Virus record (IMG/VR): IMGVR_UViG_3300010430_000109
Location: 1-44,962 of that record
From: a virus
DNA: 44,962 bases
Direction: 5' to 3' (one strand)
The notes beneath the pieces are model-generated. The model searched no databases and had not been told where the DNA came from. It saw only the letters and a program-made list of their open reading frames with translations. Shown one piece after another: positions 1 through 44,962 of this stretch. The stretch's first letter is position 1; the number at the start of each line of letters is the position of its first letter. A program made the translations under genes and the position numbers.

Positions 1-1
1 A

Positions 2-244
2 GCCTACCATTACAATGATAACGGTGTTGATCCATATTTTACTGTCGATTGGGGCCGAAGTATTAATAACTATACACCAGTTAGTCCAATGTCTGTCACT
101 GACATACTTATTGATATTGCACCAAGTGTAATTCTGGCAACCCCTCTTGTTAACGTTAAATTTTTCATCGACATACGGTTGAAAGGTGATTCAACGTGTA
201 CGTTAACTCTAAAACACATTAGATACGCAGTAACAGGGCCATAA
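2..244 (+). CDS. hypothetical protein, C-terminal part (cut by window edge)
   Basis: Only the last 80 codons lie in the window; the frame is open from base 2 to a TAA at 242-244. The visible part is rich in likely beta strands, with alternating hydrophobic residues (for example FTVDWGR and VKFFIDIRLKG), and has no motif I recognise. Its stop is one base before the ATG of the next gene, so the two are probably cotranscribed. The composition would suit a phage structural or fibre-like protein, but that is only inference, because the N-terminal part is missing. Confidence 0.6.
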   Translation, partial: AYHYNDNGVDPYFTVDWGRSINNYTPVSPMSVTDILIDIAPSVILATPLVNVKFFIDIRLKGDSTCTLTLKHIRYAVTGP

Positions 245-245
245 T

Positions 246-608
246 ATGAAACTAGTTCCAGGAATCAAACGAGGCTACGCAGATAGTTTTGAACGTGCGT
301 TAGAAATAATCACTCATGCTAATTTAATCCAAGATCATCATAATGCTGATCCGTCAGACGCTAAAAGCGAACCATGCGGCGTTTGGCCCATGGGTGTGCA
401 AATGGAAGCTGATAGCGAATACATCGCTACTAACTTAATTGAGCTGAAAGCATTATGTGAGCAAGGAATCGCAGCATCACCAAATGGAAAGGTGGTTATC
501 ATGGAAGTTGAGTGCGAGGTATGTGGACAAGATGCTGACGGAAATGATGTAAAAGTTTGCTCCGAAGTAATAGCTCAACGAATCGACTGCGCGGGTAATT
601 GTTGTTGA
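246..608 (+). CDS. hypothetical protein with Cys-rich C-terminus
   Basis: A 120-residue soluble protein with no signal peptide or membrane segment. The last third carries seven cysteines: C90 and C93 in a CEVC pair, C105, C115, and C119-C120 at the very end, with another at C71. Such spacing could bind zinc or iron or form disulfides, but no named zinc-ribbon pattern is complete. It starts one base after the stop of the partial gene before it. Its own stop codon overlaps the left half of the operator at 605-620, so the transcription unit seems to end here and a new one begins. Function unknown. Confidence 0.7.
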   Translation: MKLVPGIKRGYADSFERALEIITHANLIQDHHNADPSDAKSEPCGVWPMGVQMEADSEYIATNLIELKALCEQGIAASPNGKVVIMEVECEVCGQDADGNDVKVCSEVIAQRIDCAGNCC

Positions 609-634
609 CAACTATGTCAATGATTAGTTAACAT
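605..634 (+). promoter_or_regulatory. TTGAC-N6-GTCAA operator with -35 box (site 1)
   Basis: TTGAC (605-609) and GTCAA (616-620) form a perfect inverted repeat; TTGACA doubles as a -35 hexamer. The best -10 is TAACAT at 629-634, 18 bp downstream and only 4 of 6 matches, so the promoter is weaker than its relatives unless activated. It stands before the 665-904 gene and the double-glycine peptide trio, which end at the terminator near 1359. This makes the trio part of the same regulon as the other nine sites in the window. Confidence 0.6.
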
Positions 635-664
635 GGTGTTTCTGTAGTTGAAAAGGTGAATTAC

Positions 665-904
665 ATGTTGGAAATCTCACAAGATCTTGTTTTCGCATCT
701 AGTCAGACGAAAAATTCTGTCAGGGTTCCCAAGTTAGATAATAATTGGGAATTATTATCAGATGTTTTATGGATGTATCTAGCTGAACGCGGTGTCAATC
801 CTGATATTGTTGAAGATTTTGACGAGTGTGTTGTCAACATGCAGCAATATGGAGAGAAAGACAATACAGTTACATTTTATCATTTTTCCATCAAAGGGGT
901 TTAA
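665..904 (+). CDS. hypothetical small protein upstream of the GG peptides
   Basis: A 79-residue acidic protein. A longer reading from GTG at 656 is possible, but AAAAGGTGA at 651-659 is a good ribosome binding site for the ATG at 665, so I chose 665. No signal peptide, membrane helix or known motif is seen; the middle (DVLWMYLAERGVNPDIVEDF) looks helical. It is the first gene after operator site 1, and 89 bp separate it from the double-glycine peptides, with no terminator seen between. It could be an immunity or accessory partner of those peptides, but nothing in its sequence shows that. Confidence 0.65.
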   Translation: MLEISQDLVFASSQTKNSVRVPKLDNNWELLSDVLWMYLAERGVNPDIVEDFDECVVNMQQYGEKDNTVTFYHFSIKGV

Positions 905-921
905 CACGACTTGCATATTTA

Positions 922-963
922 CCAGTAATTTGAGAGACTGGAATTCGTAAGCTGGAAACTTAC
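922..963 (+). promoter_or_regulatory. two small hairpins in the leader of the GG-peptide genes
   Basis: The 89-bp gap before the peptides holds two short inverted repeats: CCAGT (922-926) with ACTGG (937-941), and GTAAG (947-951) with CTTAC (959-963) closing a CTGGAAA loop. Neither has a T-run, so they are not terminators. They could set translation or stability of the peptide message. The string TGGAAACTTAC recurs in the gap before the gene at 6143, which suggests a shared leader element. Confidence 0.3.
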
Positions 964-993
964 CCGACAAACCAACCTAACGGAGAAGTAAAA

Positions 994-1095
994 ATGCGTG
1001 ATTTAAATGATTATGAATTAGAAGCAGTATCTGGTGGTGATTTACATATCCCAGATGACATCGATCTTCCTCCCCCACCAAGCGGTGGTGAATAA
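994..1095 (+). CDS. double-glycine leader peptide 1
   Basis: A 33-residue peptide with a textbook double-glycine leader, MRDLNDYELEAVSGG, followed by an 18-residue acidic, proline-rich core (starts DLHIPDD, then four prolines, ends SGGE). Leaders of this form (L-x-x-x-E-L/I-x-x-V-S/T-GG) direct microcins, class II bacteriocins and signalling peptides to ABC exporters with a C39 peptidase domain, which cut after GG. GGAG at 981-984 is the ribosome binding site. Its TAA overlaps the ATG of peptide 2. The second GG near the C-terminus is probably not a cleavage site. No exporter is visible in the window, so a host exporter would be needed. Confidence 0.85.
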   Translation: MRDLNDYELEAVSGGDLHIPDDIDLPPPPSGGE

Positions 1096-1196
1096 TGATT
1101 GAACTTAATGAGTATGAAGTAGAGGAAGTTTCTGGCGGCGTGATTGCAGCGCCGGTCATAATCGCTGGCGTATGTTGTGGTGAAGATCATGATTGA
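1095..1196 (+). CDS. double-glycine leader peptide 2
   Basis: A 33-residue peptide whose leader, MIELNEYEVEEVSGG, is a close relative of the one before it, followed by an 18-residue core that is hydrophobic at first (VIAAPVIIAGVCCG) and ends EDHD. The vicinal cysteines could form a disulfide or bind metal. The hydrophobic core resembles the membrane-active part of small class II bacteriocins more than the cores of peptides 1 and 3. The ATG overlaps the stop of peptide 1 (TAATG), and the 3' end overlaps the start of peptide 3 by 8 bp, so translation is coupled. Confidence 0.85.
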   Translation: MIELNEYEVEEVSGGVIAAPVIIAGVCCGEDHD

Positions 1197-1275
1197 GTTA
1201 AACGAGTATGAAGTAGAAGAAGTTTCAGGCGGAGACGGTGAGAGCAACATTAACCAGCCAATTCCACATCCGTAA
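1189..1275 (+). CDS. double-glycine leader peptide 3
   Basis: A 28-residue peptide. Its 15-residue leader is identical in protein sequence to that of peptide 2 (MIELNEYEVEEVSGG) though the codons differ in several places, so it is an older duplication or is held by selection on the protein. The core is only 13 residues, DGESNINQPIPHP, polar and proline-containing, unlike a membrane-active bacteriocin and closer in size to a signalling peptide. The gene starts inside the end of peptide 2 in another frame. It is the last gene before the terminator near 1359. Confidence 0.85.
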   Translation: MIELNEYEVEEVSGGDGESNINQPIPHP

Positions 1276-1328
1276 CTACGTAACTAAATGATAAATCAAC
1301 TTCCCTAAGGGGGTGATCTGCATCTACT

Positions 1329-1359
1329 AAAAACCCTGGAATTATCTGGGGTTTTTTTT
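1329..1359 (+). terminator. intrinsic terminator after the GG-peptide unit
   Basis: AAAAACCC (1329-1336) pairs with GGGTTTTT (1349-1356) around a 12-base loop, followed by more T, which gives a rho-independent terminator. It closes the unit from operator site 1 and separates it from the next operator-promoter only 10 bp further on. Confidence 0.8.
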
Positions 1360-1368
1360 ATCTGTCTA

Positions 1369-1397
1369 TTGACAATCCCGTCAACAAGGTCCATAAT
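1369..1397 (+). promoter_or_regulatory. sigma-70-like promoter with TTGAC-N6-GTCAA operator (site 2)
   Basis: TTGACA at 1369-1374 and CATAAT at 1392-1397 with a 17-bp spacer make a strong promoter. GTCAA at 1380-1384 completes the inverted repeat with the -35 half, so a protein bound there would block polymerase. The early transcribed part, TTGTAAGTTAATCG, is shared almost exactly with site 10 (37731) and in part with site 7 (8976), so a whole promoter-leader block has been copied around the genome. Confidence 0.8.
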
Positions 1398-1427
1398 ACT
1401 TGTAAGTTAATCGTCGGGGGAATGATT

Positions 1428-1574
1428 ATGGTGGCAAGTGATTATAATTACATGGTGAGAGAGCAAAGAATTAACGCCAAACTATGTAAAAAGAAATCAG
1501 AACGAATCAAACGCGGTGCAGTCATCATCTTGATTTTCTTGACGGGTAACGCACTAATTAATCTAGCTAGTTGA
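1428..1574 (+). CDS. small basic protein with C-terminal membrane helix
   Basis: A 48-residue peptide, first gene of the unit driven by the promoter at 1369. ATGs at 1422 and 1428 are both in frame; GGGGG at 1416-1420 is too close to the first, so 1428 is preferred. The middle is strongly basic (KLCKKKSERIKRG), and residues 30-46 form a single hydrophobic helix. This looks like a small inner-membrane phage protein with the basic part in the cytoplasm. No family recognised. Confidence 0.55.
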   Translation: MVASDYNYMVREQRINAKLCKKKSERIKRGAVIILIFLTGNALINLAS

Positions 1575-1587
1575 GTTGAGGGAAACT

Positions 1588-1860
1588 ATGAGCAGTCCTG
1601 AAGAAAGAAAATTGATGAAGGGTACCGAAAAACACATACGTGTTCCATGGTGGGACAAATTACCGGTTAAGGGTAGGAAATCAAAACAATGGTGGGATGA
1701 TTACGAACCGTCTGATGATATGAGAAAGCACATCGCATCACTTGGGTTAACCGCTGACAAAGAAGCGAGCTATCTAAATCTGAAATTCTGGGTTGATACA
1801 GGATGGGATGAAGAAACTTTAATACATTACGGCTACATACAGAGGAAACCAGGACGATGA
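1588..1860 (+). CDS. hypothetical protein, Trp-rich
   Basis: A 90-residue protein with five tryptophans, including WW pairs near residues 21 and 40, and a basic segment KGRKSKQ between them. An upstream in-frame TTG at 1576 is not needed, because GAGGG lies at the right distance before the ATG at 1588. It follows the small membrane protein by 13 bp and overlaps the next gene by ATGA. The pattern of basic and aromatic residues could suit a nucleic-acid-binding protein; the function is unknown. Confidence 0.7.
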   Translation: MSSPEERKLMKGTEKHIRVPWWDKLPVKGRKSKQWWDDYEPSDDMRKHIASLGLTADKEASYLNLKFWVDTGWDEETLIHYGYIQRKPGR

Positions 1861-1991
1861 GTATAATTGACGACGATGATCACTATCTTCATCAAATCGA
1901 GTGGGATATTGATGACGAACTTGAACCTCTCCCAGAACCAGATGATTATGATGGTGAAACTTGGGACGCATTCAGAGGACCAGAATCATGA
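1857..1991 (+). CDS. small highly acidic protein
   Basis: A 44-residue peptide with 18 Asp or Glu and almost no basic residues (DDDD near the start, DIDDELEPLPEPDD in the middle). It overlaps its neighbours by ATGA at both ends, so it is part of a tightly coupled chain from 1588 to 3800. Such acidic phage peptides are often DNA mimics or inhibitors of host proteins, but there is no fold signature here and this is only a possibility. Confidence 0.65.
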   Translation: MSIIDDDDHYLHQIEWDIDDELEPLPEPDDYDGETWDAFRGPES

Positions 1992-2704
1992 TCATTACAG
2001 CCATATTAATATATTTATTCATTGTGTTGATGTTTTATGTGTTTCAACGAAAACTGTTGTTTCGACCGACTGCGGATGGTTACACACATATAGACTTTGG
2101 CAAAGGATTGCATGGTAAGGTGTTGAACCCGGACTATGAAATTGACGCAATTATTTACTTTGGTGGGAACAATGAGCAGATCCTCGACAACTTCGAGAGT
2201 GTGTTCCCCGACCACAGTGTTTACCTTATACCTTACCGGGGATATAGCGGCAACCCTGGTAAACCGACTGAAGCGGGACTATTTGAGGATGCTGAGTACA
2301 TCTACGATTTGGTTTCTCGTGATCATCAACGGAACGTCACCGTCATTGGTCGCAGCCTGGGTTCTGGTGTTGCTGCACACATTGCATCGGTCAAGCCGGT
2401 TCATCGATTGGTCTTGATAACACCGTATGACAGTATCGAACGAGTGGCGTTCGATCATTATCCTTTCATGCCGATGTCGTTGATAGTCCGTGACAAATTT
2501 CGTTCGTATGAGAAAGCACCGGCAATTGTGGCACCAACTATGATAATTATTGCTTGTTGGGACCAAACGATTAAATACGGACGTGTGAACAGCCTGATGA
2601 AAAGTTTCAACACTGGTGTTATTCAGTCATTGTTGTATTGTGATTGCAATCACACTGACATTTTAGAACATATTCAATACGATGACGTGAGGAAATTTTT
2701 ATGA
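1988..2704 (+). CDS. membrane-anchored alpha/beta hydrolase
   Basis: A 238-residue protein. Residues 2-19 form an N-terminal membrane helix followed by QRKLLFRP, as in BEM46/YfhR-like (ABHD13-type) hydrolases. The catalytic triad can be read: nucleophile S123 in GRSLGSG, acid D192 in ACWDQT, base H222 in CNHTD. The oxyanion strand is YFGGNNEQ near residue 57, and IPYRGYSGNPGKP matches the family's PYRGYG loop. The enzyme should sit on the inner membrane and cut an ester, thioester or amide; the substrate is unknown. ATG 1988, overlapping the previous stop, is preferred to upstream starts. The enzyme is an unusual cargo for a phage and lies two short genes after the peptide cluster. Confidence 0.85.
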   Translation: MIITAILIYLFIVLMFYVFQRKLLFRPTADGYTHIDFGKGLHGKVLNPDYEIDAIIYFGGNNEQILDNFESVFPDHSVYLIPYRGYSGNPGKPTEAGLFEDAEYIYDLVSRDHQRNVTVIGRSLGSGVAAHIASVKPVHRLVLITPYDSIERVAFDHYPFMPMSLIVRDKFRSYEKAPAIVAPTMIIIACWDQTIKYGRVNSLMKSFNTGVIQSLLYCDCNHTDILEHIQYDDVRKFL

Positions 2705-2859
2705 TTAATTTAAAAGATTACAAAATGAAGAAAGTGAGAGCTATGACGAACAGTGAACGTAGTACTCATTACCATAAAGAGTATGTGAGAGCTAAACTGA
2801 TAAGCTTGACGGGTCAAAGCGCTAAAATATACAACTTAACGGGTGAGGGTAAATCATGA
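2701..2859 (+). CDS. small basic protein with a leader-like N-terminus
   Basis: A 52-residue basic peptide overlapping the hydrolase stop (ATGA) and the next start (ATGA). Its first twelve residues, [12 protein letters not shown], line up position by position with MIELNEYEVEEV of the GG peptides, with acidic residues replaced by basic ones and without the GG. This may be a relic of the same duplication or chance. The C-terminus LTGEGKS is repeated as LRGEGKS and LEGKS at the ends of the next two genes, because all three share the GAGGGTAAATC junction that carries the next ribosome binding site. Confidence 0.6.
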
Positions 2860-3041
2860 ACATTGAGAAAATCTTAGAAGATCATAAAAAGTGGTTAGCA
2901 AATGATCCGGATGGTCATCGTGCTTACTTGCGGCGTGCTTACTTACGGTACGCTGACTTACGGTACGCTGACTTAACGGGTGCTTACTTACGAGGTGCTG
3001 ACTTGCGAGGCGCTTACTTACGAGGTGAGGGTAAATCATGA
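2856..3041 (+). CDS. short pentapeptide-repeat protein
   Basis: A 61-residue protein. Residues 1-21 form an N-terminal cap ([14 protein letters not shown]), followed by about seven pentapeptide repeats of the A(Y/D)LRx type from residue 22 to 56. Pentapeptide repeats fold into a right-handed quadrilateral beta helix; longer members (Qnr, MfpA) mimic DNA and bind gyrase, but this one has under two full coils of the helix, so a scaffold or interaction role is more likely. It is coupled to both neighbours by ATGA overlaps. Confidence 0.8.
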
Positions 3042-3274
3042 ACATTGAAAAACAACAACTGTATGATGCTACAGCGTTAGTGTTTGAACATGAAGAAGAC
3101 TTCATCAAAACGTTTGCATCTTCTTTCAATCATGGAGAGGTTGATACCATTGAAGGGTTTTGGATGTCTGGTACAAACTGCTTAGTTAGAGTGTATTACA
3201 GTGAACATTTCGATGATTCGACAGTGTTCATTCAGACAGAAGATTTCCTTGATTGGTTGGAGGGTAAATCGTGA
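3038..3274 (+). CDS. hypothetical protein
   Basis: A 78-residue acidic protein of mixed alpha/beta composition. It begins MNIEK like the gene before it, because the two share the junction sequence that carries the ribosome binding site and start. The middle, [21 protein letters not shown], looks like adjacent beta strands. It ends LEGKS and overlaps the GTG of the next gene (GTGA). No family is recognised. Confidence 0.65.
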
Positions 3275-3528
3275 AAATTACATCAAAACAGTTATCTGAG
3301 TTAGAAAATTATGTGGAACTAGAACGTTCAGAAATAGGTGATTATCTATCGGTATTACTTAATCTGCATCAATTTCCTGAGTCATACGGTAAAAGCCCGG
3401 AACTTCAGCCAGCCATCGATAAGGAACTTCTCCATTGGTTGGATAGATTCAAAAACGAAACCAGGATTATTGAGGTTGTTGAGACACGAGCGGATGTGGT
3501 TTATGACAGATTGCTGTGGTTGATATGA
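3271..3528 (+). CDS. hypothetical protein
   Basis: An 85-residue mostly helical protein starting at GTG 3271, which overlaps the previous stop and lies 7 bp after GAGGG. Residues 1-30 (ITSKQLSELENYVELERSEIGDYLSVLL) and 45-80 are amphipathic helices. No Cys, no membrane segment, no motif. The end overlaps the start of the next gene by 4 bp. Confidence 0.6.
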   Translation: MKITSKQLSELENYVELERSEIGDYLSVLLNLHQFPESYGKSPELQPAIDKELLHWLDRFKNETRIIEVVETRADVVYDRLLWLI

Positions 3529-3800
3529 AGATAGATAACTTAGATATTTTAAAAACGATAGCTAATGAGATGATTAACATCGCTGAAACTGAAGGTCTTG
3601 ATGAATATCTTAACTCCAAGGCTATAAATTTCATGTATCAACGTATGCAGGATCTTCAAAGTGCTGCGGAAACCATTCTTGAAATACAAGCTATAAAAAA
3701 TTCAACCTTCAATGCTAAAACATACGATAATGAACGCAAGAGTCAACGAGATTCTATAGCTCGAAACCTTGAAGCCTTGAAGCCTTGGTTGAAGCCTTGA
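3525..3800 (+). CDS. hypothetical helical protein
   Basis: A 91-residue protein, last of the coupled chain that starts at 1588. ATG 3525 overlapping the previous stop is preferred over an in-frame TTG at 3516. It is nearly all helical, with hydrophobic residues spaced for a short coiled coil (residues 1-60). The end is written in near-repeats of TTGAAGCC, giving LEALKPWLKP; slippage there could change the C-terminus. Function unknown. Confidence 0.6.
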   Translation: MKIDNLDILKTIANEMINIAETEGLDEYLNSKAINFMYQRMQDLQSAAETILEIQAIKNSTFNAKTYDNERKSQRDSIARNLEALKPWLKP

Positions 3801-4161
3801 GCGCTAGGAATACAAAGGTCGAAAATCGGCCTACCTTTGTATCTGCTTTGTAAATCACTTTTCCCTTTATTTATCAATAGTTTACCTCTTTAAAAGTACA
3901 AAGTACAAAGTACAAAGGGGTTACTCCATTCCCCCCACAATACACTTCATTTCTTACGCGCTACGTAGCCTTCAAGCCTACGATCTACACCATTAATATG
4001 TGTGCATATACACCAATATATATATATACCTTTGTACCTTGTATTATTAGAGAGATAAGTGATTGTTTTGTAAAGAGAAAAACGATTTACAAAGCTTGTA
4101 CAAAGGTCGATTTAGCTTTGTACCCTTTTGTATTTCTTGTGAAAGCGGTTATACTGTGGGT
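3801..4161 (+). repeat. TACAAAG repeat field upstream of terS (candidate pac, origin or operator region)
   Basis: This 361-bp gap has no convincing gene. TACAAAG or its complement CTTTGTA occurs ten times: starts at 3811, 3835, 3846, 3897, 3904, 3911, 4030, 4088, 4099 and 4116. Three copies are in perfect tandem (3897-3917). Two pairs form inverted repeats: ATACAAAGGT/ACCTTTGTAT at 3810-3842 and GTACAAAG/CTTTGTAC at 4098-4123. An alternating AT tract lies at about 4014-4027. Iterons plus an AT tract suit a replication origin; a position directly before the small terminase suits a packaging (pac or cos) site; the inverted pair just before the terS promoter suits an operator. The sequence does not decide between them. 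Confidence 0.7.
4127..4155 (+). promoter_or_regulatory. candidate promoter of the small terminase gene
   Basis: TATACT at 4150-4155 is a 5 of 6 match to a -10 box. The -35 at the right distance (TTTGTA, 4127-4132) is poor and lies just after the inverted TACAAAG pair at 4098-4123. A start seven bases after the -10 would fall at or near the ATG at 4162, so the message may be leaderless; no good ribosome binding site is seen before that ATG. Confidence 0.4.
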
Positions 4162-4599
4162 ATGAGCCAACGTACCCCAACAGACCATGAAATTAACATT
4201 CTTGCCAGTGAGTTTATTCTCCACGGCGATCAAGTGCGCGCCTGGCGTTTAGCATTTCCTGATTCTAAAGCTAACCTGGATGCCCAATATGTGAACGCTT
4301 CAAGAGCGTTTGCTGATCCTAAGCTACGGCTAAGGATTATGGAACTTCAAGATTTGTCGAAAAAACAGTCTGAAGAAGAATTCACAATGACCGTGGCTGA
4401 ACTCAAAAAAGTGCTTGCCAAGGTGATGAAGCAAGGAGTTAATAATGGTAAATTAGCGGCCGTGGTATCCGCTGTTGCCACGTTCAACAAGATGGACGGT
4501 AACGATGCACCGGTCAAACAAGAGCACGTCATGGAGGTTACCAGGAAGGTGATCCGCGTCCGTACTAAGAAAGTTGACAAGCCTGACAACGACGAGTAA
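4162..4599 (+). CDS. terS: terminase small subunit
   Basis: A 145-residue protein. Residues 5-55 form the N-terminal DNA-binding helices typical of terminase_2-type small subunits (ILHGDQVRAWRLAFPDS, then NASRAFADPKLRLRIMELQ: a helix-turn-helix with the usual A-W-R/K-x-A-F and V-N-A-S-R-A-F blocks). The middle is an oligomerisation helix, and the C-terminus is very charged. The protein would bind the packaging site and load the large subunit. A longer reading from TTG 4063 is open but lacks a ribosome site and would run through the repeat field. It lies 6 kb from the large subunit gene, with many accessory genes between. Confidence 0.75.
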   Translation: MSQRTPTDHEINILASEFILHGDQVRAWRLAFPDSKANLDAQYVNASRAFADPKLRLRIMELQDLSKKQSEEEFTMTVAELKKVLAKVMKQGVNNGKLAAVVSAVATFNKMDGNDAPVKQEHVMEVTRKVIRVRTKKVDKPDNDE

Positions 4600-4634
4600 T
4601 ATCGATAGTTCATTCAACCAAGGTGAAAAGAGAT

Positions 4635-4730
4635 ATGATGAAATTAATTAAGACTTATCCCGTTTATGCAACAATTGTATTGTTAGGTGTTACATCGGTA
4701 ATTTGCCACGTGCTTGTTAATTTAAGTTAG
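4635..4730 (+). CDS. tiny single-helix membrane peptide
   Basis: A 31-residue peptide with AGGTGAAAAG as a ribosome binding site, MMKLIK as a positive start and one hydrophobic helix at residues 9-29 with a central Cys. It is 35 bp after terS and is the last gene before the terminator at 4811-4834. Small inner-membrane peptides of this kind are frequent in phages, with roles from lysis timing to superinfection exclusion; nothing here points to one. Confidence 0.5.
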   Translation: MMKLIKTYPVYATIVLLGVTSVICHVLVNLS

Positions 4731-4810
4731 AACGAACTGAACCGCTAGAAATAGTCATAGGCGTAGAGTGTGCCGCAAGCCCTTGAAATCGATAAGACAC
4801 ACCCAGTGCT

Positions 4811-4834
4811 AAACCCTTTAATTAGGGTTTTTTT
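4811..4834 (+). terminator. intrinsic terminator after the terS unit
   Basis: AAACCCT (4811-4817) pairs with AGGGTTT (4824-4830) around TTAATT, followed by a T-run to 4834. It ends the terS transcription unit six bases before the first 66-bp promoter cassette. The 80 bp before it (4731-4810) hold no ORF. Confidence 0.85.
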
Positions 4835-4839
4835 ATATC

Positions 4840-4905
4840 TAGTTGTTGACAACACCGTCAATAGTATGAAATAATGTACTTACTGAGACGCAACGAGATA
4901 AACAT
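4840..4905 (+). promoter_or_regulatory. 66-bp promoter cassette, copy 1, with operator (site 3)
   Basis: Operator TTGACAACACCGTCAA at 4846-4861; TTGACA is the -35 and AATAAT at 4870-4875 the -10, with an 18-bp spacer. The 66 bases are identical to those at 5122-5187 and 5480-5545, from 6 bp before the operator to just before the start codon, so promoter, operator and untranslated leader were copied as a unit. An ATG at 4874 lies in the -10 box and cannot be the translation start. Confidence 0.85.
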
Positions 4906-4906
4906 C

Positions 4907-5113
4907 ATGAGAGAGTTGATAGATATAGTAGCCTTTTACGAGATACATAAAAATAAAAAGTCATTCTTAATCATAAGTGTTAATTTTGCAATGAGAGAAT
5001 ATCTCTCTGGGTACGGATTCAAGGCTACTAGAACCAATACTCAAACGCTAATGGATATGAGAACACCGTTATCTGGTAACGAAGTGTTTCTTAACGGATT
5101 ATTGGTTGATTAA
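4907..5113 (+). CDS. hypothetical protein of cassette 1
   Basis: A 68-residue protein. The start is the ATG at 4907, directly after the 66-bp cassette; the more distant in-frame ATG at 4874 is inside the promoter. A helical start (MRELIDIVAFYEI) is followed by a basic turn (HKNKKS) and a beta-rich part. There is no sequence likeness to the proteins of cassettes 2 and 3, so only the control region was duplicated. Function unknown. Confidence 0.55.
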   Translation: MRELIDIVAFYEIHKNKKSFLIISVNFAMREYLSGYGFKATRTNTQTLMDMRTPLSGNEVFLNGLLVD

Positions 5114-5121
5114 TTAGGGTT

Positions 5122-5187
5122 TAGTTGTTGACAACACCGTCAATAGTATGAAATAATGTACTTACTGAGACGCAACGAGATAAACAT
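5122..5187 (+). promoter_or_regulatory. 66-bp promoter cassette, copy 2, with operator (site 4)
   Basis: Identical to copy 1 over the whole length; operator at 5128-5143, -35 at 5128-5133, -10 AATAAT at 5152-5157. Copies 2 and 3 stay identical for another 15 bp into the gene (through ATGAAAACTTAC), so they are each other's closest relatives. No terminator lies between the gene of cassette 1 and this promoter. Confidence 0.85.
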
Positions 5188-5188
5188 T

Positions 5189-5338
5189 ATGAAAACTTAC
5201 CAAATCCCAACAAACTTGAACATTAACCACCTTAGAGAAGAATTCAAAAAAAACATCGAAAGCCTTAAAGCTGATAATAGCGATGTTAAAAAAATTGATA
5301 GAACAAGATACACATATAAGAAAAGCGGCCAACTATGA
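5189..5338 (+). CDS. small basic protein of cassette 2
   Basis: A 49-residue peptide, rich in Lys, Asn and Asp, likely helical over residues 14-36 (REEFKKNIESLKADNSDVKK) and basic at the end (RTRYTYKKSGQ). The first four residues, MKTY, match those of the cassette 3 protein because the copied block reaches into the coding region; after that the two differ. The stop overlaps the start of the next gene by 4 bp. Confidence 0.55.
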   Translation: MKTYQIPTNLNINHLREEFKKNIESLKADNSDVKKIDRTRYTYKKSGQL

Positions 5339-5514
5339 GCCGTTTTACCTGGGCAATTGATGGTCACGGTACTAAACATTATCTTTGCGATTATTGTTTC
5401 CTAGTTTTCGGTGATGTTGATCCAGATACAATAAATCATCAGTGTGACCCGTCTAAACCTCGGTATCATAATCGCAATCTAGTTGTTGACAACACCGTCA
5501 ATAGTATGAAATAA
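5335..5514 (+). CDS. small protein with CxxC pair, tail encoded by promoter cassette 3
   Basis: A 59-residue protein. C18 and C21 (LCDYC) with a later H-Q-C (residues 36-38) could form one zinc site, as in a small zinc ribbon, although the fourth ligand spacing is irregular. The frame runs on through the third promoter cassette and stops at 5512-5514 inside its -10 region, so the last residues (VVDNTVNSMK) are encoded by operator DNA. Insertion of the cassette probably replaced the original end of this gene. It overlaps the preceding gene by ATGA. Confidence 0.5.
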   Translation: MSRFTWAIDGHGTKHYLCDYCFLVFGDVDPDTINHQCDPSKPRYHNRNLVVDNTVNSMK

Positions 5515-5545
5515 TGTACTTACTGAGACGCAACGAGATAAACAT
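5480..5545 (+). promoter_or_regulatory. 66-bp promoter cassette, copy 3, with operator (site 5)
   Basis: Third exact copy of the cassette: operator at 5486-5501, -35 at 5486-5491, -10 at 5510-5515. It lies inside the 3' end of the upstream reading frame rather than in a gap, which marks it as a later insertion or recombination product. Confidence 0.85.
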
Positions 5546-5546
5546 T

Positions 5547-5783
5547 ATGAAAACTTACTTAAACAATCTTTTAAACGAAAAAGGCATTAACAGAGAATTA
5601 CATTTAGACATCGAAGGAAATAGCGGTTTAAATATCATTCCGCTTCAAATTGTCGTCGATGCGATTATCAATACAAACAAAGAAGAACAAAATCAAATCA
5701 AAAAAACGTTAGTGATGATTGACTTCAAAAACGGTGATGTGATGCACTACATAAAGCATTTAGCGCAAGCAATCGCAATCTAA
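5547..5783 (+). CDS. hypothetical protein of cassette 3
   Basis: A 78-residue protein starting at the ATG directly after the cassette. A helical N-terminus (MKTYLNNLLNEKG) is followed by a likely strand-helix-strand (LNIIPLQIVVDAIIN...TLVMIDFKNGDV) and a short helix. No cysteine and no membrane helix. It is followed after two bases by the next small ORF, so the unit probably continues to 5970. Function unknown. Confidence 0.6.
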   Translation: MKTYLNNLLNEKGINRELHLDIEGNSGLNIIPLQIVVDAIINTNKEEQNQIKKTLVMIDFKNGDVMHYIKHLAQAIAI

Positions 5784-5785
5784 TC

Positions 5786-5875
5786 ATGGGTGAAAGAGAG
5801 TTATTCAATCTCTTTCACAAAATGCCGAATGGTAAAGAAACTATACGATCAAACAACAAGAGGATTAAATCATGA
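5786..5875 (+). CDS. 29-residue peptide over a hairpin
   Basis: A 29-codon frame that begins two bases after the previous stop and overlaps the next start by ATGA, which supports translation. It is basic at the end (RSNNKRIKS). The first codons lie over a perfect 10-bp inverted repeat (GTGAAAGAGA at 5789-5798, TCTCTTTCAC at 5808-5817) that would hide or pause translation here. Coding status is uncertain; the DNA may chiefly serve as an RNA hairpin or protein site. Confidence 0.35.
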   Translation: MGERELFNLFHKMPNGKETIRSNNKRIKS

Positions 5876-5970
5876 AAAAACCAACATTTACTGAACGTTT
5901 GGCCCGTCATGGCCTGGATGGTAAAGTTAAACCAAAGAAGGTTGTTGACAAGCCCGTCACTAAAGAGTAA
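5872..5970 (+). CDS. small basic peptide
   Basis: A 32-residue peptide, MKKPTFTERLARHG onward, ending KPKKVVDKPVTKE. AGAGGA at 5860-5865 is a good ribosome binding site. The lysine-rich end resembles the end of the terS protein (RTKKVDKPDNDE), perhaps from a local copy. An imperfect operator-like string (TTGACAAGCCCGTCAC, 5945-5960) inside it is explained by the codons for VDKPV and is probably not a site. Confidence 0.5.
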   Translation: MKKPTFTERLARHGLDGKVKPKKVVDKPVTKE

Positions 5971-6142
5971 TGTTCGAATTGAGGTTGGGGCACGTATGAA
6001 GGAACACGGTTGAGACCCAACCAATAGTCTGTGGAAACTTACGGGCAAGGATAAGTGCGCAAAGTTCCAATACTTACGAAATTGGCAAACCAGTGAGAGG
6101 GTGGAAAACCCTTACCAAATCAATCAAGGGGGAAATGATCAA
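5971..6142 (+). other. non-coding leader region with inverted repeats
   Basis: 172 bp without a supported gene. It holds GGTTGGG (5983-5989) with CCCAACC (6015-6021), and the string GGAAACTTAC also found in the leader of the GG-peptide genes. GGGGG at 6128-6132 is the ribosome site for the ATG at 6143. No operator or clear -10/-35 pair is seen. A structured 5' leader is the likeliest use. Confidence 0.35.
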
Positions 6143-6463
6143 ATGACCAACGAAGATGAAGACAAACAACGAATAGTGTTAATCACTGCTAGGCTTGAGG
6201 GTAAGATTATTCAAAAACTGACAAGTCAGGCCGAATGGTGCGAATGTTCTCACACTGATTCTTTTGAACATCCTGAAAACTACAGAATTAAACCTAATGA
6301 TCCTGTTTATATAGTGGTGCGCGCTGCCTGCACCACGCTTGGTTTTGAATGTATCGAAGGTGTGTTCAAAAATGAGTTTGATGCTATTGAATATTATAAT
6401 CATCTAAAGAGTCTTAAAACATATGGTGCTAAATATGAAATAAGAACCTGCGAGGTGAAATGA
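6143..6463 (+). CDS. hypothetical protein, paralogue of the gene at 7048
   Basis: A 106-residue protein. ATG 6143 after GGGGG is chosen over GTG 6101, because the shorter form lines up with the paralogue at 7048-7371 (both begin MTN and share ITARLEGK, then a Cys/Asp-rich part, RIKP and VYVV-like core, and an IFKN/VFKN block). The shared core looks like a small alpha/beta domain in which 'ITARLEGK' begins a helix. Such EGK-containing phage proteins are often uncharacterised. It overlaps the next start (ATGA). Confidence 0.7.
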   Translation: MTNEDEDKQRIVLITARLEGKIIQKLTSQAEWCECSHTDSFEHPENYRIKPNDPVYIVVRAACTTLGFECIEGVFKNEFDAIEYYNHLKSLKTYGAKYEIRTCEVK

Positions 6464-6843
6464 TGGATATTTTAATTTTCTTAGCGTGTGGTTTAATTAT
6501 TGGGTTCATTTTTCGTCAGTTCAAAAGAACGTCAATGCACAGCATCGGCGGTAAATCGTTGGGTGATGGTAAGATTGTATTTTTCGATGAAGAAGAAAAA
6601 AAGGCTATAGTGTACGCTGATGAAGAATACACCATACCGTTAATGAATCCCGTAAGGCTTGACAAATACGGTGGTCATCCAAAGGTTTATATTTCTGAAT
6701 TCTGCTATGCTGGGTTTTTAACTAGCGACGGTAAACAACTTGGTCACGGTGAGATACATAAAATGGGTGAATTTCTCTGTATAAACAATCTCCATACGTA
6801 CGGTGATTATGAAATCAAGACTAGATACTTATGGCGTGGTTAA
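6460..6843 (+). CDS. membrane-anchored hypothetical protein
   Basis: A 127-residue protein with a signal-anchor helix at residues 2-20 (MDILIFLACGLIIGFIF) followed by RQFKR, which predicts a cytoplasmic domain; the rest is a beta-rich domain with many Gly. It sits in a coupled chain: ATGA overlap with the gene before, 13-bp overlap with the one after. No family recognised. Confidence 0.65.
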   Translation: MMDILIFLACGLIIGFIFRQFKRTSMHSIGGKSLGDGKIVFFDEEEKKAIVYADEEYTIPLMNPVRLDKYGGHPKVYISEFCYAGFLTSDGKQLGHGEIHKMGEFLCINNLHTYGDYEIKTRYLWRG

Positions 6844-7034
6844 ACGTAAACGATTATTTACCTGGTAGCGAAGATGAGATAATCATCTACTTCATCAATG
6901 AGAACGGTGAAGGTGTAACAACAGCATATTTTTTCGACGATGAATTTCACATCTATTTCGACGGTGAGTGGTTAGACGCAAACGGTGTCACACATTGGCA
7001 ATCACTGCCAGGGCCACCATTATCATTAATTTAA
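6831..7034 (+). CDS. DUF551-like small protein
   Basis: A 67-residue protein with the layout of phage DUF551 proteins: W3 near the start, a P-x-x-x-x-x-I-I-I-Y strand, an FDGEW block and the diagnostic end VTHWQSLPGPP. DUF551 proteins are common in temperate and lytic phages of Gram-negative bacteria, and their role is not established. It starts within the end of the preceding gene. Confidence 0.75.
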   Translation: MAWLNVNDYLPGSEDEIIIYFINENGEGVTTAYFFDDEFHIYFDGEWLDANGVTHWQSLPGPPLSLI

Positions 7035-7047
7035 CGGGGATAACAGT

Positions 7048-7371
7048 ATGACTAACAAAGAACTAGACGAACTCAGACTAAAATTTATAACTGCTAGGCT
7101 TGAGGGTAAGGTTATACAATTTAGAGATGATTGCCCATATAGCACCATCGACTGGATTGATTGTCTGGATAACTCATCAACACCCCATATGCACCCAGAT
7201 TTATGCAGAATCAAACCGGCCGAAGTGGTCTATGTTGTGATGATAGTACCAAGAACGTCAGGTGGTGAATACATTGACGAAATATTCAAAAATTTGGAAT
7301 CAGCTACTAAGTATGTTGAAACTAATCGCGATGTAGAATTAGATATCAGAGAGATTGAAATCAATAGTTGA
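7048..7371 (+). CDS. hypothetical protein, paralogue of the gene at 6143
   Basis: A 107-residue protein with GGGGAT ribosome site and ATG at 7048. It shares with the protein at 6143 the blocks FITARLEGKVIQ, LCRIKPAEVVYVV and IFKNLESATKY, so the two arose by duplication; two unrelated genes lie between. Most differences are in the middle (the Cys and His positions are only partly kept). The stop overlaps operator site 6. Function unknown. Confidence 0.7.
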   Translation: MTNKELDELRLKFITARLEGKVIQFRDDCPYSTIDWIDCLDNSSTPHMHPDLCRIKPAEVVYVVMIVPRTSGGEYIDEIFKNLESATKYVETNRDVELDIREIEINS

Positions 7372-7396
7372 CAACACCGTCAACTAAGTATAATAT
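7368..7396 (+). promoter_or_regulatory. promoter with TTGAC-N6-GTCAA operator (site 6)
   Basis: TTGACAACACCGTCAA at 7368-7383, the same 16-mer as in the 66-bp cassettes; -10 TAATAT at 7391-7396 after 17 bp, with TATAAT also present two bases earlier. The downstream leader (CTTACTTACTTAATTC) resembles the cassette leader only in part, so this is a diverged relative. It drives the gene at 7432. Confidence 0.75.
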
Positions 7397-7431
7397 ACTC
7401 CTTACTTACTTAATTCACGGGGATTATCATC

Positions 7432-7758
7432 ATGTTGTACATTACCTTAGTAGTTTTAACATTGGTTTTATTAGAGTTCCGCGCGCCTAAATACGCTAAG
7501 TGGGAGAGACATTTAGAAGATGTTGAAGCTTACAATCAAGCGTACCATTACGGTAAATTGCAAATCAAACAAGTGCAAGTAGTGAAGAAACCAAAGAAGA
7601 AGAAGAAGAAGACGGTTTTTCGAATGAATCCAACAACCGATGTTAACGGGCTTCTTGGTGTTCGTGTATTCTACAAGCAAGGATTTTTTGGTAAAACTAG
7701 ATCTCAAGTGTTTGGTGATGAGTCACTTGCTCAAGAATTTATCAAAAAGGTTGGGTGA
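7432..7758 (+). CDS. membrane-anchored basic protein, C-terminal domain shared with the gene at 9196
   Basis: A 108-residue protein: an N-terminal membrane helix (residues 1-16), a charged helix, a run of lysines (KKPKKKKKK, about residues 52-60) and a C-terminal domain of about 45 residues. That domain, with F-R-M-x-P then D-V-N-G-L-L-G-V-R-V-F-Y-K, matches the whole of the small protein at 9196 (GVDIHGLFGVRVWFK). The lysine run could bind nucleic acid or the inner face of the membrane. Function unknown. Confidence 0.65.
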   Translation: MLYITLVVLTLVLLEFRAPKYAKWERHLEDVEAYNQAYHYGKLQIKQVQVVKKPKKKKKKTVFRMNPTTDVNGLLGVRVFYKQGFFGKTRSQVFGDESLAQEFIKKVG

Positions 7759-7763
7759 TTAAG

Positions 7764-7877
7764 TCAACATAGTTCACCGTAAAAGTGGTTTTCGTTAAGG
7801 TGTGACCAGGATTATTGAATAGAAGACGGGGGTTGTGCCCTGCTGACAATGAGAATAATCACGGTGAACTATGTTGA
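7764..7877 (+). ncRNA. long hairpin RNA or inverted-repeat element next to tRNA-like sequences
   Basis: TCAACATAGTTCACCGT (7764-7780) and ACGGTGAACTATGTTGA (7861-7877) are perfect reverse complements, 17 bp, enclosing 80 bases. Inside, GATTATT and AATAATC near the ends of the loop can extend the stem, and a GGG/CCC pair lies in the centre. There is no T-run, so it is not a terminator. It begins six bases after the previous stop and ends six bases before the tRNA-like element. It may be a structured RNA, a processing stem for the tRNA-like transcript, or the scar of a mobile element. Confidence 0.55.
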
Positions 7878-7882
7878 TTTAT

Positions 7883-7976
7883 GGTGTAGAGGCTGGATTG
7901 CCACGCGTAGCTGCGAAAGAGAGGTTCAATTCCTCTGCTGGATTAATAGCAGGTTCGAAGCCTGCCTACACCACCA
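7883..7976 (+). tRNA. atypical tRNA-like element with encoded CCA
   Basis: GGTGTAG (7883-7889) pairs with CTACACC (7966-7972), then A and CCA (7974-7976): a perfect 7-bp acceptor stem with discriminator and encoded CCA. GCAGG-TTCGAAG-CCTGC (7949-7965) is a perfect T arm. The total is 94 nt, in the range of class II tRNAs, but no normal D arm plus anticodon arm can be drawn. Instead there is GGC/GCC, a CGC/GCG hairpin and AGAGG-TTCAATT-CCTCT, which itself looks like a second T arm (as an anticodon arm it would read CAA with U37, unusual). GCTGGATT occurs twice, 45 nt apart, which suggests a duplication or insertion. It may be a tRNA mimic or a degraded tRNA. Confidence 0.45.
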
Positions 7977-7983
7977 TTTAAGA

Positions 7984-8038
7984 CCCGCGATCACTGGACG
8001 TGTAAGGGATCGCGGGTTCGATTCCCCGTCGTGGGCCA
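7984..8038 (+). other. second tRNA-like fragment with alternative hairpin
   Basis: CCCGCGA (7984-7990) can pair with TCGTGGG (8029-8035, one G-U) just before CCA (8036-8038), and TTCGATT flanked by GGG and CCC resembles a T arm; the whole is only 55 nt and lacks anticodon and D arms. The same 5' strand can instead pair perfectly with 8008-8017 (ACCCGCGATC with GATCGCGGGT, 10 bp). The two foldings exclude each other. It lies directly before the ribosome site (GGAG, 8044-8047) of the next gene, so it is either a tRNA remnant or a two-state leader. Confidence 0.3.
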
Positions 8039-8054
8039 ACAACTGGAGAAGTTT

Positions 8055-8336
8055 ATGAAGATGATGACAGAGAATATATCAGTCTTGTTCATAGCGATCG
8101 CATCAATGATTGCGCTCACTATGTTCGTTGATTTCAGCGATCGCATCAACAACGATTGTGTCAATTACACTATTCGTCTCGTGGATGTATTCAAACATGA
8201 TGTGAGTGAGTACACTTTAGCAGGTGATAAAGTGTTATTCACAGATTATCATACAAACAAAGATATCATCGCGTACAAACAGAATGTAATCGAGATTGTG
8301 GATAATAACTGTAATAACAGGGAGTTAGGGGAATGA
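8055..8336 (+). CDS. membrane-anchored hypothetical protein
   Basis: A 93-residue protein. ATG 8055, seven bases after GGAG, is preferred over a GTG at 8031 that lies in the tRNA-like fragment. Residues 8-26 form a single membrane helix, with the following 65 residues predicted outside; two cysteines (C33, C86) could be linked. It overlaps the next start by ATGA. No family recognised. Confidence 0.6.
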   Translation: MKMMTENISVLFIAIASMIALTMFVDFSDRINNDCVNYTIRLVDVFKHDVSEYTLAGDKVLFTDYHTNKDIIAYKQNVIEIVDNNCNNRELGE

Positions 8337-8944
8337 AATTAGAACAACTAGAACAACTAATTGCTGAAGAATTTGAACGGGATTGCATCGAAGATTGCGA
8401 TAAACGGATAGAACTTAGTTTTATTATATCTCTTTGTCACAAAATCATGAGTGGTCGAATCAAAGAGTTGGATGTTGATAAAACTTACATTGTCAATTCG
8501 TATGCTAAAGAAAAAGCTAAGATGATGCTTAAGATTGGCAGTCTTAAGAAGTCAGTGGGTATTTATGAAGACTGTGTGCGAATCAAAGAGTTGGAGTCTG
8601 AGTTAATGCTTGATAACAAGGTTTCAAATAGTTACATAGAACAAATCAAAGAGTTGGAAGGTGAGGTTGTGCGATTAATGGACAAAGTTGGTGGTCAAGA
8701 TAGACATACAGCTATAAGAATTTTAGAGAACCCGAAGTGGTCTACACTCATGAGTGAACAAATCAAAGAGCTTACAGAGTGGAAAAAACAAGCTACTGAA
8801 TTACATTTCAATCATTCGGAAGTCTTTGAATATATGTTACGTAATGAAAATTGTAAACTGGGAGTTTCAATCAGTTCAGAAGCGTTAAGAGTGTTCAAAG
8901 AGTTAGAGTCTCAAATTCACAACATGAAACGAGATGATGAATAG
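8333..8944 (+). CDS. coiled-coil protein with repeated IKELE blocks
   Basis: A 203-residue, highly charged, almost wholly helical protein. The block (R/Q)IKELE-like occurs at least four times (RIKELD, RIKELESE, QIKELEGE, QIKELTEW) with a related FKELESQI near the end; the DNA under these blocks is also repeated (AATCAAAGAGTTGGA), so the gene has grown or been shuffled by internal duplication. Probably a long dimeric coiled coil. A role as a scaffold or as an interaction partner is possible. Last gene of its unit before operator site 7. Confidence 0.65.
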   Translation: MKLEQLEQLIAEEFERDCIEDCDKRIELSFIISLCHKIMSGRIKELDVDKTYIVNSYAKEKAKMMLKIGSLKKSVGIYEDCVRIKELESELMLDNKVSNSYIEQIKELEGEVVRLMDKVGGQDRHTAIRILENPKWSTLMSEQIKELTEWKKQATELHFNHSEVFEYMLRNENCKLGVSISSEALRVFKELESQIHNMKRDDE

Positions 8945-8975
8945 ACTCCCTGAGCGATAACGGGGAATTAATCTA

Positions 8976-9004
8976 TTGACAATCCCGTCAACAACGTTTA
9001 AACT
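8976..9004 (+). promoter_or_regulatory. promoter with TTGAC-N6-GTCAA operator (site 7)
   Basis: TTGACAATCCCGTCAA at 8976-8991 is the same 16-mer as site 2; -10 TAAACT at 8999-9004 with a 17-bp spacer. The early leader, CATAAGTTAATCGAACGAGG, also resembles those of sites 2 and 10. It drives the small genes at 9036-9587. Confidence 0.75.
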
Positions 9005-9035
9005 ACTCATAAGTTAATCGAACGAGGTGAAGAAT

Positions 9036-9206
9036 ATGTTTTTTATTTATTGTTGTATAGCACTAGCGGTTCAAACAGTGACTTATGTTTATTTATCGGC
9101 ATTTCGTCGGGATGAGTATAAACGTATATTATTGTTAAGTATTTTAATCGGTGTTCTTCCAATTATAGCACCATTCATGTTAGGAGATGATCGCAATGAA
9201 GGGTGA
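9036..9206 (+). CDS. small two-helix membrane protein
   Basis: A 56-residue protein after GAGGTGAAGA. Residues 2-22 and 31-48 are hydrophobic helices joined by a short positive loop (RRDEYKR), giving a hairpin with the loop in the cytoplasm. Such small proteins resemble holins and superinfection-exclusion proteins in size, but this one lies far from the lysis genes. Its end overlaps the next gene by 11 bp. Confidence 0.6.
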   Translation: MFFIYCCIALAVQTVTYVYLSAFRRDEYKRILLLSILIGVLPIIAPFMLGDDRNEG

Positions 9207-9387
9207 ATATATATTCAGAAATGGTGTTGATATACACGGTTTATTCGGTGTTCGAGTATGGTTCAAGAAAAATTGGTACACTCGGGCGATTGTAATCGCA
9301 AACAAAGGTTTCAGTGAGCTTTTCTTCGATACCGAAAGTTCAACTGGTTTAGCGAAAGCGCAACATTATGTGAGGATGTCATTATGA
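9196..9387 (+). CDS. hypothetical small protein, relative of the C-terminal domain at 7432
   Basis: A 63-residue protein. ATG 9196 is preferred over ATG 9187, because AGGAG (9182-9186) directly abuts the latter. It carries the block GVDIHGLFGVRVWFKKNW, which matches D-V-N-G-L-L-G-V-R-V-F-Y-K in the protein at 7432; the fold is probably a small beta sheet. There the domain is fused to a membrane anchor; here it stands alone. Overlaps the next start by ATGA. Confidence 0.6.
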   Translation: MKGEYIFRNGVDIHGLFGVRVWFKKNWYTRAIVIANKGFSELFFDTESSTGLAKAQHYVRMSL

Positions 9388-9587
9388 CTGAAACAGTATT
9401 ATCCATAATTTTCGTGATACTCATACATATGGCAATCGATTATTTAGTATTGCTGAAAAAAGGGAGGATTGACGATTTAGAATCTCGATACAATCATGTT
9501 AAGGACAGGATAGCGAAAGATAAAATATCTCAATCTGAGCTTGAACATGAATTGTCAGAAATAACCAAAGGCTGTCGAAAAGAATGA
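9384..9587 (+). CDS. membrane protein with C-terminal coiled coil
   Basis: A 67-residue protein with one membrane helix (residues 4-22) followed by a charged helix of about 40 residues (KKGRIDDLESRYNHVKDRI...). The layout is that of an inner-membrane protein with a cytoplasmic or periplasmic coiled coil, as in i-spanins, although it is not near the lysis genes. Last gene of the unit; no terminator is seen after it. Confidence 0.55.
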   Translation: MTETVLSIIFVILIHMAIDYLVLLKKGRIDDLESRYNHVKDRIAKDKISQSELEHELSEITKGCRKE

Positions 9588-9625
9588 AATCGCGAGGTGA
9601 GATACTAATCGAATCGTAAATAATG

Positions 9626-9631
9626 TATAAT
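9626..9631 (+). promoter_or_regulatory. candidate -10 box before the LamG gene
   Basis: A perfect TATAAT stands 35 bp before the start of the LamG-type gene. There is no good -35 at 16-18 bp (TACTAA) and no TTGAC operator, so this may be an activator-dependent late promoter or chance in AT-rich DNA. Confidence 0.35.
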
Positions 9632-9665
9632 ATCAATACTTAAAAAACAACTATAGATATTTGAG

Positions 9666-10388
9666 ATGATTAAAAACATAGTCGGTTCAGCGGTTAAATC
9701 TTTCATTGTTGGTTCGGGCTCAGAAGCAGAAGATGAACCATATAGTTATATGCTTGATGATAACCCGCTAGGTTTCTGGACTTTAAACGAGGATTATTCA
9801 TCGGATGCCACAAACCTAGCCGACCCAGGAACATTAGATGGCACAATAGGATCAGCAGCAACATTTGAAACTGACTTAGACGGAATATTCACAGATGGTG
9901 TTTACGGATTCACAGGTGAAGTGGTCAACTCAATGATACAAATCGGCAATGACGTAAGCGTTCAACTGACAGAAGGCACAATTGAAGCGTGGGTTAATAC
10001 TACTGACGCAGGATCAAGTTACAGAGGGATATTTGTTAAGCAGGGAGCTTTCGGTCTCTTCATGGTTAACAACGTTCTAGCAACTTACGACTCAACAGCA
10101 GGAGCATTGCGCTCGACAGGCGTGTCAATAGATGACGGCGATTGGCATCACATAGCAATGACGTTTACCTCTGGGGTAACTAATGGCGCAAAAGTGTATT
10201 TAGATGGAGTTCTGTCATTAACAACAAGAATAGAGGTTAAGTACACAGATAGAAGTTTAAATATAGGTACGGGTTCGTTTGGCGGTGCAACTGAAAGATT
10301 TATCGGACAAATAGCTCGACCTGCGATATTCAGCTCAATATTAAGCCCTTCTCAAATTTTAGCGCATAGCAACAACCCACCAACATAA
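9666..10388 (+). CDS. LamG-like (concanavalin A fold) domain protein
   Basis: A 240-residue protein. Residues 32-232 form one laminin-G-type jelly roll: the entry strand PLGFWTLNED, the TIEAWVNT block, the WHHIAMTFTSG block near residue 162 and VYLDGVL soon after, as in LamG_3 domains. No signal peptide; the first 30 residues (KNIVGSAVKSFIVGS) look like an attachment segment. Such domains bind carbohydrate and occur in phage decoration proteins and fibres, so it may coat the virion or help adsorption. It stands alone before the terminase unit, apart from the fibre genes. Confidence 0.75.
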   Translation: MIKNIVGSAVKSFIVGSGSEAEDEPYSYMLDDNPLGFWTLNEDYSSDATNLADPGTLDGTIGSAATFETDLDGIFTDGVYGFTGEVVNSMIQIGNDVSVQLTEGTIEAWVNTTDAGSSYRGIFVKQGAFGLFMVNNVLATYDSTAGALRSTGVSIDDGDWHHIAMTFTSGVTNGAKVYLDGVLSLTTRIEVKYTDRSLNIGTGSFGGATERFIGQIARPAIFSSILSPSQILAHSNNPPT

Positions 10389-10397
10389 CCAAATGAA

Positions 10398-10426
10398 TTG
10401 ACAAATTCGTCAAAGATAACTAACAT
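10398..10426 (+). promoter_or_regulatory. promoter with TTGAC-N6-GTCAA operator (site 8) before the terminase-head unit
   Basis: TTGACAAATTCGTCAA at 10398-10413; -10 TAACAT at 10421-10426, 17-bp spacer. It lies before the small membrane protein and large terminase, so the structural genes, at least in part, are tied to the same regulator as the accessory units. Confidence 0.7.
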
Positions 10427-10455
10427 CTAATGTTGAGTTATCATTAGAGGTTCGC

Positions 10456-10584
10456 ATGGGTGAGGCGTTTGTCATAGGTTTTATATTCGGAATGTTAGCA
10501 GGTGTTTGCCTCGCGATGCTGATGATGGATCCATCCAGGCAATACATTAAGGAACTAGAAAAAAAGAAACACGATAAAGAATGA
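10456..10584 (+). CDS. small membrane protein coupled to terL
   Basis: A 42-residue peptide: a Gly-rich membrane helix at residues 4-26 (AFVIGFIFGMLAGVCLAMLMM) and a basic tail (KELEKKKHDKE). Ribosome site AGAGG at 10446-10450. The stop overlaps the terL start by ATGA, so translation of the large terminase may depend on it. Confidence 0.55.
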   Translation: MGEAFVIGFIFGMLAGVCLAMLMMDPSRQYIKELEKKKHDKE

Positions 10585-11825
10585 GCGCATTAGTAGAAGA
10601 GTTCGTTGATGTCGATTGCGCTGAACCTTTAGAGTTTCTATGGGAGAAAAAACGGTATAAAATCATATATGGTGGTCGTGCTGGTGTTAAATCCTGGGGT
10701 GTTGCTCAAGAACTCATAATACGAGCATATGAAGGTAAAGTCAGAATTCTTTGCGGCCGTGAAATCCAAAAATCAATTAAAAACTCAGTAATCAAGCTTC
10801 TTAGCGACACAATAGAACGTCTTGGTCTAACTGACTACTTCGATGTTCAACGTAATGCTATCTATTGCCCATCGACAGGATCAGAGTTCATGTTCGAAGG
10901 CTTGCACATGAATGTAGCGTCAATCAAATCAATCGAATCTGTGGACATCGTATGGATAGAAGAGGCTGAGAACATCAGTGAGAACACCTGGGATACATTG
11001 ATCCCGACTATTCGTAAGGCTGGTTCAGAGATTTGGATTACGTTTAACCCCAGGCTTGCAACTGATCCAACGTATGAGCGATTTATCGCGCCTTACCTTG
11101 TCGACATTGATGAACATGGTTTTTATGAAGATGAAGACTTGTTTGTTCGAAAAACTAGTTACAAAGATAACCCATGGTTAACTGAAGAATCTCGAAAGGA
11201 TATGGAGCGAGACAAGGCGAGAGATTACGACAAGTACCTTTGGATCTGGGAAGGTAATTGTCTCAAGCATACTGAAGCTAGAATATTTGCCAATTGGGAG
11301 ATTGAAGAGTTTGACACACCTGACAACGCTCAACTCATGTTTGGTGCTGACTGGGGATTCTCTCAAGATCCGACAACGCTCAATAGATTATTCTTTGATC
11401 ACGATAAACGTATATTGTACATTGATTATGAATCGAATCAGATTGGTTGTGAGTTGAACAATCTTCACATATTGTTTGATAAAGTACCAGGATCACGTAA
11501 ACATAGGATTCGAGCAGATAACGCGCGCCCTGAAACGATTAGTTACATGAATAAAACTGATGGGTTTGATATTGTTGGAGCCAAGAAAGGACCAGGTAGC
11601 ATTGAAGACGGTATCGAATTTCTGAAGAGTTATGATATCAAAGTCCATCCTCGTTGTAAGAATACAATATTTGAACTAACTAATTACGAGTACAAAGTAG
11701 ACAAGCAAACTGAAGAAGTGCTTGATATCATTGTAGATAAACACAATCATCACATGGATGCGATGCGTTATGCCACCGAACCATTGTGGCACGGTGGGCG
11801 AAATGTTAGAGTAATGGTTGTTTAA
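10581..11825 (+). CDS. terL: terminase large subunit
   Basis: A 414-residue packaging ATPase and nuclease of the PBSX/terminase_3 type. Walker A is GGRAGVKS (31-38), Walker B VDIVWIEEAE (121-130, catalytic Glu after the Asp-type strand), coupling motif TFNP (154-157). The C-terminal RNase H-like nuclease shows D257 in GADWGF, D313 in RADNARPE and D393 in HHMDAMRYA. It would cut concatemers and pump DNA into the prohead with the small subunit at 4162. The length is normal for the family. The neighbours (portal, minor head) support the call. Confidence 0.95.
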   Translation: MSALVEEFVDVDCAEPLEFLWEKKRYKIIYGGRAGVKSWGVAQELIIRAYEGKVRILCGREIQKSIKNSVIKLLSDTIERLGLTDYFDVQRNAIYCPSTGSEFMFEGLHMNVASIKSIESVDIVWIEEAENISENTWDTLIPTIRKAGSEIWITFNPRLATDPTYERFIAPYLVDIDEHGFYEDEDLFVRKTSYKDNPWLTEESRKDMERDKARDYDKYLWIWEGNCLKHTEARIFANWEIEEFDTPDNAQLMFGADWGFSQDPTTLNRLFFDHDKRILYIDYESNQIGCELNNLHILFDKVPGSRKHRIRADNARPETISYMNKTDGFDIVGAKKGPGSIEDGIEFLKSYDIKVHPRCKNTIFELTNYEYKVDKQTEEVLDIIVDKHNHHMDAMRYATEPLWHGGRNVRVMVV

Positions 11826-11843
11826 AAATAAGAGAGGAATCAA

Positions 11844-12113
11844 ATGATTAGTATAATTTTAGAGATTGCCGCGTGCATTATAGCCGCGTTGTTTGGTCTT
11901 GGTGGTGTCATTATTGGTCTTTCATACGATAGTACAATCATGATATTGATCAGCGGTTCGCTAATCTCGTTTGTAGTGATTTACTTGTCGATGCTCGCTG
12001 AAGTAATGCAGGGTAAACAATCGGGTTACAAGATTACGATATGTAAAGTGCTCAATAAATTAATTTATGTTACCATAGTGGCACAAGTAATTTCAGCCGC
12101 TTTAATGGTCTAA
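11844..12113 (+). CDS. three-helix membrane protein between terL and portal
   Basis: An 89-residue protein with three hydrophobic segments (about 4-26, 30-53, 71-88) and few charges. AGAGGA at 11832-11837 is a good ribosome site. A membrane protein is unusual between terminase and portal; it has the size and helix count of a class I holin, but a full lysis cassette is elsewhere (37297). It could be an inserted accessory gene (a moron). Function not known. Confidence 0.65.
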   Translation: MISIILEIAACIIAALFGLGGVIIGLSYDSTIMILISGSLISFVVIYLSMLAEVMQGKQSGYKITICKVLNKLIYVTIVAQVISAALMV

Positions 12114-12116
12114 TCT

Positions 12117-13448
12117 ATGTTATATCCCGAAAATTACGGTTTAGAGAAAAAGAATTACATAGCACCTGTCAACATAAATACATCATTTGCTGATTTTTTA
12201 TTGACGGGCGGTAATAGTGATTTGTCAATGATTGCAGTCATACAGATGTATATGGATGCAATGCCGTTTTTCAATGCTGTCGATGTGAGAGCTAAACATT
12301 ATTCACAAATACCGATGCGCGTTCGTGATAAAAACACGAACGCTTTTGTCGAGAATCACCCATCTATAGAACTATTAGATAATCCGAACGCTGATGTGTC
12401 GGGTCTAGAATTTGCAATTGAGATGTCTAGTTTCTTAGACATCACCGGTAATGCGTTCGTAATTGCGACCGGTCGAGTTGAAAAATCTCCACATGAACTT
12501 GTGAATATCCCCCCTCAAAACATTACCTTTGGAACAGGTACTAAATTTGGTGTAATGCACGTTCCAGACTGGATCCAGGTTACAACGTCAACGAATGGTT
12601 TGTCAGAAATGTTTTTTGCCGAGGAAGTTCGAGAAGGCGATCAGTCAGTTGTTAGGTTTTATAATAAGCTTAGAAACAAAGAATTATGGCACATACGACT
12701 ATTTAACCCTAAACGGAATTCTGGTAATTTCTGGGGAATGAGTAAAGCACGACCTATTTTTCTAGAAATACAACAGTACCTCGCAGGTAACAACAACAAT
12801 TGGTCAATGTTAAAGCGCGGTACTCGGTTATCGACAGCATGGGTAAACAATCGAGGTGAAGAACTCACGGATGTACAGTGGGGTCGTTTACAAGAAGAAG
12901 CAAACAAGTACAAAGGTGACACCAACGCCGGTGGTACTCCAATCCTTGACGGTATGGACGTTAAAGATATTCAATCTAAAAATACTGATATGCAGTTCAA
13001 AGAACTTCAAGAATCGATGTTGGTGCGGATTTCAATTATTTACGGTATACCGCTTGCAATGTTGACGGTTGGAGCAATGACACTCAATAACCTAGAGGTT
13101 AGCGGATTACAGCTCTATGATAACGCTACTTTACCGCACACGAACTACCTGTACGAAGAATTGACTAGATTTTTACTACCGCGATATGATAACTCAGAGA
13201 ATTTAAAATATTCGTTCAGTGAGTTCGATATTCCGTCACTGCGGCCACGATTGTTAGATAATGCAACTAAACAGAAGTCACTGAACGTTAATACTATCAA
13301 CGAGATAAGAACAATCATTGGTGATGATGATACTAGCGAGGGCGGCGATATAGTGTACATCCCTTCGTCTTTGGTTCCAGCTGGTACTGATTTTCTCGAA
13401 GATCCTGAACCGACCGACTCGTTAGCGAGTGATGACGATGCCAGCTAG
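12117..13448 (+). CDS. portal protein (HK97 type)
   Basis: A 443-residue protein with the pattern of HK97-type portals: an N-terminal clip-wing part with V-D-V-R-A-K-H-Y-S-Q-I-P-M-R-V (55-70), HPSIELLDNPN (80-90), DITGNAFVIA (108-117), the long helical stem, and the IYGIPLAMLTVG block (about 309-320). Twelve copies would form the DNA gateway at one head vertex and dock TerL. Acidic C-terminus (SLASDDDAS), which overlaps the next gene. The ribosome site is weak, so translation is probably coupled to the gene before. Confidence 0.92.
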   Translation: MLYPENYGLEKKNYIAPVNINTSFADFLLTGGNSDLSMIAVIQMYMDAMPFFNAVDVRAKHYSQIPMRVRDKNTNAFVENHPSIELLDNPNADVSGLEFAIEMSSFLDITGNAFVIATGRVEKSPHELVNIPPQNITFGTGTKFGVMHVPDWIQVTTSTNGLSEMFFAEEVREGDQSVVRFYNKLRNKELWHIRLFNPKRNSGNFWGMSKARPIFLEIQQYLAGNNNNWSMLKRGTRLSTAWVNNRGEELTDVQWGRLQEEANKYKGDTNAGGTPILDGMDVKDIQSKNTDMQFKELQESMLVRISIIYGIPLAMLTVGAMTLNNLEVSGLQLYDNATLPHTNYLYEELTRFLLPRYDNSENLKYSFSEFDIPSLRPRLLDNATKQKSLNVNTINEIRTIIGDDDTSEGGDIVYIPSSLVPAGTDFLEDPEPTDSLASDDDAS

Positions 13449-14391
13449 TGAATCATCAAGACGGCAAGCTAGAAAAGATCTAAGATCGAAGATTAAACTT
13501 GAAAAAGATTTTATCCGTAAACTAACGCGTTTGAACAATCGGATTGTTAGAAAAATGATGCTTGAGTTTGCCAGTAAGGGTATTGTGTTAAATGCCCGAG
13601 AGTTTGAACTTGAATTATCAGCATTGTTAGAAAATCAGTATGGTCGAGCTCAGAAAGTATTCGATGACCAAATTAGGGACGTACTACCCAAAGATTTAGA
13701 ATCGACAGATAATGAAGATGCTGCGATAGCTTTGGCGCTAGGATTATTTTTTGCGGATAGGAAGATATCTCAATCGCAGATAATCACGAGAACTAACCAG
13801 AAAGATATTAGTTCTTCTATTGTGCAGGCCGATGAAACTTTACAAGATGCGGCCGATATTGGGGAAATCGTTACTAATCGAGAAGTTGCCAAAAGTGCTG
13901 GTACATTATTACGGCGTAAACTGAAGAGTCGAACCAGTGTGATTGCGGCAACAGAAATACAGGTTGCCGCAGAAACATCTAAAGCGGTTGAAACAGCGGT
14001 ACTAACCAGGAATCAAGCATCATTGCCGAGATTCGAGTTTAGATTCTCTGTTCCTCAATTACCGTTAGGGTTGCCACCACCTGAATTTGAGAAAGAATGG
14101 GTAACATCTGGCGATGAAAAGGTTCGGCGGAAATCAACAGGTAAATTTAGTCATGTTAAGGCAGATGGTCAAAAGGTAAAGATCAGCGAGTCTTTTATTG
14201 TGAGCAATGAGTTGTTAAGAATACCAGGTGATACAAGTCAAGGCGCTAGTTTAGGCAATGTGATCAATTGTAGATGTGCTAGTGTCAGAGATCGAAAAGG
14301 TGTGTTGAACGCTAGAAAAGCAATTTTTGAAGCCGAAACACAATTAGAATTGGAAACTGAAGTCGCCCTTCCTGAGTTTGGGTTTAGTTAG
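13432..14391 (+). CDS. minor head protein (Mu F / SPP1 gp7-like)
   Basis: A 319-residue protein. The N-terminal two thirds is helical; the C-terminal part holds the family block KEWVTSGDEKVR ... HVKADGQKV ... NVINCRCAS, the typical W-x-x-x-x-D-x-x-V-R plus 'N-C-R-C' end of Mu gpF-like proteins that bind the portal and travel with DNA. ATGs at 13432 and 13438 and a GTG at 13429 are all possible; it overlaps the portal gene by 17 bp. Confidence 0.85.
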   Translation: MTMPASESSRRQARKDLRSKIKLEKDFIRKLTRLNNRIVRKMMLEFASKGIVLNAREFELELSALLENQYGRAQKVFDDQIRDVLPKDLESTDNEDAAIALALGLFFADRKISQSQIITRTNQKDISSSIVQADETLQDAADIGEIVTNREVAKSAGTLLRRKLKSRTSVIAATEIQVAAETSKAVETAVLTRNQASLPRFEFRFSVPQLPLGLPPPEFEKEWVTSGDEKVRRKSTGKFSHVKADGQKVKISESFIVSNELLRIPGDTSQGASLGNVINCRCASVRDRKGVLNARKAIFEAETQLELETEVALPEFGFS

Positions 14392-14449
14392 AGACTTGCT
14401 TAAACACTCACGAATGGTTAGAATTACATATTACAGAGGATTTGAAACC

Positions 14450-15199
14450 GTGAATTTGAAAAAGAAATCAGGCTTAGACAGAATAGATGTACCTTTTGAA
14501 ATAAAGAATCTGTTCGACGATGATGTCGATAGTGATTTTTTTATCTTCGAGGGTTTCGCTTCCACTTTTGGAAACTTGGATTTAGTTGACGATATCGTCA
14601 TGCCAGGCGCGTTCAATAAATCTATTGAGAAAACATTACCCGTTATATTGTGGCAACATAATAGTAATGAACCAATCGGAATGACTGCTGAAATTAAAGA
14701 ACTCCCACAGGGTTTATTTATTCGAGCAAAGTTGCCGAAAGATGACAGCTTCGTCAAGAATCGAGTCATGCCACAATTACGCATTGGTTCAATCAAATCG
14801 ATGTCCATTGGTTTTATTGTAGTAGACCAAGAGATTGATCTGGACGATGGTAGAATTAGAAGATTGACTGAAGTTGATCTAAAAGAAGTTAGTTTGGTGA
14901 CGTTTCCCGCTAACGAGCAAGCGGTTATTACCGATGTTAAAAAAATTACAGTCGATGATGTGAAAGAAATCACAACACGACGCGAATTTGAGAAATTCCT
15001 ACGGGAAGTAGGATTGTCAAAAACTGCGGCCGAAATGGTCGTATCCAATAAGTTCAATGAGTCTTTACAGGGGGATCCTGTCGATGATGATCTTGAGCTG
15101 AAAAACGCGCTAAAAGCCATGACTGAAAAGTTTGATGAAAAAATGGCGCTTAGTGAACTCAGTAAAATTTCAAAAAAGGTGAATACCCATGTTAGATGA
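14450..15199 (+). CDS. prohead protease (HK97 gp4 / U35-like)
   Basis: A 249-residue assembly protease. The catalytic histidine is H70 in LWQHNSNEPIG, the serine S119 in SMSIGF, with the following EVSLVTFPAN (E146) block. It would cut the delta domain of the major capsid protein and itself during maturation. GTG 14450, nine bases after AGAGGA, gives a start typical of the family; TTG 14378 and ATG 14414 are open but lack a ribosome site. The C-terminal tail of about 80 charged residues may act as scaffold binding. It overlaps the capsid gene by 11 bp. Confidence 0.92.
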   Translation: MNLKKKSGLDRIDVPFEIKNLFDDDVDSDFFIFEGFASTFGNLDLVDDIVMPGAFNKSIEKTLPVILWQHNSNEPIGMTAEIKELPQGLFIRAKLPKDDSFVKNRVMPQLRIGSIKSMSIGFIVVDQEIDLDDGRIRRLTEVDLKEVSLVTFPANEQAVITDVKKITVDDVKEITTRREFEKFLREVGLSKTAAEMVVSNKFNESLQGDPVDDDLELKNALKAMTEKFDEKMALSELSKISKKVNTHVR

Positions 15200-16493
15200 A
15201 ATCAAAGCACTTGGTGAAAAAGTTGAAGCATATTCAAAAGCAACAATTGCTGCTCAAGAAGCTTCAACAGAAAATGAAAAAAAGAACGATAGCTTAATCA
15301 AAGTTGTCGAAAAGAAAGCGGCTGAAGATGCTGCTAAAATCGCGGATGAAATGCAATCAATGAAACAAGAAGTTGATTCTGTCAAGAAGACTGCTGAATA
15401 TATTGAGAAAGCAGTTTCTCGAATCGGTGGGTCGGATAACGGAAGCAATAACGAAATGGAATTGAAAGCCGCTGATCAAACCGCTCGTTTCTTACGAACT
15501 AATCAAGTAATGGATAATGATGTTGCTGAAGCTGTTGTGCGTGCTATGTGTGAGAAATCATTCATCGGTGTTAGTGCTGAACGAAGAGAACACGAAATTA
15601 AAACGCTTATAGCTGGTGTAAATCCTCAAGGTGGTTATTTTATCCGTCCTGAGCGTTCAGCCACAATGATTAAGCGGATTTTCGAAACATCCCCAATTAG
15701 AAACATTGCTAATATTGAAACTACTGCTTCTGATTCAATGGAATTTGTCATTGATGATGATGAAGCAACTAGCGGCGGATGGGTTGGTGAAACCAGTTCT
15801 CGCGGTGAAACAGCAACGCCAGATATCGGATTGATTACTATTCCAGCTCATGAGCAATTCGCTCAACCTAAAGCAACTCAGAAAATGTTAGATGATGCGG
15901 GTTTCGATATTGAATCTTGGTTGTCTCGCAAAGTTACAAGCAAAATGTCTCGTACTGAGAACACTGCTTTTGTACTCGGTGACGGATCTCAGAAAGCTAG
16001 AGGTTTCTTGACTCTTGATGCTTGGGCTTCGAATGGTGTTTATGAACGTAACAAGATTGAACAGGTTTCATCTGGTGCCGCTGCTGATTTTACCGCTGAT
16101 GGTATCAAAAATTTACAAACTAGTTTAATCGAAGAGTATCAAGCTGGTGCAGTATTTGGCATTAAGCGTGCATCTTGGCAGAACATTATCACTTTGAAAG
16201 ATGGTAACGGTGCTTACTTGTTAGATCCTCGAAGTATGAAAGTCGGTGACGATTTGACATTACTTGGTAAACGCGTAATTTTCATGAACGATATGCCTGC
16301 GATTGCCGCTGATGCGTTAGCGTTAGTTTACGGTGATTTTTCAATGGGTTACACTATTGTTGACCGAATCGGTTTTAGAGTTATTCGCGATGATGTAACG
16401 GCTAAACCGTTCATTAAGTTTTACACAACTAAGCGAACCGGTGGTGATGTTACTAATTATGAATCTCTTAAGATTCAGAAATTAGAAGTGTAA
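15189..16493 (+). CDS. major capsid protein (HK97 fold)
   Basis: A 434-residue protein. Residues 1-85 are a lysine/glutamate/alanine-rich coiled coil, the delta domain that acts as built-in scaffold and is removed by the protease next door. The mature fold starts near residue 90-110; recognisable HK97 blocks are NPQGGYFIRPE (N-arm/E-loop start), RNIANIETT, GGWVGETSSRGETATP, the spine FDIESWLSRKVTSKMS, AFVLGDGSQKARGFL, and the P-domain LLGKRVIFMNDMPAIAADALALVYGDF. AAGGTG is the ribosome site. Whether crosslinks form is not clear. Confidence 0.96.
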   Translation: MLDEIKALGEKVEAYSKATIAAQEASTENEKKNDSLIKVVEKKAAEDAAKIADEMQSMKQEVDSVKKTAEYIEKAVSRIGGSDNGSNNEMELKAADQTARFLRTNQVMDNDVAEAVVRAMCEKSFIGVSAERREHEIKTLIAGVNPQGGYFIRPERSATMIKRIFETSPIRNIANIETTASDSMEFVIDDDEATSGGWVGETSSRGETATPDIGLITIPAHEQFAQPKATQKMLDDAGFDIESWLSRKVTSKMSRTENTAFVLGDGSQKARGFLTLDAWASNGVYERNKIEQVSSGAAADFTADGIKNLQTSLIEEYQAGAVFGIKRASWQNIITLKDGNGAYLLDPRSMKVGDDLTLLGKRVIFMNDMPAIAADALALVYGDFSMGYTIVDRIGFRVIRDDVTAKPFIKFYTTKRTGGDVTNYESLKIQKLEV

Positions 16494-16526
16494 TTTTAAC
16501 TTAACTGAAATATTGGAGAAAAAATC

Positions 16527-16946
16527 ATGGCAGTTAAAGATATTCGAAGCAACCTTAAACAAAATGTTGCTTTAACCGTAGCACTTTCAACAGACACCAC
16601 TACAAATGGTGCCGCGATTGATACCGCTGATTATGAACTCGGTTTAATGCTCACCCCTTATGTGAACAACTATACCGATGGTACTTATACTTTCACACTT
16701 GAAGAATCTGTTGATGCGGCGTTTACTTCGCCGGTTGCGATTGTTGACGGTAGTGATAAGTTGATTGGCACGCTTGCAGCATTGGTGAAAACATCCGCTG
16801 ATGCGTCAGCGTCACAGCTTGCAACTCTTGGTGTTATCAGCAACCTTCAGTTTGTCCGAATGAACGTTGTTTCAACATCTACATCAACAGGTGCGGATGT
16901 TGCGGTAATCGTCAGTCAGAAAGGTGAAAATTTACCTATAGTGTAA
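16527..16946 (+). CDS. probable capsid decoration or head-associated protein
   Basis: A 139-residue beta-rich, Thr/Ser/Ala-rich acidic protein after a strong ribosome site (GGAGAA). It lies directly after the capsid gene and before a terminator, the position of decoration proteins. The core (TYTFTLEESVDAAFTSPVAIVDG, then SNLQFVRMNVVST) resembles small phage structural proteins of this class, but no diagnostic motif can be named. High expression is suggested by position and ribosome site. Confidence 0.6.
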   Translation: MAVKDIRSNLKQNVALTVALSTDTTTNGAAIDTADYELGLMLTPYVNNYTDGTYTFTLEESVDAAFTSPVAIVDGSDKLIGTLAALVKTSADASASQLATLGVISNLQFVRMNVVSTSTSTGADVAVIVSQKGENLPIV

Positions 16947-16957
16947 CTTAACCAAGC

Positions 16958-16980
16958 AAGCCGCTTTCGGGCGGTTTTCT
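16958..16980 (+). terminator. intrinsic terminator after capsid/decoration genes
   Basis: AAGCCGC (16958-16964) pairs with GCGGTTT around TTTCGG, then TTCTTC. The T-run is interrupted, so it may be leaky, which would give extra capsid message while letting some transcription continue to the head-completion and tail genes. Confidence 0.65.
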
Positions 16981-17002
16981 TCTTGACTGAAAGGTTAGAC
17001 AA

Positions 17003-17263
17003 ATGAAAGAAGTATTTATTTTAAAACATTGCACGTATGCTCAAGATAAGCCACATTTATCACATCTGAATTTTAAGATGGGTGAATCACGCGCTTTACC
17101 TGGTTACATGGTTGACTCTATGATTAAGAATGGTGACGCTATGATTAAACCTGAGCGTACTTCACTGGTTGAACCTGAAATTAAAGAAACTGTTTCAGTT
17201 GAACCTGAAATTAAAGAAAAACCCAAGAAACGGGTTAAAGCTAAAAAGGTAAGTAAATCATGA
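17003..17263 (+). CDS. hypothetical head protein with charged repeat tail
   Basis: An 86-residue protein. Residues 1-55 are a small folded part (KHCTYAQDKPHLSHLNFKMGE); the tail contains two near-identical copies of (S)L/VVEPEIKE (about 54-61 and 65-72) and ends in a lysine-rich run (KPKKRVKAKKVSKS). The layout resembles the short proteins between capsid and connector genes in other HK97-type phages. ATGA overlap with the next gene. Function not known. Confidence 0.6.
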   Translation: MKEVFILKHCTYAQDKPHLSHLNFKMGESRALPGYMVDSMIKNGDAMIKPERTSLVEPEIKETVSVEPEIKEKPKKRVKAKKVSKS

Positions 17264-17697
17264 CTGCAAATGTAGATAATTATTTCGAACAGTCGATTGG
17301 TACAGATAATAAACTTGTACTTGGTGGATCTGTTGAAAGTGCAGCGGGCGCGAATCTGAAAACTAAAATCGTAACTGTGGCTATTGGTGATGTATCAACA
17401 GCCGGGAGTGTTTGGTGTGTTCCTGGTATTGCTGGAACTATCGTTAAAATCAGCAATGTTATTGACGCGGCAATCACTAGTGCGGATGCTGGGTTAACGT
17501 TTGAAATCGGTGGAACGGCGGTTACTGGTGCAGCAATCACAATTGCTAACGCAGGTTCGGCGGCTGGTGATGTAGATCAATCAACTCCGAGCGCATTGAA
17601 CGTTATTACTGCGGCTGAAGCAATTGAAATTGTGAAAGATGGATTGAGTAGCACAGCTTCTAACGGTGTTGTTGCTTTAGAAATCTTGCCATCGTAA
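17260..17697 (+). CDS. probable head fibre or decoration protein
   Basis: A 145-residue Ala/Gly/Val/Ser-rich beta protein with few charges (AAGANLKTKIVTVAIGDVSTAG...). It lies between the capsid and the gp6-like connector, as decoration proteins often do. The first 20 residues include FEQSIGTDNKLVLGG, possibly a capsid-binding segment. Stop and next start overlap (TAATG). It may work with the decoration protein at 16527. Confidence 0.55.
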   Translation: MTANVDNYFEQSIGTDNKLVLGGSVESAAGANLKTKIVTVAIGDVSTAGSVWCVPGIAGTIVKISNVIDAAITSADAGLTFEIGGTAVTGAAITIANAGSAAGDVDQSTPSALNVITAAEAIEIVKDGLSSTASNGVVALEILPS

Positions 17698-18329
17698 TGA
17701 CGTATAGAGCTTTCACTTACGAGGTGACAGTTCCGCCTGCGGGTTTAGCTGTTCCCTTGGCAACTTTTAAACTGCACGCTAAACCAAGTGCGTCGACTAG
17801 CGATGATTTATTGACGTTGTATCTCGAAGCGGCTATAAAATATGCCGAGGAATTCACTCGGAGAGATTTTATAAATCGCACATATAAGACTTTTCGAGAT
17901 ATTTTTCCAGGTTCCCAGGTTTACGACTTATATTCTCTATCGAATACTGGTAATGTGGGTTTTGAGTTACGTCGTTCTAAGTTACAATCAATCACAAGTG
18001 TTAAGTATTTGGTGAGTGATGTGTTAACGACAGTTGCTACATCGGTTTATTATAATACGTTCGAGAATGACTATTCGAAAGTTTTGACTAAACCTGACCA
18101 GTCATGGCCGACAGATGCGGATAATCGTTTACAAGCGATTGAAATTACTTTCGTTGCTGGGTTTGGTGCAACTGATGCTGATGTTCCTGATTGTTTGCAG
18201 CAAGCAATTATGTTACACGCCACGCAGATGTTAGAGAATCGCGGTGATTGTGACGACTTAAACGTTAAAGATACTGTACCCGCAGCGGCGAAGGTAATTT
18301 ATCTTCAGAACAGGATTGAGAACTTATGA
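17697..18329 (+). CDS. head-tail connector (HK97 gp6-like adaptor)
   Basis: A 210-residue protein with the pattern of gp6-like connectors: an N-terminal helical bundle with DDLLTLYLEAAIKYAEEFTRRDFI (36-59), a strand insertion with RRSKLQSITSVKYL (92-105), VAGFGATDADVPDCLQQAIMLHATQMLENR (154-183). Dodecamers or tridecamers dock under the portal and hold the head-closure protein. Longer than the ~100-residue HK97 gp6 and closer to the SPP1 gp15/long gp6 form. Overlaps the next gene by ATGA. Confidence 0.85.
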   Translation: MTYRAFTYEVTVPPAGLAVPLATFKLHAKPSASTSDDLLTLYLEAAIKYAEEFTRRDFINRTYKTFRDIFPGSQVYDLYSLSNTGNVGFELRRSKLQSITSVKYLVSDVLTTVATSVYYNTFENDYSKVLTKPDQSWPTDADNRLQAIEITFVAGFGATDADVPDCLQQAIMLHATQMLENRGDCDDLNVKDTVPAAAKVIYLQNRIENL

Positions 18330-18625
18330 CAGTATTATTAGATAATGTAACAGCGAATGTTGAAGGTGCAGCCGTAGCGAAACGCGGCGGTCCAGCCGTA
18401 GTAATTGTTCGAGGTGACACTTACGATAGCGGAACAGTGAATATTCAAATGGCTAGTGTTAATGATACTGTTGCGGGGCCGCGTTTTTCAACGCTTACAG
18501 ATGGTGCATTCACTACTGATGGTCAAGTTAAAATTGATTATCTGCCAGTAGGGACACTTATAAGAGCCACGTTGACAGGTTCATCAGGTTCATCAGTCAA
18601 CATGTATGCAGAACTACTACAATAA
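18326..18625 (+). CDS. hypothetical beta-rich structural protein
   Basis: A 99-residue protein with a beta-sandwich-like pattern: repeated strand-turn units such as PAVVIVRGDTYDSGTVNIQM and VKIDYLPVGTLIRATLTGSSG. It lies among head-completion genes and could be a virion surface or neck component. No cysteine, no motif. It is followed by the (ATT)9 run. Confidence 0.55.
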   Translation: MTVLLDNVTANVEGAAVAKRGGPAVVIVRGDTYDSGTVNIQMASVNDTVAGPRFSTLTDGAFTTDGQVKIDYLPVGTLIRATLTGSSGSSVNMYAELLQ

Positions 18626-18626
18626 A

Positions 18627-18658
<32 letters not shown>

Positions 18659-18672
18659 GAGTGAAAGGTTAA

Positions 18673-19071
18673 ATGTCAACATACGTCGTAGAGTTAAGCG
18701 ATTCTGAATGGATCGACGCATCTCGAGATAACACTTTTGGGTTTATAACAAACCCAACGGAAGATAATGTTATCTATACACAGAATACGGGTTTGCCGCC
18801 TGTGTCATTGAAAGACGGACATGTTTTACTTCCTAAATCACGAGCACCATTTCTAATACAATCAACTGAAACAATTTTCGCTAGGTCACTAAGAACCAAC
18901 GCGAAAATTATCATCACCCCCGCAAAAGAAAGTAATTCAAAAGAAAACGAAATAACTATGGTCGCACAAAACAGCAGAATTATAATGTTGTTAAAAGCGA
19001 TCTTACTTGGTATCGAAATTATAGCTGATCAAGAAGTAAACACACTTATTGATGATATTGAAGAGGGTTGA
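18673..19071 (+). CDS. hypothetical structural protein
   Basis: A 132-residue protein. Residues 1-85 are beta-rich with a hydrophobic pattern like small virion proteins (SLKDGHVLLPKSRAPFLIQS); residues 96-120 (SRIIMLLKAILLGIEIIADQE) form an amphipathic or weakly membrane-like helix; the end is acidic. It lies between the connector and three further structural-looking genes. No family is recognised. Confidence 0.55.
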   Translation: MSTYVVELSDSEWIDASRDNTFGFITNPTEDNVIYTQNTGLPPVSLKDGHVLLPKSRAPFLIQSTETIFARSLRTNAKIIITPAKESNSKENEITMVAQNSRIIMLLKAILLGIEIIADQEVNTLIDDIEEG

Positions 19072-19074
19072 AAA

Positions 19075-19623
19075 ATGGCTTTTGAAATTACATGGACCAG
19101 CGATAGAACCAACGGTGTAGAGAAAGCCAAAGGATCTGACAATCGTTTGAATGTTTCATCGCGTAGCGATGGACGGTCATATTATAATAGTCGTGACGAA
19201 TCTTTAGCATTTTCTGCACTGTGGGATGATTCCAGCTCTGAGGCTGGCGATTTTATATTATCTTGGAAAAACACTGATGCGACCGGTAAAGTTTTAGTTA
19301 TCCATCGGATTCAAACGAATTCGGAAAACACTGATGGTAGTTTTAAGTTACACCTAGTTGACGGTGATGCGATTGGTGCATCGGTTACACCCGTTTGTTT
19401 GAATCGTTCTAAACCTAAAACAGCACAAGCGATTTGTAAAGAAGCAGCAGGTACACCATTAACGGGTTTAATATCTGACCTTGAAATTGATCATGTTTCG
19501 AATGGTGACGAAATGTCAAGTGATGACTTATTTCGCGTTGGTCAAGATCAAACCGTTGCAATCGAGTACGAGCAAGGCACTACAGGTCGTACATGGGGTA
19601 AAATTATCGGTTATTACGAATAA
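19075..19623 (+). CDS. hypothetical structural protein
   Basis: A 182-residue beta-rich protein with many Asp, Ser and Thr. The first part has a YYNSRDESLAFSALWDDSS block; two cysteines (about 108 and 122) flank a Lys-rich turn. It shows no signal peptide. Its stop overlaps the start of the next gene (TAATG), so the two are made together and probably form part of the same virion structure, such as a whisker or head-surface fibre. Confidence 0.55.
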   Translation: MAFEITWTSDRTNGVEKAKGSDNRLNVSSRSDGRSYYNSRDESLAFSALWDDSSSEAGDFILSWKNTDATGKVLVIHRIQTNSENTDGSFKLHLVDGDAIGASVTPVCLNRSKPKTAQAICKEAAGTPLTGLISDLEIDHVSNGDEMSSDDLFRVGQDQTVAIEYEQGTTGRTWGKIIGYYE

Positions 19624-20705
19624 TGGCTATTCCAGTTGAAATACAAGGAAGCATGACAAAAAACGGAATTTTAAGAGCTGAAGTTTATAACCCAGTAATT
19701 GAAGATAGACCGGGTGAACCGGGTTTATTAGTTTATACCAGTGAAAGATTGGTGAAATCATTTGCACCAATTCCTTTAACTAATCCTTTATTTGGAACAG
19801 CACTTAATCAAGACGGGTCTTTCAGCGGCACCCCTGATCAAGTACACAATGGTATCGACGATGTGCTTTGGACTGGAACAGAACCGAGTGGTAACAAAGT
19901 AACTTTTAGTTCCGCTGACCGTGCTTTTGCTGGGTCATTCAGTGTAAAAATCGATAATCCATCTGCTGGTGACATTTGGCAATTTGGTAAAGGATCGAAT
20001 CTAACGATAGCTAACTATTCCGCGATTACACTTAAAATTAATATTGATCGGGATTGGGGTATTGGTGATTCGGTTTCATTATACGGCTACGATACCGGTG
20101 GAGCGGTTATTGTAGGTGTTAAAGTATTAATCGAGAATTATATTGATATAACGACTTTTGACGCATGGCAACCAGTAACTATACCATTCAGTGATCTAGG
20201 ACTGTCAGGAACGATTGATGCTTTCCGAATGGAACAAGAATCGAAAACAGGGAGAGCCGCAACATGGTATTTAGACAATTTTCAGGTTGAAGAAACAAGT
20301 GCGGCGATTAATTTCAGATACAGCCCAAATGGGGATACAGTATTTCATATCACAAAAGCCCAAGTTTTCGTTGTAGTTGATGGGGTTTCCGAAAACGCAT
20401 TGCAAGCGTATGATAAATTCTATAGTTTACCTGCACTTGCGAACGGGATTGGTGCAACTATCCAAGCAGGCGGTAATATTGTTGTCAATACCGCTGAAAA
20501 TGATTTACAAGATGCGATCCAACAGCCGCAGGTTACTGTTCAAACGGGCGGCGATGGTACTAATAGCTGGATGAAGGTGTTTAGTGATATAGAATTTGCA
20601 TTGGATGGTCGAAAAAGAGATTTCATCGAATATCGAGTACAAGACGATTTAACAGGGCTTGCGGTTTATAGTGTTTGGCTCTTTGGTTGGCCTGAAACAA
20701 TTTAG
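19623..20705 (+). CDS. structural protein with jelly-roll (galactose-binding-like) domain
   Basis: A 360-residue protein. Residues 1-60 could be an attachment part; 75-222 read as one carbohydrate-binding-type jelly roll (RAFAGSFSVKID, ITLKINIDRDW, DSVSLYGYD, WQPVTIPFSDLG, AATWYLDNFQVEE, the last a typical closing strand); 228-360 form another beta-rich domain. Placed among neck genes and far from the tail fibres, it may be a virion surface fibre that binds cell or environmental glycans. This is inference from fold pattern. Confidence 0.6.
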   Translation: MAIPVEIQGSMTKNGILRAEVYNPVIEDRPGEPGLLVYTSERLVKSFAPIPLTNPLFGTALNQDGSFSGTPDQVHNGIDDVLWTGTEPSGNKVTFSSADRAFAGSFSVKIDNPSAGDIWQFGKGSNLTIANYSAITLKINIDRDWGIGDSVSLYGYDTGGAVIVGVKVLIENYIDITTFDAWQPVTIPFSDLGLSGTIDAFRMEQESKTGRAATWYLDNFQVEETSAAINFRYSPNGDTVFHITKAQVFVVVDGVSENALQAYDKFYSLPALANGIGATIQAGGNIVVNTAENDLQDAIQQPQVTVQTGGDGTNSWMKVFSDIEFALDGRKRDFIEYRVQDDLTGLAVYSVWLFGWPETI

Positions 20706-20708
20706 TTG

Positions 20709-20717
20709 TGTTATAAT
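20709..20717 (+). promoter_or_regulatory. extended -10 promoter before head-closure gene
   Basis: TGTTATAAT (20709-20717) is a perfect extended -10 (TGnTATAAT), which can work without a -35; no good -35 is present. It starts just after the previous stop and 33 bp before the next start, so it likely gives a second start for the neck and tail genes. No TTGAC operator is attached. Confidence 0.55.
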
Positions 20718-20749
20718 CACTTAATCTCAATGTTAATAGTGGTTAAATC

Positions 20750-21139
20750 ATGCCTAGATGTGTAAGACTCAAACGAAAACACCGTAAGGTTTGTGTCGGT
20801 GATCTAAACAACACTATCACTTTGCAGAATCGTGATATTACTGCGCCACAATCCGGCTTCGATGCCACTGAATCATTCACTACAAACACACTTGACGCGT
20901 GGGCAAAGATCGAAACTAGTCGAGGTGAGACTGTTTTCGATGGTGTTGATACTGAAGTTGATGTGACTCATGTATTCACAATTCGATGGTTATCCGGTAT
21001 TACTGCTGAAACTTGGATCTTGTTTGACGGTGAGAGATTCGATATCCTTGATACTCAAGACCTTGAAGAGAGGAACGAATGGTTGATAATGAAGTGCACA
21101 AATAAAGGAACGACTGCCAACGCAGCAAATGAAGCATAA
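20750..21139 (+). CDS. head closure protein (SPP1 gp16-like head-tail adaptor)
   Basis: A 129-residue protein with the head-tail joining pattern: LNNTITLQNRD near residue 20, DAWAKIET (about 51), HVFTIRWLSGITAETWILFDGERFDILDTQDLEERNEWLIMKC (about 74-115), where the I-R-W, F-D-G-E-R-F and R-N-E-W-L positions are family hallmarks. It would plug the connector once DNA is in. Basic N-terminal extension (RLKRKHRK). Confidence 0.85.
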   Translation: MPRCVRLKRKHRKVCVGDLNNTITLQNRDITAPQSGFDATESFTTNTLDAWAKIETSRGETVFDGVDTEVDVTHVFTIRWLSGITAETWILFDGERFDILDTQDLEERNEWLIMKCTNKGTTANAANEA

Positions 21140-21162
21140 AAAAAACCGCTGTTAAGCGGTCT
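21138..21162 (-). terminator. hairpin with T-run on the minus strand
   Basis: ACCGCT (21145-21150) pairs with AGCGGT (21155-21160) around GTTA. Eight A residues precede it on the + strand and no T-run follows, so it works as an intrinsic terminator only for minus-strand transcription. On the + strand it could act as a stabilising hairpin for the upstream message. No minus-strand gene is seen nearby, so it may guard against antisense transcripts. Confidence 0.5.
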
Positions 21163-21222
21163 AAAATGAGTGAGAGGTTATCTCAACCTGATATTATCAA
21201 TAACTAACGAGGTTGTCAATTA

Positions 21223-21672
21223 ATGATTGAAGAAGGCTCTAACAATCGAGAAGTGTTCCTATCTTTGGATAACATTGATGAAAATACCCGCCGTGGTATC
21301 CGTCAAGGATTTTTCAGGCTTGGTCGATTAATGGAGGTTAATCTCAAAAGAGAATTGATGAAAAAGAATAAAACTGGTCGCATTTATCGAAACGGTCGAA
21401 CTAAGACCGGTCGAAAGCGTCGACATCGTGCATCGGCACCAGGTGAAACACCTGCTAACAGATCTGGTAATTATCGACGAAATGTTGGTTATCAGATCAG
21501 AGGTTCGGAAAATATGCAATTTGGTGTTAGAGAAGGTGCTCCTTACGCTGAGTTTTTAGAAGAAGGTACTAGTAGAATGGATCCTCGACCCGGTGTTGGT
21601 AATACCGTGAAAGATACTGAAAAGGATGCCCAAAATTTCTTTGATTCAGCTTTGGCGACAGAACTAACATGA
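21223..21672 (+). CDS. tail completion / neck protein (HK97 gp10-like)
   Basis: A 149-residue, strongly basic protein. Blocks typical of HK97 gp10 are present: a long N-terminal helix (RRGIRQGFFRLGRLMEVNLKRELMK), HRASAPGETPANRSGNYRRNV (about 70-90), and PYAEFLEEGTSRMDPRP (about 107-123). It joins tail terminator to head closure. ATGA overlap with the next gene. Confidence 0.88.
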   Translation: MIEEGSNNREVFLSLDNIDENTRRGIRQGFFRLGRLMEVNLKRELMKKNKTGRIYRNGRTKTGRKRRHRASAPGETPANRSGNYRRNVGYQIRGSENMQFGVREGAPYAEFLEEGTSRMDPRPGVGNTVKDTEKDAQNFFDSALATELT

Positions 21673-22757
21673 AGACAACAGACATAATCGGTCAATTGCA
21701 AGCCGTACTTCCCCAGGAAACGGACTTGTTCAGTTCTACCATAAGTGTAACGAGCATCACGCCATCGGGTACAACAGCCACGGTGGTTACTTCAGCGGTA
21801 CATGGTTTATCAGTTGGTAACTCTGTCGCAATCAGTGGAAGTGAATCACCCGTTGGTATCACAAGTATCACCAGGGTGAGTACTTTGGTAACGGTTGTTA
21901 CTACTACCGATCATGATATTACCGAAGGATTTCACCCAACCGTGACATTATCCGGTGCAAACGAAGCAGAATTTAACGGGACGTTCAATCTTAACACTGC
22001 TGTGAATCGTCGAACTTTTACGTTTATCGTTGCTGATTCTGGCCCAACAACCGGTACAGGTACAATGTTACTTGAAGATCCAGGTGATCCTATTGGGTTC
22101 AATGGGTTATTCACAGTCGACACTGTACCGACAACAACATCATTCACTTACACGTTAGGTAAAACATTAACGGTTCCCGCAGATGGAACTATACTCATGC
22201 ACTCATCGTTGAGAGTAACTGGCGCAGCAACGGTCGAACGAGCTGTATCAATGTACACCAAACAATCAACACAAAGCGACATGTGGGCCTTTGTGGTTCT
22301 TGACGATGGTGTCGTCTCGAAAGATCGAACTTCTAGAAATGATGCTTTATCATCAATAGGTCCAGGTGGAGACAGACGACAACAGTTTATTCAAAACGCG
22401 TCAGTGTATGTTTTCGTTAAGTCGACCAATGATTTATCAGGTAGATCTTCGCGTGATTTGATGGTTGATGTACGTGCTCTTTTACTTAAGGCGCTAATTG
22501 GTGTAAAATTCACTAGTGATTTAAATGCACAAGATGGATCAGGTATGATTTACGGCGGTGACGGTGTAGAAATTTACGATAATGCAATCTATGTACATCG
22601 CTTTGAATTTCAATTACTGACTAGCATCACGAATAGTGATACAGTAGACCCAGGTTTAAATGTTGCGTTTAGAGATGTTAATGTTACGATATTAACAACA
22701 CTCGGAACTGAAGAGTTAACCGCTGATATAGATTTAGACGATGAACCGCTACCATGA
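21669..22757 (+). CDS. tail terminator protein with nested beta-domain insertion
   Basis: A 362-residue protein. Residues 1-25 and 190-345 give the terminator fold (VSMYTKQSTQSDMWAFVVL, DLMVDVRALLLKALIG, VYVHRFEFQLLTSI). Residues 27-180 are an insertion built of two copies of a beta-unit also found in baseplate J (31241): copy 1 is split (27-60 and 138-180) and copy 2 (64-136; SITRV...SGANEAEFNGTF) lies inside it. The terminator normally caps the tail tube and sheath below the head; the insert should project outward. Most family members are half this length. Confidence 0.75.
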   Translation: MKTTDIIGQLQAVLPQETDLFSSTISVTSITPSGTTATVVTSAVHGLSVGNSVAISGSESPVGITSITRVSTLVTVVTTTDHDITEGFHPTVTLSGANEAEFNGTFNLNTAVNRRTFTFIVADSGPTTGTGTMLLEDPGDPIGFNGLFTVDTVPTTTSFTYTLGKTLTVPADGTILMHSSLRVTGAATVERAVSMYTKQSTQSDMWAFVVLDDGVVSKDRTSRNDALSSIGPGGDRRQQFIQNASVYVFVKSTNDLSGRSSRDLMVDVRALLLKALIGVKFTSDLNAQDGSGMIYGGDGVEIYDNAIYVHRFEFQLLTSITNSDTVDPGLNVAFRDVNVTILTTLGTEELTADIDLDDEPLP

Positions 22758-22766
22758 GATTAAAAT

Positions 22767-22982
22767 ATGTGTAAATGTGAAAAGTTGAAAATTAAGGTGA
22801 ATAAAACGGTTGGCACCTACAAGAAAGGGACTATTGTCACCGTTGATGCTGTTGACGGTGTACCATTATCCAAATTTTGGCGAGACAGAATTAAAGATTC
22901 AACTATTGACAGTTGTGTTTCTATCATTCCTAAGCGAGTGAAAAAATCAACTATTGACAAAACTAAGGAGACAGATCGATGA
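22767..22982 (+). CDS. DUF2635-like protein (Mu gp38-like position)
   Basis: A 71-residue basic protein between tail terminator and sheath, the place of Mu gp38/DUF2635 proteins. The block GVPLSKFWRDRIKDS fits the VP-x-x-x-Y/F-W-x-R-R-x-K-D-G pattern of that family; the C-terminus has two copies of STID. C2 and C4 (MCKCEK) give an unusual start. Its role in tail assembly is not established in the family. Confidence 0.6.
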   Translation: MCKCEKLKIKVNKTVGTYKKGTIVTVDAVDGVPLSKFWRDRIKDSTIDSCVSIIPKRVKKSTIDKTKETDR

Positions 22983-24538
22983 CTACACAGTCAAACCCCA
23001 ATGTAACGGTTAACATTGTTAGTGCGGTTACCACCGTAGCTAATGAACCGCAGAAAGTGCTTTTCATCGGTCAAAAACTTGCCGCTGGAACCGCGACCGC
23101 TGGTGAACTCCAAGAAGGTATTCAAAACGATAATTCGTGGGATACTCTTTTCGGTGCTGATTCAATGCTTGCAGCAATGATTCGATCAGCAAGATTACTC
23201 AATCAGAAAACTCAATTCGATGCAATCGCGCTAGATGATGATGGTAGTGCTGTTGATGCTACCGGTACTATTACGGTTGTTGGTACTTCAACGGAAGTAG
23301 GAACATTGGAGGTGATTGTTGGTTCTGAACAAAATCATAAAGTTTCTGTAGCTGTTGCGTCAGGTGATACACCAACAGTTATAGCGGCTTCAATTGTCAC
23401 AGCTGTCAATGCTAGTGATAATGTTCCGGTTCTCGCTTCAAGTTCAGTCGGTGTCGTGACATTCACGGCTTTAAACGGTGGGACATACGGTAATACATTC
23501 GGAATCGAAGTTATAGGCAGTGTCGCAGGTGTTACAGGTACAGCAGTTGTGGCAATGGCATCAGGTGCAAACGACCCAACGTTGACTAACGTGTTTGATG
23601 TCGTTGGTGATACTCGTTACCAAGGTGTTGTTTGGCCTTACGCCGATGACACAACTGTTGTTCGAACGTTCTTAGACGGTCGATTCAATGTTGATAACGA
23701 TGTTTTAGATGGTGTTGCATTCACATCTAAAACTGACACTTTAGCGAATTTAACATCTACTTACGGTGCTTTAAACAGTCAATCGTTACTCGTAGACGGT
23801 GATAGAACAATCACTGAAACTAATTACAAAGGCCCATCGGTGATAGAAATTCCCGCAGTAAAAGCGGCAATGACTGCATCACTTCGAGGACTACGATTAA
23901 CATCAGGCGCTAGTATTGCCGATATTGTTATCAGCCGAGCCGGTGGATTAGATGCTTTCGGTGGACCAGCTTTAGCAAGTAAGCCGTATTTCAATACTCC
24001 GATGCGATTGATTCCGGTGACTCGGAAAAGTCGAGGTTGGACATTGACCGAAATCGATACTTTGAACGGTGTTACAACTGGTGTATCAACCATGGGTAAC
24101 AATCGAGCGGGTAATCAAGTCATACTTGGCGAACAAGTCACAACCTATAAAACCGATTCGGCGGGCAACCCTGATGTTAGTTTTAAATTCCTCAACTATG
24201 TGGATACTGCGAGCGGAGCACGAGAATTCTTTGTTAATCAATATCGTGCTACGTATGCTCAAACGCGTTTGACAGAGGGTGATTTGATTCCTGGGCGTGA
24301 TATGGCTAATCAAGCGAAAATTGAAGCTGACACGATGGGGTTTTATAACACATTGTCTGGTCCAGATTACGTGTTAACTCAATCGGGTGAAACGGCTAGA
24401 ACGTTTTTTCTCAATAATTTAATCGTGAGTTTAGACCTTGCGACGGGAACCGTAACAATCGATATGGGAACCCCGCTTGTTACTCAGTTAAGAAACTTAT
24501 TCGCAACAATGCGGATCGTATTTAGCACAGAAGGCTAG
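22979..24538 (+). CDS. tail sheath protein (Mu gpL-like)
   Basis: A 519-residue protein. Mu-type sheath blocks: PQKVLFIGQKLAAGTATAGEL (24-44), FGADSMLAAMIRSAR (59-73), a variable beta domain at about 85-200, RYQGVVWPY (about 214), the C-terminal handshake domain with TYKTDSAGNPD (about 381-391), FLNYVDTASGAREFFVNQYRATYAQTRLTEGD and the last strands. It forms the contractile sheath around the tube. The next genes (tube, chaperone, tape measure) confirm the call. Confidence 0.95.
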   Translation: MTTQSNPNVTVNIVSAVTTVANEPQKVLFIGQKLAAGTATAGELQEGIQNDNSWDTLFGADSMLAAMIRSARLLNQKTQFDAIALDDDGSAVDATGTITVVGTSTEVGTLEVIVGSEQNHKVSVAVASGDTPTVIAASIVTAVNASDNVPVLASSSVGVVTFTALNGGTYGNTFGIEVIGSVAGVTGTAVVAMASGANDPTLTNVFDVVGDTRYQGVVWPYADDTTVVRTFLDGRFNVDNDVLDGVAFTSKTDTLANLTSTYGALNSQSLLVDGDRTITETNYKGPSVIEIPAVKAAMTASLRGLRLTSGASIADIVISRAGGLDAFGGPALASKPYFNTPMRLIPVTRKSRGWTLTEIDTLNGVTTGVSTMGNNRAGNQVILGEQVTTYKTDSAGNPDVSFKFLNYVDTASGAREFFVNQYRATYAQTRLTEGDLIPGRDMANQAKIEADTMGFYNTLSGPDYVLTQSGETARTFFLNNLIVSLDLATGTVTIDMGTPLVTQLRNLFATMRIVFSTEG

Positions 24539-24549
24539 GAGAGAAACCA

Positions 24550-24954
24550 ATGGCGACAGTAATAGCGAATCCCCAGGTGATTGTGAATAACATTCCACAG
24601 GCGATTAAACCTAATTCTTTATCCTTCACCGAAGGATTCGGAGAACAAATATTAAGAGCAGCGTCAGCGGGTGGTAAATCCGTTGTTCAAATACTTGCTG
24701 ATAACGTCGAAGATAATTTTTCGGATGTTAAATTCTCTTTAGATAACACTATTGATAACATTGAAACAGCGCGTGTTTGGAAATCACAACCGGGTCAAAA
24801 CGGAATTGTGGTTACTGGCACCGTTACCGATGGGAGTACAACTACGAATTTTAGACGAGTGTTTAACAACGCGTCTCTAATGAATAACTATGATGTAAAT
24901 CTTGGTTCAGATGTATCTATTGATTTAGAGTTTAGATCTGACCCAGCACAGTAA
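24550..24954 (+). CDS. tail tube protein (Mu gpM-like)
   Basis: A 134-residue protein directly after the sheath with its own strong ribosome site (GGAGAGAAA). Tube-like pattern: PQVIVNNIPQAIKPNSLSFTEGFGEQ at the start, a hydrophobic hairpin, and FRRVFNNASLMNNYDVNLGSDVSIDLEFRSDP at the end, matching the N-x-x-x-L-x-x-x-Y pattern of Mu gpM. Hexameric rings stack to make the inner tube. High expression is expected. Confidence 0.85.
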   Translation: MATVIANPQVIVNNIPQAIKPNSLSFTEGFGEQILRAASAGGKSVVQILADNVEDNFSDVKFSLDNTIDNIETARVWKSQPGQNGIVVTGTVTDGSTTTNFRRVFNNASLMNNYDVNLGSDVSIDLEFRSDPAQ

Positions 24955-24979
24955 TTTCAATCAACAATAGGCGAAAGGT

Positions 24980-25420
24980 ATGAATCAGATCCAATTCACG
25001 CTAACAAAGCCCGTCAAATTCTCATTCGAAGGTGAGGACACTGACGGGACGTTCATAACATTAACAGAACCATCCATCAAACAATTAAAGTATGTTTCCG
25101 CTTTTAAAAAAGCGTTCTTCCAATGTGCCGAAAAAGCATCAAGCGGTTCTGATGTAGATCAAGTTAAAGATCCTAACGATAAAGAAAAGGTCACTAGTGA
25201 AATCATAATGGCGCTTTTATATGCTCATTATCCTGACATGGAACAATTATTCGCAATATCTAAAAAATTATTTATGTCGGTGGGTATCGCACAGGTTGAA
25301 GGTATTGCGGATTTTAATCAATCCGTTTACGATACTATGTCGATTGCTGATTTTGAAAATATGATCGGTACATATTTAGTAAATTTTATTCTACAATCTG
25401 CGCTGAACCAAGGGAATTAA
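24980..25420 (+). CDS. tail assembly chaperone, short form (Mu gp41 position)
   Basis: A 146-residue acidic protein between tube and tape measure. It starts MNQIQFTLTKPVKFSFEGEDTDGTFITL, a beta start typical of tail chaperones, followed by a helical bundle. It binds the tape measure before tube assembly and is absent from virions. Its final codons hold a slippery heptamer at 25381-25387 (A AAT TTT), through which a fraction of ribosomes would shift -1 to make a longer form ending at 25566. Confidence 0.85.
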   Translation: MNQIQFTLTKPVKFSFEGEDTDGTFITLTEPSIKQLKYVSAFKKAFFQCAEKASSGSDVDQVKDPNDKEKVTSEIIMALLYAHYPDMEQLFAISKKLFMSVGIAQVEGIADFNQSVYDTMSIADFENMIGTYLVNFILQSALNQGN

Positions 25421-25566
25421 GGTATCAAGCAAGGATTGTTGTTCGATTTTTTAAGGGAGGGGAAAACGTCGAGCGGTTGGAAAATATGACTGTATCCGAA
25501 TTTAACGAAGTGGTAATTGATGTTAACCGGATACAGGATTCAGAAAAAAGGGCGGCATCAAAGTAA
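25387..25566 (+). CDS. -1 frameshift extension of the tail assembly chaperone (long form)
   Basis: In the -1 frame, open from 25357, a 59-residue extension follows A AAT TTT (25381-25387) and runs past the short-form stop to TAA 25564-25566. It reads as protein: RELRYQARIVVRFFKGGENV then ERLENMTVSEFNEVVIDVNRI, like the T part of gpGT-type chaperones. No start codon with a ribosome site opens this frame, so it can only be made by frameshifting from 24980. Such -1 shifts between G and T are conserved in tailed phages. The stop overlaps the tape measure start (TAATG). Confidence 0.8.
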   Translation, partial: YSTICAEPRELRYQARIVVRFFKGGENVERLENMTVSEFNEVVIDVNRIQDSEKRAASK

Positions 25567-27782
25567 TGGCTTTTAATGTATCTTACAATTTTATCGCTAG
25601 TAATCAATTCAGTGGTGTTGCTAAACAGATAAAAAAATCCACTGACCGCGTTAGAAAAGCAGTCAAATCAACAGGTAAACAGTTGGCTATTACCGACGGT
25701 GTAACTAAACGTGTCGGTAAGTCGATGAAATCTAGTTTCGCTAAGGTGTCTAAGGCCGGAATAAAATCATCTAAGATTTTAAACAAAGCCCATCAATCAA
25801 CAGGTAGACAATTAGTCAAAGTTAAAAATATTGCTAACACAACAACCGCGTCCGTTGATGCTGATTTTAAAAATACCGCTTCTGTAAGTGCTAGAACGTT
25901 TCGAAAAATCAATCGATTCATCAACTCATCCAGGAAGACATTAGAGAAATTTAAAAACACTAGAGCTTTCACGGGGATGCGTGCTAAAGTTCGCGCACTC
26001 GAACGGAGTTTTAAACGCCTCGGTAAAACGATTCGTAAGTCAATGAGTCAGTCCGGTAAAGGTTTTAGAAATCTTGTCGTGGGTGCTGGTGTAATCACCG
26101 GCCTAGTGAAAGCAACGCGTGTTGGTGCTGATTTCCAAGATTCATTGGCTGATTTATCGGCTATCACAGGTGCCACTGGTAAAGATTTATCTTTGTTGAC
26201 CGATGAAACATTGCGTTTAGCTAAAGGTTCAGCCACCGCTCAGACAGAAGTTGCCGCAGCAATCAAGGTTGTTGGTTCTCAGAAATCAGAATTGTTAAGT
26301 AATATCCCCGCGCTGATATCTGTTACCGATAAAGTTCTTTTACTTAAAAACGCCGCAGGTATCGATCTTGCCGATGCTGCAAATATTGCTACTACATCAA
26401 TGAACATCTTTGGTGCAAAGGCTAGTGAAGTAGGTAAGTTTGTTGACATTATGGCGCAAGGTTCGGTTGTGGGTGCTTCTTCAATCGCTGAAACAGGTGA
26501 AGCGATTATTATCGCCGGTGGTGCAGCTCGTAGTGCTGGTCTTAGTTTTAAAGATTTGAATGTGCTACTGCAAACCACATCTAGAGGTGGTTTTACAGCC
26601 GCCCGAGCAGGTACAGCATTGAATTCCATACTTGGTCGATTACAGCGAGGTAAGAAAGGAGTGTTCGCTGGCGTTGATTTCGAGAAAGCAAATCTCCAAC
26701 AAGTATTTGTTGACATTAAAAAAACAATGGATGCTTTCCCAGATTCAGTTAAACGTGCACAATTTGCTACTGAGTTATTTGGTGAAGAACATCAGAAAGT
26801 TGGTTTCGCACTACTTAATAATGTTGAATTGATAGGTAAATTCGGTAGGTCAATAACTAAATCAGGCGTTGCTCAAAAGCAAGCAGAGTTAAGATTAGGT
26901 ACATTTAATTCAAAAATGAGAAAGCTTGGTGTAATCATCAAAGATAAAATCATCAGGTTGTTTCAACGACTTGAGCCGATGCTTACTAGTTTAGCTGTTA
27001 AGTTTGGAAAGTGGATTGATTCAATAACACCTGAGCAAATTAATAAATTTGCTAAAGATTTAAAAGTATTCGTCAATGATGCTGTTGTGATGGGTAAACA
27101 AATAGCTCAAGTGTTTAAAGAAGCATTCACGGGGGAAGGGTTGAAAGAACTGAATTCAGATCTTCGTAATATTGCATCAGTATTAGGTGTAATTGTGGAT
27201 ACTGGATCAATGGTTGCATCAGTTTTTAAAGGTGTCGGTACTGGAATTGGTGAAGGTGTTGCTAAAATAACAACTGGTAACATATTTAATCAAGACCTTG
27301 ACACATCGATCCGTGATGCTTTTTCAATCGACGGTAGATTATTCGGTATTGGTGAAAAGGTAGCACCAGCAATTAAATCTGTGGCACCTAAAGCACCAGT
27401 TGCACCTAAAGTGGTTGCACCAACTGTACCTAATACGAAAATTGTTCAATTATTCCCTGATTTATTCCCGTCAATCAGTGATGCGTTATCTTCCATACAA
27501 TCACCTGTTGTCGCACCGGCAACAATAGTGAATGATTTATCCCCGCCTACATTGAATAACGTGGTATCACCTACATTATTGAACAATGTGATGCCCGCAG
27601 TGATTAAACCAACTGTACCAACACCTGTTACCGGACCAATTGTTGACGCGGTAGGTGATTCCAAATCAACAATCGATATCAATATCAACGCACCCAGGGA
27701 TACCGTTCGAAGCGTTCAAACTAGAGATGTGGGTGTTGGTAAAAAACTTAACGTCGGTGTGAACATGAAGGAGGCTGTATAA
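25566..27782 (+). CDS. tape measure protein
   Basis: A 738-residue protein. Residues 1-165 are basic and helical; 180-420 form the TP901-type tape-measure core (DFQDSLADLSAITGATGKDLSLL, then a long Ala-rich helix region with FKDLNVLLQTTSRGG and SILGRLQRG); 470-620 are helices and short hydrophobic parts; 625-720 are Pro/Val/Ala-rich low complexity. At about 0.15 nm per residue the tail would be near 110 nm. It occupies the tube lumen and may form a channel in the host membrane. Confidence 0.93.
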   Translation: MAFNVSYNFIASNQFSGVAKQIKKSTDRVRKAVKSTGKQLAITDGVTKRVGKSMKSSFAKVSKAGIKSSKILNKAHQSTGRQLVKVKNIANTTTASVDADFKNTASVSARTFRKINRFINSSRKTLEKFKNTRAFTGMRAKVRALERSFKRLGKTIRKSMSQSGKGFRNLVVGAGVITGLVKATRVGADFQDSLADLSAITGATGKDLSLLTDETLRLAKGSATAQTEVAAAIKVVGSQKSELLSNIPALISVTDKVLLLKNAAGIDLADAANIATTSMNIFGAKASEVGKFVDIMAQGSVVGASSIAETGEAIIIAGGAARSAGLSFKDLNVLLQTTSRGGFTAARAGTALNSILGRLQRGKKGVFAGVDFEKANLQQVFVDIKKTMDAFPDSVKRAQFATELFGEEHQKVGFALLNNVELIGKFGRSITKSGVAQKQAELRLGTFNSKMRKLGVIIKDKIIRLFQRLEPMLTSLAVKFGKWIDSITPEQINKFAKDLKVFVNDAVVMGKQIAQVFKEAFTGEGLKELNSDLRNIASVLGVIVDTGSMVASVFKGVGTGIGEGVAKITTGNIFNQDLDTSIRDAFSIDGRLFGIGEKVAPAIKSVAPKAPVAPKVVAPTVPNTKIVQLFPDLFPSISDALSSIQSPVVAPATIVNDLSPPTLNNVVSPTLLNNVMPAVIKPTVPTPVTGPIVDAVGDSKSTIDININAPRDTVRSVQTRDVGVGKKLNVGVNMKEAV

Positions 27783-28753
27783 TGTCCGTATTAACATTGT
27801 TAGATGATTTACAATCTGCATCATATAAAGGTGCTGGATTTTTAGTCAACGTCATGTCAACTAGCGGTGGAAGAAAACACGCTTTACATGAGTACCCAAA
27901 TTCCAATATTCAAAATATTGAGGATCTAGGGCTTAAACCCCGCGATTATAAAATTAATGCGATCATTAATGAACCAAATTACAAATTCAAACGAGATGAC
28001 CTACTTGAAAAATTAGAATCAGGTGGTCCAGGTATATTGATTCATCCGACTTTTGGTCGTATTGAAAACATGGTTGCTGTCAGTTGGACTATGATCGAAG
28101 ATTTGAAAAAAGCTGGTGATCTAACTGTTGTTATTGATTTCAAACCTTCGAATAGTTCAGGGTTGCCGGTTGAGACTGCTAATACTTTAAGCATCATTAA
28201 AGAAAGAGAGACTAATATATTTAATAGTATTACTGAAGATATTGGCGAATTATTCGATGTGACTAACGCGTTCACTGGTAATTTCAGATCTGCACAAGAT
28301 AAACTGAATCAATTTGTGTTAGCTGTTACCAATAACACAAGCACTTTGACATCAACGACCGGAACTATTAATAATTTCAATCAAACAGTAAGTAATTTTC
28401 AATCGAATATCAACACTTACATAAATCAACCGTTGCTGTTGGCTGATGGAATCGAGGCAATATTTACAGCTATGCCCGATTTATATGAAGATGCTGAAAG
28501 TCAATTTTCAGTACAGTCTTTATTTTTCGGATTCGGTGATGATGATATTGAAATCCCCCAAAACACTGTTGGTAGAATCGAGAGAAAAAATAACAATGAC
28601 ATCATTAATAGTGCCGTACAAGGATACGCAGTAGCTCAGGCATACACATCATCGGCGCAAATACCACTTAACACAACTGAAGAAATTGAAAATGTTGAAA
28701 ACACACTAGAATCTGGTTTTCAATTAGTTAAAGATTCAGGTCAATTATCATGA
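27782..28753 (+). CDS. tail/DNA circularisation protein, N-terminal part (Mu gpN-like)
   Basis: A 323-residue protein with the COG4228 start: ASYKGAGFLVNVMSTSGGRKHALHEYPN (13-40), DLGLKPRDYKINAIINEPNYKFKRDDLLEKLESGGPGILIHPTFG (49-93), MVAVSWTMIEDLKKAGDLTVVIDF. This domain sits at the hub-tube border of the baseplate. The rest is helical. It is shorter than Mu gpN, and the missing C-terminal part appears to be the next gene, so the ancestral gene has been split or the two were never fused. Confidence 0.85.
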   Translation: MSVLTLLDDLQSASYKGAGFLVNVMSTSGGRKHALHEYPNSNIQNIEDLGLKPRDYKINAIINEPNYKFKRDDLLEKLESGGPGILIHPTFGRIENMVAVSWTMIEDLKKAGDLTVVIDFKPSNSSGLPVETANTLSIIKERETNIFNSITEDIGELFDVTNAFTGNFRSAQDKLNQFVLAVTNNTSTLTSTTGTINNFNQTVSNFQSNINTYINQPLLLADGIEAIFTAMPDLYEDAESQFSVQSLFFGFGDDDIEIPQNTVGRIERKNNNDIINSAVQGYAVAQAYTSSAQIPLNTTEEIENVENTLESGFQLVKDSGQLS

Positions 28754-28992
28754 GTATTTCATCAAAATCAATAAGTTTATTGGAAGACCAAAGAACAGTC
28801 GCTCAAGAGTTTTTCAATCAACAAAAATTAAACGCCCAACAAATTATCAATGTGGATACTCAATTATTACCTGCGCGTGTGATCGCCTATCAATACTACG
28901 GTGAGTCAACCCTAGGTGCTGATATTGCAGTTTTAAACGATGAGATAAATGTCTCGTTTTTATCGGGTAATATTAAGATTTTCACAGCATGA
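28750..28992 (+). CDS. small tail protein, like the C-terminal end of Mu gpN
   Basis: An 80-residue protein overlapping the gpN-like gene by ATGA. Residues 37-78 (NVDTQLLPARVIAYQYYGES..., then LNDEINVSFLSGNIKIF) follow the C-terminal pattern of gpN-type proteins (L-P-A-x-V-x-A-x-x-x-Y-G-D, then N-x-I-x-x-P-G-F-x-x-G). It would bind the baseplate hub. It overlaps the gpP-like gene by 4 bp. Confidence 0.6.
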   Translation: MSISSKSISLLEDQRTVAQEFFNQQKLNAQQIINVDTQLLPARVIAYQYYGESTLGADIAVLNDEINVSFLSGNIKIFTA

Positions 28993-30089
28993 TTATTTTA
29001 GTTGTCAATGGTAAAGCGTATGAACAGTTTACGGAAGCATCAGTTTCGTTTTCAATGGATACTTTTGCTAGACAGTTTCGATTCTTAGCGACTGGATCAG
29101 GTGGTAACCCTTTACCATTCAAAGGTGGTGAACCTTGTTCTATTTACATTGATGAAGTGATTCCTAAAAATATAATTTTAAAGGGGTTCATTGATGTTGT
29201 TGACATTACGTATGATGCTAAATCTCACAGTATTGAGGTTAGTGGCAGGGGTCAAACTGCTGACATCGCGGATTCTACAATTGACACTTTGGAATTAACT
29301 GCTGAAATTAGTCTTGCGGGTGCGATTGGTGCCGTGATCGGTCAATTCGAATCTAACGTTAGCGTTGTTGATTTAGTTCCAGGATTAGCATTATTTAATA
29401 TAGCAGAAGATCAGATCGGTGCTTCTGGTAAGAATGGTTTTGAATTCATTGAGGAATTAGCTAGAAAACGTCAAGTTATACTCAATGAAAGCGGTGCTGG
29501 AAATATTGAAATAACAAGAGCGCAAACAATAAAATACGAACAAAAATTACAAAATCTAATATATGATGATGGTAATAATATCAAGAGTGCTCAAGTGAAT
29601 TATGACTTAACGGGCGTGTATAAAACATATATTGCCCGAAGTTCGCAAAATGCGACTGCTTTGAATAATTCTGGTTCCCTGGATCTGGACCAAGTAGTTA
29701 ATCAGAGTGGTCGCTCCACTACATCAGATGTGCGAAACGGTAGACAATTCGCATTCATTGCCGAAAAAGCATCCAGCAATGATCAACTAGATGAACGTGT
29801 GAAGTGGGAAAGTAATATCAGACGCGCAAGAAGTAGAATATATAATGCTGTTTTTGTGGGTCACAAAACTCAATTCGGTGAAAATTGGGTTGTAAATAAA
29901 TTAATTAGTGTTAACGATGAGTTCGCTGGAATCAGTGAAGATATGCTTGTCAACAGCGTTACTTTTATTGAAAACCTAGAAGGTGAAGTTGTTCATCTGG
30001 GGTTGATAGATAAAAACGCCTATACGCCTAATCCCGCTGATAGCTTATCAGATGGGGTGGGAAATCAGTATGTATTCGGTGGTGGTTAA
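28989..30089 (+). CDS. baseplate hub protein (Mu gpP / gp27-like)
   Basis: A 366-residue protein following Mu gpP: MIILVVNGKAYEQFTEASVSFSMDTFARQFRF at the start, KGGEPCSIYIDEV, the VEVSGRGQTADIADSTI-like block (about 89-105), FEFIEELARKRQVILNESGAGNIEITRA (about 156-184), and a C-terminal VVNKLISVNDEFAGI strand set. The trimer joins tube and spike. Ends GGG and overlaps the spike gene (TAATG). Confidence 0.92.
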   Translation: MIILVVNGKAYEQFTEASVSFSMDTFARQFRFLATGSGGNPLPFKGGEPCSIYIDEVIPKNIILKGFIDVVDITYDAKSHSIEVSGRGQTADIADSTIDTLELTAEISLAGAIGAVIGQFESNVSVVDLVPGLALFNIAEDQIGASGKNGFEFIEELARKRQVILNESGAGNIEITRAQTIKYEQKLQNLIYDDGNNIKSAQVNYDLTGVYKTYIARSSQNATALNNSGSLDLDQVVNQSGRSTTSDVRNGRQFAFIAEKASSNDQLDERVKWESNIRRARSRIYNAVFVGHKTQFGENWVVNKLISVNDEFAGISEDMLVNSVTFIENLEGEVVHLGLIDKNAYTPNPADSLSDGVGNQYVFGGG

Positions 30090-30778
30090 TGAATATCATG
30101 AACATAATTCGAAATTTAACCCGACGAGCTGTTGTAACATTACCGGGTGACGATGATTTAAATGCACCAGTCCAACAAGTCAGCTACCTCAATAAAGCAT
30201 CTGATGTGGAAATAATCACGCCTTACGGGGTACATGCTAACCTTCCAGCGAATAACGAAGTGTTAATGACGTTGTGGTCAGTCGCAGGTCAAGAAGATTT
30301 TCGCGTCGGAATGGGGTATACTCCAAAGCTAAGACCGAAAGAAACACCTGCGGGCGAAGTGATCTTTTATCATCCTTTGACCCAAAGTAGAGTGCAGTTT
30401 AAGAACAATGGTGATATTGAAATTGATTCAACTGGTGACAATGGGAGCACTATTATCACCATTAAGAAAGATCTGAGTATTACTGTACTCGGTGATACAA
30501 CTATTAACACCACCGGTGACACAACTGTCACAACGGATGGTAACGCGGTAATCGATGTGACAGGAACGGCTACGGTCGATTGTCCCACAACTAATTGGAC
30601 GGGAGATATTAACTTGACTGGTGATTTGGATATAACTGGTAATCTTGATGTTAGTGCAGCGACAACGCTTAGTCCCACTGTTACATCTAACGGAAAAGAC
30701 ATATCTGATACGCATACACACGCAGGATCAGCGACCGCACCAAGTGGGCCGGTTGTACCTACAGGAACACCAGTATAA
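30089..30778 (+). CDS. baseplate central spike (Mu gp45-like)
   Basis: A 229-residue protein. Residues 1-100 form an OB-like domain; 110-195 are Thr-rich short strands of a triple-stranded beta helix (TTINTTGDTTVTTDGNAV); the tip has H209 and H211 in DTHTHAG, the H-x-H motif that holds iron in Mu gp45 and P2 gpV. The trimer pierces the outer membrane. The Pro/Gly/Thr tail (SGPVVPTGTPV) is typical. Confidence 0.93.
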   Translation: MNIMNIIRNLTRRAVVTLPGDDDLNAPVQQVSYLNKASDVEIITPYGVHANLPANNEVLMTLWSVAGQEDFRVGMGYTPKLRPKETPAGEVIFYHPLTQSRVQFKNNGDIEIDSTGDNGSTIITIKKDLSITVLGDTTINTTGDTTVTTDGNAVIDVTGTATVDCPTTNWTGDINLTGDLDITGNLDVSAATTLSPTVTSNGKDISDTHTHAGSATAPSGPVVPTGTPV

Positions 30779-31236
30779 TGTCGATACCAAAAACAGACGC
30801 AGTAATGACTAAAGAAGGTCGGATAACTGGATATTATGATTTCTCATTAACTGACGATGGTGATATTCTAACTGAAGATTTTTTTGACACAGCTATACTG
30901 ATGAGTTTTTTCTGTGAAAGACGAGCCGCATCATCTGAAATACCTAATTCGCAACGGCGGCGAGGCTGGATCGGGAACGAATCAACACCAGGTTTTGAGA
31001 TGGGTTCTAAAATTTGGTTATACGAACAAGCGCGAATCGATAGAAACACTTTGAACGGTATTTCTGATGCTGCAAATGAATCTTTACAATGGATGATTGA
31101 TGATGAAATCGCTGTATCAGTGAGATCAACAGCTACATTTTCAGATGATTCAATTAATCTAGAAGTGCAGATCGATAGACCAAATTCTAAAGTAGAAAAG
31201 AGATATTTCACGCTTTGGGAAAACACCGGGAGTTAG
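30778..31236 (+). CDS. baseplate wedge protein (Mu gp46 family)
   Basis: A 152-residue protein with the GP46 pattern: DGDILTEDFFDTAILMSFFCERRA (27-50), RRRGWIGNESTPGFEMGSKIWLYEQAR (60-86), helical linker, a beta end with VSVRSTATFSDDSINLEVQI. It belongs to the gp25/gpW-like wedge group that contacts the sheath. Overlaps the spike gene by TAATG. Confidence 0.92.
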   Translation: MSIPKTDAVMTKEGRITGYYDFSLTDDGDILTEDFFDTAILMSFFCERRAASSEIPNSQRRRGWIGNESTPGFEMGSKIWLYEQARIDRNTLNGISDAANESLQWMIDDEIAVSVRSTATFSDDSINLEVQIDRPNSKVEKRYFTLWENTGS

Positions 31237-31240
31237 AAGA

Positions 31241-32551
31241 ATGCCTTTAGATTTACCATCATCCGCTGACGAGGTAGTTCAACGCGCAAAAGTTGACGTT
31301 CAACGAGAACTCGAAGGTTCTAATCCGTTTCTCAAGAATCATTGGTTAGGTGCGTTAATCACTGGATTAGCTAATCGAATATTTGATTTTTTTGTTCAAT
31401 TAGATCAAGCGGTTAAATTAAGTTTCCCTGATACAACCAGTGGCGCATTCCTAGCGAGATGGTCGAGTATTTTCGGAACATCTAAAACACCGGCTACGCA
31501 ATCAACTGGTAATATTGCTGCTACGGGTACAGCAACGACCGTGATACCAAGTTCAACAAATTATCAATCTAGTGATGGTTTAGTTTATACATCTACCGCG
31601 CTGGCAACAATAACCGCTCAAAGTTTGGCAGTAACATCGATTACAAGAGTTGGATCGATAGCAACACTGACAACTACGCTTGACCATGGAATTGCGTCAA
31701 ATGTACCAGTGACTATTTCGGGTGCCAACGAAACTGAGTACAACGGAACGTTCGATGTCACTGTGACCGGCCTTGATACGTTTATTTATGATGTTACTGG
31801 TTCACCCACAACGCCCGCCACTGGTACAATCTTAGCTGGTTTCACGGCTGCATCAGTTCCAGTTCAATCAGTTGATTTGGGTGCAGATGTTAACCAGAAT
31901 CTAGATGCTGTATTGACATTACAGTCACCAATTTCAGGTGTTGACAATGCAGCATCCGTTGATTTTGGTGAATTAGGCGGCGGTGTAGATGAAGAAACTG
32001 ATGCTGATAATAAAATTCGATTGTTGGACAGAATTCAAAACCCGATTGCACATTTCAATGTTGCTGAAATAACAGCTCAAGCAAAATCGATTGCTGGTGT
32101 TACCCGTGTGTTTGTTGAAGAAGTTACACCGGCAATTGGTCAAGTTACTGTTTATTTCATGCGTGATAACGACGCTGATCCAATCCCAAGCGCATCAGAA
32201 GTTGCGACTGTCAAGGCTCAAATCATAACTGTTAAACCAGCCAATACGGCTGATGTTGACGTTATTGTGAGCGCTCCAACTGCTATTTCAACAGCGTTCA
32301 CATTTACTAACTTAACCCCTGATACATCGACAATGAGGACATCAGTCACGGCATCGCTAGAACAATTTTTCGATGAAGAAACAACAGTAGGTGTTGATGT
32401 TGACCAAGATAAGTACCGGGCGGCTATTGCTAACACCATTGATACAGAAACCGGTGACGAGGTAACAACGTTCACATTATCCGCGCCATCTGGTGACATC
32501 ACTATAGCGTCAGGTGAGATCGGAACACTTGGGACGGTGACCTACCCATGA
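31241..32551 (+). CDS. baseplate protein J-like (Mu gp47) with inserted beta-unit
   Basis: A 436-residue protein. Baseplate_J pattern: LIT-GLANRIFDFFVQLDQAVKLSFPDTTSGAFL (40-70), VDFGELGGGVDEETDADNKIRLLDRIQNPIAHFN (238-271), VTRVFVEEVTPAIGQVTVYFMRD (about 282-304). Residues 128-200 are an insertion with SITRVGS, DHGI, SGANETEYNGTF and PATGTIL, the same unit as in the tail terminator (21669). Its removal leaves a J protein of normal length. It joins wedge to fibre network. Confidence 0.9.
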   Translation: MPLDLPSSADEVVQRAKVDVQRELEGSNPFLKNHWLGALITGLANRIFDFFVQLDQAVKLSFPDTTSGAFLARWSSIFGTSKTPATQSTGNIAATGTATTVIPSSTNYQSSDGLVYTSTALATITAQSLAVTSITRVGSIATLTTTLDHGIASNVPVTISGANETEYNGTFDVTVTGLDTFIYDVTGSPTTPATGTILAGFTAASVPVQSVDLGADVNQNLDAVLTLQSPISGVDNAASVDFGELGGGVDEETDADNKIRLLDRIQNPIAHFNVAEITAQAKSIAGVTRVFVEEVTPAIGQVTVYFMRDNDADPIPSASEVATVKAQIITVKPANTADVDVIVSAPTAISTAFTFTNLTPDTSTMRTSVTASLEQFFDEETTVGVDVDQDKYRAAIANTIDTETGDEVTTFTLSAPSGDITIASGEIGTLGTVTYP

Positions 32552-33201
32552 CCCAATTTATAAAATCACATACTATTGATGAAATAATTGCCTCAATAGT
32601 TACCTATTTACCTGGTGGTGAAATGTTCATTGCTGCTCAAATAGCAGGAACGAATCAAAATGACTTGTTGAGAGGTATCGGCTTCACATTACTTGATGCT
32701 GAGAATTTCATAAAAGTTTACAACGCCGAATTCATACCAGATAATACAAGTGCGTTTGTTGCTGAATGGGAATCTGCTTTAGGTATACCAGATGATTGTT
32801 TTCCTGGTTCATCCGAATCAGATTTAAGTATCAGGAAAAATCACATATTGATTAAATTAGCATCGCTCGGTGTTCAAACTAGTGCTGATTTCGTCAATCT
32901 GGCTACAATATTAGGGTTTCCTGACACAACGGTTATTTCAGGCGTTAACGAGGGTATAACACCATTGAATGAAGCTAGATTCACAATAGTCGTGGGATTC
33001 CCAGCACCAGACAGTAATATTTTCCCTCTTGATTTCCCTATTCCATTCGGTACAACTCAGTTTGCGATACTTGAATGTTTATTTGCTAAATTGAAACCAG
33101 CCAATTGTGTGATACAATTCCAATTACAAACAGGTATTCAATATCTTTTCCAGGACGGTCAAGAGTATGAATTTCAAGATGATATATTTCAGGAGTTTTA
33201 A
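32548..33201 (+). CDS. baseplate/tail protein (Mu gp48, DUF2313/YmfQ-like)
   Basis: A 217-residue protein with the DUF2313 pattern: helical start (LPGGEMFIAAQIAGTNQNDLLRGIG), FVAEWESALGIPDDCFPG (about 69-86), RKNHILIKLASLGVQTSADFVNLATILGF (about 96-124), a beta end. It ties tail fibres to the baseplate. The end has two near-copies of a short unit (YLFQDGQEYEFQDDIFQEF), read as extra C-terminal residues. Confidence 0.9.
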   Translation: MTQFIKSHTIDEIIASIVTYLPGGEMFIAAQIAGTNQNDLLRGIGFTLLDAENFIKVYNAEFIPDNTSAFVAEWESALGIPDDCFPGSSESDLSIRKNHILIKLASLGVQTSADFVNLATILGFPDTTVISGVNEGITPLNEARFTIVVGFPAPDSNIFPLDFPIPFGTTQFAILECLFAKLKPANCVIQFQLQTGIQYLFQDGQEYEFQDDIFQEF

Positions 33202-33203
33202 CA

Positions 33204-33620
33204 ATGTCAAAGAAATTAACTGATTTAAATTCAGCTACCGATGCGGCATCCGGTGATTTAGTACATTTAGTTGATGTATCTGACACTACGGATGATCCAG
33301 CAGGTACTAGCAAAAAAGCTACTGTTGATGTTTTGCTCACAGGTGACCGAGTGGTTACAAGCCCATCGGCGGCGGGTGTTGGACTAACCGTTGATAAAGA
33401 TTCTAATGATGCGGGTGATATTTACGCAATGGTTATCAATTCAGATAATGCCGGTGCTGGTGCACCGGGTGGAATTGATTTAAGCTCAATGGCTGTTGAT
33501 GAACCTGTCATTAAAGCGGTAGCGGATGCTATCACAACGGCGGGTACTGTCAGTCATCAAATAGCAATAGATATTGGCGGTACTACTTTTTACTTAGTCG
33601 CTCACACTCACGGGTCTTAA
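33204..33620 (+). CDS. tail fibre-associated protein (baseplate attachment)
   Basis: A 138-residue protein directly after gp48, with a ribosome site AGGAG. Its start, KLTDLNSATDAASGDLVHLVDVSDTTDD and KKATVDVLL, is the attachment motif seen at the N-terminus of many phage fibre proteins. A short Gly/Ala-rich beta part follows, and it ends HTHGS, an H-x-H motif like the spike tip, which may bind metal. It is short for a fibre and probably links the baseplate to the next proteins. Confidence 0.7.
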   Translation: MSKKLTDLNSATDAASGDLVHLVDVSDTTDDPAGTSKKATVDVLLTGDRVVTSPSAAGVGLTVDKDSNDAGDIYAMVINSDNAGAGAPGGIDLSSMAVDEPVIKAVADAITTAGTVSHQIAIDIGGTTFYLVAHTHGS

Positions 33621-33624
33621 GAAT

Positions 33625-34125
33625 ATGAAAGATATTGTAACAAAAGCAGATAACACATCACCACCAAGCGGTAATTTGACAGCAGCAGAATATAACAATG
33701 TTCAGGTTGAGCTCGAAAGTGCAATCACTAACACCGGTCAAACGTTAGATACACCTACTGATAGTGAAAGGCAAATGACTCAAGCGATCGCCGTTGGCGG
33801 TGAACGAGTATCTAGAGCAGATGCCGAAACCGCTCAAATTGGCGAAATTGTTTTACCTGATAATTCGGCGGCAATATTAACCGTTGATTTACCAAGCGCT
33901 GATTTATTTGTGAATGCTGTGGTATATTTCGAACCAGTTGAAGATCAGCTATATTCCGTATTTGCTTTAACAGTTGGTAGAAATGGTAACTTAATTATGG
34001 GGTTAGCTGAAGACATGGTTGTGAATTCTGAAACCGCTGACAACGATAAATTCAAAATGACTTGGAAAGGTGGATCCGTTGGTTGGCTTGTTTCAAAAAC
34101 TGAAGTTGTTGGGAGTACTTTATGA
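33625..34125 (+). CDS. tail fibre protein component
   Basis: A 166-residue protein. The start PPSGNLTAAEYNNVQVELESAITNTGQTLD (14-43), with the S-x-x-x-T-x-x-E-x-N pattern, is common at the N-terminus of phage fibres; the rest is a beta-rich domain. It overlaps the next gene by ATGA, so both are made together. Probably a connector between the attachment protein and the receptor-binding protein. Confidence 0.65.
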   Translation: MKDIVTKADNTSPPSGNLTAAEYNNVQVELESAITNTGQTLDTPTDSERQMTQAIAVGGERVSRADAETAQIGEIVLPDNSAAILTVDLPSADLFVNAVVYFEPVEDQLYSVFALTVGRNGNLIMGLAEDMVVNSETADNDKFKMTWKGGSVGWLVSKTEVVGSTL

Positions 34126-34994
34126 GTAACATTGATGATTTTTTTGCGAGTGCTGGCGCTAGTAATATTGGAATCTTTCCATTTTTCGAAAGTAAAGTAA
34201 ACAATGCTAGATCTCCTGGTCACCCTTTTGGTTTTCTAGATGATGGTGACTACTTCATTATGCCTACATCCCCAACAACTGCGTTGTCATACCGTGACAA
34301 TGCTAATGTATCACAATGGTCTAAGGCTAATTCAACAACAATCAATGCTGCATCGGACGCATGGTTAAGTTTTACCTATGATTCGGTCGATGACCTGCTT
34401 TATGTAACATCGTTTGATGAAACAACAGATGTTATATATCTAGCAAGTATCAATGCTGCTGGTACTATTGTTAATATTGGAACATCTGCGGCAACAACTG
34501 TTAATCTTACTGCAGTAACTTATGGATGGGGTTCTTCAAGTGCCAATTACCCTAGTATGATTAGAGACGCAGAAGGTTCTGGAAATTTTACGCTGTATAT
34601 GAATGGTGGAATAATTATTGTCTTAAATAGTGGTACTGGTGCTATTGTTAGTGAGACAGTTAATCCAACTTCAGATACCGGAAATTTTGTTTCAACTTCT
34701 GGTGTTTATTTTACACCATTCGGATTCGATCTTGACGATCCTTATCGAGTCTGTTACATCGGCAAGCAGCATCCCGACATTACTAATTATATAGGGCGTT
34801 CGACTGTTCTCATGCCAACTGCTTACTTGGGTCTACCGCAAGGCACTAGTAGTAGTAAACGTCAGGGCCATTTAAGTTGGGGCGGGGATATTCTTCTAAG
34901 TGTAGGTAACGAAAATTCAGGACCAATTCGATTTGATAAAACCTTATACAATGATGCGGTTGATGAGATTGCTACAGCAATGAATATAATTTAA
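34122..34994 (+). CDS. putative receptor-binding protein
   Basis: A 290-residue protein, aromatic and Gly/Ser/Thr-rich, with repeated strand motifs of the type DAWLSFTYDSVDDLLYVTS and ITLYMNGGIIIVLNS-like pairs, which suggest a beta-propeller or beta-sandwich. It is the longest protein after gp48 and occupies the receptor-binding position. No chaperone of the Mu gp50 type is seen, nor an invertase for fibre switching. The host receptor cannot be told. Confidence 0.6.
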   Translation: MSNIDDFFASAGASNIGIFPFFESKVNNARSPGHPFGFLDDGDYFIMPTSPTTALSYRDNANVSQWSKANSTTINAASDAWLSFTYDSVDDLLYVTSFDETTDVIYLASINAAGTIVNIGTSAATTVNLTAVTYGWGSSSANYPSMIRDAEGSGNFTLYMNGGIIIVLNSGTGAIVSETVNPTSDTGNFVSTSGVYFTPFGFDLDDPYRVCYIGKQHPDITNYIGRSTVLMPTAYLGLPQGTSSSKRQGHLSWGGDILLSVGNENSGPIRFDKTLYNDAVDEIATAMNII

Positions 34995-35007
34995 AGGTGT
35001 TCAGAAT

Positions 35008-35469
35008 ATGAGAAAAGTGAAATTTGAATATAAAGAGAATGATCTGGGTGGCATTGTATACCCTGATGATACATCTCAGTTTCGTGATACTTATGTCAAA
35101 GATGGGTTCATCTACGGTAATTATCTGGGTAGTAAGTCGTCAATCCAAAACGCTCCTTTAGATTACATAGATTTAGAAGTAGCTGTTGATAAACACCAAT
35201 ATGCGATCGGTGAAATCATCACATTCACGGGTGAGTTTAGTGATAAATCGTTGAATATATCAATTGTACCAATTACCATTCTTGATAGAAATGGTCGACA
35301 TGTTGACAATATAGGGGTTGAGGTTAAGGAAGGGTTAATATCTGGTGCTGTAAAATTCAATAAACCAGGTGATTATTATATCTCACATGAGGGAATTAAT
35401 TATCACAAAAATATTATACCTATCGAATTAAGATTAAAAAAGGAAGTTAGTTTCAGAGTTTATAGATAG
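35008..35469 (+). CDS. fibre-region protein with Ig-like domain
   Basis: A 153-residue protein after RBS-weak leader GGTG. The N-terminal 50 residues read RKVKFEYKENDLGGIVYPDD; residues 55-153 fit an Ig-like beta sandwich (IDLEVAVDKHQYAIGEIITFTG, VPITILDRNGRHVDNIG, GAVKFNKPGDYYIS). It may be a fibre tip accessory or a fibre chaperone. It is the last gene before operator site 9, hence the end of the structural unit. Confidence 0.55.
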   Translation: MRKVKFEYKENDLGGIVYPDDTSQFRDTYVKDGFIYGNYLGSKSSIQNAPLDYIDLEVAVDKHQYAIGEIITFTGEFSDKSLNISIVPITILDRNGRHVDNIGVEVKEGLISGAVKFNKPGDYYISHEGINYHKNIIPIELRLKKEVSFRVYR

Positions 35470-35471
35470 GT

Positions 35472-35543
35472 TTAAGGTTGACATGCTTGTCAATAACGGT
35501 TAAGGTTGACATGCTTTACGTTCAATAACGAACATATTATAAA
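35472..35543 (+). promoter_or_regulatory. duplicated operator-promoter region (site 9) before the secreted-protein cassette
   Basis: TTGACATGCTTGTCAA (35478-35493) is a perfect TTGAC-N6-GTCAA site. The 17-mer TTAAGGTTGACATGCTT occurs at 35472-35488 and again at 35500-35516, so a second, half-degenerate site (TTGACATGCTTTACGTTCAA) follows. The best promoter pair is TTTACG (35515-35520) with TATAAA (35538-35543), 17-bp spacer. Two tandem binding sites suggest tighter or cooperative control than at the single sites. Confidence 0.65.
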
Positions 35544-35560
35544 CATACAGAGGTTAAATC

Positions 35561-35965
35561 ATGAAGAAACTATTATTAGTTGTGCTGTCGATAGCATCAC
35601 CCTTATTATTTGCAAATGCTGAGTATTATGAAATTGAAGTTAGTAATACTGGTAATGTCCACATAGCCTTTCCTATCTTTGAACAAAAATCGATTGGGGG
35701 TTTTGACAAATACAGTTGTAAAATATATTTATCCAATGGTACAGCTTTATGGGAGCACTCTATAGATGCGGCAGCAGTAAACCAACATTCTACTCACAGT
35801 TCTTGCTTAGACCAAGGGAATCTATCTTCGGGGAAAAGCTATTTGATGGTATTAGAGTTTGATGATTGGCCCACCCATAATAAGACCAGAACGCTACCTG
35901 TTATTATAAATGTCCCCTATAGTGGCACGGAAACTGTTGCAACTAAAATACTGTATAAGCCGTAA
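35561..35965 (+). CDS. secreted protein with signal peptide
   Basis: A 134-residue protein. Residues 1-20 form a clear Sec signal peptide (MKKLLLVVLSIASPLLFANA, cut before EYYEIE). The mature part is beta-rich with two cysteines (about 51 and 85) that could form a disulfide in the periplasm. AGAGG ribosome site. It is the first gene of the unit from site 9 and is followed by two outer-membrane-like proteins. Function unknown. Confidence 0.65.
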   Translation: MKKLLLVVLSIASPLLFANAEYYEIEVSNTGNVHIAFPIFEQKSIGGFDKYSCKIYLSNGTALWEHSIDAAAVNQHSTHSSCLDQGNLSSGKSYLMVLEFDDWPTHNKTRTLPVIINVPYSGTETVATKILYKP

Positions 35966-35971
35966 GAAGCA

Positions 35972-36370
35972 ATGAAATTATCAGCTATCTTGTTATTGTT
36001 GTTCAGTATTAATTCGGTAGCTGATAACTATGTTCATATCAGCATGTTTTCACATCATGTTAAAGATTCATATAAATACCGTCAAGATCATAATTTGATC
36101 GGAATTGAAATTGACGAAAAGTTCATTCATTCATTCATCAATTCACAAAATGACCGGTCGTTTTACATTGGTCGCATTCGTAGAGATTATAAATGTAGTG
36201 GTAATTGGTGTCTTAATTACAATTACGGAATACTCACGGGTTACGATATGGGTCCGTATAAATGGACACCTATGTTTTTTCCGATTATATCATATGATAA
36301 TGATGTTAAATTTGATATCACAATCGTTCCATCAGTGGTTTATTCAATACAGTTTAGATTTGATTTATGA
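35972..36370 (+). CDS. probable outer-membrane beta-barrel protein
   Basis: A 132-residue protein: signal peptide 1-17 (cut after NSVA), then a small beta barrel pattern of alternating hydrophobic and polar residues, ending in Phe-rich strand SIQFRFDL as outer-membrane barrels do. The middle has SHHVKDSYKYRQDHNLIGIEID, RSFYIGRIRRDYKCSGNWC and GILTGYDMG; this H-N-x-x-G-(I/V)-E plus L-x-T-G-Y layout recurs in a family of short phage and bacterial barrel proteins of unknown role. Overlaps the PagL-like gene by ATGA, which suggests joint action on the cell envelope. Confidence 0.6.
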   Translation: MKLSAILLLLFSINSVADNYVHISMFSHHVKDSYKYRQDHNLIGIEIDEKFIHSFINSQNDRSFYIGRIRRDYKCSGNWCLNYNYGILTGYDMGPYKWTPMFFPIISYDNDVKFDITIVPSVVYSIQFRFDL

Positions 36371-36849
36371 AAATATTACTCATCATGTTAATACTAACAA
36401 CTAACGCCATTGCTGATCCATATATTGCGATCGGTAGTATTTATGATGCGGATATAGCAGGTAAAAAAATGCTTGCTATAGGAACACAAACGGGTGACTG
36501 GAAATTCGAAATATCTTATTTTGAAGAGTACACGCGCACATCATGGTACGTGGATCATCCAGAATGGAGACACGCACCATTAACTATTGTTAAGAGTCAT
36601 TCAACATTCTCAATAACTAATAAATTGTATAAAAAGAATTTCGGTGAAATAGAATTTTTTTATGATTTTGGATTTGCAGTAACAGATCGGATATCAAGCG
36701 TTAATTCATCACATTTACTATTTAAACACAATGTAGGACTGTGGTTACAACCATGCGGTCTGTACGTTAGCCACACATCAAACGCGGGTTTAGCCGGTGT
36801 GAACGCCGGTGAAGATACTTATCAATTCGGATGCGGTATAAGTTTTTGA
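36367..36849 (+). CDS. PagL-like outer-membrane lipid A deacylase (acyloxyacyl hydrolase)
   Basis: A 160-residue protein: signal peptide 1-16 (cut before DPYIAIG), eight-strand barrel pattern, C-terminal FGCGISF with terminal Phe. Near the C-terminus it has the PagL catalytic block: H136-x-S138-N139-A-G, then an acidic residue at 149/150 (NAGED), 12 residues after the serine as the third member of the triad. PagL removes the 3-O-acyl chain of lipid A in the outer leaflet. In a phage this could change the host surface against superinfection or ease exit. Two Cys (130, 156) may be linked. Confidence 0.7.
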   Translation: MKILLIMLILTTNAIADPYIAIGSIYDADIAGKKMLAIGTQTGDWKFEISYFEEYTRTSWYVDHPEWRHAPLTIVKSHSTFSITNKLYKKNFGEIEFFYDFGFAVTDRISSVNSSHLLFKHNVGLWLQPCGLYVSHTSNAGLAGVNAGEDTYQFGCGISF

Positions 36850-37307
36850 AAATAATAGTCGATAGATTTCATTCAAATCGAGAAACTACATTATCTAGAG
36901 TGAGTATCGACGGTGAATTCTTTTGTTTCGGACTTGAAGACGAATATCATTCTATCAAGATAGCTGGTGAAACTCGTATACCATCAGGAACTTATAACAT
37001 GACCATGCGTAATGTCGGTGGTTTTGATAAACGATATAAGAAGAAGTTCGATTTTCATTTAGGTATGTTGCAAGTTCAGAACGTGCCAAACTTTGAGTAC
37101 ATTCTAATTCACATCGGTAATACTGATGAAGATACGGCCGGATGTCTGTTAATCGGTGAAGGTGCGATTGTATCAGATAAAATAAATATACAGTACTCAA
37201 CCAACGCTTACATCAAATTTTACAAGAAAGTTGTTAATGCTTGTTTAAATCGAGAATTGACAATTGAATATTTAGACAACGATAGGATTTCATATTATGG
37301 CCTTTGA
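36831..37307 (+). CDS. DUF5675 family protein (possible lysis-related)
   Basis: A 158-residue protein with the DUF5675 pattern: FHSNRETTLSRVSIDGEFFCFGLEDEYHSIKIAGETRIPSGTY-type N-terminal blocks (13-54; G-E-F-F-C-F-x-L-E-D, then K-I-A-G-E-T-R-I-P), NVPNFEYILIHIGNTDEDTAGCLLIGEG (about 84-110). The I-H-x-G-N...GC end recalls L,D-transpeptidases and suggests a peptidoglycan-related enzyme, but the family's activity is not established. Start is either ATG 36831 inside the previous gene or TTG 36846. It lies directly before the holin, where endolysins often sit. Confidence 0.75.
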   Translation: MRYKFLKIIVDRFHSNRETTLSRVSIDGEFFCFGLEDEYHSIKIAGETRIPSGTYNMTMRNVGGFDKRYKKKFDFHLGMLQVQNVPNFEYILIHIGNTDEDTAGCLLIGEGAIVSDKINIQYSTNAYIKFYKKVVNACLNRELTIEYLDNDRISYYGL

Positions 37308-37734
37308 TCCACTAAGTGCATTATTCGATTTGGGAAAAACAGCTATTGAAAAAATTTGGCCTGACCCCACAAAGCGAGCTCACGAATTACGATTACTTGA
37401 AGAACTGAAACAGAAAGGTGAACTTGCCGAATTGAACGCACATGTTCAATTGCTTCAAGGTCAGATGACGATCAACATGGAAGAAGCTAAACACAAGAGT
37501 GTTTTCGTCGCTGGTTGGCGGCCGTTCGTCGGTTGGGTTGGTGGTTTCTCACTTGCTTATGTATCTATTCTTGAGCCTTTAATGCGATTCGTGGCTGCCA
37601 TGATGGGTTATGCTGGTGAGTTCCCGATTATCGACACCACTTTGAATATGCAGGTATTGATGGGTATGCTCGGTATTGCAGGCATGAGAAGTTTTGACAA
37701 AAAGCAAAAAACCCAAACTGATAATATTAGTTGA
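37297..37734 (+). CDS. holin of the GTA three-TM family
   Basis: A 145-residue protein with the GTA_holin_3TM layout: N-terminal DPLSALFDLGKTAIEKIWPDPTKRAHE, amphipathic helix to about 68, then the hallmark AGWRPFVGWVGGFSLAYV (about 71-88) and two more helices (about 94-110, 118-132), cytoplasmic basic tail. It would let endolysin or signal through the inner membrane. No separate classical lysozyme domain is seen nearby; the DUF5675 gene is the best candidate. Its stop overlaps operator site 10. Confidence 0.88.
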   Translation: MAFDPLSALFDLGKTAIEKIWPDPTKRAHELRLLEELKQKGELAELNAHVQLLQGQMTINMEEAKHKSVFVAGWRPFVGWVGGFSLAYVSILEPLMRFVAAMMGYAGEFPIIDTTLNMQVLMGMLGIAGMRSFDKKQKTQTDNIS

Positions 37735-37759
37735 CAACCGCGTCAATAAGGTTTAATAT
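37731..37759 (+). promoter_or_regulatory. promoter with TTGAC-N6-GTCAA operator (site 10)
   Basis: TTGACAACCGCGTCAA at 37731-37746; -10 TAATAT at 37754-37759, 17-bp spacer. TTGTAAGTTAATCG follows as at site 2. Thus genes after the holin are under the same operator type as the first 10 kb. Confidence 0.75.
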
Positions 37760-37791
37760 GCTTGTAAGTTAATCGAAACGGGTAACAACTG

Positions 37792-38061
37792 ATGAGTGAT
37801 TTAAAACAAGCAGCAAGAGACAATGTGGCTTATAATTATGAATTACATGCATTACACTCATTGATGCCAGATTATGGATATGCAGGCCACGTGACACAGG
37901 ATGAAAAGATAATTTACTCAAATGATATGATTATTTTTGCTGACGAGGTTAGACAAGGTGAACATGATAACAATTTTACAATAGCTCAAAAAATGCATTA
38001 TTTCTTAACTGGGGAATGCATAGCATTATTGGGAAAATGGGGTACTAAATCACATGGGTAA
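37792..38061 (+). CDS. hypothetical protein
   Basis: An 89-residue protein, first gene after operator site 10. His- and Tyr-rich helical start (NYELHALHSLMPDYGY), no Cys pair, no membrane segment. The end overlaps the next ORF by 8 bp. No family recognised. Confidence 0.6.
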   Translation: MSDLKQAARDNVAYNYELHALHSLMPDYGYAGHVTQDEKIIYSNDMIIFADEVRQGEHDNNFTIAQKMHYFLTGECIALLGKWGTKSHG

Positions 38062-38164
38062 AACAAGTAAACGCCGCACATATTCTAAACGTGGTGAAAA
38101 GCTATATCATGATAATAAATTTTGGGATAAAAAAACAGATGAAAAACGAGACTCTAAATCATGA
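38054..38164 (+). CDS. small very basic peptide
   Basis: A 36-residue peptide with 14 Lys/Arg (MGKTSKRRTYSKRGEK...), overlapping both neighbours (8 bp with the gene before, ATGA with the gene after). The charge suits a nucleic-acid or ribosome-binding peptide. Its place within a coupled set supports translation. Function unknown. Confidence 0.5.
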   Translation: MGKTSKRRTYSKRGEKLYHDNKFWDKKTDEKRDSKS

Positions 38165-38541
38165 AAACTCTAACCGTCATACTATTATTGGCATTCACAG
38201 GTTCGGTGTTCGCGGATCCTATCGATGATTGGCTCAAGACTGAAGAAGCTCAAAAAGAAGCGTACTATGTAACAAAAGGCACGCTTCTTTGTCGTGAAAT
38301 TAAGACAATGAAAAATTTATATAATTATCTCGTTGTTAATAATTTTACTTACAATCAGGCATTGATTAAACGATCACCATGTTTCCCTTTGCCAAATTAT
38401 CGATTCGGTCGATTGATTGGTGCAGATGGTGAATTTTTATTAATTGAGTATCGATACAACTCAAAATTCACATTGAAAAGCTGGACTCATCGCAGATTCA
38501 TTTCAAAATGGGTCGATTACAAAAATACATTGGTTAAATAA
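38161..38541 (+). CDS. secreted periplasmic protein
   Basis: A 126-residue protein. Signal peptide 1-18 (MKTLTVILLLAFTGSVFA, cut before DPIDDW). The mature part is basic, with two cysteines (C44, C74) able to form a disulfide, a helical first half and a beta-rich second half. Coupled by ATGA to the basic peptide before it. No family recognised; a periplasmic role in lysis or exclusion is possible from context only. Confidence 0.6.
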   Translation: MKTLTVILLLAFTGSVFADPIDDWLKTEEAQKEAYYVTKGTLLCREIKTMKNLYNYLVVNNFTYNQALIKRSPCFPLPNYRFGRLIGADGEFLLIEYRYNSKFTLKSWTHRRFISKWVDYKNTLVK

Positions 38542-38590
38542 CACCAAATAATATATAATTGGCTTTTTACCATCATAAGAGTGACAGCAA

Positions 38591-38659
38591 ATGAAAAACG
38601 GTAACATTCCAGAACCTAAGCCTGATAATAAACCTAACCCGAAGCCTAAAGATCTATGA
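38591..38659 (+). CDS. 22-residue proline/lysine-rich peptide
   Basis: A tiny frame, MKNGNIPEPKPDNKPNPKP, then KDL, whose stop overlaps the next start by ATGA. TATAAT at 38554-38559 lies 37 bp before it. It may be a leader peptide that couples ribosomes to the membrane protein gene, rather than a functional product. Confidence 0.35.
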   Translation: MKNGNIPEPKPDNKPNPKPKDL

Positions 38660-39138
38660 TTACTTATTTTTTATTAACGCTGATCACATTATTCGCATTT
38701 AAAAAGAAAGACGATGATAGAAATGCAATTCTTTATTTTGCTGGTGCTTGCTGGGCTATGCTATATATTTGCACCATCATACCTGTCGAAGTTATACAGC
38801 GACACTATCTAATTTGTGGAATATTGAACCTGTTTATCGTGGTTAAGTTGAATAGTTATAAAAAATCATCTCTAGTTATGTCGTTAATAAACATAACGTT
38901 AGCGTTTATTTGGTTAAATTTATTTGGTTTAATTTTAACCATGTTGAAAATCTCGCCGCTGTACTTTAATATAGTTTGTAATATTTTATACATATCCGTT
39001 TTAGCCGTAACAAATAATAAATGGGCTTGTGATGAACTTGGAAACTTTAGAATACATTGGTTTGATAATTTCTTTAATAGTAGTAATCATCGGAGCGCAT
39101 TACAATTGCAAGTCTTCCCGAAGAAAACGAGAAATTGA
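38656..39138 (+). CDS. multi-pass membrane protein
   Basis: A 160-residue protein with five hydrophobic segments (about 2-15, 24-45, 50-65, 73-97, 102-118) and a polar C-terminal 40 residues. No family recognised. The last third of the gene is overlapped by another frame (39032-39190), and the stop overlaps the start of the gene at 39138. It lies in the post-holin cluster and could serve in lysis control or superinfection exclusion. Confidence 0.6.
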   Translation: MITYFLLTLITLFAFKKKDDDRNAILYFAGACWAMLYICTIIPVEVIQRHYLICGILNLFIVVKLNSYKKSSLVMSLINITLAFIWLNLFGLILTMLKISPLYFNIVCNILYISVLAVTNNKWACDELGNFRIHWFDNFFNSSNHRSALQLQVFPKKTRN

Positions 39139-39190
39139 TGCTTGGCATGCAAGGCTCAACCCTCCAAACAAAAATCGTAACGACAGGTAG
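39032..39190 (+). CDS. overlapping small membrane protein (alternative frame)
   Basis: A 52-codon frame nested across the end of the multi-pass protein gene and the start of the next one. The product is MNLETLEYIGLIISLIVVII then a polar basic tail (SSRRKREIDAW...): one N-terminal membrane helix and a hydrophilic tail, with a Cys at residue 26. The layout suits an overlapping lysis gene (spanin-like), but the Cys is not in a lipobox. No strong ribosome site; real expression is uncertain. Confidence 0.4.
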   Translation: MNLETLEYIGLIISLIVVIIGAHYNCKSSRRKREIDAWHARLNPPNKNRNDR

Positions 39191-39428
39191 CGCAATTGTT
39201 GGCAGCGGTACGATGTTTGGCAGTTCTTTGGAAATAACTATTAAAATTATTGGTGGTGTTCTATCAATAATTTTAATTGGTTATTGGATCAGAAAAGATA
39301 TTCGAGAAACAAAAAAAGTGGAAAGACAAAAAGAACGACATGTGTTAGATATGGAAATAAAAGAACAAGCTTTTGAAAATTTGAAAAATCAAAACGAGCT
39401 TTTGAAAAAACAGTTGGAAGACAATTAA
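39138..39428 (+). CDS. membrane protein with C-terminal coiled coil (possible i-spanin or holin-like)
   Basis: A 96-residue protein. ATG 39138 overlaps the stop before it; ATG 39147 is an alternative. A Gly/Ser-rich stretch and one membrane helix (about 34-51) are followed by a 45-residue highly charged helix (IRETKKVERQKERHVLDMEIK...). This is the layout of an inner-membrane spanin or of some phage membrane-coil proteins. Its TAA (39426-39428) shares TTAA with the stop of the opposing minus-strand ORF, so there is no gap between the convergent units. Confidence 0.6.
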   Translation: MLGMQGSTLQTKIVTTGSAIVGSGTMFGSSLEITIKIIGGVLSIILIGYWIRKDIRETKKVERQKERHVLDMEIKEQAFENLKNQNELLKKQLEDN

Positions 39429-39535
39429 CTCGCCTTCCTTCTTTTGAACGATACCGTTTCATACCAATAGATAGAACCATCAGTATAATAGTAAACATAC
39501 TCATTCACGTTTACCCATTCAGCAATCAATATCAA
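39425..39535 (-). CDS. small convergent ORF (36 codons)
   Basis: A minus-strand frame starting at TTG 39535-39533, overlapping the MazG-like gene stop, or at GTG 39508-39506; it stops at 39427-39425. The product is aromatic: EYVYYYTDGSIYWYETVSF and a basic end (KRRKAS). The pattern of Tyr/Trp in beta hairpin spacing looks like a real small protein rather than a random frame, but the start codon is weak. Confidence 0.35.
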   Translation of the reverse strand: MILIAEWVNVNEYVYYYTDGSIYWYETVSFKRRKAS

Positions 39536-40059
39536 AACTTTTTACCACCTTCTTTAGCGCGGTTTTCTCGCTTATGATCGGCTCGGTTTTTATTGTACTC
39601 AAATTTTTCATACAAAGCGCCTGGAATATCATAACCCCGCGATTCTCCAACTTCAAGAATGGTGCTGATTAATACACTGTAACATGTGCTCACATTGCTC
39701 GCACCATAATGAATTGATTTAGTTAAATCAATCAACGCTACATTACAAGTTAAATGCTTTCCGCCGATAGAATCGATATCATTCAACATCATATGATGTG
39801 ATACGTCGATATATTTCCAACCATATCGACCACCAAGATCAAGTAATCGAATCATTGCGTCAGCTAGTTCAACCTCTCCCATTATCCGATGTGGTAAATG
39901 ATCATCCATTAGAGTTTTACGTTCACCCTCTGTCGCTTCTGCGATTTCTGTGGAAACTAATTGTAAGGTTTCATAAATACATCGGTTAGGGTCATCCCAC
40001 CATCCAACTTTTTTATTTTGAAGGTAGATCTTTACTGCTAATTTATCAATTTCTTTCAT
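39532..40059 (-). CDS. MazG-like nucleotide pyrophosphohydrolase
   Basis: A 175-residue protein with the all-alpha NTP-PPase signature: E38-x-x-E41 in STEIAEATEGE, then E64-x-x-D67 in EVELADAMIRLLDL, which together bind the metal ions that cleave NTPs to NMP and PPi. The first half is the catalytic helix bundle (TLQLVSTEIAEA); the second half is longer than in minimal MazG. Phage versions may alter nucleotide pools or (p)ppGpp. It is the last clear gene of the minus-strand replication unit. Confidence 0.85.
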   Translation of the reverse strand: MKEIDKLAVKIYLQNKKVGWWDDPNRCIYETLQLVSTEIAEATEGERKTLMDDHLPHRIMGEVELADAMIRLLDLGGRYGWKYIDVSHHMMLNDIDSIGGKHLTCNVALIDLTKSIHYGASNVSTCYSVLISTILEVGESRGYDIPGALYEKFEYNKNRADHKRENRAKEGGKKF

Positions 40060-40264
40060 TGGTTTTTTCCTTAATTAATGTTTCGACATAATAATTAAAC
40101 GTTCTGTTTCTTTCGTTTATTAAATCCATGCGTTGATCTAACGCGATTAGTTTTAATTCAACTTCCTTCATTTTATTTGTGTTTCGTTTTCTCTCATAAT
40201 TTAAACTAGCTATAAGTGAAAAAATAATTACTAGTAACACCAGTGTGATAATACGTGAATTCAT
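40046..40264 (-). CDS. small membrane protein with coiled coil
   Basis: A 72-residue protein: N-terminal membrane helix (residues 4-21, ITLVLLVIIFSLIASL) followed by a charged coiled coil (RKRNTNKMKEVELKLIALDQRM...). It overlaps the PolB gene (ATGA) and the MazG-like gene by 14 bp, so it is expressed with the replication genes. An i-spanin-like layout, but the place argues against lysis. Confidence 0.6.
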   Translation of the reverse strand: MNSRIITLVLLVIIFSLIASLNYERKRNTNKMKEVELKLIALDQRMDLINERNRTFNYYVETLIKEKTNERN

Positions 40265-42396
40265 GATTCATTCCTCAATGGTTCAATTAATTTGTGTGCT
40301 TGCTCGATGTAATAATCATAATTTATCGGCATACGTATTTGTTTTAGATCGTTGCATGGTGCGACTTTCCAACCAACGTTTACACCGATGCGCCGATAAA
40401 CGTCAGGTTTTTTAGCAAGTGGTGGCATTATCTTAATAAGCGAAACACCGTGATCACCTGTTACATAATATCGGGTTATGTTTTCAAGCGGTTGATCTTC
40501 ACCATCGCTATCAACACCAACTAGTTTAGAGCTTCTTGGTACTTTCGCACGAAACATGAAATCCATCATATCAGTGTGCGTCCTGATGAAATGGTCAGGG
40601 TCTTCACCACGCACGAGAGCGGCCTCAACTGCTTTCTTTACGACTAGACCACCGTGATCTTTATGCCACGGTAGTTCACCTTGATCATCGCGGTTATGAG
40701 CATAAGCACCCTTACGTTTTAATCCACCACCTTTGTATTCAGCGATGAAATTATTCACATCACGAATGAACATTCGACTGAATTCCACACGTTCGAGTTC
40801 CAGCAATGTGAAATTTTCCCACCAATCACAAACAGCGTTGACCCAAGGTTCAAGTGTTCTAGGGATCTTCACCGTTAAGCCATCGGTGTTCGCTTGAATC
40901 ATAGTTAATTTTGAATGAACCATTAATTTTTCGGCCAATAAACACAATAGTAATTGACCGTTAATTGTGATTGCCATTGTATAGGCAGGATCGTAAAAAG
41001 GAGAATACACACTGTTCGAATCACCATACACACCGTTGAGTGCTAACTTCAACATCGCATTTTCTGGTGTACCTTTCTTATGACTTTTTCGTTGATTATA
41101 TAAATCTAGGTATATGTCACAAAATTGTTCAGATAAGTGTTCAGGGTAAAGACCGTTCTTAATTGCAAGATTTGGATAGTAACTTGCAACATCGATATCA
41201 AGAATCATATATTCATCATCAGATTCAACGGTTTGAGATTCAACAGATCCATGAATTCCACCGGTTCCAAAATCGAAAGTAAACCCGTTTATTTGACAAT
41301 TTAAATTTCTCATTTCAAATTTATACCCTGACAACTCTAAATCAGGTAAATGTTCTAAAACAAGCGGTAACGGTATACCAACACCACGATTTGCAAGTGA
41401 TGTCATTTTTTTACGAATTTTGTCATTTTCTACATCGATAACCGATTGGTTACTTATGCCAAAAACTTTAACAGTATCGATAACCGATTGGTCACTTATA
41501 CCAAAAACTTTAACGGTTGAATGATCAGCGGTCATTGCTGTGAATTGATCACAATTGATTTTTGTGAAAACACCTTTGGTTTCGGTAATCACTTGAGACT
41601 TAAGATAATTTAGAACGTTTCTGAAACCCTGCTGTTCGAATTCAATATAATCGAAAATTACATCATTAAGGTGAATCGATGGTCTGATTGTTTGCCTTGG
41701 TTGTTTTCGATTATTATGATCTCGATAGTAACAAGCGCCAGGTAATGCTTTTTCTAATTTTTGAATGAAATAATTTTTACCAATTTTTGTATCATTATAA
41801 TTTGTAAAGTTTTGGTCATATTTAACACTCAATTCATCACGCATTCTAAGAGCATCAACCGAATGATGATAGAACTTTTTAGTTTCCTTAACATCATGTT
41901 TATTGTAATGTCTGAGAATCGGTAAATCTTCACGTGCGATTTCTGTATTTGGGGCAAACGGTAGATCACAAATATTTTCTGAACGCATGTTGAACTCAAG
42001 AACTTTCAAACTCGTTCGACGAGCATTGTTATCAAAGTGGTGAATTTTATATAAATCTACTTGTTGAACTATATGATCTGATTCCCAGATTAAATGTTCG
42101 AATGGGTTACCGCCGGTGATGATAGCGCTCGCTTTTTGCCAAATTTCAAAACAGTCAATGTCATAACCACAAGTCATGATTAAGTGTAATATTGGGTAAT
42201 CGAAACCAACGTTATTGAAACCAGCATATCTTGTTTTGATTGCAGCACACTCGTTAACAAATTCTCGCAACTGATATAAATCGTTCCGTTCTTCTGATAT
42301 TTCGAAAAACCATTCCTGATCACTGTTCGCATCTTCAAAGGCAATTGTGAACACATTCGGGTAGGTTTCTTCGTCGTAGATTATATCAGTTGTCAT
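40261..42396 (-). CDS. DNA polymerase, family B, with 3'-5' exonuclease
   Basis: A 711-residue polymerase (numbers here count from ATG minus one codon). Exo I D9-E-E11, Exo II F61-N-N-V-G-F-D67, Exo III Y165-x-x-x-D169; GGIHG (380-384); motif A D401-I-D403-V-A-S-Y-Y-P; motif B K451-L-A-L-N-G-V-Y-G459; motif C N504-T-D506-G where the first Asp of DTD is Asn. All catalytic parts but that one are present. ATG 42396 after a GGGGGG ribosome site is chosen. Residues about 295-322 are a tandem 14-residue duplication (TVKVFGISDQSVID and its copy). It would replicate the phage genome. Confidence 0.93.
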   Translation of the reverse strand: MTTDIIYDEETYPNVFTIAFEDANSDQEWFFEISEERNDLYQLREFVNECAAIKTRYAGFNNVGFDYPILHLIMTCGYDIDCFEIWQKASAIITGGNPFEHLIWESDHIVQQVDLYKIHHFDNNARRTSLKVLEFNMRSENICDLPFAPNTEIAREDLPILRHYNKHDVKETKKFYHHSVDALRMRDELSVKYDQNFTNYNDTKIGKNYFIQKLEKALPGACYYRDHNNRKQPRQTIRPSIHLNDVIFDYIEFEQQGFRNVLNYLKSQVITETKGVFTKINCDQFTAMTADHSTVKVFGISDQSVIDTVKVFGISNQSVIDVENDKIRKKMTSLANRGVGIPLPLVLEHLPDLELSGYKFEMRNLNCQINGFTFDFGTGGIHGSVESQTVESDDEYMILDIDVASYYPNLAIKNGLYPEHLSEQFCDIYLDLYNQRKSHKKGTPENAMLKLALNGVYGDSNSVYSPFYDPAYTMAITINGQLLLCLLAEKLMVHSKLTMIQANTDGLTVKIPRTLEPWVNAVCDWWENFTLLELERVEFSRMFIRDVNNFIAEYKGGGLKRKGAYAHNRDDQGELPWHKDHGGLVVKKAVEAALVRGEDPDHFIRTHTDMMDFMFRAKVPRSSKLVGVDSDGEDQPLENITRYYVTGDHGVSLIKIMPPLAKKPDVYRRIGVNVGWKVAPCNDLKQIRMPINYDYYIEQAHKLIEPLRNES
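41434..41517 (-). repeat. 42-bp tandem duplication inside the PolB gene
   Basis: 41434-41475 and 41476-41517 are two adjacent 42-bp copies with three mismatches. The unit keeps frame and gives TVKVFGISDQSVID followed by TVKVFGISNQSVID. It lies between the exonuclease and palm domains, where an extra loop is likely to be tolerated. Confidence 0.9.
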
Positions 42397-42415
42397 CAAT
42401 CCCCCCAGGGTTAAG

Positions 42416-42434
42416 AACGCCCCGAAGGGCGGTT
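42416..42434 (-). terminator. hairpin between SSB-like and PolB genes
   Basis: On the minus strand CCGCCC-TTCG-GGGCG is followed by TTCTT: a stable stem with a UUCG loop and a short, broken T-run. It sits between the SSB-like gene and PolB and would act as a leaky terminator or 3' stabiliser, giving more SSB-like than polymerase message. Confidence 0.6.
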
Positions 42435-42438
42435 GTTG

Positions 42439-43299
42439 TTATTGCTGGTTTAGGTATCCATCACCAGCCGGTGCGACCGCTGTTGTAGCACCTGGACCAG
42501 CGGGTTTCATGACTGCTAACCCTTGGTTAACTAACGTTTCAGCCGTGTGACCTGCTGCGACATGAGCATCATAATCAAGTCCATCGTTCATGATGACAGG
42601 ACAGTTGTTAACCGGTGCGACTGGTGCAGCTTGTTGGACTGGTGCAGCTTGTTGGACTGGTGCAGCTTGTTGGACCGCTGTGTCAATCTGAGCGTTGCTC
42701 GGTAAAACAGCTTGACTACCGCCGAATGCACCCGCTGCATCAGGTGCGCTTTGACTAACGATCTGCGCGCCAGCTCTAGATACTTCTAGCAATTGCGGGT
42801 TGATGTAAATACCGGGTGAATCAGTTGATCCGTTCCCTTTAATGTTCACAACTACTCGGACATAATCACCACATTTGATTTCGTTCTTGTTCTGAATTAC
42901 CTGATGTGGTTCATATTTACCAGCGTGAAAACAAGAATATTCGAAACAAGATGATATATTAACTACCCAATGACCTGGGAACCCTTCTTTATCACAAGGT
43001 TTATTACCTTTCTTATTCGGTACTGTCGAATCACCGTCGATTATTTTCCATGCGAAAGTGGGAGCACCATGTTCGCCGTTTGACCAATCTGTAACAGCGG
43101 CTTGATGAATCCCTTGACCCCATTCTGTCTGGTTCCAATGTTGTTCGCTACCTTTTGCAATCGCTACGGCGATGAAAAAACTTCGCAATGGTGAACCGTC
43201 TTTCATCATTTTCGGTTGATTGTTTCGATCTTTTTGAGCGTGCCCTTCCATCGGATGTCCTTGCACTATTCGCCCGCAAGGCAGTGTGATTTCAGTCAT
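42439..43299 (-). CDS. SSB-like protein (probable single-stranded DNA-binding)
   Basis: A 286-residue protein with the order typical of phage DUF2815-like/OB-fold SSB proteins: RSFFIAVAIAKGSEQHW (39-55), FAWKIIDGDS (81-90), GHWVVNISS (107-115), GDYVRVVVNIKGNGSTDSPGIYINPQLLEVSRAGAQI (143-179). The C-terminal third is low complexity with three QQAAPV repeats and a GYLNQQ end. It stands between the nuclease and PolB, as expected for a replication SSB. No acidic SSB tail is seen. Confidence 0.7.
   Translation of the reverse strand: MTEITLPCGRIVQGHPMEGHAQKDRNNQPKMMKDGSPLRSFFIAVAIAKGSEQHWNQTEWGQGIHQAAVTDWSNGEHGAPTFAWKIIDGDSTVPNKKGNKPCDKEGFPGHWVVNISSCFEYSCFHAGKYEPHQVIQNKNEIKCGDYVRVVVNIKGNGSTDSPGIYINPQLLEVSRAGAQIVSQSAPDAAGAFGGSQAVLPSNAQIDTAVQQAAPVQQAAPVQQAAPVAPVNNCPVIMNDGLDYDAHVAAGHTAETLVNQGLAVMKPAGPGATTAVAPAGDGYLNQQ
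42622..42675 (-). repeat. three 18-bp tandem repeats (QQAAPV)
   Basis: TGGTGCAGCTTGTTGGAC occurs three times in perfect tandem on the + strand, coding QQAAPV units on the minus strand. It forms a flexible linker in the SSB-like protein. The number of copies may vary between relatives. Confidence 0.9.
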
Positions 43300-43301
43300 A
43301 A

Positions 43302-44450
43302 TTAATTTACCTTTTTGTTGCCAAAAACCCTAGCGGCTTTTGATTTAGTTGAATCCACAATCTTGGTTTTACCAGGTGGACGTTTAGAATACATGCTAAT
43401 GACACTTTCGTCAATTAGTTTTTTAGCTTGAGTTGGTGTAATTACACCAGGCTTAGATAAATCAACATCCATTAGTTGGCCGAGTGATATCACCTGGTCC
43501 ACTGATTTAGTCCAAGCCAATCGACCGGGCGGATTGTCAAGCGCTAACCCATCAATCACAACGTTGTTTTTAATTGACGCAATAATTTGAGCATCAATTG
43601 CGTTAAGTCGACCATTAATAGATTCCTGCGCTCGAACTAAAATTTCCCGTTGTGATTTAAGTTGATCAGGTGGTATCACTTCAATTTGCATTGAGTTAGA
43701 TACATCAATTGCGTTCATTGCGCTGCGGTTTGCTGTTTTACAAGCGTGAAATGCTGAACAATATTTACAATGCGATCCTGATTTAGTTGGAGGGTTTGCG
43801 GATAAAGCTAATTTAGCACTATCGCGCAACGTATCTAAATATAAACCGAGTAAATCAGATGCTTTGATTGAATGTGTTCTGACTGAACCATCAGCGTGAT
43901 ACGGTCTTGGTTGAACAATTGTAAGATTTACAGTTATGTCTGAAATCGGAGGCAACTGATTAAGTATACCGATCGCGTACTGAATCAACTGGTAATTTTC
44001 AAACGGTTCAACAATCACGAAACCATACTTAAGATCCCACAGGTGTAGAGTGTTAGTTTCTTTATCAAATACCCAAGCGTCGGGTGTTCCTTCACTTTCG
44101 GTAGGATGTATTTCTGTGATTTTAACGTGCTGTTCAATTTGAAGTTTTGAGAGAACACCGCCTTTCTGACAAACATTTAATACATCCATGACGTACATAT
44201 CAGCACCTTCTGTCATTTCTTCAGTAATCATGACATCATTTGGCGCTTGCTTATCAATGAAGTCAGAACAAAGGAGAACATTATCACCGGTAGTGTAACT
44301 GATGAGAACTTGTTCACCGACCCAATGAGCCGCTGTACCTTCTTCAGCGGCTTCATTCGTTTTGTTAGGTTCAGGGAATTGTTCTTGCATCTGAACAGAA
44401 CCAGGACATTTAACCCACCTGTGGGATCCGCTTGGCCTTAACCTTGCCAT
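43302..44450 (-). CDS. DUF2800 PD-(D/E)XK nuclease
   Basis: A 382-residue protein. DUF2800 start LRPSGSHRWVKCPGS (4-18), E37 in AAEEGTAAHW, D124 in EGTPDAW, D139-L-K141 in LWDLKYG and Q154 in ENYQLIQYA form the PD-(D/E)XK active site; C15 with C228, C231 and C237 (HCKYCSAFHAC) make a four-cysteine set as in the Fe-S Cas4/AddB group. Thus a RecB-like exonuclease for recombination or replication is likely. It overlaps the next upstream gene by 13 bp and is 2 bp from the SSB-like gene. Confidence 0.9.
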   Translation of the reverse strand: MARLRPSGSHRWVKCPGSVQMQEQFPEPNKTNEAAEEGTAAHWVGEQVLISYTTGDNVLLCSDFIDKQAPNDVMITEEMTEGADMYVMDVLNVCQKGGVLSKLQIEQHVKITEIHPTESEGTPDAWVFDKETNTLHLWDLKYGFVIVEPFENYQLIQYAIGILNQLPPISDITVNLTIVQPRPYHADGSVRTHSIKASDLLGLYLDTLRDSAKLALSANPPTKSGSHCKYCSAFHACKTANRSAMNAIDVSNSMQIEVIPPDQLKSQREILVRAQESINGRLNAIDAQIIASIKNNVVIDGLALDNPPGRLAWTKSVDQVISLGQLMDVDLSKPGVITPTQAKKLIDESVISMYSKRPPGKTKIVDSTKSKAARVFGNKKVN

Positions 44451-44962
44451 AATTCTTCTAACCGGTTATGAACGCGGAGAGCGTCACCAGGATCTTTCAT
44501 CAAATCTGTGATACTAGCGATGCCGAATTCCTCTAACACGCTGTTAACGATATTAGTGTAATCGGGGTTTGATTGTTGTCTTTTCATGAATAAATCCATG
44601 ACGGTATTGAAGTCAACGGCTGCGACGGGTTCAACGGCTGCGACGGGTTCAACGGCTGCGACGGGTTCAACGGCTGCGACGGGTTCAACGGCTGCGATGG
44701 GTTCAACGGCTGCGACGGGTTCAGCTTCACCATCTTTGTTGATTTCGAAGGCTTGTTCAGCTTTGAATTTATTATCAGCTTCGACGTGTGCGATTAAATC
44801 TTTGCTAACACCTCGTAAATACTTCCACGAGTTATCACTTTTCAGTTTTGTTTTCTTACTTGAATGGATGCGTTCATCCCAGGGCATTCCTTTTGAATCG
44901 TATTCACTAGGAGGGTTGATTTCAATGGTGGCTGATCCAGCAGGATCAACGGCGGTGATGTA
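44438..44962 (-). CDS. hypothetical replication-region protein with AAVEP repeats (N-terminus cut by window edge)
   Basis: The minus-strand frame is open from the window edge, so at least 174 residues are seen and the start lies outside; an internal ATG at 44887 is not the start, because coding likeness continues upstream (SATIEINPPSEYDSKG). The block MPWDERIHSSKKTKLKSDNSWKYLRGV is widespread in phage proteins next to DUF2800 genes. A low-complexity linker of AAVEP(V/I) repeats follows, then a small helical end. Function unknown; the link with DUF2800 suggests a recombination/replication role. Confidence 0.7.
   Translation of the reverse strand, partial: YITAVDPAGSATIEINPPSEYDSKGMPWDERIHSSKKTKLKSDNSWKYLRGVSKDLIAHVEADNKFKAEQAFEINKDGEAEPVAAVEPIAAVEPVAAVEPVAAVEPVAAVEPVAAVDFNTVMDLFMKRQQSNPDYTNIVNSVLEEFGIASITDLMKDPGDALRVHNRLEELWQG
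44613..44720 (-). repeat. six 18-bp tandem repeats (AAVEPV)
   Basis: TCAACGGCTGCGACGGGT occurs six times in tandem with one mismatch in the fifth copy. On the minus strand it codes AAVEPV units, a rigid Ala/Pro/Glu linker. Near-perfect identity shows recent expansion; copy number probably varies. Confidence 0.9.

Follow-up and report, generated by a model that had tools for sequence, protein, structure and literature searches.

What might a phage gain from genes whose products appear to be addressed to a bacterial exporter that the phage itself does not seem to encode? The question is raised by three short, overlapping open reading frames (ORFs) in a 44,962-bp stretch of viral DNA (the window), which is a complete IMG/VR virus record. 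The three predicted peptides share a double-glycine (GG) leader. Such peptides are a currency of bacterial export, and a phage with three of them and no exporter suggests that viruses could use or block the peptide secretion of their hosts during infection.

Three ORFs behind a common leader

The original prediction was of three overlapping short genes with a common GG leader and unrelated cores of 18, 18 and 13 amino acids (aa), and ORFs that fit this description are present:

982–990, + strand: ribosome-binding site of peptide 1 (GGAGAAGTA region)
994–1095, + strand: GG-leader peptide 1, 33 aa; leader MRDLNDYELEAVSGG, core DLHIPDDIDLPPPPSGGE, net charge −5
1095–1196, + strand: GG-leader peptide 2, 33 aa; leader MIELNEYEVEEVSGG, core VIAAPVIIAGVCCGEDHD, net charge −3
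1189–1275, + strand: GG-leader peptide 3, 28 aa; leader MIELNEYEVEEVSGG, core DGESNINQPIPHP, net charge −2

The overlaps amount to 1 nt between ORFs 1 and 2 and to 8 nt between ORFs 2 and 3. All leaders are 15 aa long; those of peptides 2 and 3 are identical at the protein level, and that of peptide 1 is nearly so. The likeness among the peptides ends exactly at the GG, behind which the acidic cores are mutually unrelated, one of them having a distinctive Cys-Cys. On the DNA level, the leaders form a 47-nt repeat with spacings of 101 and 94 nt.

Two scoring schemes single out the same three ORFs, in agreement with their proposed membership in the class of GG-leader precursors. A degenerate leader pattern has three matches in the window and none in 100 shuffles of it. 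We also built a leader matrix from 20 GG leaders found outside the window and scored all start codons in the window with it. The three ORFs scored 47.0, 47.0 and 44.9 bits, compared with 7.5 bits for the fourth-best of the 2,394 window starts and 11.7 bits for the highest-scoring start when other phage loci were scanned. Because the patterns that yielded most of the training leaders were modelled on the window leader, the matrix is not fully independent, and what counts is the size of this gap in scores.

The leaders of peptides 2 and 3 differ at seven nucleotides in six codons, and all seven differences are synonymous. When seven sites were substituted at random in simulations, the leader protein was retained in approximately 1 of 100,000 trials (P about 1e-5). 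The leader is therefore selected as a protein, and the copies within this genome are direct evidence of purifying selection on it. Disrupted leaders in close relatives had been named beforehand as a finding that would speak against the genes; no contrary finding of this kind emerged, and the copies agree in their leader. None of the close relatives has the locus, and the case for conservation rests on the within-genome copies.

Elsewhere in the window, an ORF at 2701–2859 has a start spaced like those of the leaders, but its product is basic and has no GG; its score of 5.6 bits makes the resemblance probably a coincidence.

The phage and the predicted operon

The phage location of the three ORFs is supported by the genes for terminase, portal, HK97-type capsid and tail sheath in the window, which also encodes a DNA polymerase, an exonuclease and a Gp2.5-like single-strand binding protein. 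A sister contig, IMGVR_UViG_3300010392_001043 (L013, L025 and L026), is 99.7–99.9 per cent identical to the window over positions 10686–44962, and its far end overlaps window positions 1–308 at 96 per cent. Overlap with both window ends points to a circularly permuted genome of about 57 kb. The additional 12 kb in the sister contig encode a helicase, a methyltransferase, a primase, a thymidylate synthase, a lysozyme and a GDSL lipase, and our search of the phage detected no phage integrase. Since this near-identical second contig stops at position 308, the three ORFs have been seen in a single assembly.

Relatives of the DNA polymerase and primase come mostly from phages of Gammaproteobacteria. 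A gammaproteobacterial host is only suspected, because these relatives, at less than 60 per cent identity, are too distant. The phage itself is probably marine, judging by the sample types. Phages with 40–77 per cent capsid identity contained no GG-leader ORF when scanned, and only a pentapeptide-repeat ORF and the terminase small subunit from the first 10 kb of the window had matches in them. With almost no ORF matched there, the first 10 kb is a variable accessory region. Searches of phages and plasmids with the three peptides (tblastn) gave no match, as expected for queries this short. Accessory genes that flank the peptide region encode a membrane-anchored alpha/beta hydrolase-like protein (window 1988–2704) and the GDSL lipase (L026 11100–12413).

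The following elements bear on how the ORFs may be expressed:

605–634, + strand: predicted operator-promoter; palindrome TTGACAACTATGTCAA overlapping the −35, with TAACAT as the −10; 1 of 10 such sites in the window
665–904, + strand: small ORF of 79 aa (82 aa from GTG 656), probable first gene of the transcript that includes the three ORFs
1329–1356, + strand: predicted intrinsic terminator; 12-bp stem followed by a T run
605, 1369, 4846, 5128, 5486, 7368, 8976, 10398, 35478 and 37731: TTGAC-N6-GTCAA sites in the window
6614, 10025 and 10516 of L026: TTGAC-N6-GTCAA sites in the sister contig, those listed

The three ORFs had been credited with an operator-promoter and a terminator of their own. 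A real-looking hairpin bears out the terminator, but the nearest of the repeated promoter sites is the one at 605, which stands 60 nt 5′ of the ORF at 665–904, and a scan of positions 905–993 revealed no further site. Given this arrangement, the three ORFs most likely lie at the far end of an operon headed by the ORF at 665–904, whose product had no family and no relative in our family and relative searches. TTGAC-N6-GTCAA palindromes that overlap a −35 number 10 in the window, each 53–83 nt before an ATG, and 6 in the sister contig; a scan of three more distant relatives gave no such site, and the reversed pattern had no match. These repeats would make up a phage-wide regulon under a putative regulator. 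The site at 1369 precedes the next operon, so that promoters of this type flank the operon of the three ORFs on both sides.

Possible export and roles

That the phage has no exporter had been predicted, and the wider search agrees: we found no C39 peptidase in the approximately 57 kb of the two overlapping same-species contigs or in the relatives, and family searches identified no transporter among the phage ORFs searched. A slightly relaxed leader pattern matched in 3 of 369 sampled genomes of Gammaproteobacteria. In one of these matches, MRELNVNEIKQVNGG heads an 85-aa peptide whose gene has that of an HlyD-family fusion protein on one side and that of a C39-ABC transporter on the other. The leader class of the phage peptides is thus of a kind found alongside C39 exporters, which many members of the suspected host class possess: 174 of the 369 genomes have C39 domains above the cut-off.

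The closest described leaders are those of the cerein 7B and lactobin A type (TIGR03949 of NCBIfam), which are substrates of C39 peptidase-containing ABC transporters (PCATs). The phage peptides share with them the 15-aa length, L−12, E−8, a hydrophobic residue at −7, V−4 and the Gly-Gly, as well as the presence of unrelated cores behind a common leader; what sets them apart is that they are phage-encoded and that the searches of this phage yielded no C39 exporter. The TIGR03949 model matches peptide 2 with E = 3e-4 and 20.5 bits, against a cut-off of 21.5, and the other two peptides reach 13.3 and 12.5 bits.

AimP, the arbitrium peptide of Bacillus phages, is a pre-pro-peptide of the Sec type, linked to a receptor and a regulator. 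The proposed parallel with arbitrium holds as a loose analogy, in that both involve the idea of a phage-encoded secreted peptide, but it does not extend to a homologous arrangement, as the leaders here are of the GG and not the Sec type. Family searches, which contained no AimR-specific query, assigned none of the neighbouring ORFs searched to a receptor-like family. In size, the short phage cores resemble GG-peptide pheromones. That class of pheromones has been described (PMC7595303). The Gram-negative GG cargo in the literature that we compared is longer than the 13–18 aa of the phage cores.

Two of these Gram-negative systems also have several GG peptides, and in both the peptides have roles other than that of a toxin. 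EbfG1–4 of Synechococcus elongatus, which are encoded adjacently as the phage peptides are, have a biofilm role (PMC4997328), but they are chromosomal, have mature forms of 6–7 kDa and are served by a dedicated exporter, PteB, in the same genome. The nap island of Neisseria gonorrhoeae is a mobile island whose GG peptides have a role in autolysis, and a protein of an Inoviridae phage is reported to share 68.9 per cent identity with its NapC (PMC11798529); unlike the phage locus, the island has its own C39 peptidase and an outer-membrane channel, and its peptides are cationic.

The reading that we favour, with somewhat more confidence than doubt, is that the three ORFs are duplicated and diversified GG precursors, expressed from a phage-regulated operon, which make use of a C39 exporter of the host and modulate a host peptide circuit. 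Because the phage seems to encode no exporter, the leaders would most likely be read by a PCAT of the host, which would cut after Gly15 and send out acidic peptides of 13–18 aa during infection or, alternatively, would be occupied by them. The most likely role would be to modulate a peptide-communication or bacteriocin circuit of the host by mimicking, or competing with, the GG peptides of the host itself. Conserved leaders combined with divergent cores imply that the selection common to the three copies is for recognition by the transporter; each core would then perform its own task or need little sequence. We infer the translation, export, cleavage and role of the peptides, as well as the host, from sequence. 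It counts against the favoured reading that the host, being placed only in a suspected class, may lack a PCAT, that no relative has the locus, that the three ORFs come from one assembly and that the cores fall short in length of the Gram-negative GG cargo compared. A more specific version, which we put forward tentatively, is that a phage with no detectable integrase hijacks the C39 exporter of its host for a diversified array of minimal GG peptides, which during infection would carry signals to neighbouring cells or reprogramme them. If true, this would be phage-to-population communication in a Gram-negative host by a bacteriocin-type route.

Instead of carrying a message, the peptides could be decoys that saturate or jam the C39 exporter of the host, either blocking its export of bacteriocins or signals or freeing export capacity, in which case the cores would be largely filler. 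The combination of a strongly conserved leader with short, unrelated cores fits this role, as do the higher dose supplied by three copies and the fact that we found no immunity, receptor or exporter gene. However, one gene would suffice for a pure decoy, and the cores, one with its Cys-Cys, are not degenerate copies of each other; we hold this explanation to be possible, but not probable. Another of the roles originally proposed, that of antimicrobial peptides which resemble microcins or class II bacteriocins and kill bacteria competing with the infected host, fares worse. The phage leaders have the leader type and cleavage motif of class II microcins (V, H47, E492 and others) and bacteriocins, and microcin-type GG peptides of 65–104 aa with similar leaders occur in Gammaproteobacteria and in viral contigs. 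Yet class II microcins are 5–10 kDa in size and come with an immunity protein and a PCAT (PMC10233263; PMC9746304), whereas the phage cores are acidic, have 13–18 aa and are accompanied by no PCAT, fusion protein or recognised immunity gene, there being no immunity candidate with a family or relative. The benefit would also be weakened because an infected host soon dies. A microcin function is thus unlikely, and the peptides are more likely to be modulators or decoys.

The two remaining explanations dispense with export altogether. Among the early peptides of phages are many small inhibitors that work inside the cell, and acidic peptides encoded by a phage without an exporter might likewise have an intracellular target, a host protein with no part in export; their likeness to GG leaders would then be due to convergence. 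Such convergence would have to account for a GG-leader match 37 bits above that of the next start and for a similarity among the copies that stops right at the GG, and we consider it improbable. Finally, the ORFs are short, and a 47-nt DNA repeat would yield similar starts even if the three were chance ORFs or a non-coding repeat. The purely synonymous differences between leaders 2 and 3, the coupled start and stop overlaps behind a ribosome-binding site and the absence of the leader pattern from the shuffled sequences leave very little room for this explanation.

GG-leader peptides elsewhere

With the strict leader pattern, a single match was found in IMG/VR, which lies inside another protein and was rejected as due to chance, and 84,980 bacterial and archaeal species yielded few leader-like matches (a cyanobacterium, two Firmicutes and Silvimonas). 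A leader scan of IMG/VR recovered several GG peptides, some of them in phage-like contexts:

L205 9904–10092, L107 6905–7093 and L181 10890–11078, − strand: 62-aa GG-leader family on viral contigs; leader MIELNVSEVEQVSGG in L205
L185 1463–1645, − strand: single GG-leader protein of 60 aa in a RecE/RecT phage
L101 1005–1277, + strand: single GG-leader protein of 90 aa in a phage-like context

The 62-aa peptides have a leader nearly the same as that of the window peptides but, unlike them, are encoded by a single gene, not in tandem, and have a long hydrophobic core. This core is conserved between the contigs, the L205 copy adjoins RecT, and the family is absent from the annotated phages searched. 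The L185 and L101 genes sit in phage-like recombination or replication regions. No other tandem array with short cores was found in IMG/VR with a pattern that required a GGAG ribosome-binding site and narrow spacings, and none of the open-access full texts searched, whose coverage is incomplete, describes short GG peptides in tandem on a phage.

Two further candidates were rejected. The L100 family (a microcin-like 99-aa GG-leader protein at L100 1–300, − strand, and on 34 similar contigs) is probably bacterial flank at a site of integration and not a phage gene, as it is found at prophage edges in isolate genomes and has no match in the phage collection. The L236 leader was dropped because it is internal to a longer ORF. 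A 44–48-aa protein that begins with MRDLKEELLKIKGGDFPKWYASL (L043 2763–2803, − strand, and about 20 similar viral contigs) has no GG leader and is a widespread, uncharacterised small phage protein.
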